Under the pieces are notes generated by a model that saw only the letters and a program-made list of their open reading frames with translations, did no database searches and was not told where the DNA came from. From positions 74,412,652-74,476,651 of the forward strand of contig ML679961.1 in NCBI GenBank assembly GCA_007922225.1: 64,000 bases of DNA. The letters are read 5' to 3'. A program made the translations under genes and the position numbers. The DNA comes from Emydura subglobosa. Lineage: Eukaryota; Chordata; Testudines; Chelidae. Numbering within the stretch: the stretch's first letter is position 1; each line of letters starts with the position of its first letter. Below, in pieces: positions 1-64,000 of the stretch.

Positions 1-2320
1 AACAATATCTAGGGGGTGCACAAAGCCTACCCCAATACAGGGAAGCTGAAGACAAGAGTCAAGCCCCTGAAGCCTCAACCCACGGGAGGGCTGAAGGCCC
101 TCATCTAACCAGTAGCACTACCCTGTTTCTGGATTGTCTATATAGGCCAAAAGGGATGGGCATAAATGTGTGACTTAAATGGAGGGCCAAGTCATGAGAG
201 GGGCAAACTACCATAATGTGAGTGCCTGTCAACAAGGGGTGCCAGGAAAGAACAGAGCTTACTGTGTCCCATGCCTGACCACAAGCAGACATCATCGGTG
301 AGTGAATGCCCTTCACAAATATATCTTTCTCCACATGTCTTGTTTCTCAAATGTACACATTGTTATTGGTCAGTTTTATCAACACTTACAGACTGATCTG
401 TGTAGGGGAAAAACATACACAGAGAAGAAAACTCAGCAGTTATGGAGATCAGGGTTCATTTCCTTCACAGAATTGACTGGGATTTGAACCTGCATTTTCC
501 ATGGGGATTTATGTGGTTGGCTGGTTAACCTTGTCATTGACCCTGAGAGAACAGAAATGCCAGTGCTGAACTAAATGACATTCATAGTGAATTGCAGCCT
601 AAAATCCTGGTGTAGAAGGAGAATAACCCTGAAAAAAGTTTGCATACTGATAAAAGTGATATTAGAGGCCTGCTACCTGTGTGCGGGCTCTCAAGGAGGC
701 CACAAAAGGGTCAGAAGTGCAAACTGTGACAGAAGCGGGGAGCCCGTGTGGAGACATAGGTTCCTCACATGGATGTTCTTGGCTTATATCAGTTCTCTTT
801 AGGCTTCGTCCTGCAATTCATGGTGATCATCTCCTCAAGTCTGAGTTTAGTTCCCCCCTTCCCCATCCCATATAACACAAAATACACTTAACAATTATAA
901 ATCTGAGACAATGGTTTTTTAATATTGTGTGATTCTACAGCTCAATTCACAGGCTGATTGTCCTCCATAATATATTTATGCTTTTGTGGTATCTTCTCTC
1001 CACCCCTGCACTGCTTGTCTTGCTTCCAAAAAGAAATAAATCCTTCACTGCTGCAGGTAGCAATACAAGGAGAGAAGCAAAACTGAGTCACACTTTTTTT
1101 TTCATTAAAATAAATCAGAAGATTCCCAGTTCTCTAGAGCTTCCTCTTTGGGCCAATGGAGTCATGCTGCCATAGTTTCACCTATTGTCACATTCACCCT
1201 AATCCCTCTTTGGAAGATGGAGGTTTTCACAGAACAGATCACAGACATCAAACTTCATCCTGATTCAATCACAGTATTAACTTTGCTGTGGGATTCCTGG
1301 AGGGCTGAAGCAAGGATGCTGCATGGAAAAGTTCTGCCCTCCTTCCCCTTCTTTGTTTAACGTTTGAAACTATTATGAAGGATTAGTAGTCTCTGGCCTC
1401 ATTGAAGACATTGACATTATGAAGTCATATTCATGTTTTGCTAAAACTAACAGAACATATTCATTTTCACAATACATTGCACGAGCAATCCTTGAGTTCA
1501 AACGTATATGACTGTGTGTTAAAAGAGTGTAACACGTCAGGTACCTGATTTTTCACTTGCTCCTACATGTTACCTTAACATATGCATATTTCATATTTAC
1601 ATTAGCACATTGCTTCATGTTTTGCCCTGGCTTGATTGACATTCAGCATACTAAATCACCTCTGTTCTTGAATATCTTTAACTGATTATAGCCTTGAGAC
1701 ACTCTCTGATAAATGGCTGTGTTCTAATTTTGAGAAGCAAACATTCTGATAATCAAAGGAACCTTCTGTTTATGCTATTCTCATTCAGCAGCATCACTAA
1801 ACTTTTAAATTAGGCTGGGAGCTTTAAAATTTATAGGCTTATAAATACTATTATCTAGCTTCATGTTTGAAGTTATAAATCCTTTTTATTCCATCTCACT
1901 TATTTTGTTTTAAGTTTACTCAAATTTCCATATCCTCTGCTAGGCCTCTATTCTAAAACAATCATGGTTTGCAGCACCTCTCCCCCCTTTTTAAAAAAAA
2001 AAAATATACCTCTGAAGGAGACCTAATTAGGACTGTCAGAATTAGATAGCAATCTATTGTATGAGCCATAAATCACCTTTCTCTAGATGAGGAGGTGATA
2101 AGAAGACCATATAAAATAATAGATTGGCATGTTCTCTAAAGGTTTTTAAATATATCAACCTCCTAGCTCTGAGAGTCAGACTAGGTTTAAGGGACACATT
2201 TGGGAAAATTATTTTTGAACATTATTGGAGGCACAAAAGATTCTATCATACAGCTATTTCAGTAGTTAGAATTAACCAAAACCCAAAGGTTTCTACATAT
2301 ACAAATAGACTGTCTCCTGT
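1..2320. other. No gene recognised; AT-rich unique sequence
   Basis: I see no exon, RNA gene or clear repeat here. Reading frames are short, rich in stops and without recognisable motifs. The first 300 bases and 680-760 are somewhat more GC-rich than the rest and could be old repeat, but I could not place them. A poly(A) stretch lies near 1993-2004. Confidence 0.6.
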
Positions 2321-2324
2321 TTAT

Positions 2325-2380
2325 TGGTTAAGGCAGGGAACTTGGTGCCAGGAGTCCTGGGTTCTAGTCTCTGCTTAGAA
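2325..2380 (+). repeat. SINE head fragment (MIR/CORE-like)
   Basis: The stretch around 2350-2378 reads as the head of an amniote MIR/CORE-type SINE, with a run close to 'agtcctgggttctagtctc' that corresponds to the tRNA-derived B-box region. Only the head remains; no tail or target duplication is visible. Identification is by motif memory, not alignment. Confidence 0.45.
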
Positions 2381-2510
2381 GCTAGTGGGATGAAATAAAC
2401 CATTTTATTCATTCTATTTTACGTAGTACATAGCACCCATTGCAAGTGAAAACTACAGCTGGAATGTTGTACCATTTCTGTCCTTTACCCTTAAAATTAG
2501 AATAAACAAT

Positions 2511-3121
2511 ATATCTGGCTGGAAACTGAAATCTGCATTTTGCAGACATTCAATTAAAAAAAAAGTTCCTGAACAGAATGAAAAATAAAGTTTTGCAATT
2601 CCCTATGGAATAGGAATTCCAAGATTTTGTTTTGAAAAAGTAAAAATATTTTGTTTCTCCCTCTGAAAATATATTTCTGAGACCCCTTGACCTGCCTGGA
2701 GCCTTGGCAGCCTGCCAGATAAGGAGCTGGACATGGGGGGGAGGGGGGGCAGAGGGGGGGAGCCTGGAGTCCTAGGGCTGGTTGGAAGCCAGGAGCTTGG
2801 AAACTCTGGGAGCTCCAGCTCTTGCTGGCAAGCTGACCTGGAAGACTGGGACTGTAGGCTGCTTGGGCTCCGAAACTCCCAGGCAGCCCACCTGAGAGCA
2901 CAAACTGCTGAGGAGCCAGGAGCTGTCTACCAGGCTCTTAGCTCCTTGTCAGTCCTTCCGGCAAGCTGCAGAGGGTGCACAAGCTGGCAGAGAACCAGAT
3001 AGGTTCCAGATGGAAACTTGCCTGATTTCCAGTGGAATTTTGTCAAAATTGACACATTACCACAGAACATTTCAATTTCGAATAATCTTCATTTTCCGAC
3101 AGAAATTTCCAACCAGCTCTA
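2511..3121. mobile_element. Putative non-autonomous DNA element with inverted ends
   Basis: The left end near 2514 (tctggctggaaact) matches the reverse complement of the right end near 3107-3120 (aaatttccaaccagctct), giving imperfect terminal inverted repeats of roughly 20 bp. The interior is A/T-rich near both ends, with a GC-rich, G-run-containing core at 2690-3000. No coding capacity is supported: the frames across the core are compositional. No clear target duplication was seen. It could be an old hAT-like or other miniature DNA element; the superfamily is not established. Confidence 0.45.
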
Positions 3122-3619
3122 CCAAACAGCATCAACCTGAAGCCAATGTACATTGGGTTTATATCTCCCCACTCCCTTCAAGTCTGCTAGTTAAAGCTGT
3201 AATAAGGTGCACATAAAGATAAATTATAACATCTTCAGCCTCGCCTAGAAAAGTAGAGCAGTGTAAAAGAAAACAGCTTCTCTTTGATCTTCCCCTGTAG
3301 CTTCAACAATGAGATACTAAGTTAAAGACAGGCAGATGACACAAAGGAATCTAATGGCTAAAAACATATCAATCTTGTAAGATGAATGACACTGGTAGCA
3401 CTGAAATTTGACCTCGGCAGATTGCTGCTCAAAGAATCCTCCATGTTCCAAGTCCAATCTGATTTCAGCCAATGGGCAATAGACATGGTAGGTCTTTAAT
3501 TTTTCTCCTTTCAAAGCATATGCACTATTGTCACATTATCCTCTACCCCTGTCAGAGCCGAAAGGTTTAATTTTCAGGTCAGCTAACCTTTTGCACTTTA
3601 TACATCTCCTTCCATCTGT

Positions 3620-3690
3620 GGATTGCAAAGTAATCTACATACATTAAGAAGCTGAGCCTCACAATAACTCTATGAGGTTCAGTACAGTTA
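3620..3690 (-). repeat. MIR/L2-type SINE tail relic
   Basis: The phrase 'cctcacaataactctatgag' matches the conserved 3' region shared by MIR and L2 elements, read antisense. The fragment is short and diverged. Confidence 0.4.
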
Positions 3691-4019
3691 CTGGAGCTGT
3701 GCAAAACATCATGGTTTCACCAACCAGGGATTCATGTAAACATTTGTTCAGATTAAGGTATTTTCATTTTAAGGTATGTTCAGTTGTTCAGGTATTTCAC
3801 ATGATTTCTTTGCTAACCATGAATAAGGCTTGTTCATGTGAAACTGATTCTAGTTTCTTAACCCTTATAGAATTTTTACACAAACCCTGTCTGAGATTTC
3901 AGTTTGTAGCTCAAATGACATGATTTGGGGGTTTCAGGGAGAACATTTAGTACAGCAGTCATAGTTCCTTTGTAAATGAGACTTGAAGGGAGTTGTACTG
4001 GGTGATTTAAACTTTATGA

Positions 4020-4112
4020 TTCTATGGTTAAAATGAGACACAGGGAAGTTAAATGAATTCCCCAAGGTCACACACCCCTGGATTACAACCCTGGTGATCT
4101 GTCTCTGACAAC
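4020..4112 (-). repeat. MIR-like SINE, antisense
   Basis: Contains 'gaattccccaaggtcacaca', the antisense form of the MIR central region ('accttgggcaag...'), preceded by a 'gagacacagggaagttaa' block. No coding content. It lies just upstream of a second, longer antisense copy at 4335-4530. Confidence 0.6.
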
Positions 4113-4334
4113 ACTCAGCCCTTGACAGAACTATCAAAGAAAAAAAAATCTCAATAGCCCATCGCAGGACAAAAATAGTCAATACCTTGATCCATCTACC
4201 CATGCCAAGTTGAAGGCTCCTTCTGGCATATTCTGTGTTATACATGGGGAAGCAAAATTCTCAGAGAGTAATGTCACTGGAGTTCAGACATTTAATATAA
4301 TACATTGCATGCAAGCACCATACTTCTTTTTCTT

Positions 4335-4530
4335 CCATATATCTCAGAGTCTTTTACACAGTTGGGTTAGCATCATGCTACCCATTTTTACTGACAGTGG
4401 TAATGTAACTGAAGCACAGAGATAAAGTGACTTGCACAAGGTCACAGAGCAAATTAGCGATTGAGGCAGAACAGAACCCAGGACTCCTAATGCTCAAACG
4501 TGCTCAATCCACTAGACGGTGCCTTGCAGC
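4335..4530 (-). repeat. MIR-like SINE, antisense, nearly full length
   Basis: In order it shows a tail-side block (cagagataaagtgacttgca), the conserved 'caaggtcacagagcaa' core, and a tRNA-side block 'gaacccaggactcctaatg' followed by 'ccactagacggtgcc'. This is the order expected for an antisense amniote MIR/CORE SINE. Divergence suggests an ancient insertion. Confidence 0.7.
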
Positions 4531-4599
4531 GAGGCTTCTGCTAGAATAAAGGATTCAGCACATGCCTTTCAAGGATATAATTCAAAGCACACAGTGGTA

Positions 4600-4770
4600 T
4601 GGAACTACTGAATACAGAATTACAGAGATGGAGGAGAGGAAAATTATTAGGTCATCTAGTCCATCTTTCAGAGTACAGGATTGTTCCGTTTGCATTCCTC
4701 ACTACTTTGTTCAGTCTGGCTTTAACTGTTGATCTTCTCAAATGGCAAATGAATGAAATGACCAGAATAT
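4600..4770 (-). repeat. CR1/L3 LINE 3' tail, antisense
   Basis: The stretch 'ttattaggtcatctagtcca' is the antisense of the end of CR1-type ORF2 and its 3' UTR. It is followed by a decayed continuation to about 4770. A classic 5'-truncated old LINE tail without recognisable reading frame. Confidence 0.6.
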
Positions 4771-4859
4771 GGATCTCATGTTTGCGGTGTACCGATATCC
4801 CATCAACACAGTCCTTTTCAACCTGGCATTTCAATGCCACTCGGGATACCTGAGCATTC

Positions 4860-7800
4860 CCCTTTTCAAACACAAACCACAATCCACACTGCCTGGAATG
4901 AGTATATTCAGCTGATGAACTAAAATCCCACATACCTCACTCTAGAAATTGGAAGTGGCTGTTAGCTTTGCTGCATACTGTCAGGTTTTGTTGTTGTTGT
5001 TTGTTGTCCACAGTTGACACTTTCTATTATGTCCTTTGAGCCCAGTTTCTATCTCTTGCGGCTAAAAACAACAGAAGCAAAACAAAAAAGAACTAAACCC
5101 TGCTTCCTAACCCCCTCCAAAAAACCCCCAACAACACCCCCACTAATTCTGATTTACTGGTATCAGCCACAAACATGGTTTGAGAACTATTCTGTCTCTT
5201 TCTTTCTAAAGACCATTTAAATGCATTTACATCCTCAATGATACCCAAGGTCAGATGACTCTCTGCAGGCTGCTCTTTGACAGTCTTTTTTCTAGCAATT
5301 CTGACAGCTGAGTGGAGAGCAGAGATGCTCAGGCCTCACAACTGTAATTTGAAGTGTTAATTGGGAAACACCTCAGTGACCTTGGGATCCCTTGTCTCCC
5401 ACAATTTGTGACAGTATGGCCCAAAGCAATCCCTGTGGAAGAAGATTAGAGGGTAGAGTAGGGAAAAAGTGATTGAGCACTTCACAATATGCTCATCTTT
5501 TACCAGCAGTTTGACTTCAATTTGCATGAAGGAAAAAATAAATGAGATATAGTGGGGCTGATAATGCCAATAAACTAAGGGTTAGCTCCTACCCTTTTCA
5601 AACAGTGGGGTTGATAATGTTGCAGCTAATATTTGCAGATTCCTTTGGCTCACCAATAGATCACAGCTCATCCCATCCTTCCATGCCCACTTCTAGTAGT
5701 TCATATTTGTGAATCACCTGCTTCACCCTCTATCTGCAATAAAGGTCTGACACACAGAAGAGCTAGTAAGAGCTTGATATTTATTTCCTACCACTGATCA
5801 CCTGAAATGGGTCAGGGTTAAAAAGGGGCTATGGTTAAACAAGACATATTGTGGCTTTTTGCATCTTCTTGCTCCACCCTTGCACATGCTTGCAAGAGCC
5901 AGCTACATTCTGACTCTAAATCAGCATTTTAAGGAATATTGGATTAGACCAGGTTCCATAATTGCTGAGTGACAGTAATTTGAGAAGGAGCCCTTAGTAA
6001 CTCATGTGGCAAAATTTCACAATAAATGAATGAGAACCAGGAGTTTCAAAAAGAGCCCCAGTACTTCCCCTAAAAAAAAGGTCAGGGTGATTGAAAACAG
6101 AGAAACCCTTGGTTTGGTAGCTCATTTCTCACACTTGAGGTTTGCTCAAATAATGAAAACCTCATAGCCCTTCAGATTTGAAAAGTTTCCTCATTGATAG
6201 AGATGACTTAATCCTGATAGGGTTGGCAATTTGGTTTTGTTTGGATAAGTGACTGTGCACTCAGGTGCTTATGCAACTCTTGTGAGCCTCTTTGCTGCAA
6301 ATCTTCTCATGACAAGCTTTATTGTGAGATTTCACATATGTCCTATTTCAGAAATGGCTGAACAGTCTATGAAAACATCCTTTCCTGTGCTATGGTGTAA
6401 CTTATGACTCCAGTCCTGTTCGGGACAAAAAAGTACAGAGAGAAGAAACTATGAAAAATAGCAAACTTTTACAAAACTACAGAATAGTGACATCCAGGTT
6501 CAGTTGGAAAGTCGGGTGAAGGTCAAGTTTACTCAAGTCCTGGTCCCATTAAAACTCCTGGGAATTTTGCCATTATGTTTAGTGGAACAATATCTATTGC
6601 TTCTATCACTATTGATTCAATGTTACTCAGTGATTTTGAGCATGATAGATTTTTCTTTAGGAGAAAAATATTCTTAGCTAAATAATGAATAGCTCATACT
6701 CATCTACCTGTTGTTTCCTGAGCTTGCTCCTGCTTGGTGGTAGAAGGAATTGTATTAGAAGAACTAATTAAGGTTACAGAAGCCACTCAGCTTTCTGTGG
6801 TTCTATTTGCCATCCATAGCTAGGAAGGGTGCCAGCTCACTCTTCAGAATATGATGTGGGTTTTTTTGCCACTGTGTTGACCACTATATATATTACACAT
6901 GTTTTGTGCCCAGCGAGAGTGCAGCTTTGTCTAATAGTTAAAAACAGTGGCTGAAATCCTATCTCATTGAAGTCCAAGATTTCATTCACTAGGTCCAATT
7001 CTGCCCTCAGTTCTGCACTTCCGCTGACTTCAATTGATAGACTAGGACTTTTTTTAGTTACCAAGACCATATTTTCCTCTGCTGGTTTTACTGGTTAAAA
7101 CTGGGAGCTAAGAACCCCAATTATTAACTCTCCATCTAAATGTGAATTAGTAACCTTCATTTATATACTGGTAGACAAAATTGTCTTTCTGAATTAGTCA
7201 CTCTTTTTCTCTTTTTTTGTTAATTTTGTTAAGAAGACCTTGTGGGACTTCATAATGGACTTCTCAACACAAAGGTAATGGCACAGCAACTCTAAGTCTG
7301 GTCATACATGCAATGTTTTTTCAAAAGTGGGCACTTAATTTTACCCTTAGCAACATTAAAATAGTCTTAGTCTTTGGGGGACACTATCTTCCATTTAGAG
7401 GGAGAGTTAATAATTGGGATTCTTAGCTCCATTGTCTTCAATAGGCCATGATTTCAATTAAGGTTCTGTTTCCGACATGCTAGACGTAAGGCCAAGCTAT
7501 AGAGTTTCCATCTATATTTTTCCAGATTTTGGTAGAGTTCAGGTATAAGATGGATATTCAGTCCAAGACTATTTAGAATAATATTTAAATGTATTTGAAA
7601 AGCCTTTTCCTTATTGGATGGAATCACATACTTGGTCAATCTGTGGGATCATGTTACCTTCTTATGGATAAATCCCTAGAAGCAAAATAAACTACCCAAG
7701 TGTGACTCTGTCATATGTTGCTGCTCATGATTTATACTAGGTTTAGACTTGTGTCATCTCCACCATTCCCACATGCGAGATGAGAGGTGTTAATATATAT

Positions 7801-8430
7801 ATATACATATGGAGGCTTTTGGTTTTAGTTTTAAATTAAGATTGCTGCAATGAAAGGGGAAATGAGAATATCACTGAACATTGTAAGCATAAACATCAAA
7901 CAAATGGCCAAATTATTTTCAGAGATTTGCTAATTTCTTTTATCTGATGTGAGTAAGGGTGTTTGCCAAGTGAAGCACAAACAAAGTAGCGAAAATAACT
8001 TCATTTTTTCTTTCTCCGCAATGAGTATTAGATCAGATACAGTGTATTATATTGCTGCAAACAGCTATGCAGGTTTTTGAAACAAAGGAACTTTACAAAG
8101 GGGGAAAACCTTCTTTATGTGACTGATTTGTCAAGACAAAATGAAAATAGAGTAAAAAGAATCCTCCTAGCATTTTATTCTTTTATCGCTCTTTATCTGA
8201 CAGAAAGAAAACTCTCTGCATAACAACCATTTGAAAAAGAACCTTTTACTGCGCAATGTTATTTTAATATACTTTTTATAGACATTCAAATAAGTTTGTA
8301 AAATGAAGGTACTTCGCTGTCTTGGACAGAAACTTTGTCAAAACTATGCATGCTACCACTTTATAAAGGAAACTGCCAACCTTTTGCAGCTCAGATAGTA
8401 AACGCTTTGCTGCCCATGATGTTGTTCAGC
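4860..8430. other. No gene recognised; unique sequence
   Basis: No exon or RNA gene found. A run around 6945-7045 carries decayed pieces of the 'cattgaagtc' palindromic repeat family. A short (TA)n tract lies near 7793-7806. The segment 7860-8430 looks repeat-free and AT-rich and could be conserved non-coding sequence, but this cannot be judged from one genome. Confidence 0.5.
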
Positions 8431-8437
8431 ATTAGGA

Positions 8438-8492
8438 CCCAGGTCCAGCAAAGCACTTAAGCACATGCTTTAAAGTCAACGGAACTTAATTA
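8438..8492. repeat. Half of a palindromic 'cagcaaagcactta' repeat
   Basis: The run 'ccagcaaagcacttaagcac' followed by 'aaagtcaacgg' is one arm of a palindromic interspersed repeat that I recognise from sauropsid genomes. The second arm is not visible, so this is a decayed half. Confidence 0.45.
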
Positions 8493-9623
8493 TCTGCTTC
8501 AACTTATGAGCTTTCCTGAAACAGTGCCTTGGTGACTACTTTCAAGACCAGGAAAATTGGGTGCCTATATGTCAGAAACAACACCCAGAGAGAGAAAGAG
8601 AATGGCCAATCTATGAAGAAGAGTGGAATTGGAGCCCCATATTTTAAGGAAATAAAAACTGAAAGTTTATGACTAGCTTAATATGTAAAGCGAAACATGT
8701 TTAACTCTTTTAATCATTCTTCATGAGTCAATTCCTCCAGCTGACCAGTCACTCCAGCTATGTAAGTTTAGATGCTTCTATCAGTAGCTTATTTGAATCT
8801 CTTGAGTTTATAGAGGTTGGGCTGGAGAGCACATTAGGAAAGACTTTCATGTGAGAATTCCCTTAATTCCTGTTTCTGTTTGAGATGAAAATACCACAAA
8901 AACAACTTTTTTTCCAGTGTATTTTTACACTTCTACTTTTGGTGCCAGCCCCACAACAAAGTTGAGTTAAGCTACAGAAATGATTTCAAAATGGGTTCAG
9001 CTGAAATTCTGGATGGAGATTCTTATATTACCTGAACTTGTTAATCCATCTGTAGTTTAAAAGAATTTCTGACAAGGTAATGAAACAGCCACTTGTCCAA
9101 TTCATTCTCCACCACAGGTGCTCATTTTGAACAAAAATGGACCTAAGCCATGCATTTTGGAGCAAGATCTAAGTTTCAAGAAGTTCATAACCAGTGATTT
9201 TGTTTGGATTCATATTATAGAAATGGCCCTGGATCACAGACTTTAGATCCAGATTCAGACTTCCCCAAACTTAGCGGGATCACAAAGTTTATATCTGGTT
9301 CAGATCAAACTTTAACATTATTTGAATATCCCATAATTCAGATACTCAAGCAGTCCTATTTTATGCACCCTTTTATTTTAATTTGTTTTAGGAGACATCA
9401 GCATATCACTTATTCTGAATAACAAGCAGTTGATATAATACAGTTGATAGCTCTCTGGTTGGTACTGTGGTTTAGGTTAAATACTTCATTTTTTTCAGTG
9501 ATAACTAGTTCAAAACAGGACTTTATAGACCAAATTAAATCGATTTCACACATAGAAGAGGTTTCCAAACAACCATAACCATTTATATTAGACTTTCTAT
9601 TGAGCAGAAATGAAATTGTGCCA

Positions 9624-9649
9624 CTTTTTTTTTTTTTTTTTTTTTTTTT
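9624..9649. repeat. Poly(T) tract
   Basis: An uninterrupted run of about 25 T. No adjoining LINE or SINE body was recognised, so its origin as a retroposon tail on the minus strand is only possible. The reading frames crossing it (poly-F or poly-K) are artefacts. Confidence 0.85.
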
Positions 9650-10159
9650 AAACACTCTGAGAAGGCCAGATCTGGCAGACTGTGTGAAAGATTCCATCTG
9701 TTTTCTCCAAATAGAGCTTTGCTTCATCCAACTGCATTTTATATTAGGAAATTACTTTGTTTTCTTTTCAATACATTTGCTTGCTTAGATGTCTACTTCT
9801 TAAGCACAGAAGTGTTGCTGTTTCCATTTGTGCTGTGTGGGGTGTTTACTGTTTCCTTTGTTTTGCACTTTTCTTTGTTCTTGGTTTACATGATTATATT
9901 TCATTCGGGCTAACTGAAGACTCTTCTGTTTTAGAATACAATGATGGGCCCCAATCTTGCATCACATATCCTAAAACTTCCCTTAGCATCAGCATGAACA
10001 TCACGCAGGATCATTGCCCTTGATTAGGTTTTTTTAAACGGGGCTTAGGAAGTAGAGAAAAAGCATGTACAAATATTGAGTGAAGGAGCTAAAAGATTGC
10101 AATGGTTTGACAACTGTACTGACAGACAGAATGGGAAAGTAAAAAGTTGGATAGGGAGA

Positions 10160-10460
10160 CGTGTCAACTTTCCTTCCACTGACTGCATTGGGAATTATTT
10201 TAAGTGGCTAAAGTTAAAAATCTATTTAAAATACCTCTAAAATTCAGCTTGAAGGTAAGCTGCTTGAATTAATTACTGATTAAAAAAAGACTCAGCCAGC
10301 ATTGCTCAAAGAACAAAATAACTTTCTATCAATCGGCCAAAATAATTACTAAGCTTTAAGCAAATCAATTACTCATCCTATGTAGCAAAATGGCTACAAA
10401 CTAGCCTCTGCAAGAGGGCAGCTCAGTTTGAAAAGTGACCAGAGCTGGCAGTTGCTGGAA
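10160..10460. promoter_or_regulatory. Candidate conserved non-coding element
   Basis: Repeat-free AT-rich block with several homeodomain-type cores (aattaattactgattaa, ataattactaagc, caatcggcc) and a CTCF-like match at 10408-10421 (ctgcaagagggcag). This base texture is typical of deeply conserved enhancers in gene deserts, but conservation itself cannot be seen from one sequence. Treat as a candidate only. Confidence 0.3.
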
Positions 10461-12054
10461 GGAAGAATGCCCGGAGAGCTTGGGAATATAAGGATTTAGA
10501 TACAATCATACTGTAGTTTCCAGCAGTAAAGCTGCTATGGAGTCAAGGTACTGATACTTAAGTTTCCCTTCTGGGCATAAACCCCTTGAGGGTGGGTGGG
10601 GGCCAAGGTGTTTGTGTAAAGCCTGACTTACCTTCCCTGCACCACATGAATCTACCTTTCAGCTCTGGGAGTTGAATGCAGAAAGAGTAACGCCAGCTCT
10701 GACTGTAATTTCCTCTAATGAAATATGCTTTAAAAAAAAAAAAATCTATTTTAAAGGAAAGAGTAAAAAATCAGTAGCACAGCCACTGGCAGGAAACAAA
10801 TGTAATTGGCATATTCAAGCCAGCTGGTCCCCCATTCACATTTTGTATCCCAGCCTAGTCCTAAATCACCAAAGCAAGGAGCATGAGTATGATCTATCCA
10901 GCACTAAATTTCCACACTGTATCAAAATTACAAAGTAGAACTGCACTGAATAATTTTGTTCTTCCCCTCTGAGTAAAATCACAGAGATCAATGACCCCCA
11001 GTATTTCTCATTTTTTTGCTGATGGCGTAGTGGCCTAGCAGCTGCACATTTGTCCAGGAACTCCATCTCGCTCCCTCCTGGTTAAATAAATTGCCAAACA
11101 ATTATTCTTCCAACCCTCTCTGGCTGGGCATGTTTTCACACAGTGACCTAAAACACAGATACCTCACACAGTGTGTGGATACCGTCCAAGGCATTATTCA
11201 ATGCCAAATGGTACTATAAGAAACTTCCAAGTGTGGTACTAAGGTCATTGTTGTTTGTTACAGCTGAACTCAGGAATTAAAAGGATATAACTTAAAAAGG
11301 AAGGCCTGCACCTTTACTGTAACTTTGTTTCTGCCTTTGATTTGTGGAGACAGATCAAAGGACTGGGTCAGGTTCTGCTCTCAGTTATACATGTACAATT
11401 ATTATCATCATCCCAGCAGCTTCAGTGGCATTGCCCAGGTGAATAGTCTTAATTTTTACTCCCACTGATGCTAAGAAGAACTTTTCCATTAATTTCAATG
11501 GTGGCAGGATTGTGGCATAGCCTAATGCAGAAATTTTGGTCCTTATTGCTATAACTGATTTGGTACGTGGTTCACAGCAAGCAACCCAGAACTATGAGTC
11601 CTCATGGTAAAAGGCAAGAATAGAAAATTCTGAGAGCCCTTGGTAAACATAAATGTACATATTGTACATTGTGTGGCTTTGTTCGCCCATTGCATAAACC
11701 TCTAATCAGTGGCTTTCTTATTAAACATGTAAAGACCTCAAATAGAGAGATAATTGACATTAATCCTTTACCTAAAAATTTAGCTAAAGACCTGGTTGAC
11801 AATGATTTGCTGAATGTTAGAGGAACTTACTCTTGCCATTTTCTTCACAGCTAAGAATATGAATGTACATTCGCAGATCAATTATCAATTCATTTGTCTT
11901 TGGTGAATGTTGGCAGGTAAAAGATAATCAGAGACCATTACACTTACTAATGTAATGTACCTCATCTGTCTACCACAACATTGCTTATCAACAAAAGAGA
12001 ACCGTACAGATTGTCTGCCCAGAATCCAAGGCCTGAGCTCTGGAACTAATTTGA

Positions 12055-12296
12055 GATAAGGCACTGGACAGGGACTCAGGGACGGATTTCTATTCCAACC
12101 TCTGCTGAAGGATCTTGAGCCTCTGGTTTTCTCTTCTCACTCTTTGCCTGCCCTGTTTATTTAGACCAGAAGCATTTCAGAACAGGGACTATTTATCACT
12201 ATGTGGATGTACAGTGCTTAGCACAATGGGTCCCTGATCTCATTTGAGGCTTCTAGGAGGCTAGTCTTATACAAATAAAAATTAAAATAATTAAGC
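12055..12296 (+). repeat. SINE, near full length (MIR/CORE-like with long tail)
   Basis: The head (ggatttctattccaacctct) is the tRNA-side block. The body ends in the tail 'gtacagtgcttagcacaatg' followed by 'ggtccctgatctc' and an A-rich end (atacaaataaaa). The same tail recurs at 34.74-34.91 kb, so this is a dispersed family. No coding content. Confidence 0.65.
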
Positions 12297-13179
12297 AAAA
12301 CACGTTTGTATGTAAATACACCTTTCACATCTAGGAGCAGGCAAAGCCACTGGCTACAGACCTGTCACAGAGAAATTAAATAATTCAAAGGATGATCTGG
12401 TTACAACATTTGTGGCTGGGAACATGGATGAAATTACTGTGCATGGTTATCATGAGAAAATTAAATTTAAACCTGACTCGAGTTGACAATATCCTAACAG
12501 CCTACTATGTCTTATAATGACGTTTTAGGCAAAACTTTACTGTAATAATCTGGAAAAGACAAAAGTTTTAAATGTCCAAATGTCCTGGCCTAAATCTTCC
12601 TATTTCCACAAACTACTCCCAAGCTTTCTCCGAGAGAATCAAAGTCCTTGTAACCGGACCATGCTACTCCCTCTTTAAAAGAGTTACCCTCATCCACTCA
12701 GGGAAATGAAATGATATAATGTGACTGAAATGAACAAACAGACAGCTTAGTGTAGTCTGATTGCATTCCAAAATGCTTGGAGCCAGCTCCTGCTTTATCA
12801 TGCATTCCACTGTGATCTTCAAGCAGGTAACTCCTGTCTGCTTGCAGTTTTAGTCCACACTGTGTTTTGTATAAACAGTTTACTTCCCATCTTTTGGGAT
12901 CCCCAAATCATTCCTGAACTGGCTGTCCTATTTGTCGTTTTCAGAGGTAAAACTGCTGCTGAGAAGAGTGATTGTCTTCCAGAATTCAAATTATACACTG
13001 CGAAAGCCATTCGTTTCTGTAAGGCAAAAATGGTTTCTTGCATTTTTCTCCCTTTGCTTCTCTGCAGGATACATACTTCTGAACCTCCCTGCTCTCTGAC
13101 AGTTCCAACGAAACTGTGAATTCTAAGCACAGAAAAGTAAATTCAGGAAACTCTTTATATCATATTCAAGACCTTTTGC

Positions 13180-13440
13180 TTACTTGATAGCCTGGAGATT
13201 GCAAAGCAATAATATCTATCAGAGCTCTCAAACTAATGTTAATTAGAAGATGAAGATATAGCTGTAATTTAGCTGGGCACTCTACAGTCTGAGGTGTAAA
13301 CAAGCAGGTATTTAATTCATGGCAGCATTATGTTTTAGCATTTGTTACATTAGTATTAAATTGCTTGTCAGTTCCCTTCAAATTCTTTAATCAAGGGAAA
13401 AATATTAATGAAATATACTTGTTTTGTGCTTAACCTTATT
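13180..13440. promoter_or_regulatory. Candidate conserved non-coding element
   Basis: Repeat-free block dense in TAAT/ATTA cores (aatgttaattag, gtatttaattcatgg, tattaatgaaat). No open frame and no repeat motif. It has the look of a gene-desert enhancer, offered as a candidate without alignment evidence. Confidence 0.25.
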
Positions 13441-13689
13441 GTAACTAGTGGACATTGAACACTAAAATTAATATTCTTGAAATGCAGTATTAGCAAATAC
13501 TTCTATACACAATACATGGCAGCATTCCATGCGAGTGTGTGCAAGCCCTGAGCAGCAAGTGTTTGGAATGCTGCCACACTGTACGGTCTGTAGGTACCAG
13601 GGTTGAAGTTTTGGGGAAAACCCCAGAAAATCTCTGCAATTAAGACTCATTCTGTGCTCTCATAATCCCATTTTGACTCATTTGCCAAA

Positions 13690-14092
13690 ACCAGAGCAAC
13701 AAAAAGGAAGCCAGCTCTTTATCAGGAAAGATTAAAAGAAGTAAATATGGCTTAATTATCAAGTATTTGTTAGGAAGAGACAATAAATGTTTACAAGCAT
13801 TCGAGATATGCAAACACTAGGGAAGTTCTTCAGGGTGGTTTAAGGAGTGATTAATAGTAATGGAATGAAAAGCAGTAAAGAGAAATGTATGCTGGTCATC
13901 AGGAGTGTTTCTTATTGTTGAAATCTGCTAGACAGTGGAATAGTCTCTATAGGGAAGTGGTGGAAGCCTTTTTATGAGGCATTTAAAAGAGACTAGATAA
14001 AGCCCCGGAGAATATATTGTAGAGACAATTCTGTAATGGCAGAGAGGGATGGACTACATTTGATCTAATAAATCTGAGTTTTTAAAAAATAT
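13690..14092 (+). repeat. CR1/L3 LINE tail (ORF2 C-terminus relic), sense
   Basis: Decayed but ordered pieces of the CR1 ORF2 C-terminal region can be followed: 'tatcaggaaagattaaaag' near 13720, then 'cagtggaatagtctctatag' at about 13933, 'gaagtggtggaagcc' and 'tgtaatggcagagagggatg'. The last leads into the usual 'gactaca...' end without the TTCTATG repeat. The frame is broken many times, so no protein is encoded. It is the same family as the younger copy at 60.7 kb, but much older. Confidence 0.65.
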
Positions 14093-14849
14093 GCTAATTT
14101 GGCTCCATGTTAAATTAATTAAGAATTAAATGATTAAAAGTTAAAGAGTCAAAAAGAATTGAAGATTAATGTAACTAAAACTGATTTTATTTTCCCCCCT
14201 TCCTTGAAGACCTTTAAAGTTGAATACACAGGAAAAAAAAGGACCATTTTATTCCCTGGTAACTGAAGAACCTTCTTTTCTACACCTGATCCATTTGTTC
14301 ACTCTCTGTTCATTCCTTTGACCTGGAAAACAGTAGAGGAACTTTTTAGACAGCGCAACATTCAGGTCACCTAAAACATTTTAATGTTCTAACTTCTGGA
14401 AGAATCAATTGGCCATGAAAAGGCTAATCACATTGAATTACTGCCACCTCTTTCAACTGACAGGTATGTAAGAGTCACCGGGGGGAGAGGGGGTTGTTGG
14501 GTTTTTTTTTGTTTTTTTTTTAACTCCTGGGAGCAGGCCTTGAAATATCAGCAGCCAGAATTTCAAATACATTCAATGAGTCCAAGCATATACTCCATTA
14601 ACATATGTGATCAATGTAAGATTCAGCTAAGGTTTCTGTCTGCAGCTAGGGCAAATTGTTCTTGAAGGTGACAGTTGGATCTATGAGGTCTTGCTTTGTC
14701 TAGCCATTACTTGTTCAACCAGGCTTGCATGTATTGCTGTTATCAGGAATGCATTATTTGCACTTGCAACCAATTTAAGCCTGGGCTACTTAAAATATCC
14801 AGCTTCCTCCAATTATTTTTTTCACATGACACCAGCCTTTGTTCTTCAG

Positions 14850-15940
14850 TGTGACACACCCCAAGGGTACCCAGGGTTGCAAGGTCCCTCACCATCGCCC
14901 AGTCTGAGCTTGAGGAAGACTTGTCCGTGCCTGCTCTGGGTCAGTTCCCTGAAACCACCAGCCTCTGGCAATACAATTACTACCTGCAGGTCTCACTCTC
15001 TCTGGGTAGGTTAGCGATAGGCACAGACCAATACCCAAGCCCTTTGAGTGTTCCCTGTAGAGTCCAGCCTCTTATCCGCTGAACATTCACAGAATTACGA
15101 AGCCTGCTGTTCTCAAAGGAACAGTGCACACCAGCTTATTAGCTATACCTTAGAACACACCTCTGCTAATCACACGGCACTTAGATATATTTACAGTGAA
15201 AACAAGAATAAGTTTATTATAAGAAACCAGAGATTCAAATGATAATAGTAAGAATATTGGAAACAAATGGTTACATATAAAACAAATCATAACACACTTT
15301 CGAGAGACTAAACATAACTAACAAATTATCTTCCTATCTAAAGAAGCTTCTCTCACCCAAATTTATTTCCAGCATTTTCAGCCAAGCCTGTCTGAGACCT
15401 TTCTTTCATGAAGCAAACTCATTGTCTGTTTACTTTATGGGTGAAGGATGACAAGGTGCCTTCCTTGCCCCCCTAATATACCAGAACAAACCTTGGATGT
15501 GCACCTCAAGATAGGGTCCCCCCACAATGTCGTTTACTTTTCTTTCTTTCAAGTTTGCACAATTTTTCATGGACATTCAATTCAGATTGGTGAGTGGAGG
15601 CTCATTGTGAACCATACAATACTTAATTTACATATAAACAGAGAGGTAGATAAGCATTTCTTGCCTGAAAGAAAACCTGTTTTTCACCTCTCTTGGTGAC
15701 CTGTATCTAGACACAGACCTTAAGAACATATTTTTTGTATATTCATAGCTCCTAACACAACATCTGTATACGCATTTCACAATGATACTGATGACCAGAA
15801 TAAAACCAACTTTCATCAGGGACTCCACATGTCACTCTTGTGATGAATTAGAATGTAAACACCACACCCAGGAGATCCCAGTAACCCTTATACACATCTG
15901 TGCCCCTTGTCAGTTGGAATAAAGAGGTTCCTGAGTCACA
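14850..15940 (-). mobile_element. Solo LTR, about 1.09 kb, antisense
   Basis: The segment begins TGTGAC and ends GTCACA, the TG...CA inverted ends of LTRs. On the minus strand a TATA-like TATATTA (plus 15474-15480) precedes an AATAAA signal (plus 15213-15218), an order that fits U3-R-U5 in the antisense direction. No gag, pol or env sequence adjoins it, so it is a solo LTR. The flanking five bases (ttcag and tcctg) are only loosely alike, so a target duplication is not proven. I recognise the sequence as a repeat common in turtles; Gypsy versus ERV origin is not settled. The open frames inside are chance. Confidence 0.65.
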
Positions 15941-18890
15941 TCCTGATAGTTATCACTTCTTCTGGCCTCTGGTATCTCATGTCATCCCTCCCCTGCCTCC
16001 CTGTTATATTTTGCTATGATTGGCCTGACTTATCATAGCAAAGACTCACTCAATGAGGGAGAAGTACAATCTGTCTCCCATGCAATATCCATTGTATATT
16101 TTCCAAAGTCCTACACTTTTACAATCACTGCTCTACCTTTTCCTGTATGTTGCACTCAATGCTCTGCTCCTGCAAATTCACCATTCAAAAAAACTCCAAC
16201 ACTCTTCCTTGGATTTGTCTTGTTCTTTTCAGCATTACTTTATCTGCACTCTCCCCTTCCTTGATATGTTTGTCTCAGACTTTTTGTGTGTCCGTTTTAG
16301 TTTATTAGATCTTTGTTGGGGATATATAGAGTATGGGCCAAATTTAGATTCGGTGTGAGGGGTTACTATCTATAGAGTTGCACAAAGTCTCATTCTGGCC
16401 ATATGTTTTTTAAGTACCTTGTACATTTACAACACTATATCCATTTATTATGATTTATAATTTTTATTAACAACATATAGGTATTTTAGTATTCCACACT
16501 AGTATTAAAATTATATCTTGCTTCTTACAACTATGGCCCAATATATTTTAAAGCTTTATTCTAAGTACAGTGGACCAATTGATGTACCAATTTAATTAAA
16601 CTTTTAAATAAAACAGATAAGGGAAGGTATTCATCCTGACTTGCAGCTGTTTTTCTGTTTCTGCAGGCAAAACTTCTGTGGCAGGTGCTATCTTTAGGAT
16701 AGTTTGCCCTGGAAAACTCAAATCATTCTTTTAGTCCTTTGTGGACAGCAATAGTACTGTACATGACTTCAGTGAACCCAGCTCCCCAGAGAAGGATTGT
16801 TAGAAAAGAAAAAGATTCTTCCTGTGATTAGGGAAGTTGGGAGAATAAAAACAGTTATACGATTTCTGTGTTTGTACTTTTGCCCTCATTTATCTATAAC
16901 ACCTTTGAGTTTATTATTACCACCATCTCTGAAAAGATTTGGCAAAATGTTTTGGAGGAAATGGACATAATAGAAATATTCTGCTTTCCTTCTGAAAGCC
17001 TGCAATTGGCTTCAGCCTACTCTTGTGTGTGTATGTGTCTTTGATTCGATATGATGGGAAGAGTGAAATAACTCAATTTATGTTGAAAGGCTTCTGCAGT
17101 CCTTGGGGAGAAGCAGTAAATATTTAATAGAATTACTCAGATCTATGGCTGCAATAATTGGCTTTAATTTTCATAAAATTGATCCTTGTTCAAAGTCGGG
17201 GAGGGTGGGGGGGCGGGAAGGAAAAGGTGTGCTGGTGGGAGATATTTTAGTTTTCAATTTGTTTATATTAGCTTTAGCCTAAAAACATCATTTTGGTTCA
17301 GAAGAGAATAATGATTCTGTATGAGTTGACACACTGGGTATTTTTTACATCTGTAAATACAATATACAGCACAAGGGAACACCAGACTATGTGAGCAATT
17401 GTCATGGTTTACCTCAAGTAACTACATTACACAGCCTTCTGTTATTGAGCAAATACAGTTCGAAGGCTGATAGACACCACAAAGAAATGTATGTCATGTA
17501 TTAGAATTGTTGCATGTTTGAATTTAATCACCATTTGAAGTTGTCAAATAACAGGCTCAAATGGAATAATTTAATCAAAACTTTCAATCAAAGATTAATA
17601 GAACAAAAATATATTACCACTCTTTGTATAAAGCAGAGACCTGGCATCTGGATCCTCCCTCTGTAACTGATGGAATGAGGACAATTTTCATTCCCAGTAT
17701 AACTCCCAAACCTTTTCCTATTTAGGGTGAGAAACAAAGAAATTCCTTTTGGGGGAAAATAATTACTTTCCCAGGAGGTGTACTGTTTTCAATATCTTAT
17801 TTTAGCTCATTATTTGTGCAATTTCTTTTATGATATAATGGGATTTCTAATTCAATTATTATTAAGAGCACCTGTTATAATAAGCGCTCCCTAATGAGTT
17901 AAAAACATCTTTCAGTGGGTCTTTAAAATATCTGCAATAACAAATATCCCTGATCAGTCACAGAATATAATTGGATTATAAACACCCTCTTATCAATTAC
18001 TCAGTCTTGTTTATTATAACAGAATTCTGTAGCGTCCATTCATTAGTTTCAAGGGTTCTCTGGCTGGATGTCTGGGCTATATTGGAAAGTCAATGGAAAA
18101 GGAGGTTAAAAGATTACCCCACACTCCATTGCTGAGTTAATTTTCCTTTCACCCACTAGATTCAATTGAAGGGCAAAGAACATCTCAGTTTCAATAGGCA
18201 TAGGACACTAAATTTATAGCTAAACAACATAAAAAGGATGTTGGGCAACACCTGGAAAAATTATGAGAGTTTAACATACCATTATAGTAAGGGTGGCATC
18301 TGGATCCTGAGGATATTATATAAAAACTACTTAAGAATATTATTGTTATGCTGTGTGTGATACCAAGCAAAGTATATATCATAACTATTGTTTTAGTGGC
18401 TGGAGGTGGGGACTAAGAAAAAGTCGGATGCTTGATTCCTATTACCTTGTTTAAAATGTCTGAAATTGGAACAGTAGCAACAATATGAGAAATGGAAATT
18501 GCCTTGTTTCCCATTTGTAGACTGAAGACACTAGTGAATGTACAGGGCTCTGGGCAAATGATAATAAGAATAATATGTCCATATATGTGTAAATATCTTT
18601 CATCCCAAAGGATTCCAAAGCCAAACAAAGGGCCACATTCACCCTTACTGAGAGAAGGCAATATGCATGGCATCTCTCTGCACCAGCCCAGCCTGCTGTG
18701 ACCAGACAGATCAGGCAATGGGCAGGCAGGAATTGTTTCAATTGCTTCCTCCACAAGGCAACTACCAAGGGCAGGCTTGATTTATGTATGAGAATCCTAC
18801 AAGTTTCCCGTGAGCAGAGGCTGCAGTGGAGATGTGCTGCATCAGTCCATCCTTCTACTATCCTGGCCATGCCCCATTCCTAGCCAGTCA
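15941..18890. other. No gene recognised; unique sequence with candidate regulatory block
   Basis: No exon or RNA gene. The block 17800-18020 is repeat-free and rich in homeodomain-type cores (tcaattattattaag, ccctaatgag, aattggatta, caattactcag), making it another conserved non-coding candidate. The longest frames (e.g. 18451-18870 minus, 139 codons) show no domain and no codon texture that would support a gene. Confidence 0.5.
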
Positions 18891-18894
18891 CACC

Positions 18895-20008
18895 TGTGAC
18901 CAGTGCCTAAAATGGATCACACTGAGAGTGCCATCTCAGGACATACTGCAAAAAACAGGGCACATACCTCCCCCAAAAAACTGGTGGTTTGTTCTATTAT
19001 TAGTTTCATCAGACCAGTAACAAAAGAGCTTTTGTAGCACTATTGGTTAACATGAACCCAACCACAGTCTCCTTTAGGCATTCCAGCCCTTGGTTCCCAT
19101 CCAGACAAATTGTCTAATATGAAGAGAGGTTACTGAAAACCCAATTTACCATATATGAGGTTCTACCTATCTCAAAGGATCAGACACTTAAATCCAAGTC
19201 AATTATATATTTCAGATATTACCCAAATATCACGCTGTCAACCAATCCTCAGTAAACTAAAGATTTATTAGTAAAATAAAATAAAATAAGAATTACAAAT
19301 GGTTAAAAGATCATATACATACAAATGTTTGCAAAGTCCTTCGATCGGGTTTGCGAAAATCTGCTGGTTTGCAAAAGTCTCTTTGGTAACTTCCAAAAGA
19401 TCGGATTGTTCTATTTCCATTGTTCAAAATATTCTTTGTAATTGTAAATCCACAGTTCAGAGAACTGGAGCAGGAATGAGACAAAATGGAGACAAAATGT
19501 CACAGGTGTCTTTTATATCCTTTGCCATGTGCATGGAAATTTTCTATCCCAAACACAGTCCATAGCCCTCTGTATGGAAAGTTACTGACAAAGATGAGAT
19601 CCAAGCTTACATGTCCACATCACTGCCCTTATGTGTTTTGCTGAATCACAGGAGTGGCCATTGTGTCTGTCTGAGGTGTCCTTGGGAACAATATCTGGTG
19701 AGATGATTCTTCTTAAGGGCCCATCGAACTTGAATAGTCCATTCACAGCAGGTTGGTGAGCCTGGATGTAAACTACCTTGTGGATGTCACCCCAAGAACA
19801 AAAATATTTGAGATACAAATAAATAGCCAATATTCATAAGTTCAGATATAGTGATAATACCTGGATTTAACCGGGATAATCGTACTTGACCAATTTAACT
19901 TTTCCATTGACACATTACATGATACACTTTGTATCAAATTTAGTACAGTTGTGCAACAGTGGTAGCAACAATGCTATAAATGGTGATCTTCAATCATACA
20001 GTATCACA
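18895..20008 (-). mobile_element. Solo LTR, about 1.11 kb, antisense
   Basis: Begins TGTGAC and ends ATCACA. On the minus strand there is a good TATA box, TATAAAA (plus 19511-19517), and downstream an AATAAA (plus 19264-19269), giving a U3-R-U5 layout. Length, end sequence, orientation and part of the R/U5 region (tttatta ... acaaatggtta) resemble the LTR at 14850-15940, suggesting related families. No internal retroviral or Gypsy coding sequence flanks it. A target duplication is not clear. Confidence 0.65.
19511..19517 (-). promoter_or_regulatory. LTR TATA box
   Basis: TATAAAA on the minus strand inside the LTR, about 240 bp upstream of its poly(A) signal. It would drive transcription leftwards if active. 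Confidence 0.5.
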
Positions 20009-23000
20009 CCATCCACTTTGGGGGTTGGAACTAGATGCCTGAGGCGCTACCCCAAAAGAAAAGAGACTGTCTTGTGCCAGCACAGGCCCTGGGAACAAGC
20101 CCTTTGCTACCTTAAACCTTCCCAGCCAGACCTGGTTTTTTTTTTTGGTTTTTTGTTTTTTTGTTTTTTTTTTGTTAAAAATTAAAATGGGAGAGCTGTT
20201 TTGGATAAAATTAAGACATTTCCTGTAAAATGCAACTCACCATGAAACTAAAAACCTTTTTTGAGTTTCAAAAATGTTACGTTGTTTTTTTCATTTTCAT
20301 AGAACTCTTCATTTCCCGGTTTCAAATAGGGCTGGAAGCAGACATAGCAAAACATCCCAGAAAGTTTGTCCTCATGATATTTCTGTCCAGATTCAGAAGC
20401 AGAAAGCACTAGTAATCCCACAAAACAACCTGCCCTGCATAACTCTTAGCCAGATATTGCAGACCCAAGAGGTTCAGATAGGGATAAACCACATTCCCTC
20501 CTCCACAGCCAGAAATATTTGCCAGGCATTGGGAATAATGAAGCTTTGCAGAGCAAGGGCAAGCAAATGCACCGCACTTCTATGGTGTTGCTCCTTGAGA
20601 AGCAGCGAATGTTGTTGGTGATCGCCAAGGGATCCAGTGTTTGTTCCCACAGTGAGATGAGGTATTGAGTCCACAGTGCTACTCCATCCAGTAGGCTAAA
20701 GTAGCCTCCAGAGAGGTAAATAGTCTCCATAGAAATGCTACCACTTGCAGGCAGTGAGGAAGACTCCCCATTCATCTGCTCAGCATCCATCCCAGCTACT
20801 TTGGCGAGGTACTGGGCTGAGGATTTGACTCATGATACTTGAATGTATGTATTCTTATCCAAAGTGAACCTCAGAACCATATTAGCTTCATCAACTGGGA
20901 CAGTCTATTAAAGGTGGAAGAAATACCCCAGCAGACATGGAATGCACACACAACTTTATACTTTGCTCTGTTTGGAACAGCATTTTATATAGCTTTATCT
21001 CACTCCTTTGTAAATCTTATTGTCCGTAAAACAAAAAGCAAGAGAATTAATTGTTCTTCCTATCAAACACTCTTTAGTAGGGCACCTCACTAGATTGTAG
21101 TTATTATTTATCACACAATCATTGTTCTTCAGCTTTTTAATATTCACTTGCAGTACCTTAGAATGGAGAACAAATAAAATAAATGCTATAACCAGCTTTT
21201 ATTTTATCTATTTTGTGCTTGTAAAAGTAAAAAAAAAAGTAAATATAATTTTAAGAATTGTTTAGATTTTTTAAGGTGAAATTACTTCACTTTCCTTTGT
21301 CTCAAGTAGGAGATTAGTGAACTAGTTCAACCAGAATTCCAACTGACACAAACACATTTATTCTGTCCATGAATGAAGGCTGAAACAGAATGTTTTGATG
21401 TGGTAAACAGTTTATTGAACTACATCTTTTAATTATATTTTTCATTTTCATGCTCTTCTTGGTTTCAGCAAGGCACTTATCTTCCACAGTGACAGTAGCA
21501 ATGCAAGAACTTGAATAGAGAATAGAATAGAATAGAATAGAGCTAGAACTGCAAGTAGTTGCAAAACACTGTATAGAAGGGTAAGCTAGCAATGGGAAGC
21601 ATTAGAAATCCCAAGTGTCCCTGGTCTCAAATTTCCAGTCTAAATTCATCAGCTGAAGATTTTTACATATTTTTATCTTCTGCATTCATTATTTACACAA
21701 GCGTTAAGGTAGACAGATCTATCTATATATCACAAATCTAACTTCCTAATGCACCTTCAGAATAGCATCCAGATCTTTTTCTGATGCCCCTGCACATGGT
21801 ATTCGAAGGTAGGATTGGAAAGGTAAGTAATATGGAAGCAGTTGAAGATTTTCTTCTAACTCCAGTAGTTGAATCTCATTTTGTTTCCATATCCAGCATC
21901 GCTGAACAATGGGAAAATGTTTTTTGCTTTTAACTAGATCTACTAGTATGGATAAAGTGAGTTCTAAATGCCATATCCAGTTTGGTATAGTTTATGATCC
22001 TGATAAACTGATATTGTGCATTGCAATGTGCCTTTGAATGTATCTGCATCACCAGTTTTCATGTAAATACTTTAATGTTGGTTTTGTGTAGGCTTGGAAG
22101 GATTAGATTTTTATTGGTAAATGTCTGTAAACGTCAATTGCACCATATACACACACACAAACAACAACAAAAATATTTCCATCAATAATAACTGAAACAT
22201 ATAGATAGGCAAATGAAAAAAATGCTGCTTGAGAAATTATTAAAATTTGATTTAAGAATTTTTATGTATATTTTGATGAGATGTTGACAATTTGTGTTTT
22301 AACAGTTATAAAACTTTAAATTTTTTAATTTCAGTGTTTACTGTCATTAAATCATTATTGTGACCCCCCCCCCAATTGTGTGACCCCTAGCATAATTTTC
22401 CCACAACAGTGAAAATTTAAAATAAATTGTATAAATTGGCAAAAAATGTTTACAAATAAAACATAGATATTATCAGTAGAAATAACATAAAAAAATCAGA
22501 TTCTGTAAAGCCTAATTTTGTGCTAATGATGGGGTTTTCTTATTGCAGTAATCAGACATTCACAGGTTAGCTTCAGTGGTGGCTCACATATTAGTTTTAA
22601 AATCTAAAGCACAAGTAGTTTTTATATCTAAACCCAAAGTTTACCAGATGCTTTATAAGAGTTGAGAAAAGACCTTGTAATATTTTCTTGTATTCCATCC
22701 AATTGACATTAGCATTTTATTGCAGCAGAATGTTATAAATCAAACTAGAACCCACTATACTCATTTAAAAAAGAATCCCCTATCTTCCTGTCTTCTCTGC
22801 ATGACTATTGCTCATGTTTAGATGGTGGTATAAAAACCTACAGAAAATAATGAATTGTGAAAGGTAAGGTTCGAATCAGGATCCTTGATCAATGTGCAGC
22901 CATTATGTCGAGGTTACTTTCCTGTCCGAGCCAGTAGGATCGGAACTAAGTTAGCTCTTCAAGAAGTTGCTCTGTGTATGATTTATGCATGCACTGATAT

Positions 23001-23655
23001 GGATAATAGGCATGCAAAATCCTTTTTCCCCTTCTTCCCCTTAACTGAGAATTCAATTTCTTCAAAGTAACTGCGGCACAATTGAACTTATTAATGTGTC
23101 ATTGGGATGGTGCATTTCTAATATATATTGTTTGGTACAGTTACTACTACCATTTCATAGTGTAATTTATACTCTGGATAAACTCTTCCTTTGTTTAATA
23201 CAAGCTGACGCCAACACTGCCACAGGCAACAATATTTGTGTTTTGAGACTTGGATTTTTCTTATTTTCTCAAGTTTGTGAACACTTGCTAATTTTTTTGT
23301 CTTTTAAATATTTTTATGACAAACTTATCTGCACTTCTGTCAACACCAGTATTCTCATCAGCCTTACATTTTTCTGTGTTTGTTTTTAATGATAGAGATG
23401 AACCAGACCCTTAAATTTAAAAACCCTTTAACTTTTTTTAGACGGGATGTTTGAAATCCAAACCTATGAATTTAGTCCATTTGATTCTGAGTCTATTTGT
23501 GTGCAGGTTGCTGCTCAGGAATCTAAGTGGATATATTTTAATGTACATGTTGAGGAGCCAGAGGAGAGGAATGTAGCAGGATAAGCAACCAGTAGGAAGG
23601 CTTAAGGAGCTTCAAGTTAATACAAGCTGTCATTCTGGGTAGATGGGGGGGGAGA
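20009..23655. other. No gene recognised; simple repeats
   Basis: Holds a T-rich, G-interrupted simple tract at about 20138-20176 and four to five units of (GAATA) at about 21516-21540. The segment 20440-20820 is less AT-rich, with open frames on the minus strand, but no homologous family was recognised; it may be old retroelement or unique sequence. Confidence 0.5.
21515..21540. repeat. (GAATA)n short tandem repeat
   Basis: Four to five perfect pentamer units (agaatagaatagaatagaat). Likely length-variable. Confidence 0.8.
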
Positions 23656-24705
23656 GCATTTGTTATATTGTTTGACATCAATATGTCAAAATCATATTAA
23701 TTCATGTGAGGTATGCCATGTCAGGTACTATTAGGAAGGTTATAATGAGCTAAGTCAGATGATAATACTTATGTTCATGTGCAATATGTAAAATGGAAAT
23801 TATAGATATATTTGAGATATCTGTATTTCAAATTGTGCTGCCTGGGCAACACACCAGATAGGATGGCGGCAGAACAATAGCCTGCTTAATGGCCCATTAA
23901 GACACTCATATATGCAAGGGGCCCAGGAAGAAACTAAAGGCATATCTGAAGAGTTACTAGGATTGGCCCATGTGACTCTGGATTCCATTTTAGTTCTTGT
24001 AATATTCCACAAGACCGCTTGGCCAGGGCTATAGGATATATAAGGCTAAATCACAGAAACCATTTTGTCTTGGTACCTGTTTAACTACTGCCATATACCT
24101 GCCTCTGGATCAATTCATTTTGCAACTGAACTGAAAGACTAAGACCCATCCAGGTGCTGGATGTACACCAGAGGAATTGTACAAGCCTGCAACTCCACAA
24201 TTCTTCTAAAAACCGGATGCATATGGACTTTGAATCATTTGTATGTATCTAATTGCTCTAATCCTTTAACATTTCTCTTATGGTTTCTTTCTTTCTTTTT
24301 ACAATAAACCTTTAGTTCTAGTTACTAAAGGATTGGCTGGCAGTGTGGTATTTTAGGTAAGATCCAAACTTATATTGAACTGGTACTGTGGCTGACCCCT
24401 TGGGGTCAGAGGGAACCTTTTTAGTAAAGAGCATAGAGTTTGAATAACTGGTCTCTTTACTGGACCCAGTGGCTAATTGGGAGCCAGAAGCTGAAATGCA
24501 GTAAAGGGAGGTGTGTGTATTTGTGTACTGGCTTCTGTGGGGATTCAGAAGTGCAGTTTGTGGCAGGTTGGGAAGTCTGGCTTCAGTGCCACCCACCAGT
24601 GCTGAGAGAATCTGCTCTCCGTTTGCAGCCTGCCCTGACCTTGGCATTTTCAGGGGGTTACCCTGGGCACGGGACTTCCACACAGGCCACTTTCTACTTT
24701 GTATT
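23656..24705 (+). mobile_element. LTR-like element, copy A
   Basis: Collinear over about 1 kb with copy B at 46196-47090. Shared landmarks in order are 'tatgccatgtcaggtac', a TATA box before the transcribed part (atatataagg, 24036-24045), 'tggatcaa', 'ccagaggaa', an AATAAA at 24303-24308 followed by 'cctttag', and 'actaaaggattggctgg'. A promoter, a poly(A) signal about 260 bp downstream, and a GC-richer 3' segment containing 'gagaatctgctctcc' are what an LTR looks like. No TG...CA ends or target duplication could be fixed, so the class is inferred. The 156-codon frame within (24440-24910) is not conserved in copy B and is not a gene. Confidence 0.55.
24303..24308 (+). promoter_or_regulatory. 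Poly(A) signal of LTR-like copy A
   Basis: AATAAA followed by 'cctttagtt', conserved at the same place in copy B (46852-46857). Confidence 0.55.
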
Positions 24706-25035
24706 ACACATACTTCCAGCGTCTCAGGACTATTTCTGCTGTGTTACATATGTAGAATGCTCCACTGAATTAAATTCAACTCTCAGTTACACCAAAATAA
24801 ATTTAGAAAACTGCATTGACTTTGTCACTCTTCTATGCATAAGTTTTGAGTTCAACCATGTTTCCATGTGTGGTACTCGGTGTGTTGGTTACCGATGTTT
24901 ATCAGTGTAGGCTGCGTGCGTGTGTCCCTGTGTAGATGCTGTCCCAGCTCTGCGGAGGAAACTGAGACGGCTCTCACGATCGAATGAGTCGACACGACCA
25001 CAGATTAGCTGAGTAATGAAGACGCCCAAGCTGGG

Positions 25036-25041
25036 TTTATT
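25036..25041 (-). promoter_or_regulatory. Poly(A) signal of solo LTR
   Basis: AATAAA in 'gcaataaacccagc' on the minus strand, about 140 bp downstream of the TATA box, consistent with a short R region. Confidence 0.6.
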
Positions 25042-25180
25042 GCGTGCGGCACAATGAGAAATGACTTACAGAGTATCTCTGGGTCAGTTTCATATTGGCG
25101 GCGTTACAATGGTCTCGGCCCAACGGCGGGACTTTCTGTTATCCCCTAGACTGGACACCGGTATTCCCTCTGACATCCTC

Positions 25181-25187
25181 TTTTATA
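25181..25187 (-). promoter_or_regulatory. TATA box of solo LTR
   Basis: TATAAAA in 'cagtgtataaaagagga' on the minus strand. Transcription would run towards lower coordinates, through R and the poly(A) signal at 25036-25041. Confidence 0.6.
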
Positions 25188-25274
25188 CACTGTTACATAC
25201 ACTTTCGGTCTGCCCCCTTTCATGTAGGTAGTTGCCACCCTCCTGACGTAGTCTAATACCACCTTTTTCCGTTG

Positions 25275-25279
25275 ATTGG
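25275..25279 (-). promoter_or_regulatory. CCAAT box of solo LTR
   Basis: CCAAT on the minus strand in 'atcagccaatcaac', about 90 bp upstream of the TATA box, a normal distance for an LTR U3 promoter. Confidence 0.5.
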
Positions 25280-25939
25280 CTGATTTGGGCACCGCCACTC
25301 CATGTATCATTTCTACCCATCAAAGTGTCATTTCAGAGAGTTAGTATCTTGGTACCTCTTATACCCACTACATATTTTAGTAATATTTTGGCAGTCTTTC
25401 AACCTTGCAGAATCAGCACTTTCCTATACCAGTCTCAGTTAACTTGAGTGACCCCTTATACTTCTGTTCACTCGGCTTTTTCCATTTAGGCCTTAACCTG
25501 TTTTACAGGCCTTAAGCTCTCATTTCTTACTACACCATGAATGCGGTAAAAACAGAAGTTATTCTGCAGTTTCTGCTAGCAGTCTAGCCTATGATTTGCA
25601 GGGTCACCTAAAAGATTTGGATTTAAGATTCTCATTAGAATTAGTATGAATTGGGGATCCAAGTTTCATAGCTTTAAAGCTCCCAGCCCTAGTTTTTACC
25701 TTTCTTTGTTTTGAATGACAGGCAGGAAATGCTAATAAAATTGTCTTGCAAAACAAGCTTTGAAGAAATAAACAACAGTGCTGTTGTCTCAATTTGGATT
25801 TCTTTTGTAACCTTATTTATTATTTGATAACATATCTTTTATCTGATCAAACAGTGTGTTTCCCGTCTGGGACACAGATTGACATAACAAAAATGCAGTG
25901 GGAAATGAAAAGAGAAAGCCACCTTGGCTTTAACTGCAA

Positions 25940-26340
25940 ATTTGTTGCAGTTTAGCCCCTCTCTTCCACACAAACAGCATCTCACCCTCCCCTAACCCTG
26001 GCTCCACCACAAATGTTCATTCTCTGCTCCTACTCCCATCCCATTGGGCACTTCTAGAGAAAGTCTCATTACTACGTATACTTCCTCCATTACATTTTTA
26101 TTCTCTTCCCTTTCTGTTCTGCCATATTCCATGCCAAACAGCAGTCACTGACTCATCTCCAGATTCACTGACTCCCATGCCCACAGCTGCAATCTCTCAT
26201 TTGTTACCTTTGATGTGCTTTCTTTCCCCTTTCTTTTTTTCCTTTCACAAGAACTGATTGGCTTTCAAAGAGAAGATCTGTCATACTGTCCTTCCTCTCT
26301 CCTCCTCCTCTGACTTATCCGGTATCCTTCATCCTCAATC
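25940..26340. other. Pyrimidine-rich tract, no gene
   Basis: The plus strand is strongly C/T-biased here (e.g. tgtccttcctctctcctcct). No repeat motif or exon is evident. Such tracts can form unusual DNA structures, but nothing else supports a function. Confidence 0.4.
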
Positions 26341-26756
26341 TCCCTTTTTGACCGAAGCGTGAACCATTGTGTATTATGCAGCATTTTGGAACTGAATGTT
26401 CACTGGCCTTTTAAGAGTAATGTCAGAGTTATTCTTATCTCCTTTCTTAGTGATGACAAATAATTTATAAATATTTTCAGCCTCATCTCCAGGCAAAAAT
26501 GAACAAGCCAGTCTGTGTTTTGCTGCTCTGGGTTCAATTTTATTGCAGTCCAAATATGGGGAAACACTCCTTCCATTCAGGATATTTCCTAGGCTTATCA
26601 GACTGAAAGGTTTGTGAAAGATTGAATTTTGACATTTTCGTTTTCCTTTTCTTTATGCCAACCGTTGATTCTGTGATAAAGAATAACTAAAAGAGTTCTG
26701 GAAAACCTTATTGAATTGAGTTAAATAGTATTGAATTAAGTTCAGTATCTTTTGGG

Positions 26757-27356
26757 TATTAAAATGGCCATTGTTTATGTGTTGTTGGGAGATTGTATGT
26801 TATCTTCCCTGGGAGGAAGAGGGATGCTAATTTCTCTGGTTATGAGCCCTTTGAATCCACGCCCTGGAGAGGTTCATGTATTCTAGTTCAAATTGGCTTC
26901 TCCAGGGAACAACAGACAAAAAGAATTTTTGGATAAATAGCATAGTTTTAACAGTTTAAGTTTTAAACAGACTTAGGCCCTTCTTCCTGATCTATCAAAT
27001 GGACAGGATCTCTGGGCCTAATCTTTAGGGAAGGGTTAGAAGAACTTGGTTTACAGAGACCACATAAAACTGTATGCTAGTTCTAAGCTGAGCAACATTG
27101 ACCCCTTTGGGGCTTGAAGGATTACCTTCCCAGACCTCATATTGGAGACCGTTGGGGGATCTCTGGCAAGCTTATTAACAAGTGTGTAGGTTCTCTTATT
27201 GTTTTTAATATATCTTCTTTGCAATGCTTATATGCTAAGAATAAATATGCTTGCATAGGAAGTGCTGGGTGGCAACTTATAATTGTAGCAACTATGCTGT
27301 GTACCTGCTATAAAGAGAAAACAAAGCGTGTTAAGCTGGTCTGCCTTGCAGGGTGA
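26757..27356 (+). mobile_element. LTR-like repeat
   Basis: I recognise this as a common turtle interspersed repeat. Landmarks are 'tattaaaatggcca' near the start, 'aacaacagacaaaaag', 'cctttggggcttgaaggatt', and an AATAAA poly(A) signal at 27240-27245 in 'gctaagaataaatatgcttg'. A weak TATA-like 'cacataaaac' lies at about 27061. The layout is promoter, transcribed part, poly(A) signal, then a short GC-richer end, as in an LTR. Ends and target duplication are not resolved. Confidence 0.5.
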
Positions 27357-27359
27357 ATT

Positions 27360-29280
27360 CATGATAGAGTCAAGAAGCTTTGCAGCCTGGAAATGCTCCT
27401 GTTAGAAAGGAAAGAGATGCATCTCTACCCAAGAGAGATGATGGCTAGGAGAGTCAGAAGCCTCAGTGTGAGTGCCGTTGCTGTTCCATAGAGAGGAATA
27501 CAGGTGCAGTGGCCCTGAATTGTGACAGTGTCAAACAAAGTTTTTGTCAAACTCTCAAAACATTTCAACCCACTCTCCTTAAAGCCTCTCAAGCACCTTT
27601 CCTGATCTCCTCCCATCTGGTTCCTGCTACAGATGTAAAAAAATATACATTTCCTCACAGATACAGCATGGGAGCCTATCTGTCTGCACTTGTGTGGTTA
27701 CTACAGACATAGTCTAAAAGTGATGTGTATAACTCTTCACCCTCATCAAGGTTTGCTTGCTAACGCCACTCCCAGAGGCAAGAAAATGGAAGCATTGGGT
27801 TGTATGGGCGTGTATGGGTGGGTGGGTGAAGGAGATTCATCTGGAACAGAGAATATAGAAAAGGGTAGCAGACTCTATAAAGATACCTTAGTTAGGCATG
27901 TGAACCCAGAGAATTATGTTTTTCATGTCGCAAAATGAAAATAAAAGGCAAAAACCTCCAAGTTCTGAAATGTCATTGGGTCTCGTCAGCCATTTGAGGT
28001 TTTCCTTAACGTTTTTGCTTTATGAATAATGATGCAATTACAGTCTAGACAGCAGGAGTTGCAAGTGGTAAATTTGGAGGAATAGTCCTTGGAAGAAAAA
28101 AAGTAAAATTAGAAAATGTGAAGGTGGTCATAGAAAGAGTAATAAAATTTCAGATGGTGATCCCTCCAAAATCCTCTCATTGTTTCTTTAAAGTTGAGCA
28201 GTACTTAGGTTTTTTTTTTTTTTAATCTGGTAATGCTGAATAACTATGAAATCTTGAGTCAGTCAACAGCCAGTGTATAATCCCTGGGTATATTGACAAT
28301 GCAAATCTATGACTAATAACAATATTTTTCAACCCGTTACATGCTGTAGTTTAGATATTTTTCTTTGTCTGTTGTAAAATTGTAATCTAATTTCAAAATA
28401 TGCTAACGTGACAATCTAATATATTTTTGAAGTTCCTTACCTACATTGTTAAAAATATTGATTCTTGAAATGAAAGAATTAAGATCAAATTTCTTTTAGT
28501 CAACGATGTTCTTTGTTTACTCCTTGAATTTTATTCAGCTTGGAAATTAAACTACACTGATCAGATTCACTTCGTGTTCTAATACACTAATACAACACTA
28601 TTGGATTTGTCTTATGTGAAAGCAACGTATGTCTGTGAGCGAGGAACACTTTCATATGTAAGGGTTTGCACAACCTGGACTAATCAACACTGACTTAAAT
28701 GGCGTTAACCTGGATTTACACCAGTGTAGCTGAAAGTAGAAATTGTTGCAAATTAACTTTTGTAACCTCCTATTTTTTTCAGTAATATTTGAGCTGTATT
28801 TTGAGTCTCAGCTAAACTTCCAAAGCCTATTTAATTTCAGTGTAGCCCTTTCCCTTTAACATAGAAGGCTTTAAAGTCAATTTTTTATTTACTATAATCA
28901 AAAGTTATTCTTTCATGCAATGGACTTATCTAAATTTTAACTACACCTGGCTAGATTTAACTTGAGCTTTTAAATAAAACAAACAAGGAAAAACACTATT
29001 AAAAAAAAAAAGGTGATCAAGTTTACATGCTCATTGAACATAAATACTGTGTTCTGTGTGCATTTATTCTTCTGAAAATAATACAAAACACAGAAAAAAA
29101 ATCTAATCCTCTCACACTTGTTTTAGCCATTAAGATTAAATTAAAGGTTTATATCCTACTAACACATGTCCTTCTGACTCCCATTAGTACCAATAGTAGA
29201 AGGTCACATTTCTCTGTTGGTAAAAGGTCACAAGCAAACTTGGCATTTTATATGTTCACACAAATCTAATAAGTGTTTTG
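27360..29280. other. No gene recognised
   Basis: Unique AT-rich sequence. A poly(T) run lies at about 28210-28223. Near 28686-28735 there is a diverged piece of a dispersed repeat (ggatttacaccagtgtagct). Confidence 0.5.
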
Positions 29281-29284
29281 AGAG

Positions 29285-29950
29285 ATAATCAAAATCATTT
29301 GTGCTGGAGGGGACTTCACATTGGTCATCTAGTCCATCCCCCTTTTATTACAGCAAGAGAGATTTTGTTCAATCATAATAATAATCATAATCATAATAAT
29401 CATAATAATAATAACCACGTCCCATGTTATAGATGAGTGTAAAGTCTACCATTTCCAGGTTTCCAAAGATTGATTCTTCATGGCACCTTGGTGTATTATT
29501 GAACTGTCTTATAATGTTAATCTTAATATATAAACCTACATTTCCACTGCTGCAACACTAACTTAGTATTCCTTTCAGTCCATGTTCACTGATGACAATA
29601 CTTGAGGCCTCTCCTCTTCATGACATAATTTATGGTTTTGTGCACAGTTAGTATGTCTCTTTCCTCAATCCCTCTTTCTCGTGACTAGACTATTCCAGTT
29701 CCTAACTACCCCTTTGTCACAGATCTTATTTTCCAAAGCATTATTTCTTTTTGACATTTTCCTCTTAACTTTTTTCACTTTGGTGATGCATTTTTTTGTA
29801 ATATGGTGTCTTAAATTGACTGCAATATTTCAAACGAGGTCTAGTCAGTGTTTGTTTTGAGGAAACTCCTGTTAATATACCCTATTATGGTACTGGCCTG
29901 TTTTTCATCTACAATCACATATTAGACTCGTGCTATTTATCATCTGCTAT
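29285..29950 (-). repeat. CR1/L3 LINE tail, antisense
   Basis: Starts with 'ggtcatctagtccatccccc', the antisense of the CR1/L3 3' region. Decayed parts of the same 3' region follow, such as 'gtgtcttaaattgactgcaa' and 'aaacgaggtctagtcagtg', which match the usual 'gaggtctgaccag'-type block. An AT-rich microsatellite interrupts it at 29373-29417. No intact frame. Confidence 0.55.
29373..29417. repeat. (ATA/ATC)n microsatellite
   Basis: A compound trinucleotide tract of AAT and AATCAT units about 45 bp long, sitting inside the antisense CR1/L3 relic. Likely polymorphic in length. Confidence 0.8.
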
Positions 29951-29989
29951 GCCCCCCTGCTCAATCTCTGTGATATTACTGCTAGAGCG

Positions 29990-31930
29990 GGTCAGAAAAC
30001 AGTTTTTCCATCCCTCATCCCTTCTTATGTGAATCCCTCTTAATTAGAGTTGGGATGAAGAAACTGTGCTCAGATCCAGAGGTTAAGACAAGGATTTAGG
30101 AACAGGATTCAAGGATGAGTCAGGGATAGGGCTCAGATTTTGTTTGGATGAAATGCCATGAAATGTGACTTGTTTTTGTGAGAGCTCTTCCATTTTTTGC
30201 CACTCTCTTGAGATTTTGTCTATATCCAAATTCAAAGTAGGAAAAAAACAAAAACAAAACCTCTCGTTTTGCAGCTGACCTGGAACACAATCAACAAGAG
30301 TTGGTTCAGAGTCCAGGAATACAAATCCAACACTCCCAACTTCACCGACATTGAAATGGTTCAGAGCTGAGGTTCCATTTTTTTGTCAGCAACTCTGTTC
30401 TACATTTTATTTAGAAATGTAATTATAAAGAAAATGATGATAGCATGCTGTTTGTAATCAAGAAACCTGGGGAGAGTGACATTTTTTTTTAAAAGGGGAC
30501 TCAAACCATTCTCAGAATTTCCATATGCAACATGTGAGCAGATCCTTTTTGCACACAGAATTCTATTATTTGGGTATTTGCAGAACTGCACATGTAAATT
30601 TTGGAGCTGGTTTGTGGCTCATTAGACAATTTGGCTTGAATAACTGGTTTGGATTAATTCAGGGAAATTGTTTTATAAGGCTTTGATAATTTGTTAGACA
30701 TACTTGAAAAATCATTCTAGAATTGTCTTAGCTTGTGGTGTGTAGGTATGGGATTTATAGGTTTGAATCCTATTTGTATTAACAAGAGTTGTATGCATAA
30801 GTCTCAGCCTTGAAGACAGTACACTTCGCAGTCTATCTCCTACAACAGTTACAGTTTAAAGCAACCATAAATGGAATCAGACCAAAACTCCTGATAAGAA
30901 ACTCCCTATATTTCCAGGTGATCAAAATTCAAATCTGGACCTGAATTCTGGCTGGGACTTTCAATAGAGCATAGGGGGTAACCTTCAATAGAGAATAGGG
31001 GTAATCAATGGAAGTCAGTCACCTAGCTCCTCTCTGCTGCTTTGAAAATTCCAGTTCGTTTGATGTGAGTCCATCTCTAAAACTAAGTTATTTTGGGGTA
31101 AAATCATCCCTGTTGTAACTTCATTGTAGTTTATGTAGTCACCAGGAAGAAATGTTTGGCCTTGTATTTTTAACCCAGTCTTTGACTTGCAGCATAAATT
31201 ATTAATGACAATATTGCCCTTAAAATAAAACATTTAAAGTATTGAAGAAGTGAATAAGTAATTGAGTAATTGAATAATACATTTGAAGTATGAATGCATA
31301 AGTTATATCCTAAGAATATTGAAGTGCCAGCATATCATGGTAAAAGTCAAACAATCAATGACAAAGACTAATTGTAAGCTCCCCTTAAAACACTTTATGT
31401 GCTTCTTGCAATGCCAGTAGAATGCCTTTTCTGTTCTCCAGGGTTGCTGAAAATATTCCAGGCATTTAAACACATGGCAACTATTTCCTCTGCACATTGC
31501 ACAGCTAATGCATCTTTTATTTTTCTGTAGCAAATTTAAAATCATGGTTGGCTAACTGATACATAAATAGTATGGTGACTGGTGCTCAATAAATATAGCA
31601 GATAGATTGATAGATGATAGATATTGCAATGAATTATGGTGAAGTATTTAACTGTTTCTGTCTATATTATTTCCTTACTGTGGTAACCGCAATATCTAGC
31701 TCTGTGATTTTGTCAGCTCTTATAAGCTAAGCAAGTTCAAGCCTGGCAGATATTTTGACCTCCAAGAAAACACCTAAATGCTTCAGGAAGGTGGTGTTAA
31801 ATCATAATTGACATGGGAATGTTGTCTCTGCTATGATTGCAGAATTGGGCCTATAGTTTTCAAAAGGACTTTGGGATCTAGCTAAGGCTCTATTTGAATT
31901 GTGGGATGATTGTCAAAAAACTGTGACTGA
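29990..31930. other. No gene recognised
   Basis: Unique AT-rich sequence; a weak imperfect tandem of GATA-type units lies near 31598-31622. No exon, RNA gene or confident repeat. Confidence 0.5.
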
Positions 31931-31933
31931 GCT

Positions 31934-32035
31934 GTGGACAAGCCATGGTAAATTGCGGAAAAGAAATAACGGACTTTATTCCTTGCGGTAATAAAGCGAA
32001 TGATTGCTTTTCCACAATTTTCCGCTGTTGGCCAC
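31934..32035. repeat. Imperfect palindromic (hairpin) repeat
   Basis: The left arm at 31950-31980 (aaattgcggaaaag ... ggactttatt) pairs with the right arm at 31990-32020 (aataaagcg ... cttttccacaattt) around a 9-base loop. Pairing continues outwards more loosely to 31934 and 32035 (gtggacaagcc and ggccac). It looks like a miniature inverted-repeat element or an ancient hairpin element; the motif 'taataaagcgaa' may be family-specific. There is no coding potential. Confidence 0.55.
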
Positions 32036-32998
32036 CCAGGTTGAGAGAAGAGGCTCCTGCTGTCAGCTGCCTGGGGCTGGGAGCAGGGGCTTATCCTGTA
32101 TTCAGAAATCTGTCTACATAATCAATCTATCTGCTTAGCTAGGTTCTTGGTTGTAGATTATACAGTGAATGGAGTAGACATAAATATTGCATAGATACCC
32201 TCCAAAAAGTAGCAGCATATACTGTGTAAGACATTTCACTTGTTTTATGAAGGTACATCCATTCGTTTATTAATAAAATAACATTGCTGTATGAAATGCA
32301 TACGTTATCCAGAACAGAAGTATGACAGATTTGCCCATTGAAACACACATCTGCTCTAAGCTTTTCAGGGACTTGTTGTTCTGTCCATGCCATTTCCGCC
32401 TCCTATCCCCCAAATTAATCTTGTTTTACCATAACAATGACCGGTCATTGCTGCTGCATTCAGCTAAAATAGGAGCAATTTACCTTTCTGGCCATTTTCT
32501 TTTCCTGAATGTCAAAATTGTAAATTTTACCCGTTTTGTTGTTAAACAATTTATTGAACTCACATTCAAACAGTGTGACTGTACACCATTTCCTTTTGTA
32601 AAATTACATATTCACCCTTCTGATATATGCTGGGAATGTGAGCATGTTTTCAGCCAAACATAATATCTGACTTTTGTTATTTTCAGTTGGTGTATTTGGG
32701 AGGCTAATAAACAATATTCTTGTGCTAGCAGGAACTATGTTGTGACAGCTTAGAAAAAATACATGGTGGGAAAACTGCCTGCCTTTATGAAATGCTCTTC
32801 AAATTTGCAAGCCTGAGATACACCTAATTAAAGTCAATGTCAAAATGAAAAGTACTAGAAAATCTCCATGAATTTGAGACATCGTGTGAGTCAGTGACTG
32901 AATGAGAAGATGTTCACCAGAGACTGAATCTTAGAAATAAACAAAATGATCTGCCACTGCATACCATTGATTGGTAGAAGAGATACTAAAAGACACAG

Positions 32999-33068
32999 GG
33001 TGAAAGTCTGGCCTCATTGTAGTCAATGGAAGTTTTGCTACTGACTTTGGCGGAGCTGGAATTTCACC
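32999..33068. repeat. Short palindrome of the GTCAATGG family
   Basis: Left arm 'ggtgaaagtctggcctcatt' plus 'gtagtcaatgg' pairs imperfectly with a right arm ending 'gctggaatttcacc'. Related palindromes lie at 36832-36896, 38106-38172 and 51880-51950. Confidence 0.5.
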
Positions 33069-34730
33069 TGTACAGTAGGTCTTTTCACTACAGAAATATA
33101 GAAAATGCCCAAACAGTATTTAAACAATATTTGTATGTACCATCTGCTATTGTCCCCCTTCAGCAGGATTTTGTGTTTGCCTTTGTTAACAGGGGCTCCC
33201 TTTCCCAGCACAGTTCACTGAAATGTTTTGTTTTACAAAAATGCCATCTTCATCAAAATCTAAGTATTTTTAATAAAGTATTGACTTCAACAAAACTTTA
33301 TTTAGAAAAAAAAAAACAAGCACTTTGATAATGTTGAAACATCGTGTTTTCACATTTTTGAAACAAAAAGTTTCAAAAATTAAATTATTTTCTTAAAATA
33401 TAAAACATTTTTTAAAAAACCTTTAAAAGGGTCAAAATCGGACTGGATTTTTTTTTATCAGAACTAAATGTTTTGATTTTTTTTTAAATTTTTATTTTCT
33501 TTTATTCCATTTTTGAATTAAAAGAATTTTGAAATCGTGGAATGTCCCATCAGATGAAAAATCCAGTCCCCACCCATCTGTAGAGGGGGTCGTATTGTAC
33601 TTTGTAAAAAGCTATCGTAGATTTCACCCCCGATAGTTCAGCAAGAGACGGGTGATCCTGAGGAGCTGTGTTTCAGATGGGTGTCTCCAAGGCACTGAGA
33701 GTTTCTCCTGGATTATTGGGATTTAGCCTCATCCCTTTCTCAGGACTGTGCCTGAAGCCGCAATATAGTTTATGGGCAGGTGTTGCCTCCCTCTATCTTG
33801 GTAAATAGACATTCCTCAGCCATACGCACACTGCATAGTTTGTCCAGTGCAGCAATCCCAACACTTGTACTCTGAAAATATCCATTTTTATGCCCCAGCA
33901 TTGCAAACACTTAGGTACCTATGCATATTTACTCCCATGAGTAACATTAGGCACATACAGATCATGTTTGCCGGATTGGGATTAAATCAGTGCATGAATG
34001 CTGTGTTGCACGTAGAAGGGTTTTTGTTTGTTTTTGCCAATAAATATATATTTCCATAGTGTATAATGATAATATTTACCGAAAAATAATGGTGAGGGGC
34101 AAAATCTCTTTTCTTTAAACCTAAAAAAATTATGAAGAAAAGAACATGCAATTGTTTTACGTTGCCTTTTTAATTCCTGTTCAAAACAATAAATATATAA
34201 AAAAAGGCTATCGGTGTGGAAGTCTGCAGTGTCCCATGATGATGGGAAAAGATAAAAGGGAAATCAAATAAAATAAAAAGTAATAGTTTGAAATAACTTG
34301 GTGAAATACACATGATATTTCTGAAAGATACTGTGTTTCCAGAAGTTTATGTAAGCTTCTTCAATAGTATTATTATTTTTATATGCCTCCTAGATACAAC
34401 TAGAAAAAGCCTCTTCTCCCAAATATGTGCATCTATTAAAATGTGTATTACTCAGGGAGGGCAAATCAAAGTCATTGTAGTCCAAACTATTAAAAAAGCA
34501 AGTGAAGTCTAAGCTCTCTTAACAAGGTTAATATATGACTTGCTTTAAAAAAATATATCTATAATGGCCAACCTGACCTCTAAAGCATTTCCTACCAGGA
34601 TGCCTACAGAAAGCATCAATCTGACAATGACTAGACAAGTGGTGAGCAATACTGCTACTGATTAGCTTCTTACAACTACAAATTGTGCACACATTTAGTC
34701 TATGTGAAAGTGTGCTCTCTTTACTGGTCC
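33069..34730. other. No gene recognised; A/T runs
   Basis: 33290-33540 has many A and T runs of 8-11 bases and fragments resembling 'tttcaaaa' repeats. 33585-33800 is a little more CpG-containing, but without a promoter-like structure or exon. Confidence 0.45.
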
Positions 34731-34737
34731 TCTCCTT

Positions 34738-34912
34738 CCCACCTTTTGTTTATTTGTTTCACTCGTCTATTGTATCTTGTTTTTATGACTGTAGAGACTT
34801 AGGAGCAGAGATTATTTTTTAACTTTATGCCTGTATAATGCTTAGCACAATGGGGCCCTGATCTAGCTGCTGCCCTAGTCACGCCTGTAATATAAATAAT
34901 GAATTCTAATAA
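34738..34912 (+). repeat. SINE tail (same family as 12.06-12.30 kb)
   Basis: Contains 'taatgcttagcacaatgggg' followed by 'ccctgatctagctgctgcc' and a short A-rich end, collinear with the tail of the SINE at 12055-12296. The head is not recognisable. Confidence 0.6.
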
Positions 34913-36730
34913 TTGTATAAATTAGCTGATACGAATGGGGAAAGTCCCCGTATGTTCTGAAGTATCAGCATATATTCAAGATGAATACCTGACAGGAAAT
35001 ATCTTCTAATTCCCATCAAAATGGCATGGAAACAGAGGCAAGTTGCTAGCATATCAGTAGGAATGGTAGTAGGAAACTGCTACCTCAAATTAACCATTTT
35101 AAATTCTACTTATTTTTTATTTAACATGACCTTTAAATCTGTTAATAAAATGACAGCAGCTCTGGTTGTGTTGATGTTAGTTTAATATCCCTATGACAAT
35201 AAAAAATGGACCCAGGCTCTGGGCTATGTCACTTGCTGGTGAATTAGATAAATCTTAAAGTTTATTTTCTCACTGTATACTTAGCTTTTGCAGTTACCCT
35301 TAAGACATTAATCTATTGAAAAAGAGAAGATATCATCTTTCAGGAGAAACATGTCATAAATATTTTGATAAAGTATTTGTAATCCTCAAAAACAGATGGC
35401 TGTTCCATAAAGATTGTCAGCTGAGAAGGTTTTGTGACAGAAACATATTAAATAACTGCATTTTAGGGGAAGGGGACTGAACCTCACAATCAGATGCATT
35501 TTGCTATTAATCAATCAGTTGTCTGACAGCTGGAGCACCCTGGTCCTATTTTGATTGTCTTGCACTATTTCTGACTAATAAATCCAGCAAAAGATACAAT
35601 TGGATGAATGGAGAGAATTAAAAAAATCAGAACAGTAGGTGAGGGATCGCATGGGGGCAACTAATACAGACATGTACACATACAAAACCACAGGACCCTA
35701 TTCAGAGACAGAGAGAGATTGATATTGTTTGGGTCAAAACACCAGTAGCTAGCCAATACCCAAGAGTAAATAAGGTACTATAAATAGTAAAGAATAACCT
35801 TTGGACAGGCAACTTTTAATATCTGAGATTGCACAAACTCTTTGAGGCATCTCATATATATGTCAAAGACAAAGAGTGATGTTATTGAACCTTCTGGCCC
35901 ACAAGGCTCGTTACTGAGTTGCTGTGTGGATTCTTGATGAGTAGGAACAAGGATCTATCTGCAAGGGTAGCTATGTAATGGAGTGGTAGTTTGCAAAATG
36001 ATTTGTGTCGAGTGTGGGTTTCTTTAAAATTGGCTTTGACGGTTGCATTTACCAGAGTGGCTTGGAGGGAGCTATGAAGGGCAAAGATCGTTTTCACAGG
36101 TGCTGAGCCAGACATCCCTCAGGACTTTGAGAATTTCTCTTTTGGTGATTCACACAAACTCCATCAAAGACAGTTGACTTCCCCAGTGCGCTTGCTTCTG
36201 GCTTGTCTTTCACCCTCCTTGAAAAGCTGATCTTCTTGATGATGCAATCCAAGCATCTGAAGAACCTAAATAACTTCTATCTTTTTATTACAATAAAGGG
36301 AAATTATTAGTACTATGGCGAGAAGGAGGAATCAGATCAAAGATATCAGAATCCACTCCAATATTATTAGAGAGCCAAACGTGGGGATGTCCAATCTGCA
36401 CACGCAATTCCCACTGATGCCTGTAAGAGTTACACTCCTGTTTGCTTGAAGGCAATTTTTGTCCCAGAGTATTGAATCGAAGACCAGCAAAATCATAGAC
36501 TCACAGCCTCCAGTTACATTGTGTTGCTTCCCAGGCTTTCCATTTTTTAAAGACTAAAACTGTAAACTTCTGGGCACCCTAAACTTGAATTAAAAAAATG
36601 GAACTGAGGTTATTAGGACCTCACACCTTTGGGCCCTTGTTTTTAAAGGCCAGTTAGATCCTTTTACTATAGCAAACACAAGTGCAAATATTCACAGAAA
36701 TTTATTAAGCATGCATATTCATAACCAATT
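34913..36730. other. No gene recognised
   Basis: Unique AT-rich sequence without exon, RNA gene or confident repeat. The 77-codon minus frame at 35882-36115 has no recognisable motif. Confidence 0.45.
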
Positions 36731-36734
36731 ATTT

Positions 36735-36952
36735 TACCTGTTTCATGTGAGACAAGCCGAGGGGGAAATCAATTCTGTGACTACATTAGCATTCCAGTGC
36801 TTTAGGTAAGGGTTACAATATTACTTCATGGACCTAATCCTGCCCCCATTGAAGTCAATGGGAGTTTGGGCACTGACTGTAATGGGAGCAGCATCCTGCA
36901 CAATGTTTGCTCTTATGGAACTGTTACAAGAGAAACACATGTTGGTAAAATA
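36735..36952 (+). repeat. Diverged direct repeat, copy 1
   Basis: About 220 bp, collinear with 38018-38245. Shared blocks in order are 'catgtgagacaag', 'acattagcattccagtgctt', 'aggtaagggttacaat', 'atggacctaatcctgc', the palindrome 'cattgaagtcaatgggagtt ... cactgactgtaatgggagcag', and 'acatgttggt'. The palindrome in the middle belongs to a dispersed family, but the matching flanks show the two copies share more than that. Confidence 0.6.
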
Positions 36953-37303
36953 TTGCATGCACGGTAATTCTTTAACAAAAATGGAAATAGAGCTTACAAA
37001 TGGCTTTGTATCATTAAAATGTTGTACAGACATTAATCCATTTTTTCATTAACTTAGTCAGAAATCAATGGAAACACACTGCAAATAAACATTCCAGACA
37101 CACACACACAAAAGTCCTGGCAGCCAAAAAAAAGAAATGGACCCACTATTCCCTGCATTCTATTATCAGTGAGTGGGACAGATACAGAAAGACCTATGTC
37201 AGTTTGAGAAGACAGGTTGTTTTGTGTGTCAAACAAGTACTTAGCGTGTCAAGGCCTTGATGCACTCAGTGTCAAGACAAGCTTTTGTGCTTTTTTTTGC
37301 CGT

Positions 37304-37531
37304 TTATACTAGGGGATTGTCAAAGTAATTGTGTCCAATGTTGATGCCAGGTTCATCTAATTCTGCATGTCCATCTGGGAGCCCTGCAGCTATTGCTGTG
37401 GGTTCAGAAAGATATTCTGTGTGGAGATGAAAGGGGAATAAAGCGGGATAAATGGTACGGAAAAATGTATCTTTCACTCTCCTGTTAAATACTTTTTCAG
37501 TTATGATCCCACCCTTCCATCCACATAACAC
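37304..37531 (-). other. Unassigned 75-codon open frame
   Basis: An ATG-initiated minus-strand frame with a mixed, protein-like composition (…HTEYLSEPTAIAAG…, ending NYFDNPLV). I do not recognise the family. No pyrimidine-tract plus AG acceptor is evident upstream and no promoter is seen. A chance frame is the simplest reading; a terminal exon of an unknown gene or a conserved non-coding block cannot be excluded. Confidence 0.15.
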
Positions 37532-38017
37532 CAGCTTATATTACCTTGCAGATGTGTAACTTGCGATCATTTATATGACCTCTGAATTTGGCTTACAGTC
37601 CATATAGGACTAGAGAACTACGCTACATTTCAGACCTTGCATAAATTAAGACCTTTGCAGTCATAAGACCATTTACCTGGTGCACTTAGTTTAACTATTC
37701 CAGGAGGACTGTAAATGACCTAAGTTGTTGAGTGTAACAACAGAATACATTCAACATAGCTCTGGGAAGGCATATTGTACTCTTGTGTTTTACCTCTATT
37801 TATTTATTTATTTTTAAGAGCCAATAGATTTGGCGCTTCTACTGTTTATAAGGAGTAATGGCTGGTATGAGCTTTGCTTTTATTTATTGTCACTTGCCTG
37901 CTTCTTTGAGATCTCTAGAATGGGAGAATGTTATTTCTTTGAAAGAAGATAATGAGTGAATAATGCTTCTCCGACAATTTTTAAAGTGATTGTTTTCTCT
38001 CTAATTTCTGATGCACC

Positions 38018-38245
38018 TTTTTTCATGAGAGACAGGCCTTGGGGCGAATCAATAATGTGAACACATTAGCATCCCAATGCCTTAGGCAAGGGTTACAGCA
38101 TTAGACAATGGACCAAATCCTGCTGTCATTGAAGTGAATGGGAGTTTTGGCATTGATTTCAATGGAAGTAGCGTTCAGAATGATGTTTGTTTGACATTAT
38201 TGAAATGTTAAAAGAAAAAACACAAATACAACACGTTGGTGAGAT
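38018..38245 (+). repeat. Diverged direct repeat, copy 2
   Basis: Second copy of the 36735-36952 unit, 1.28 kb further on in the same orientation. Shared order: 'catgagagacagg', 'acattagcatcccaatgcct', 'aggcaagggttacagca', 'atggaccaaatcctgc', the 'cattgaagtgaatgggagtt' palindrome, and 'acacgttggt'. It ends about 130 bp before the PLE at 38378. Confidence 0.6.
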
Positions 38246-38740
38246 CACCATGTTGATACTATATTCCAAAGAAAATTGCACATGGCTTCTAGTTTGCTGC
38301 ATGTTTTAATACTTTATTTTGCATTTTATTAGTAGAAAATGATCAACAATAAAAAGGTCATTAACTGCTGTTAAACAAAAGAAAAAAACAAGAGTCTTGT
38401 AGCACTTTTAAGACTAACAAATTTAATTTCTGCAGGCATAAGCTTTCATGGGCTGTAACCCACTTTGGTTCACCTCAGATGTAAGGAACAGAAATCAGAG
38501 AGGAGGTATATATATATCTAAGGATAAGTAACAACAATGGGAAAGTTAGGTATGAGCAAAGTCCATTCAGTTAGAGTAGTTGAGGCCTATTCACAACCAT
38601 TGATTAGGAGGTGAAAATGTGTGAACAGTGACAATTACTTCTTGTAATGAGATAACCATTCCAAGTCCCTATTTAGACCCAGTTTAATTGTGTCAAGTTT
38701 GCATATGAGTTCCAACTCTGAAGTTTCTCTTTGAAGTCTG

Positions 38741-38910
38741 TGGCACTTTAAAGACTAACAAATGTAATATTTGCAGGCATAAGCTTTCGAGAGACTTCAG
38801 CTCTCTTCTTCAGATGCTGCAAATATTACATTTGTTAGTCTTTAAAGTGCCACAGAACTCTCGTTGTTTTTGCTGTATACAGACTAACACGGCTACCCCT
38901 CTGGAACTAT
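38741..38910 (-). mobile_element. 170-bp fold-back PLE terminal-repeat insertion
   Basis: Inserted in the GIY-YIG frame with an exact 13-bp target duplication, TCTTTGAAGTCTG (38728-38740 and 38911-38923). It consists only of PLE terminal-repeat sequence: a tail (38856-38910, with 'gtatacagactaacacggct' as in copy 3), then a perfect 39-bp inverted repeat (38738-38776 and 38817-38855) around a 40-base centre. The outermost three bases of the left arm overlap the target duplication, which may be microhomology. It has no protein-coding part, so it must have been mobilised in trans or be an extreme truncation product. Confidence 0.8.
38776..38813 (-). ncRNA. Hammerhead-ribozyme-like motif
   Basis: On the minus strand the order is CUGAAGA, then A, a stem-loop GAGAG-cugaagu-CUCUC, then GAAA, a short GC-UUAU-GC hairpin, and CC. 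CUGANGA and GAAA separated by stem II are the core of type I hammerhead ribozymes, and such ribozymes are known in PLE terminal repeats. Stem I would be the 39-bp perfect inverted repeat that flanks it. Departures from the ideal are an extra A between the core and stem II, and C rather than U where position 16.1 should pair with A15.1. Activity is therefore uncertain; ancestry is likely. Confidence 0.5.
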
Positions 38911-39734
38911 TCTTTGAAGTCTGTTTTTGAAGTTTTTTTTGTAGAAGTATAGCAACTTTCAAGTCAGCCACAGAGTGTCCTGGGAGATTGAAGTGCTCTC
39001 CTACTGCTTTATGGATGTTACCATTTTTTATGTCTGATTTGTGTTCATTTATTCTTTTGCGTAGTGACAGTCCGGTTTGGCCAATGTACATAGCAGAGGG
39101 GCATTGCTGGCACATGATGGCATATATTACATTAATAGATGTGCAGGTGAATGAGCTCCTTATGATGTGGCTGATGTGATTAGGACCTGTGATGGTGTCA
39201 CTAGAGTCGATGTGTGGGCAGAGCTGGCAATGGGGTTTGTTGCAGGGGTATGTTCCTAAGTTAGTGTTCTTCTTGTATGGTGTACGGTTGCAGGGGTATG
39301 TTTGCTTCAGGTTGGGGGGCTGTCTGTAAGCAAGGATAGGTCTGCTTCCTACAGCTTGAGCAAGTGAGGGATCAGCTGCTAGGATAGGTTGTAGATCCGT
39401 AATGATGTGCTGGAGAGATTTTAGTTGGGGGCTGTAGGTGATGGCCAGTGGTGTTCTGTTGTTTTCTTTGTTGGGTCTGTCCTGTAGTAGGTGACTTCTG
39501 TTAAACACCAGTTTTTAAAAGGAAAATATTATTCTCAGATGTCCTAAGTATCAGTCAGCATTTCACCCTTAATAAAAGGCTGTGCAGTGTTGTGCTATCC
39601 AGTGGCACCCCAGGAAGAAAAATGCAACTCTGTGGCCATGTCTACTTGGGAACATAGGAAAGTGAAGGTAAAGCAACTAAAGGTGTTAAATCAATACCCA
39701 GATTCACCTTAACTTTCATGAGTGGCCCACTATA

Positions 39735-39860
39735 GATAGGATGACCAGATGTCCCAATTGTATAGAGACAGTCCCGATATTCAGTGCTTTTTCTTATATA
39801 GGTGCCTGTTACCCTCCATCCCCATCCTGATTTTTCACATTTGCTATCTGATCACCCTAA
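39735..39860. mobile_element. 126-bp miniature inverted-repeat element
   Basis: Left end (aggatgaccagat) and right end (atctgatcaccctaa) are inverted repeats. A 6-bp duplication ACTATA lies at 39729-39734 and overlaps the right edge at 39860-39865. The interior 'gacagtcccgatattcagtg' and 'ctgatttttcacatttgcta' match a repeat I recognise as common in turtles. The superfamily is not determined. Confidence 0.6.
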
Positions 39861-40815
39861 CTATAAACAAGCCCTGAGAGTCAAAAATCTGCCTTCCCTC
39901 CTGCTTTGTGGGGAAAGTACCCTGATCAAGGCTCTGCACACTCCCCAGCCCATGCCACCTGCTCCTGTCCACTTACACAGGGTGAGGGGATGTTGCTCCA
40001 TGGCAACTTCTCTCCTCACCACACTGCTACCTGCAATCTGGATTCAGGGAATAATGGAGCATCTTACACCCCTTCACTACTTTCTGGGGTGCACAAGCCG
40101 ACTCCCAATCTGTCCCCGAGATAATGGGGAGACAAACACAACCACTATCCCTTTTCTAATGTGATTGTTCCTGAATGAGGTTTTGTGGTCAACCTATTTT
40201 TACTGAGAGTACTGACCACTCGTGGAGTCAGGAACTTCTCAATGCATAAAAGGATGGCAAAATAAATTAGTAACACTCCAGATATGAGCAATACTTTCCA
40301 TGCATCATTTTAAACATACTGATTCCTAAAGACATATTGCAGGTGAAAATGATGAGAACAAGTATATACCATTTATAAATGGGTCTTCTCCTATTGCAGT
40401 TCTCTCTAACTTTATGACGTTTCTATGTCCATGCTGATAGCAATGAAGACTTCCTGCCAGTGCCTAGACTGTATTATCTCTGCTAGTTCCATTCAATTAG
40501 TCTTTGCAAGCTTTATTCATTGATGAAGGCCATGTATATTTTCATTCAAGTCATGTCTACTAGCAAAGGCCATTGCCAGTGAAAGTTATCAATCTTTACA
40601 CTGTACACAGCCATTTGAAAATTGCTTTCTCATTTCCCAGTTTGTGACACTCAGTCAGCCACTGACGCATTGCAATTGAAATTGCAGACTCTTCATTGCA
40701 ATATTTTCTGCAATTCCCCTTCTCTACTTGCTATCCCACCCTGCTGGCATAGTTTCCCATATGTACCATAGAAAGTTGAGATAATATCTTTTACTGAACC
40801 AACTTCTGTTGGTCA

Positions 40816-40855
40816 GAGAGACAGGCTTTCGAACTACACAGAGCTCTTCTTCAAG
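40816..40855 (-). ncRNA. Hammerhead-like hairpin relic, PLE copy 2
   Basis: Minus strand: UUGAAGA, A, stem GAGCU-cuguguA-GUUC, GAAA, then AG-CCUGU-CU-C. The layout is again core, stem II, GAAA, tiny stem III and a C at the expected cleavage position. C3 of the core is U here, which should abolish activity. The same extra A before stem II occurs as in the 38.8-kb motif, so it is a family trait rather than random decay. Confidence 0.4.
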
Positions 40856-41001
40856 TCTGGAAAAGGAACTCCCAGTATCACAGCAAAATGGAACAGATTG
40901 TTTAGCGTAAGTAATTAGTACTTATTGTAAGAGACCATTCAAGTTAAAGTGGCCCATTAACACCTCTGCACTCACTGAACAAAAAAGAGGAAGTTAGTGG
41001 G

Positions 41002-41280
41002 TTACAGACTGTTGTAATAAGATATAAATCTAATGTCTCTGTTCAGTCCATGATTTTCAGTGTCTAGTAGAATAATGAATTTAAGCTCCCAGGCTCATCT
41101 TTTGAAAGTGTTATGCGGGGTTCCTTTGAAGATGAAGACTGATAGGTGAGATATAGAGTGATTGCTTTGTGAAGAGTGTTCACCCACAGGTGATGGCGTG
41201 TTTGGGTCTTTTATTATTTTCCAATGTGAGTTCATAATGATTTTCTGGTTTCACCCATGTGTTGTTATTGGGGTATTTAG
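41002..41280 (-). pseudogene. PLE protein C-terminus relic, copy 2
   Basis: Minus-strand translation runs through PVGEHSS, a decayed 'HS…L' region, then AWELKFIILLDT and GLNRDIRFISYYNSL before the stop at 41002-41004. This matches the end of PLE proteins downstream of the GIY-YIG core (PVGEHF..., K(W)E.K.I..LDT...GLN). One in-frame TGA (41095-41097) breaks the frame. The catalytic GIY and YIG motifs lie upstream of what is retained, so no activity is possible. Confidence 0.7.
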
Positions 41281-41359
41281 GTATTACCTCACACTCCTTT
41301 TCTCTCTAATATCCTGGGACTGACACAGCTACAAGTACACTGCATACAATATAGTTGCA

Positions 41360-42330
41360 ATAGACAGTTGTATGGAATTAACTCTGTCTGTAATTAGCAT
41401 TCAGTTCAATAAAGACTATTTTTTGTGTGTGTCATCCATGGGATATATCATGCCAGTTAGATTACTAACTCTTCTTAATACAACTGATGATATGCCTTTC
41501 ATAATTTAAATTCCAGCATTGTTAATTTGTGTCACACAGGATAGGGGAACCAAAGGAGAGGGGGCTGAGGACAAAGAAATCCTAGAGCAATTTCTCACTT
41601 GAAACTGACTCCTGGCTGGCTACGTTCTCCCCATTTATACAAGAAGTAGATGGTCTAGTCTTTTCTAGTTTTTCGCACAACATGAAACAACTCCTGGGTC
41701 AGATGAGATGATGAGCATTGTGTAAGCATGCTTGGTTCAACTGTATTTTATTTTCTCAATCAAGCCCTGATATTAATTGAATTCTACCTACAGGCAGCCC
41801 TTTCATTTTTTCAGGATGACTCCCTGTACAGAAATATGATAAGGAAAAGTGCCACTGATATTTAGTTCTTAGAGTGATCACCAACATTCTGCTATTCTTA
41901 CAATGAATAATACCATTAAACTAGACGGTGATTTGGATTGCACACCCTTAACCCCTTATTCAGGCTACCTTATTCAGCCATGCAGATGTAAGAGGATCTA
42001 TACAGATTCTTACTCTATGCCTGGACCAAATAAGCAGGGAGGAGCCCTGGGTCCCACCAGATACCACCTGAGGGCTAGCATAGCCATAAATAGTGATTTT
42101 CCTGGTTTATGCTAGCAATAAATCCTCTGGAGCAAGGGGGAAATTATAGACTGTTGGACCACAAGTTTTCCCTTGGCTTACTCCTAGTGGTGAAACTGTC
42201 CCTTGCTACGCCCTTCTAACATAATCTAAACCACTTAGGTGCCACTCAGCATGAGTAAAGATGGTAGATTCAGGCCTTGAACAATCACAAACCAAAATGG
42301 GAACTTAATCATGCACACAACAGTAGTCTG
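41360..42330. other. No gene recognised
   Basis: Unique sequence. The frame at 41903-42115 has no recognisable motif. Some phrases (e.g. aggctaccttattcagccat) could be old repeat but were not placed. Confidence 0.45.
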
Positions 42331-42334
42331 AATT

Positions 42335-43262
42335 ATCACAGACTCATAGAAATTAGAGATGGAAAATGTACTTGATAATTCAATCTCTGCCAGTACCAGT
42401 GCAGGATTGTTCCCTTTAACATATTTTCCAGTGACTGCCCAGTCTAGGTTGCACCATCCTGTAAGGTCTGAGGTCTTGATTTTTTGTCTAAGCAGTAGCA
42501 GCCATATTAGGAGAGACAGCAGCCATAAGGAAGGTAGCAGGGAGTCATATCTTCACATTCCTGAAATTACATCAGACAATATAATATCGGGCTGTTAAAA
42601 AGGCACTACTGTCCTAATAATACCTACCACCACCAGATAAAGAAACAGATCTCAAGATATTTAAAGGAAACTTTCTTTGATAGCATTCTGTCTGGCAAGG
42701 AATCACTTATCAAGAGTCGTGGTTGTAAAATCTATACCTCCTTATTGTTTTGGTCTTTGTGGTTCTCACTTCTCTGCTGTTTATCTGAATGGTTTCTGCT
42801 TGATTCTTTGATTGTTTCTGTCTGTCGCATAACTCATTGTGCAATATTTAAATCAACTAAAGTGGCTGAGTATAATTGGTTAAAGAATTACGTCAGAATG
42901 TGTTAGGATTGGTCAAAGAATTATTTTATAATATTTTAGCAAAATGATTGATTAAGCGGAACACATATATAAAACAATCCCAAACAATAGGGCTTCAGCC
43001 ACTTCCCCTGACAGATTGTTTTATTGCCTAACAGATCTTACTGTCAGGGAATTTATCTTTATATTCAGCCTTAAATGTTCCCTTTCTTAAATTAATCCCA
43101 TTACTTCTACTTATAACTCACGTCACTCTAAATAATTCTTACCCCTCCTTGTTATTACCATCCTTCAAAACTTCATAAACTGTTACTATGCCCCCCTTTT
43201 AGGTGTCACTTAGCTAAATTACACATATTTATCTTTGCTAATCTTTTCTAATAAATCACACC
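42335..43262 (-). repeat. CR1/L3 LINE tail, antisense, split by an LTR-like insert
   Basis: Left part: 'agactcatagaaattagaga' and 'gtgcaggattgttccct', the antisense of the CR1/L3 3' end. Right part from about 43034: 'ctgttactatgcccccctttta', 'ctttgctaatcttttctaat', the antisense of the ORF2 C-terminal region. The two parts are in consistent order and orientation and are separated by the 42593-43033 segment. Confidence 0.55.
42593..43033 (+). mobile_element. Putative solo LTR inserted in CR1 relic, about 441 bp
   Basis: Starts TGTTAAAAAGGC and ends GCCTAACA, imperfect inverted ends with TG...CA. Several CCAAT-like or reversed CCAAT boxes (aattggttaaag, ggattggtc, tgattgattaagc) precede a TATA-like 'atatataaaac' near 42965. 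No AATAAA on the plus strand after the TATA and no clear target duplication, so confidence is modest. Confidence 0.45.
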
Positions 43263-44660
43263 CTCCAGTTCCTAGATTGCTTTTGTGGCAAACTAAAATA
43301 AAATGCAAAATACAGAGCACAGGTCTTACATATATTGCAGAGTTCAAATGATTGAAATATGCTCTGATTATTTTGACTCAGAATAATTATACAAACATTT
43401 GAACAGGGACTGTGATAAATTAGCCAGAGTGTGTACAAAGGATTATAATTAGGAATAACAGGATAAAAGTAAGCATTAACATTAAAGACATTTCAGACTG
43501 AATATCAATATAAAATGTATTTGTGACAAGATCTATTTTATGCTGTGGAACAGAGTTCAAAGTGAGGTGCTGGAAACCCATTCACTTGAGTCATTTAATA
43601 TTTAAGTGCATAGGCATTAAAGAATATACTGCATACAATAATTCTGCATTGACTGGGGGGATAGATAAGTTGACATAGGTCACTTAGGTCTCTTACTTCT
43701 GTGATTGTATACCTGAAGATAAATAATTGCAGTATAAGACTTCCTAATCCACATATCATACCAGAAGTATATCTGGTTTAAATTAAAATGATTTAGCAAT
43801 ATGTTTCTTAATCAAAGAAGCAATTTTTTTCTCTATTCTGAAATGACTGGCCAATCAGAACTAGAATTTGGGGATAATTAAACTACATTAACAATAATAA
43901 GAAATCAGATTTTGAATGTCAGTAAATCCTATGAAACAAAAGTATAGTTATTCTGGATTTAAAGAGGGGTATAATGCTACAATAGACTCATAAATCACTT
44001 GGAGAAGGGAGGTACGTACTAAAAGAAATAAATACCGGTCCACATTGTGGACCCCACAATCATTGGCTGCACATTCTGTATGAGAAAGTGGATATTTACA
44101 TATTTTATTGCCTTTCCACCAATCAGTTTTCTTTATATTTTCCCAGCTATTCTTCCAGAATTGTCAGTGGCCAAATTATAACACTACTGTTAAAGAGGTC
44201 TCCTATTACTAATATGAGAATACAAGATTTTTTTACTTAGCCAGCTTGCACCTGGAACAAACATTTGTGATAAGTATTTTCACTCTTTGTTGCTTGGGTA
44301 GATGAGAGAAGCTGCTGTTCAGACAAGTAGCAATCCATTTAGACCTTGCTTTTTCACTTTGTCAGAAGGTGACCAAGGTGCCTTCTTTAAGGAAAAAAAC
44401 CTCATTGAGAAATAAAGGCATCAAAGATATATGACATGTTTGGGAAGGAAAATCCCATCCCTTCAGGCTTTAAAGTGGGACTGAACAAAACTCTAGAAAA
44501 TATATTGTATATGAAACAATCCTGCATTAGCAAGGGAATAGAGTGGATGAACAATCAGATCTTTTTCATCGCTCTGTGTCTGTGTGTGAGTTTGGTTTGG
44601 GAAGAGGAGACACTTTTAAAAACATTTTTTCTCTGTATCTACAACAATAAAAATGTAAGA
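43263..44660. other. No gene recognised
   Basis: AT-rich unique sequence without exon, RNA gene or confident repeat. Confidence 0.5.
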
Positions 44661-44663
44661 CAC

Positions 44664-44914
44664 TGAGGCTATGTCTTCACTGATGGAGGCAAATTTGCCA
44701 CCATCAGATCGACTTCTCTGGATCGACTGAGCGGGGAAGACCTGCTCAGTCAATCAAGAAATCAACATATTAAGACCACCTCCTCAAGTGCTGTGAAGAC
44801 GGCGCGCAGAACAGAAGTAGAGAAGTCAATGGGAGTTATGCAAGTGTTTTGTGTAGCTTGCGTAACTCCGGTCAACTGCTGCTGAATCTTGGAGGTAAGT
44901 GAAGACAAGCCCTG
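44664..44914. mobile_element. hAT-like miniature element, about 251 bp
   Basis: Left end 'gaggctatgtcttcac' and right end 'gtgaagacaagccctg' are imperfect inverted repeats that match the CAGGGCTATGTCTACAC-type ends of hAT miniature elements I recognise from turtles. The interior retains CpGs (gaagacggcgcgcag). An 8-bp target duplication could not be confirmed. No coding sequence. Confidence 0.6.
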
Positions 44915-46190
44915 ATTTGAGCTGTGTGTATTTTCCCAGTGAAATTAAATGACAAATTCAAACCTGAAATTCAGGCTAGCTTTGCTGTAAGATTCACATA
45001 AATTCATGCAACTTTTGAAGAACCTGGCTTGAGTTTTAAAAGACACTGGAGCTTCATTTTGAGTGTAACTTGGGCAATGCTTCAAGCAATGGAAAACATG
45101 CACCAGTCCTAGTTCCATGTACCTGAAAACCTGCCATTTTGGTAGTTTCACTTCAAGTTGCTGGGTTCATTAAGCTCAGATCCCTGTGGAACCTAAATCC
45201 AAACTACTATGAACAGAAATCAATAAATTTCACCTAGTTTCAAAGATGATTTTTTGCTTCAATTATATAACTTAAAAAGGTGTTTCTTGGGATGCCTCAT
45301 TTTGCAGAAGTCTGTGGGAAGTAATGTGGTCTGACCCTTTTCTGGAGTGCTGGAGCTAGAGGTTGGAGCTGCTGGAGCTGAGTAGTGATGCTTCATTCTG
45401 CCTATGCAGAATAGACCAAGGCACAATGTCCCAGGAAGCACTGGCGGAATGTTCTAAAAGATAATTCCTTATATTTGCTTTTGCAAAGTTCAGTGTGCTT
45501 CCTCCAGCATCTGCAGACATATGTTAGTGCCCCAGCCTTGCAGGGCTCTTCCCCTTCATTCTGCAAAACACTACCAGGTACGCTTATTCCTAGCAGTCAA
45601 GGGAGTGCTAAATCTGGATTTTACCTGAGTCCTAAATGAGTGAAATTGGGAGATTGATGCTCCCTGCTCTCTCTCTCTTCTTTATTGCACCCGCATAAGG
45701 GTACCCAAGGTTTTGCCTAAATGTTTTCTGTGGATTCATTAATATTTGAGTTATAATGGCTCAGGAAGGGGGCATGTGATCTACGGTATTTCAGTATTTG
45801 TAACTTTTTGATTTAAAAGTTTGTGTTTGTTTGTTTTTCCTCCGTAGGAAATCAGTGCAAAGACTTCAATTCTTATTCATGGCTTTTCCATCTCACTTTT
45901 AAGCTAGAATGGGCATTTTACACCTGATGTAGAAGCTAAAATGTACATGTCACATGGAAGCAGACTAGAACATGGGTGAGGTCTATGGTGAATGCACAGT
46001 CATTCAGGATTAGGAGAGAAGATCATATGGTCACAGTTAAAATGTTTATAGGTTCTTAATGAGTTGAAGATCTTTTCTACCATAAAGTATGTATGTTATT
46101 ACCACTACCTTTAACAGGATTCAATGTTAACATTTCAAGAGGAAAACAGATCCAGAGAGTATTAACAGAGTGTGATGCTGTCTGTATTAA
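44915..46190. other. No gene recognised
   Basis: Unique sequence. The minus frame at 45259-45441 and others are short with no motif. Confidence 0.45.
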
Positions 46191-46195
46191 GGGTG

Positions 46196-47092
46196 ACCAT
46201 TTATAATATTATTGATATCAATGTTGCAAAATTACAATAATTCATATGAGATATGCCATGTCAGGTACCATTGGAAAGGTTCTAATTTGCTAAGCATAAT
46301 ATTGTTTGTGTATGTATCATCTTTGTACTGTAAGTTATGCATATGTGTGATATATAACTGTATCCAAAAACTTGTGCTGATTAGACAGATTAGTATCAGC
46401 ATTGATGACTCATCGAGGGCCATTACCTTTACAATGAGCCCAGGGAGAGAAGCCAGGATGCCACCTATGACACTGTCATCAAGACATGTAGGGTATGGGA
46501 CATGCCTATGGTCAGGGGGATTGTAAGTGCCTTTCTCTGCCCATGTGCTGTGGGCTTGTGTTTGAAACAAGCCACATGGCAGACCAGAGACTATAAAATG
46601 CAGCTTCACTATCTCCATCATGTCTTTATTCCTGCTTCCTACTTCTGGATCAACTCATCTGCAACTGAAATTGTGAAACAAAGGACTGAGACCAATCCAG
46701 GTATTGGATGTGCACCAGAGGAACTGTACAAGTCTGTAAATTCCACAATTCTGCTAAGAATCTGATATATATGGTCTTCAAAGTCATTTGTATGTGTCTC
46801 ATTGCTTTGATCATTTAACATTTCTCTTCTCATTGGTTCCTTTAATTTTATAATAAACCTTTAGTTTTAATTACTAAAGGATTGGCTGGTAATGTGATAT
46901 TTTGCGGGGAATCAGGATCACTGTTTGTGACTGGTTGGTGAACCTAACTGTAGTTCTAGCCACCAGTCTGGGAGAATCTGCTCTCCTTTTGCTGTCTGCC
47001 CTGCAAACTGTGGAGTTGGCATTTTCAGGTGGGCTATTTTAGGCACGGACAGGTCACACAGACATTATCTGCTATTTTCTTTCAACAGTGTA
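46196..47092 (+). mobile_element. LTR-like element, copy B
   Basis: Collinear with copy A (23656-24705). It has a better TATA box, TATAAAA (46592-46598), and AATAAA at 46852-46857, 255 bp downstream. The blocks 'tatgccatgtcaggtacc', 'gtgcaccagaggaactgtac', 'actaaaggattggctgg' and 'gagaatctgctctcc' match copy A in order. The upstream half differs more between copies than the transcribed half. Frames on both strands within it are shadows. Confidence 0.55.
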
Positions 47093-47125
47093 CAAAATCT
47101 TTGGAAGAGAAACACAAATCACATA

Positions 47126-47720
47126 AAAACAACGAAGGTCCTGTAGCACCTTAAAGACTAACAAATTTCTGCAGACTGTCACTACGCAAAAGAATAAATG
47201 GACACAAATCAGACATAAAAAATGGTAACATCCATAAAGCAGTAGGAGAGCACTTCAATCTCCCAGGACACTCTGTAGCTGACTTGAAAGTTGCCATACT
47301 TCTACAAAAAACCTTCAAAAACAAACTTCAACGAGAAACTGCAGAGCTGGAACTCATATGCAAACTTGACACAATCAGACTGGATCTGAATAGGGAGATG
47401 GAATGGTTATCTCATTACAAGAAATAATTGTCACTGTTCACACATTTTCACCTGCTAATCAATGGTTGTGAATAGGCCTCATCTACTCTAACTGAATTGA
47501 CTTTGTTAGCACTTGCCCTCCCCATGTTATGTTTCTCACCCTTAGATGTATATGTATATCTCCTATCTGTGTTTTCACTTCATGCATGTGACTAAGTGGG
47601 TAGCAGTCCACGAAAGCTTATGCCCACAGAAATTTGTTAGTCTTTAAGGTGCAACAGGACCCTCATTGTTTTCGCTGTATACAGACTAACACAACTACCC
47701 CGCTGGAACTTTTCACATAG
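47126..47720 (+). mobile_element. Penelope-like element, copy 3 (short, with inverted arm)
   Basis: A 595-bp insertion bounded by a 9-bp duplication AATCACATA (47117-47125 and 47721-47729). Left arm 47127-47175 (…caccttaaagactaacaaat) is the near-perfect inverse of the right tail at 47624-47671. Between them are the last 83 codons of the PLE frame, a 3' UTR and a decayed hammerhead-like hairpin (47583-47625, 'gtgggtagcagtccacgaaa'). The 3' end carries 'gtatacagactaacacaact', as in the nested insert at 38.8 kb. It belongs to the same family as copy 1 but is in the opposite orientation. Confidence 0.8.
47176..47427 (+). pseudogene. PLE GIY-YIG C-terminal fragment, copy 3
   Basis: An open frame of 83 codons without start, from LSLRKRINGHKSDIKNGN through AVGEHFNLPGHSVADLKVA to LNREMEWLSHYKK and a TAA stop. 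It overlaps copy 1 from the catalytic-type Arg helix to the C-terminus and shows the natural C-terminus that copy 1 has lost to its nested insert. It starts directly at the inverted arm, so the GIY and YIG motifs are missing and it cannot be active. Confidence 0.8.
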
Positions 47721-48004
47721 AATCACATAGAAACAATCATTTCATTAAAATACATAACTAAAACACATTTTATGTGTGGGTGCAGTCTGATCTATTGTTT
47801 AGTGTGGTTATTCTGTTCCATTGACTCACTGTATGACTTTGGGCACTTAAAAAGTGGTTCTACTTTTAAAAGCGACTCTGTAAAAATGGTCTTTTCTCCC
47901 CATGACTTCCAGATTAAATGTGCTCAGTTTACAAGTGAAAAGATATTTCTTCTAATTGCCAACTCTGCAAACCCAGCCTTATGAAAGTCAAGCTGGGTTC
48001 TGTT

Positions 48005-48250
48005 CTTCATATACATTAGAACAGGGGTGTGCTCAGGAATTTAAATTCCACTGCTTTTGGAGGGGCACGTTCTGTGACCCCGCCACAGCCCCAAGCTGAA
48101 GAAGCTGTCAACTCCTGCTCGGGCCCTGGCAGCAGAGGATTTCGCTCTCCCCATTGGTGCCTTGGATTCAGAGGAGTTATGAGCCCCCCACTGATTATTG
48201 GGGGGCCCGTACACTTGCATCCCTTTGTGCTTGCCCCTGCATTAGAATAA
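48005..48250. repeat. Unclassified GC-richer repeat-like segment
   Basis: The phrases 'aggggtgtgctcaggaattt' and 'ccccccactgattattgggg' look like a turtle interspersed repeat I have seen, with a small palindrome (ccccccactgattattggggggcc). It directly precedes an antisense tRNA-derived SINE piece. Class unknown. Confidence 0.35.
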
Positions 48251-48254
48251 CAGT

Positions 48255-48345
48255 CACCATCTTGACCATCACACCAGGGATTGAACTGGGGACTTCCAGA
48301 GTTAAAACACATGAACTTCTGCAACTGGGGCTGTGATTGACTTAT
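48255..48345 (-). repeat. tRNA-derived SINE relic, antisense
   Basis: On the minus strand the phrase 'ccccagttcaatccctggtg' is a good tRNA-type B box (GTTCAATCC). An A-box-like segment would lie near 48325 but is weak. It does not fold into a full tRNA, so it is a SINE head rather than a tRNA gene. Confidence 0.45.
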
Positions 48346-49540
48346 ACCCTATATGGTCTGGGCACAAAGGGGACCTATAGCACCCAGTCACCACTGGGTT
48401 ACAGTGACACCAGTACAAAGTGCTGCAGATTAAACTAGGCCTTCAGAGTACCTACAAATATCTTCTTGGCAAGACCCAGCCGATTACAAATTATGTTTGT
48501 AAAGAAGTGCACATGTGTACAGATATCCATTTATAAAGCCAGATCAGATCAGCGCGAATTGGGCAGAGAGTAATGACATTGTGATCTCCTCAGGATTTAG
48601 TTTTTAAACACCACATCACCTTCCTCTGCCCAGCACTTCATTTTTGAACCCTCATCTGAGTCGAGTACACTGAATATCATCAGTGGCAACAACAGCAGGG
48701 TCCTCACATTCCAAGCTATGAAGGGGGGCAGCAAGAGGAAGTCAAAGACAATGCAGTGTAGCCAGCAGGATTAGCAGCACATCACCAGGATAAACACCTT
48801 CTCCAGGCAGCATTCAGAACCCAGGGCCGAATACTCTAGCCCTGTGTTTGCAGGAGGCGGTGGAGACAGGTCTCTTCCTGTTTCATGTGCTGAAGGACCA
48901 GTCTGTCCCTCAGCATGTTCAGCAGTTGTGATTGGCTGCCCTACCCCAGAAGGCAGGGAAATGGTGAAAGGGAGCCAGTCAGAGGGAGGCTTGCCCTGTA
49001 AACTAAAGTCTGTTTTCATAGACCTGGTAGGAGGTTCTGCAAATCCACAGTCTAGGGCGAATGGCGGTAGACTGCTCAGATCTGCTTTGATTACATGAAG
49101 TAATAACTTCAAAAGTGCCACAATGACTTAGGTGACACTGGAGCTTTTGAAAATGTATCTATTTTCAAATTTTCACCTCTGTACCAGCAACTGGCTATTT
49201 TCTTTTACCAGCTATCAGCTTTCACTCCCAGCTTTGCAGTTGTGTGCTACCCAGCCTTCTTTCTGCAACCACCTCACAGACTAATGCCTATGTCCTGCTG
49301 TTCCTGCTCTCACACAGCCTGTGTATGTCTCTCCTGAGCTTGGTCACCTCTGATTTCATGATGTAACTTCATTTTCTAGTTTGTTTGGTATTATGGAGAC
49401 CTCTAGTGGCTGAATGTTGAACTGGGTCATACTGAGCCAGGGCGGAGGAAAGGGACCTGACAATGAGTCAGCCAGTGAAGTATAGTACTTCTTATATTAC
49501 ACATTAATGAGATTGGGGTAAAATCTGTAGGCTCCAAACC
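48346..49540. other. No gene recognised; GC-richer segment
   Basis: 48560-49100 is less AT-rich and shows a 116-codon minus frame (48771-49121) and an 84-codon plus frame. Neither has a recognisable motif. An old repeat or a retrocopy fragment is possible; nothing supports a functional gene. Confidence 0.4.
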
Positions 49541-49547
49541 TTTATGA

Positions 49548-49729
49548 CAGTGTTTCTTAACCTGGGGTTTTAGAGGGGTCGCAAGTGCAGAGCTGGTATT
49601 GGGGGTGGCAAGAAAGGCAATTGCCTGGAGCCACAGGGGCGCCATGAAACTAAGTTACATGCCTCAGCCCCGTGGGGGTGGGACTCAGGCTTCAGGGGTA
49701 CAGTAGTTTGGAAAGGTTAGGAACCACTG
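49548..49729. mobile_element. hAT/Charlie-like miniature element, 182 bp
   Basis: Ends CAGTGTTTCTTAACC and GGTTAGGAACCACTG are 15-bp inverted repeats of the Charlie-type CAGTGGTTCTCAACC. The flanking 8-bp duplication is CTTTATGA (49540-49547) and CTCTATGA (49730-49737), with one mismatch. Both the ends and the 8-bp duplication fit hAT transposons. No transposase is encoded. Confidence 0.8.
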
Positions 49730-49739
49730 CTCTATGACA

Positions 49740-51875
49740 TTAGTCAAATGCAGTTCAAGTAATCAGAGTTCAAATGTTGTTATTATTTGAAAGCCCTTAT
49801 GGTGGCGCATGAGAAAGAAATTAGCAAACCTCAGCACAGATCATACAGGCAGGTGGCCAGATCACATAAACAATTATTATGGTCTCCTCTGCTGAGAGTC
49901 TCAAAAGAAAACAGAAGGAGTGAATGGATGCAATGGGTTTTGCTTTGCTTTGTTCACACTCTTTTTGTGTTCATTACTGTGAATGATAGCTGGATTCTTA
50001 CTGGTATAAATGTTCACAGAATGTGAATTTTAAAGTCACATACATGAATATTCGCAGAAACTGAATCTGACATTTGCAGAAACAAGCATTCATACCAGAA
50101 GCACTAACATGCTCATCCAGTTGAGGAACATAAACAATATCATGTGATTTATCCGGCCAGTTATAACTAACACATTGAATAATGGCTAGTCACAGAGATC
50201 TTTTCACAGTCAATTCACAATTTAAATATTCCCCAAACGTTTGCTGAATAATTATGAATAACAAATATATTAATGGAAATCACACTCTGCTCACCAACAA
50301 TCCAACAGGAGAAAACAAAATTAAATTAGTCCAGCGCATTACTTGTTACAAACTATTTGTTCAGCTCTCTGTGCAACCAAGATTTTTCTGTCTCATTCTT
50401 CATCATATGCTTTCCTTCTTTCAGTGCAAGAAACTAGGAGAATTTACAGGGATGGTTAATGCTCTTGATGGACTTGTCTGCAGCTAGTCCAGGCACAGCA
50501 AGGATGGATTTTTGGCTGGACTGTCCCTAAAGATGGATTTTTAGATGGGACAATCCTACTTTCTTTTAATATCATCCTTCACCAAGAAAGATCAAGTTAC
50601 TGAAACAGAATGACTGAATATTACATTTTCATTGATGTCACAGTGTTTAGTTATACTTAGACATCTAATTATGCCAATCAATGCCTCTTTGATAATTCTT
50701 CCATCTATAAACGATCTTCTGATAGTACTTCTGTCTATAAACTATCCCTCTAATGCCGCAATTCTTTCTTTAAATTGTTATGTGGAATTTTACTTTGAAC
50801 TCAAAGGGGGGGAAATGTCATAGCTAATCTTTTTCACATCTTTTCTTCTGCTAGAGGAAGAAACAAGAAACACAGTCTTTCAAGGCCCCTTTTCTGTGAA
50901 TAGGAAGAGCAAAGTATTTTGGCAATTAACAGGTACATAGTGAGTGGTAAGCATGGTAATGCTCGAGAGAAAAGCTCATTCAGCCCTGTGTACTTTGCAG
51001 AAGCTGCAGTTTAAATGTTAATTATGCAATTATAGAGCAGAGTTGAAATAGTCACATTGAACTTCAAAGCCAATCAAACTGAGTCTTGAGTTGCAAGGTC
51101 GATGGTTGTGTGAGCCTCAGTCCATGCTCATAAAAGTCTTATGACAAACTTATGACAAAAGCTTATGACAAACATAAACTGAGGTCATTCAAAAAGAGCT
51201 CCCTTCCTTCCTCCTTGGTTAGCCCCCCTCAATTTCAGTCAATGACACCCATCCTTTTCCCTCTGAGCCAGCCAGATGACCTCCCAGTAAAAATTATCTA
51301 TGACAAGGAGGAGGTCCTTGTTTTTTATAGGGGAGTGGCCACCAGTGAAAATAGGAGATTGATGGTACTGGAAGGTTTCCATGGAGATTTGAATTCAAAG
51401 GCTTTCCATTTTAATGCTCATCCAATTTTTTTATCCCTTTTGAAACCTCTTCCATATAAAAAGATGGAACTGTATCTTTAAGTTGGCAAAAGGAAGTGTG
51501 AGGTGAGAGGAGCCAGACAAAATACTGCAGTTTATATTTGGCCACAGAGTGAGATAGGGTGATAAATATACTTTTTTTCTTGTTACACATTGGAACCTAT
51601 AAAATAATGACTTGTGCTTAGAGGAATAATGTCAGGTGTATTTAGGCCCAAAATATAGATTTTCATGGGGGGGGGATGGAGGGAGACTAAAAACAAACAG
51701 AAAAACCTCTACTACACCTAAGAACCAAACCAAGAAAAATACATTTATTTTAATTTATAAAGTAAATCAATCTCTTGCAAAACAAAATACACAATACACA
51801 AGTTGTGATGGTGAAAATTCAGTTAGACTTTAATTTTTAATTAAATAAGATATTAATAAGAAGACCAATGAAGAA
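49740..51875. other. No gene recognised
   Basis: Unique AT-rich sequence. A small tandem of three 'cttatgacaaa' units lies at 51138-51172. The 109-codon frame at 51152-51481 begins inside this tandem and has no motif. Confidence 0.5.
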
Positions 51876-51879
51876 ATGT

Positions 51880-51950
51880 GGGTGAACTCCTGGCCCTAAT
51901 GAAGTTAATGTAGGTTAGGGGCATTGACTTCAATGAGGCCAGGATTCCAT
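51880..51950. repeat. Short palindrome of the GTCAATGG family
   Basis: Left arm 'ggtgaactcctggccctaat' and right arm 'tcaatgaggccaggattcca' are imperfect inverted repeats around 'gttaatgtaggttaggggca'. Same family as 32999-33068. Confidence 0.5.
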
Positions 51951-54130
51951 CTAGTGCTGTTTAAAGATATATTACAGGTAAACTGTCAGCAGCCCTTTAA
52001 AAAATAAAAAATGCCTCTTGTTGCTTTACTTCTATGTGTCCCTTGCTTCACTTACTAACCCAAATCAATTTTAGAGGAACTCTTTATGGGTTGCACACAA
52101 GAACCTTTGAATCAGGCTGAGTATTTAAAAACATGAGACTTGTCAGATAGAGGTTTCAGGGTCTGCACTGTGCACAATTGATGTCTTCTAGTTTCATAAC
52201 TTTATTTTCCTGATATTCCCTTGTTGGCAGGCTTCACACTGTGGTTTCCTTCAAAATTATGGAATATTCACACTCTGTGTGTGACCCTTGGGAATTGGGT
52301 TTATTTATTTATTTTGTGCATGCTCATATCCACTGCAAAGAAAAACCTCCACTGAATCTAGTGATAAATCACCATATTACAACCATCAGGGCATTTAATT
52401 TACAACTCAAATCAATCGGGACTTGCTGATGCCAGACAGCAATATACTGTCAATTTAAAAAACTGGATATTGCAGCTCAGTGTAGGATGGGCTGTCAGTC
52501 AGCTGAGTGACAAAGCAACAATTTATGGTTTGTAAAAATCCAGCAGACAAATTGCAAAAAAAATGCACTTTGACTTCAGCAGCATGCTGTGTGGGATATG
52601 TCTGTGGTGAATGGACCTGAGAGGGTGGGAGAAAATTATACCTATCAAATTGCAAGACCCTATTTTTTCTCCTTTTTTAATATATTTTGATTTAAGAGGG
52701 CTGTTTAAAGCCCCTGAAGTTGAAGAGAATTTAGTAAAACAAAATGTATCTGCAGGGTCAGCCCTTTGTGCATTGGTGATGTAGGTATGTAAACGTAGAT
52801 AAAGACGTTAAAGGCCAGGTACTCATTTGAAATCAATCAGCATAGCTACAGGAGATCAGTAATTGAGCTTTATAGAAAACTGTAAGCTGGGGCAGGGAGG
52901 TTGGTAGATGGAATTCACATCTCAGCCGGCAGGTGACTTCCATTGCTTTGAATAGCCATAGAGTTGTAACAGACATCCTTCTGGTCTTTGGGACCACAGT
53001 AGGGCTATGAAGCAGGCAGGAGAGACAGATATGCACTTGATGACAATTCCCCAATCCTTAAAATGTCAGTCAGCTGCAAAGAGGGGCAATCCCTCTGCAC
53101 TGCCCTCTGCCCATCTCCTGAACCATGACAGCACAGCTTGCTGACAGCCAAACTGCTGGCTGGCCAGCCTACTGCTGCGCTTTGTGGCCTAAGAGTTTTA
53201 ACAGAGTGCAAAGCAGGAGCTTATGAAACTATACAAAGAAAACAATCCTATAGAGATGGCTTCTTCCTCCACTTCACTTCACTATAAAGTATTCCAAGAT
53301 TTCATTCCTTTGCACAGAGCAGTGACAGAAGCATAGGGAATTAAAATAATAGTAATAAATAATTTTCCAGGTCCTGATGACTTTTAGTCCTTGTAGAAAT
53401 GTAGAAATAGCTTGTTTTAAAACAATTAAATTGGCAGATTGCTCCATCAATTGATTGATCAATACTGGAAAAGGTATGTGCAAATTCTGCTCCACGATAT
53501 CATTCTATTACTTGGTAATTAAAAAAACCAAACAAGATATTGAACTTTGAAAAGTAGTATCTACACATATGTACAAAGAGTTATGTTTATTGCACTACTT
53601 GGAATGTGCACAATTTATATCCTAAATATACTTTCAATCATTCAGTACCCTTTTATTACTGTTCTGCTCTATTGCATACTATAATTAACATGCTTTTTCT
53701 TTTTAGAGTGAGTTTTAGTGCCCGTGAAAGCTGCTGGAAAGTGAAGTCCTTTACAGTAACCTCAGAACAAAGCATGTCAGGCAGTGAGAGTGCATGCTTC
53801 CTTCTGGTGTATCTCATCCCTGACCTCTAGAGGCACCACCTCTATGTCTGAGTGAGAAGGGTGTTCTCCTTTATACGCATTCAGGACATGGCCATTCTGA
53901 TAAGACAGCCAAGTCTGCAGACTGTGATGATTTTTTTGTTTGTTTGTTTGTTTTTGTGATGTGAATGTACAGTTACTAAGAATTGGTCTACATAAATCAC
54001 CAATCAGCTGCCAGAGTGTAGGAATGATACCTTAGATAGGACCCTGTAATCCAAGAAGGAATACTATTATTCTGACTATGGAAGGTCAAACTAAATAGTT
54101 AATAGTCATACTCAGTCCTTATGTAATATT
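51951..54130. other. No gene recognised
   Basis: Unique sequence with a (TTTG)n tract at about 53934-53956. No exon or RNA gene. GC-richer 52990-53200 has only short frames. Confidence 0.45.
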
Positions 54131-54139
54131 TTCCACCTT

Positions 54140-54340
54140 TAGCTCTCAAAGCCATTAACAAAGATGAGTTTTCATTATCCCCATTTCACTGATAGGTAAA
54201 CTGAGACACATGGCAATGATATGCCTTTTGCAAGATCTCACAGTGAGTCAGCGGCAGAACCAAATACAGATTCCATGTCATCTGAACCTCCCAAGCCATT
54301 TCTCTGACCAATGAACCATGCTGCCTCTCCTATGAAAATG
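54140..54340 (-). repeat. MIR-like SINE, antisense, near full length
   Basis: In order: 'cattatccccatttcactga', 'aaactgagacacatgg', 'gcaagatctcacagtgagtc', 'ggcagaacc', and 'aaccatgctgcctctc'. This is the antisense order of an amniote MIR/CORE SINE. Confidence 0.7.
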
Positions 54341-55555
54341 CTCCAGCCATCTCTCCTAGTGACTGGCTGATGATCTCTCACTCTGATCTCATGAGTTAGG
54401 CCCATGGACCTTAAGTGGAACTTGCTCATCCATATCTGAACCATGATGGCCAAATTTATTTTTTTTAAAACTGCCTAACCAGATCTTTACCTCACAAAGC
54501 TTCTCTGATCCATTGATTAATTAACACACGCAGTTTATAGCCGCTTTAAAATTTAAAATAAAACAAGTTATTTTAAATTCGGTCACTAGCATAAAAGTAA
54601 TGATAAAGGTGTGACACAAGATCTACAAAAGTCTGGAAATTCAAAGCAAAAGTATTGGTGGGCACTCTGCAACAGGTGAGGTAAAGGTTAATTTTTTTTG
54701 CAGGGTCTGCATGGGGGGAGGGGGCTTCTATTTAAGTTAATGGTAGCTGAGAGAGAACTGTTAAAAGTAGAATGGTTGGATAGAAGAAATTAAAGAAGAT
54801 TTCATGAGCAAATTTACAATGAGATATTGGGTCAAAAATAATCTAATGTTTCTTGCTATGGATTTTCACTTAAAGACTTTGGAAATGTTTTATTGAAAGA
54901 TAATGAAAGAGACAGTTCCTTTCTACCATGTGCTTAGCTTTTCTGGGGTACTTGAAATCCAGATCACATTTCTTTCTCTTCTTTTTCTACCAGATCTAAT
55001 GGAATTTAGTCATCTCATTTAGACTTAGGGTCCTACAGATTGTAACTTCACATCAATACTGGTCCTTTCTATTGTGAAATGACTTTTTCCACCTCATTTC
55101 ATGATAGAAACTTGACAACCTTTTTTTTTCTTTTCAATTTTTAACTTCATTTCTTGTATGTCTTTTGTGCACATGTGTGTGTGAGAGAGACTTTTTTGAA
55201 AAACAGAATATATTTTTTTTTGGTTCCTTACTCTGCAATTCTACCATCAAAGACTAGGGGTCTGCAGATTTTACTCGGGGGGATACATGGGTCAGAGTTC
55301 CACTATTTCCATTCATGCTTAAATGGTTTTCAAACTTCACTGTCTATCATTGCTTTCCATTTTGGATCTTGCTATGTATAGTGGAGCGATTTGCAACCAA
55401 ATTTGATTGCAGTTTTCTGAAACACATATACTTCCCACCCAAATTTGGGGAGGAGTATGGATCTGGGATTTTAGTTCTCGTATTTATAATTATTACAAAA
55501 CACACCATGGCAGTTTTATAGAATAATGAGCAGAGCTTGTGTCAAACTGGAGTGG
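54341..55555. other. No gene recognised
   Basis: Unique AT-rich sequence with several T runs. No supported feature. Confidence 0.45.
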
Positions 55556-55559
55556 GAGA

Positions 55560-56328
55560 CAGAAGATCTACATTTTATCTCCGGTTCTGCAGCAAATCAC
55601 ACCTAGGACATAGGAGACCCTAGTTCACTTCCCTCCTCTGCCTGATAAGGAGAAGTGACCTGAATACAGATTTCCCACTTTTCAGGTGTATGCCCTAGCC
55701 ACTAGGCTAGAGGATATTCTGAGGGGAATGGCTCTCAACGTCTCCTAATAAATTGTTCCTCTATGTATTAAATAATTACATATGGATTGGGTCAAAGGGA
55801 GAGAGTGAGTATGACTCTAAAGGCAAGTAATTAGGACACTCACATGAGAAGTGAGTTCAAATACCTTCTCATCAGGCAGAAGGAAAAACTGAAGTGGAGT
55901 TTCCCCTTTCCTAGGTGAGGGGGCCTAAGCACTAGGCTAAAAGTTATAGAGAGGCTACCTCGGCCTTTCTGCAGTGAGCCATTTTGTGTAACTACCATTC
56001 TAGTGAGAAACAGCTTAGGCATCTGACTCCAGGAGATGGTTCCCAGGTGTGAATGGGCACTTCTTGCCAGCCCATACAGACATCTAACTCCCTGAGAGGG
56101 GCAAGGCTTAGCACCCCCCGCTTCTTGGTACCTGCTACTAACTAGTTTAGGTGGCTGCCCACCTCGTGTGGTGGCTTTTGTGGATCCCATACTCTCCCCA
56201 CATAATATATAGGGTGTCCACCCCATGGCTTTGTGGATTTCAGTGATTTTCAAACCACGTACAAATTAGGCATTGCAAAGCTGAGTCCTGCAATGCCTAA
56301 ATCCCTTTGTGGGTCTGGGCCCGGGCCC
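55560..56328. mobile_element. Composite repeat with two internal palindromes
   Basis: Two fold-back units follow each other: 55597-55636 against 55641-55690, and 55818-55868 against 55873-55935. Each is built on tRNA-like text (ggacactcacatgagaa ... gagttcaaatacc) and its inverse (ctaggtgagggggcctaag). To the right are 'taggcatctgactccaggag' and a terminal 'taaatccctttgtgggtctg' ending in GGGCCCGGGCCC (56317-56328). I recognise the right part as a turtle repeat whose ends are inverted; the matching left end is missing here. The 137-codon frame at 55840-56253 lies within it and is not a gene. Confidence 0.5.
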
Positions 56329-58435
56329 AGGTTACTGCAACAACAACAGGATGGGGAATACAAACACTGGGGGACTTAACAGGTGAACCTTTTTAGGACT
56401 GAGGGACACCCACTTCTCTTCATATGCTGCAGAAATATGCATCCACCACCAGTGCACAGGAGATCTATGGGCTGGTGGTGGGGTTACAAAAAATCTTCTT
56501 CCAAATCCTTATTGTCCTGGTCAGGATTTACAAATGCCTTCCCAAATAAGTGTAGATCTTTACAAAAGCAGCTGGGCCTCTTTAACAATCATTCAAGCAA
56601 GGCAAGTAGTCTCCACTTGTAGTAATGAGCTCATTAAGGGGTATTATAAAGGGATCCTGAGCAAGGAGGAGCTTCTTCTTTAGGCAGGAGAGAGGGGTTG
56701 TGGATCAGGCTGTTCTGTAGGAAATTTGCAAAGGTTTAGTTTTGTATAATAGGCTGCTATTTAGACCTCGTTTTAACTCAGTTATGAGCAATCCACTAGA
56801 CTAGTGCCTATGTATTGTGCTAATGTAATTTGGAATGTTCTGAATACTGCAAATAAAACCCAAGCCATATGAGAGGGGTTTATAAACTGTTTGCCGCCAA
56901 ACTGTACAAGGTTTATGCTTGCTGAGCTGCATTGATTCTGCAGTCTTTTTTCGTGCTGAAATATGAGGGCTTTTTCTGAATTTTTTTTTTTTTTTTTTTT
57001 AACTAAAGGCTAGTAAATTACAATCACTGCTTCAATCCTGTCTTTCTCCCCACTCAAACAAGGATCTAGGAAAAACTGAGGATCTAGTTAATTATGTAAA
57101 CTTCTCACATTCCTAGGTATTGAATAGGACAGGGATCTGAAAATATGGGCTTATAAAGAGGAAGGTGTTGTGTCTATGACCCAAGCAAAGTCCAGCTCTT
57201 ATGTAAACTTTCTAAATGGTGTTGTTTGGTTACTGCTGGCTTTGATTCACAGCTGGGAAAGTTGTGTGCACTTTACTGCACTGCTGGGATTGCTGAAATA
57301 TCACAGGCTGACACACTGATGCAAGCTCCTGAATGTGATAAAGAAAAATAGTCTGTGGCAAAAAATAATAAAAGGTGAAGCAGGGTCATTCCTTTGTTTG
57401 CTAAAGTAGAAGAAAGGTAAAAGCCCTGTTGATCAGCTTTTGCTGTGTTTTTTATGGGGTATGTAGGCCATAATTCTAGCATAGTTACATAGCAATCACC
57501 CTCTAAATGCACTAGTTTAGTAATAATTACAGTGTTTTACACAAATTGTTTCAATAGAAATGCAAGAAATCAGGAAAAATGGGATTTATACCTCAAAATT
57601 ACAGCTTTCTCTTTGATGGACAAAAAATGGTCACTGAGGCAGGGGGGAAGAACCAGTATTCACCATCCCATATCAAATCATCGATAAGCAAGTCTGCTCT
57701 GTTACCAAGTCTGCTCTGTTACCTCCTGCAATGACCTCATGCTTCCAGCAAATCAAATTATTGGATACCTAGCCTACCTAGTCTGTCGTGCATAACTGTT
57801 CTTTGTATGGAGGGGCATAGTTAGGTGTTATTGCAATACAAATAACATTTCTGAGCCCCAGGAAGATCAGCTTAATCCTTGACAAACGAGAAAATTTATG
57901 CCCTTGTTTTAGCCCTCAAATGCAGAATCGCTAGCTATCTGGATAGAAAAGGCTTGTTACTAGTGGTCATGCATAATAATATCTTTAAAACAAACCAAAG
58001 TAAATGCAGACTTGCCACAATCACATTCTGCAGTGTAAAATAGGGTTGAAATAGGCAAATGCCAGGGAGGATGGAGATAGACAGAATATTTTTGGTAAGT
58101 GGATGCAACTGTATTAAACCTTGCAGCTCAAACAAGATAATGCAGCCCGTCTTGGGAAGGGGAAACATATACTACAAGCTGTCACTGGCCTTCCTCCCAC
58201 ATTTCAGTGTTCAAATCCACAACATCCTAACATTCCCAGAATAATCTAACTTGCTTAAATGCAAGTCCCTATGGGCCTGCTTTACTCCGAGACCTATATA
58301 TTTCTAAAGTTTTACTGAGGCCTACAGACTGCAAGACAAGCATTCAACTCAATGAAAATGGAATGGAAAAGATCCATATCTATTTTTAGATTTAACTGTC
58401 AAGTTTTGTTTGTAGCCTTTTTATTTATTTAAGGT
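56329..58435. other. No gene recognised
   Basis: Unique sequence. A poly(T) run lies at about 56981-57000 and a 17-bp tandem duplication (agtctgctctgttacca) at 57691-57723. No exon or RNA gene. Confidence 0.5.
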
Positions 58436-58439
58436 GAAC

Positions 58440-59300
58440 TTAGTGATTTTGTATTACACCACTGTGGGTTCAGCTCTGGTTGATTCAGTTTCAAGCTCAA
58501 CAGAGTGAAAATCATGTCTGATGCTTTTCTCAAATGTGGAGGTTCTAGGAACAAAGTCCAAGGATAGAGACCACAGACACAATCACAAATCCAAAGTTTT
58601 AGCTGTACTACAAGTTCTGTTAAATCAATAAGTAAAGTTAAAATTACCCATGCATAGTGAAATCCCACAAACACCCGTGCAAGAATTATAACTGCAATCA
58701 TACTCACATCCTCAAAGAGATTCTAGGTTCTGATGGATCTTTCACAGGATAATCATAATGATTCCTGCTGGGGTTTTCCATGAGTCATCCCTTGGGCCTT
58801 CTCACTTTTATCCAACCAGGGTACTTCTTTTTATCTTGTTGTTCTGACCACACCTATGCACGAAGGTTTCAGTTCTCTTTTCCTTATCTATACTTCCTCC
58901 CCCTACAAATATTGGGGTATCCCATTTTTCATAGGTTGTTTCTTAGTTCCTCTTATTCTAATTAGCATCTGTATACAACATGTGTCTATGGCAACCTGTG
59001 GTCAGGATAGAGCATTCAAAGATGTTTCAATTAGATGTCTTGTTGTCTTGGACAATACATTGTGGTCTATTTCAACCCATTTTTCCGTAATGTCATTTTT
59101 TGGCACATGTTTTACAGTAATCTTGTGACCTAACTGATGTAGGGTTATTCCTTGGTCACATGCCCATGTCAAGTATTCTTAAGGCTATGGCCTTAAGCTA
59201 AAATCTTACAGGTCTCAGTCTGTAGGCCCTGCATTCCAACCATGCTTTATTTATATACTTCCAAATATTTGTCAGCCTGATAGTTCTATAATGCTACAAC
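58440..59300. repeat. Unresolved repeat-like segment, possibly an old LTR
   Basis: This segment has the feel of an antisense LTR, with a small palindrome (ttaaggctatggccttaag, about 59179-59197) and a tttattta motif near 59247, but I could not fix ends or a promoter and poly(A) pair. Frames inside it are short. Confidence 0.25.
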
Positions 59301-60735
59301 TTAAATCTATTTAGCATACACTGATTATATATATATGAAATAGCATATGAATTGATCATAACACCATGATAAATAGATGATAAAATTAACTAACTGGCTA
59401 CATGTTTACATTCACCTAGAAATTCTTTATTGTGGGAGTGTAGGTCTGGCAAAATGTAAGTCTGTTAGAATCAGTTCAGACAAATAAAAGGTCTGTGTTC
59501 ATCTGCCATCTTCATGTTGCAAAGGGAGAAATCCAGAATGCAGAATTTTAGAGTCTGTCATTTGCTTGTGTCTTGGAAATGAATACTTTCTCCAAGTCAC
59601 TGGCAAAACAGCAAATTCATTTATGAAGCATTTCACCCAATTCTGGCTGAAGAAATGTCAGTACTTGTATGTTATGAGATAAATAACGAGTGGATACTAT
59701 ATTATAGGCACAATGAAACACCGATGGATTTCATTTTGTTTGCTTGCAATCAATGAACTGTGCCGAACATCCGTTTCTTTGATTCAACATTCCTTCCAGT
59801 GAAATTTGCAACATAATTTGAAATAAGAAGGAGATGTTAGGATAATTTCTTAATTACCGGAGTGCTTTGGCAGAGAATTTTCAGCATGAACACTTGCAGA
59901 GGAAATGAATCTTGTAATTTTTTTAAAGTAATGAGCTTGATTCACCTGAAAATAGCAATGCAGGATAGCTGAGTCCAGCTCTTCTCATTTTCTGCCAGTA
60001 TTTAAAAAGAGGAGACAAAGAGAAAAGCATTTGGAGAACTTGACTTAAACCTATCTTTCTGCCTCTCAAGAATCCCTGACTGCCAGTTCATTAGGCATGG
60101 TTGAAGAGCCAAGGATGGATAGGGAATATAGAGCCAGTTTGTGGAGCTTACAAACCATTGCCAAGGGACAGTGGAGAAACATGAGCATATGAAAAAACTC
60201 AGTATAGTCTGCTAGGTTGTTCCAGAAACTTACCAGACCATCACTCACCTCTGGACCCCCTTTCATCTGTATATAAGAAAAATCCAGATCCCGAATCCCA
60301 AATGTATTGTTTATTTTCCTTTTTTTCAATCCATTGTCTTACAAGTGTTAACCAATATCATATTTCAAAAAGGCATTTTGTGCTTATGCCAATTCTGAAC
60401 AAGACTCCCATCATGCGTTTCACTTATGTCAGGCTTACAGTGAACCTTGTATAAGCCCAGTATACTGTACATGCAGAAACTGTCAGAAACAAGGTGTATG
60501 TTTCTTTTAAGATTTGCCAACTAATAATTAATGCTCTGGGTACAGTTTGCATAAATGGCAGTGATCATTGGTATAAGTGTCTCTGGACTAGATGCTAGGA
60601 TAATTGGTCAAAATGTTATATTTTCCTTGAAAACAGATTTGAAAACAATATAAGGAAATGGATGAAAAGTTTGTGTTAATAAGATGGAATTTGGGGGAAT
60701 TTTCTGTTTATTGTAAACAAAGGGTATTTAAGTAG
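59301..60735. other. No gene recognised
   Basis: Unique AT-rich sequence without supported features. A short (TA)n tract lies at about 59326-59336. Confidence 0.45.
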
Positions 60736-61440
60736 GGGAAGTAGAATTGGATGGCAACCTGGGCACCAGTGACCATGAGATGTTCGAATTCAGGATTCTG
60801 ACAAAAGGAAGAAAGGAGAACAGCGGAATACAGACCCTGGACTTCAGAAAAGCAGATTTTGACTCCTTCAGGGAAATGATGGTCAGGATCCCCTGAGAGG
60901 CTAATATGAAGGGAAAAGGAGTCCGAGAGGGTTGGTTGTATTTTAAAGAAACTTTATTGAGGGCGCAGGAACAAACCATCCTGATGTGCAGAAAGAATAG
61001 CAAATACGGCAGGCGACCAGCTTGGCTTAGCAGAGAAATCTTCGGTGAGCTTAAACACTAAAAGGAAGCTTACAAGAAGTGGAAGACTGGACAGATGACT
61101 AGGGAGGAGTATAAAAATACTGCTTGAGCATGCAGGAGTGAAATCAGGAAGGCCAAAGCACAATTGGAGGTGCAGCTAGCAAGGGACATGTAGGGTAACA
61201 AGAAGGGTTTCTACAGGTATGTTAGCAACAAGAAGGTGAGGGTTAGTATGGGCCCTTAGTGAATGGGGGAGGCAACCTAGTGACAAATGATATGGAAAAA
61301 GCTGAGGTACTTAATTTTTTTTTGCCTGTGTCTTCGCAGACAAGATCAGCTCCCAGACTACTGAACTCGGCAGCACAGTGTGGAGAGGAGGTGAGCAGCC
61401 CTCAGTGGTGAAGGAACAGGTTCAGGACTATTTAGAAAAG

Positions 61441-62130
61441 CTGGACATGCACAAATCCATGGGGCTGGATGCAATTCATCCAGGGGTGCTGAGGGAGTTG
61501 GCTGATGTGAATGCAGAGTCATAGACCATTATCTTTGAAAATTTGTGGTGATTGGGGGAGGTCCCGGATCATTCAGAAAAGGAATATATAGTGCCCATCT
61601 TTAAAAAAGGGAAGAAGGAGGACCCGGGGAACTACAGACCAGTCAGGCTCACCTCAGTCTCTGGAAAACTCATTGATCCAGGTCCTAAGAAATCCATTCT
61701 GAAGCACTTGAAGGAGAGGACGGTGATCAGGAACAGCCAGCATGGATTCACCAAGGGCAAGTCATGCCTGACCAACCTGATTGCCTTCTATGATGAGATA
61801 ACTGGCTCTGTGGATGTGGGAAAAGTGGTGGGTGTGATATATCTTGACGTTAGCAAAGCTTTTGATATGGTCTCTCACAGTATTGTTGCCAGCAAGTTAC
61901 AGAAGTATGGGTTGGATGAATGGACTAAAAGATGGATAGAAATCTAGCTAGATCATCAGGCTCAACAGATAGTGATCAATAGCTCAATGTCTATTTGGCA
62001 TCTGGCATCAAGCGAAGTGCCCCAGGGATCTGTCCTGGGGCCGGTTTTGTTCAACATCTTCATTAATGATCTGGATGATGGGGTGGATTGCACCCTAAGC
62101 AAGTTGGAAGATGGCACTAATCTGGGGGAG
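61441..62130 (+). pseudogene. CR1 ORF2 reverse transcriptase relic
   Basis: The reverse transcriptase would copy CR1 RNA at the nicked target. In frame from 61441: MGLDAIHPGVLRELADV, then stops at 61522-61524 and 61549-61551. An open stretch 61552-61947 follows with VPIFKKGKKEDPGNYRPV and the first catalytic block YLDVSKAFD near 61840-61870 (catalytic Asp kept). After another stop comes VPQGSVLGPVLFNIFINDL near 62016-62075. Where the family has FADD, this copy reads KLEDGT, so the second catalytic Asp pair is damaged. Non-functional. Confidence 0.88.
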
Positions 62131-62546
62131 TGATAGATACGCTGGAGGGTAGGAATATGATACAGAGTGACCTAGACAAATTAGAAGATTGGTCCAAAAG
62201 AAATCTGATGAGATTCAACAGGGAAAAGTGCAGAGTCTTGAATTTAGGATGAAAGAATCCCATGCACTCCCACAGACTGGCTAGACAGCAGTTCTGCAGA
62301 AAAGGATCTGGCAGTTACAGTCGACAAGAAGCTGGATATGAGTCAATAGTGTGCCCTTATTGCCAAGAAGGCTAATGGCATATTGGGCTGCATTAGTAGG
62401 AGCATTGTCAGCAGACTGAGGGAAGTAGTTATTCCCCTCTATCTGGCACTGGTGAGGTTACATTTGGAATATTGTGATCAGTTTCGGGCCCTCACTACAG
62501 GAAGGCTGTGGACAAATTGCAGAGAGTCCAGTGAAGGACAACAAAA

Positions 62547-62894
62547 ATGATTAAGGGGCTGGAGCACATGACTTATGATGAGAGTTTTAGGGAACTGGGC
62601 TTATTTAGTCTGCATAAGAGAAGAGTGAGGGGAGATTTGATAGCGTCCTTCAGCTACCTGAAGGGGGGTTCCAGGGTGGATGGAGCTAGGTTGTTTTCAG
62701 TGATGGCAGATGACAGAACAAGCAGCAATGGTTTCAAGTTGCAGTGGGGGAGATCTAGGTTGAATATTAGGAAAACATTTTTCACTAGGACAGTGGTGAA
62801 GCACTGGAATGAGTTACCTAGGGAGATGGTGGAATCTCCATTCATAGAGGTTTTTAAGACCTGGCTTGACAAAGCCCTGGCTGGGATGATTTAG
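62547..62894 (+). pseudogene. CR1 ORF2 C-terminal domain relic
   Basis: An open frame of 115 codons in a different frame from the RT part. It reads RELGLFSLHKRRVRGDLI, then GGSRVDGARLF, RLNIRKTFFTRTVVKHWN and LPREMVESPFIEVFKTWLDKAL. This is the conserved C-terminal region of CR1 ORF2, whose function is not well defined. It ends in the stop shortly before the 3' UTR. The frame shift relative to 61552-61947 confirms that the element is a pseudogene. Confidence 0.88.
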
Positions 62895-62971
62895 TTGGGT
62901 TTGGTCCCGCTTTGAGCAGAGGGTTGAACTAGATGACCTCCTGAGGTCCCTTCCAACTCTATGATTCTATG

Positions 62972-64000
62972 CCTCAATCCTAATTTACAGGGCTCACCCA
63001 TATAGAGGGAAAATTGTAGTTCATACTCCACACACTCCATTCAGTCTCTTTGCCGAGGTTGCCTTGATCTCTCCTCCATAATGCCTCTTATTTAAAAGAA
63101 AAGAGCTAAAGGTAGGAATTTGCAAACCCTTGAGTATTTTATTCCTCACTTGAGAACATTTACATGTTTGCACTTTCTTCTATTTAAAGGATAGCCTTCA
63201 AATGAAAGAGTTATTTGGAGGCTTTGCAGACAACACAAGATGTGGTTTCTCTGGCGGAGGGGGCATATAAAAGCTCTCAGATGAGTTCCTGTCTCCACTC
63301 CAGTTGTTCTTTCAGTTTTGGAGGTTCACAGAATTGTACTGAATGTCTTGTTCTGATTGCTCATGTATAGTGAAACAGAAAATGGAGAGGGAAAGCCTCT
63401 GAACCAGTGAATGCTACACCTAGCACTGTAAATCATCTTATGTTGTTACAGTACTTTTTCTTAGATCTTTCAGATACTTCATTTTAGCAATGGGTATAGC
63501 TACATGTTATATTAGTCTATCAGTTTCAGTCTTATTGCTTTCACAGCTAGTTGCTGAAATAAAGCACTGATTCTGTGCTAAGTGTTTTAGTGTGTGTGTA
63601 AAATTTCCAGGATTAGGGTGGAAAAACAAATAGTTACTGCTTAAACTGGTAAAAATATATTTTTTTCAAATTTTCAAGAAGAATTTTAGAGTCTGCTACT
63701 GTAAGTACAATATCCTCACTGGTTTCCCACAGTCACCAAGAATCAGAATCATGGGGATGATGAAGAGGGAAGCATATGATGTGACATACTTGATTAGGGT
63801 CACTAATCCATTAAGTTCAATATCCTGTCACTGACAGCAGCAGCACAATTCTATGTGGTTTGGAGAAAAAGAAGAACCAAAATTGACTAATGCTTTTCAA
63901 GGGAGGAAATAAATCCTTTCTGAACCTTGCAATGATCATCTTCCATGCTGAATCATGAGATTTGATTGCTCTTACTTTAGCAAGTGTAAGTCTAAATGTT
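62972..64000. other. No gene recognised
   Basis: Unique AT-rich sequence to the window end; no exon, RNA gene or confident repeat. Confidence 0.5.

Follow-up and report, generated by a model that had tools for sequence, protein, structure and literature searches.

A 170-bp insert (38741-38910) that folds back on itself interrupts the endonuclease frame of a Penelope-like element (PLE), itself truncated at the 5' end, in a 64,000-nucleotide stretch of the Emydura subglobosa genome (the window), raising the question of whether so compact a palindrome is a mobile unit in its own right or a product of PLE integration. The original prediction, made from the sequence of the window, took it for a minimal, non-coding, PLE-derived unit that had moved on its own with the help of PLE enzymes, comparable to a retrozyme or a SINE. 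We confirmed that the feature at 38728-38923 (Table 1) is real and represents an insertion flanked by a target duplication of its own, and found the interpretation to be partly supported, or half right: PLE enzymes are likely the mobilising agent, while the evidence set out below argues against independent movement.

Table 1. Features of the insert, its host PLE and a second PLE copy in the window
Feature	Position	Strand	Basis or remark
Host PLE, 5'-truncated: GIY-YIG endonuclease frame and hammerhead-like end, without tail and without inverted arm	38378..39497	-	Bounds from its target duplication
Host PLE target duplication (CTGTTAAACA), left copy	38368..38377	none	Flank comparison
Host PLE target duplication (CTGTTAAACA), right copy	39498..39507	none	Flank comparison
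Target-site duplication of the insert (TCTTTGAAGTCTG), left copy	38728..38740	none	Exact repeat search
Left arm, antisense PLE terminal sequence	38741..38776	-	In the proposed model, a cDNA whose priming took place at the left
Hammerhead-like segment, antisense on the + strand, left side only	38777..38816	-	Resembles the minimal PLE hammerhead; no Rfam hammerhead match
Central joint between the two putative cDNAs	38816..38817	none	24-mer across the joint (38805-38828) has a single genome match
Right arm, sense PLE terminal sequence	38817..38871	+	Inverted-repeat and family mapping
Tail, taken as the stretch between two RT start sites, ending GGAACTAT	38872..38910	+	Compared with PMC11167929 and PMC3846280
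Target-site duplication of the insert, right copy	38911..38923	none	Exact repeat search
Second PLE copy: left inverted arm (site 1 type), endonuclease fragment, right sense arm and tail (site 2 type)	47126..47712	+	Alignment

The 13-mer said to flank the insert on both sides occurs exactly twice in the whole window, at 38728 and at 38911. The duplication measures 13 bp, or 14 bp with the adjoining ambiguous T included, and 13 shared exact bases occurred in none of 2000 random pairs of 45-mers from the window (pairs less than 300 bp apart skipped). Between these copies lie only PLE terminal sequence and the tail, as predicted, with the coding part absent. The inverted repeat, given as 39 bp, is indeed perfect and measures 40 bp (38737-38776 and 38817-38856); its four outer left bases belong to the target duplication, so that 36 bp pair within the insert. 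The minus strand of the insert folds far more stably than shuffled sequences (z = -8.7). Since the left arm begins approximately 54 nt upstream of the tail end, its outer part is shorter than in most copies. Selection for pairing, which had been suggested as a cause of the perfect arms, need not be invoked, since 40 paired sites at 5% divergence still have a probability of 0.135 of being identical.

The centre of the insert resembles what we take to be a minimal PLE hammerhead, and this resemblance is what stands of the hammerhead-like centre originally described: across the whole window no Rfam family reaches its gathering level, and at E <= 5 over 38300-39600 there were 18 matches, all below gathering scores and none to a hammerhead. 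Sixteen of these weak matches cover the fold-back and 15 of the 16 are to miRNA models, which we attribute to the perfect stem, rejecting a miRNA identity.

The host frame matches the Pfam GIY-YIG family (PF01541) at 24.8 bits against a cut-off of 22.6, and a protein search placed proteins of two turtles, Chrysemys picta and Caretta caretta, nearest to it. Using the frame that spans the insert, the same kind of search gave no match, although the database includes turtle PLE proteins. The claim that ignoring the insert restores the host frame holds for the order of the sequence but not for a single frame, owing to a one-base shift within an A-run immediately right of the insert. A paralogous empty site is provided by the second PLE copy (~47126-47712), which is continuous over the insertion point with a single, diverged target sequence, and whose endonuclease reads across that point in one frame. 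This copy also has the plan of the insert at larger scale, with an inverted arm, an endonuclease fragment, a sense arm and a tail. The duplication adjacent to it is just 7 bp (TCACATA at 47119 and 47713), and another match, AATCACATA, lies nearby. The PLE terminal sequence had no matches in viral and prokaryote contig collections.

Searching the 1.93-Gb assembly that contains the window with the insert as query returned 2112 first-look candidates. Forty of these were scored, 39 of them matching over nearly the whole unit, and the fold-back copies are dispersed in the genome. All 39 other loci that were fetched and aligned are compact fold-backs with mostly similar outer ends, variable left ends and a centre that varies from copy to copy, one of them having a shorter right end (L021) and another its tail at the left (L047). 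A flanking direct repeat scoring at least 8 was present in 38 of 39 insertions tested (the original insert and 37 of 38 other loci, L042 being the exception; L047 was left out), compared with 28 of 1480 mispaired flank controls, and thus the search proposed in the original prediction, for further copies lacking PLE coding sequence and bearing their own duplications, succeeded. Fold-back insertions too short to hold coding sequence, flanked by target duplications of their own, are common in this genome. L020 and L025, both counted in this test, are one insertion, present between the same flanks on contigs C873 and C877 and representing either an uncollapsed haplotype or a segmental duplication in the assembly.

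Such abundance, together with the individual duplications and the mostly constant tail end, is what would be expected of a self-contained, non-autonomous element, retrozyme- or SINE-like, whose fold-back unit is transcribed and copied by PLE enzymes, and the variable left ends would suit 5' truncation; the joints, however, make this reading highly improbable. With one mismatch allowed, the insert's own joint 24-mer (38805-38828) matches once in 1.93 Gb, whereas a 24-mer that is off the joint by about 10 bp (38771-38794) matches 779 places and its reversed control none. The same junction in all copies, raised in the original prediction as a sign of a normal part of the family, is not seen. Two-segment fitting of 51 short insertions (the original insert, 37 of the 39 loci of the first sample and 13 short two-ended loci of the 74-bp arm-and-tail sample described below; L025, L047 and L067, which is L022 again, were left out) gave 49 distinct pairs of joint coordinates. 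The most widely shared joint tested, that of L010, is held in common with L011 and is present at three genome places with one mismatch allowed, far from the many loci with one joint expected of a SINE-like element; this recurrence favours a mobile unit, and the third place has a different left start. L045 and L046 also have one joint in common in the two-segment fitting. Neither pair consists of nearest relatives, as they rank 25 and 223 of 703 pairs, and rare re-copying of a fold-back may have occurred in these cases. Tandem repeats with a hammerhead in each unit, as in retrozymes, were likewise not found, the loci being single fold-backs bounded by direct repeats and nearly each having its own joint.

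Comparison of the arms points the same way. Among 36 copies (L025, L036, L044 and L047 left out), the distance between the two arms of one copy was 0.035, and between copies it was 5.3% for left-left, 5.4% for right-right and 5.4% for left-right comparisons, with none of 5000 permutations giving a value as low as that within copies. Departures from the majority sequence were common to both arms in 15 cases and confined to one arm or different in 47, a balance that counts against the reading preferred below. Separate lineages of left and right arms are lacking, which argues against a copied master, as this would have given such lineages. Gene conversion between arms could equalise them, yet would not create new joints. 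Among the 51 joints, 24 have an overlap, 7 are blunt and 20 contain filler, and overlaps of at least 3 nt occur in 13 of the 31 filler-free joints compared with 14% of 500 simulated joints (p = 1.4e-4); the overlaps speak for the reading preferred below and the filler against it. Apparent 400-bp captures in L052, L060 and L078 were rejected, as they are mostly stretches of N; the palindrome centres of these loci read N, so that long fold-backs may be undercounted. One further fold-back PLE insertion has as its interior (L068:1691-2071, minus strand) an open 127-amino-acid stretch, which is related to R2 retrotransposon proteins in their C-terminal part (PDB 9nl3, E = 2.9e-21) and has no Pfam match above cut-off; it is apparently a captured piece of another retroelement's RNA.

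To ignore the joint, we searched with the 74-bp arm and tail, obtaining 597 candidates, of which 40, all identical to the query, were scored and mapped on a natural copy (L054) in stretches of about 1.5 kb per locus. An inverted left segment is present in 28 of these 40 loci and absent within ~1.5 kb from the other 12, so that many events look one-sided. Right ends are fixed by the query in this sample. Left starts cluster, with 22 of 28 falling within 12 nt (-32 to -43 relative to the tail end; site 1), two at -2 (site 2; L062 and L076) and the remaining four at -45, -48, -54 (the original insert) and -70. Direct repeats at the mapped left boundary, read by eye from the mapping and without a mispaired control, occur in 28 of 40 loci, 19 of which lack endonuclease sequence (14 fold-backs and 5 one-sided insertions). 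L055, L066, L070 and L077 extend hundreds of bases toward the coding part, from either side, and loci with identical 74-bp ends range from about 110 bp to more than 1 kb. Short, long, one-sided and endonuclease-bearing insertions therefore grade into each other, identifying the insert as a recurrent end product of PLE integration.

Reach, the length of cDNA represented by each arm, was compared in 37 of 49 mapped two-ended insertions, leaving out those with N (L052, L060, L078), two tails (L062, L076), other or unread interiors (L068, L095) or complex structures (L084, L085, L091, L105, L121), and keeping L092, which has no tail and whose sides were assigned by the analyst. The reaches of the two arms correlate (Spearman 0.69), with a difference of 30 nt or less in 20 insertions and of more than 100 nt in 11, and 49 of the 74 reaches lie between 80 and 190 nt. 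Correlated reach is compatible with a single RNA being short, or difficult to copy around the hairpin, and unequal reach argues against simple hairpin self-priming.

A further, tail-agnostic sample was drawn from the first 100 listed of the 779 places. Among these 100, 14 opposed neighbours lie less than 2 kb apart, all 14 in one order and none in the other, with 14 different spacings from 53 to 1219. The sample comprised 13 opposed pairs (L089-L101) together with L069, and 20 singles (L103-L122); L102 is not a pair, being two places 5 kb apart. Exactly one tail was present in 13 of the 14 opposed pairs, with none in L092, and a direct repeat scoring at least 9 in 11 of the 13 pairs L089-L101. 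Eight of the 20 singles are two-ended, each with a tail at exactly one end and four of the eight with a direct repeat, and six of the 12 one-ended singles carry a tail. Across all two-ended insertions, 21 of 22 thus have exactly one tail (p = 5.5e-6 against 50%, a baseline from the 12 one-ended loci, which is a small set), which suggests one start site per side. Exceptions are L062 and L076 of the 74-bp sample, with a tail at both ends. A clear target duplication is missing in 6 of the 22 two-ended tail-agnostic insertions, and some of the ends in this sample lie outside both start positions (e.g., -52, -66, -80 and -92). A tail at just one of two inverted ends has already been noted (PMC3846280).

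We therefore consider it very probable that the insert is a newly made, dead-on-arrival PLE insertion, formed by two-sided target-primed reverse transcription with joining of the cDNA ends. The PLE protein would cut both target strands about 13 bp apart, and PLE RNA would be reverse-transcribed with each target 3' end as primer, beginning at an internal start site: the tail end (site 2) on one side and ~39 nt or more upstream (site 1 region; 54 nt in the insert) on the other. The right cDNA would reach ~93 nt and the left ~80 nt, synthesis on both sides stopping in or beside the hammerhead-like hairpin, after which the 3' ends of the two cDNAs would be joined and gap filling would create the target duplication. 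The target duplication, two outward-facing copies of one terminus, two clusters of outer ends, private joints and the match of arms within copies are observed in the sequences; two-sided priming, a single RNA for both cDNAs and end joining are how we infer that they arose, and the products further suggest that one start site serves each side, that the arms come from one source and that fold-backs are copied little or not at all. Two-sided priming and joining would explain the features of the insert, so that no new element is needed, and the family as a whole fits PLE insertion, with its pseudo-LTR terminus, optional tail and inverted copy at the other end.

This mechanism has a published basis. 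According to PMC11167929, the protein of an anole PLE (PAc) cuts and extends both target strands in vitro, its RNA has two internal start sites with the tail being the stretch between them, and the integration steps after first priming are described as unvalidated. In the literature that we covered in part (few subscription papers and no supplements), we found no account of fold-back PLE insertions that lack coding sequence, nor any of a single start site being used on each side; further sources are PMC8969392, PMC6155905, PMC7936874 and PMC12910113. More tentatively, as a serious possibility that we stop short of favouring, PLEs may integrate by a coordinated two-sided reaction unknown in other retroelements, in which the two subunits of a dimer share one RNA, one of them starting at site 1 on one target strand and the other at site 2 on the opposite strand, such that each two-ended insertion would receive exactly one tail and fold-backs would be the normal short product.

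Other routes to a palindrome must be weighed against two-sided priming. Long inverted repeats are unstable, and the short fold-backs might be longer palindromic insertions whose centres were deleted later, a reading with which the short joint overlaps are also compatible. We consider it unlikely, given that one-sided short insertions with target duplications exist (L048, L051, L080 and L087), which indicates that short cDNAs form directly, and that copies with identical 74-bp ends, presumably recent, already span ~110 bp to more than 1 kb. About as improbable is a single cDNA that folds back and self-primes its second strand, as proposed for PLE palindromes in PMC3846280. Self-priming would account for arms that match within copies and for their correlated lengths, half or more of which differ little (20 of 37), but a copied hairpin would not give a tail at exactly one end, reaches differ by more than 100 nt in 11 of 37, and L066, L070, L077, L090 and L094 have arms of plainly different reach whose outer ends lie at the two start positions.

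Nor does the joint itself appear to mark the end of a hammerhead-cut template, where cDNA synthesis would run off at the cleavage site. Judged by eye, one arm of the insert and one of the second PLE copy end within about 5 nt of the presumed cut, which is taken to lie 96-98 nt from the tail end. None of the 74 cDNA ends in the mapped sample falls at that position, and we dropped run-off as scarcely credible.

The preferred reading, two-sided priming with end joining, shares with L1 twin priming the use of two primers at one target, an inverted segment and internal joining. In L1 twin priming the second primer anneals at variable internal positions; here, unlike in L1, priming on either side begins in one and the same terminal region, which yields fold-backs. 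PLEs of Adineta vaga and Drosophila with inverted pseudo-LTRs are closer still, as PMC3846280 describes for them an inverted terminal copy, a tail at one inverted end, a short target duplication and palindromes at the inverted joint. Those copies mostly surround coding sequence, whereas here the cDNAs are too short to leave any, and coding-free insertions make up a large share of those with identical ends (the 19 of 28 with a direct repeat at the mapped boundary). The anole PLE resembles our case in that both strands are cut and extended and its two start sites fit the two outer-end positions, but the available part of PMC11167929 reports no strand difference in start site, whereas the genomic products here suggest one site per side. 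Metazoan retrozymes, which carry a hammerhead and whose RNAs measure 170-400 nt, are likewise small and non-coding, occur alongside PLEs and may use their enzymes (PMC7229834); they are tandem repeats giving circular RNA, in contrast to single fold-backs nearly each with its own joint, and hence do not match the insert.

Although the insert is no more than a usual product of an element of known type, it is a very clean record of how that element inserts. The short fold-backs of this genome, of which dozens were mapped (one diagnostic 24-mer of the family occurs at 779 places), look like frozen products of the PLE reaction. Two-sided priming with one site per side can be tested on them directly by counting, from the way the outer ends cluster, the inequality of the arms, the private joints and the single tail. 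Compact PLE palindromes of this type do not warrant the name of a new mobile family, as they apparently arise afresh each time.
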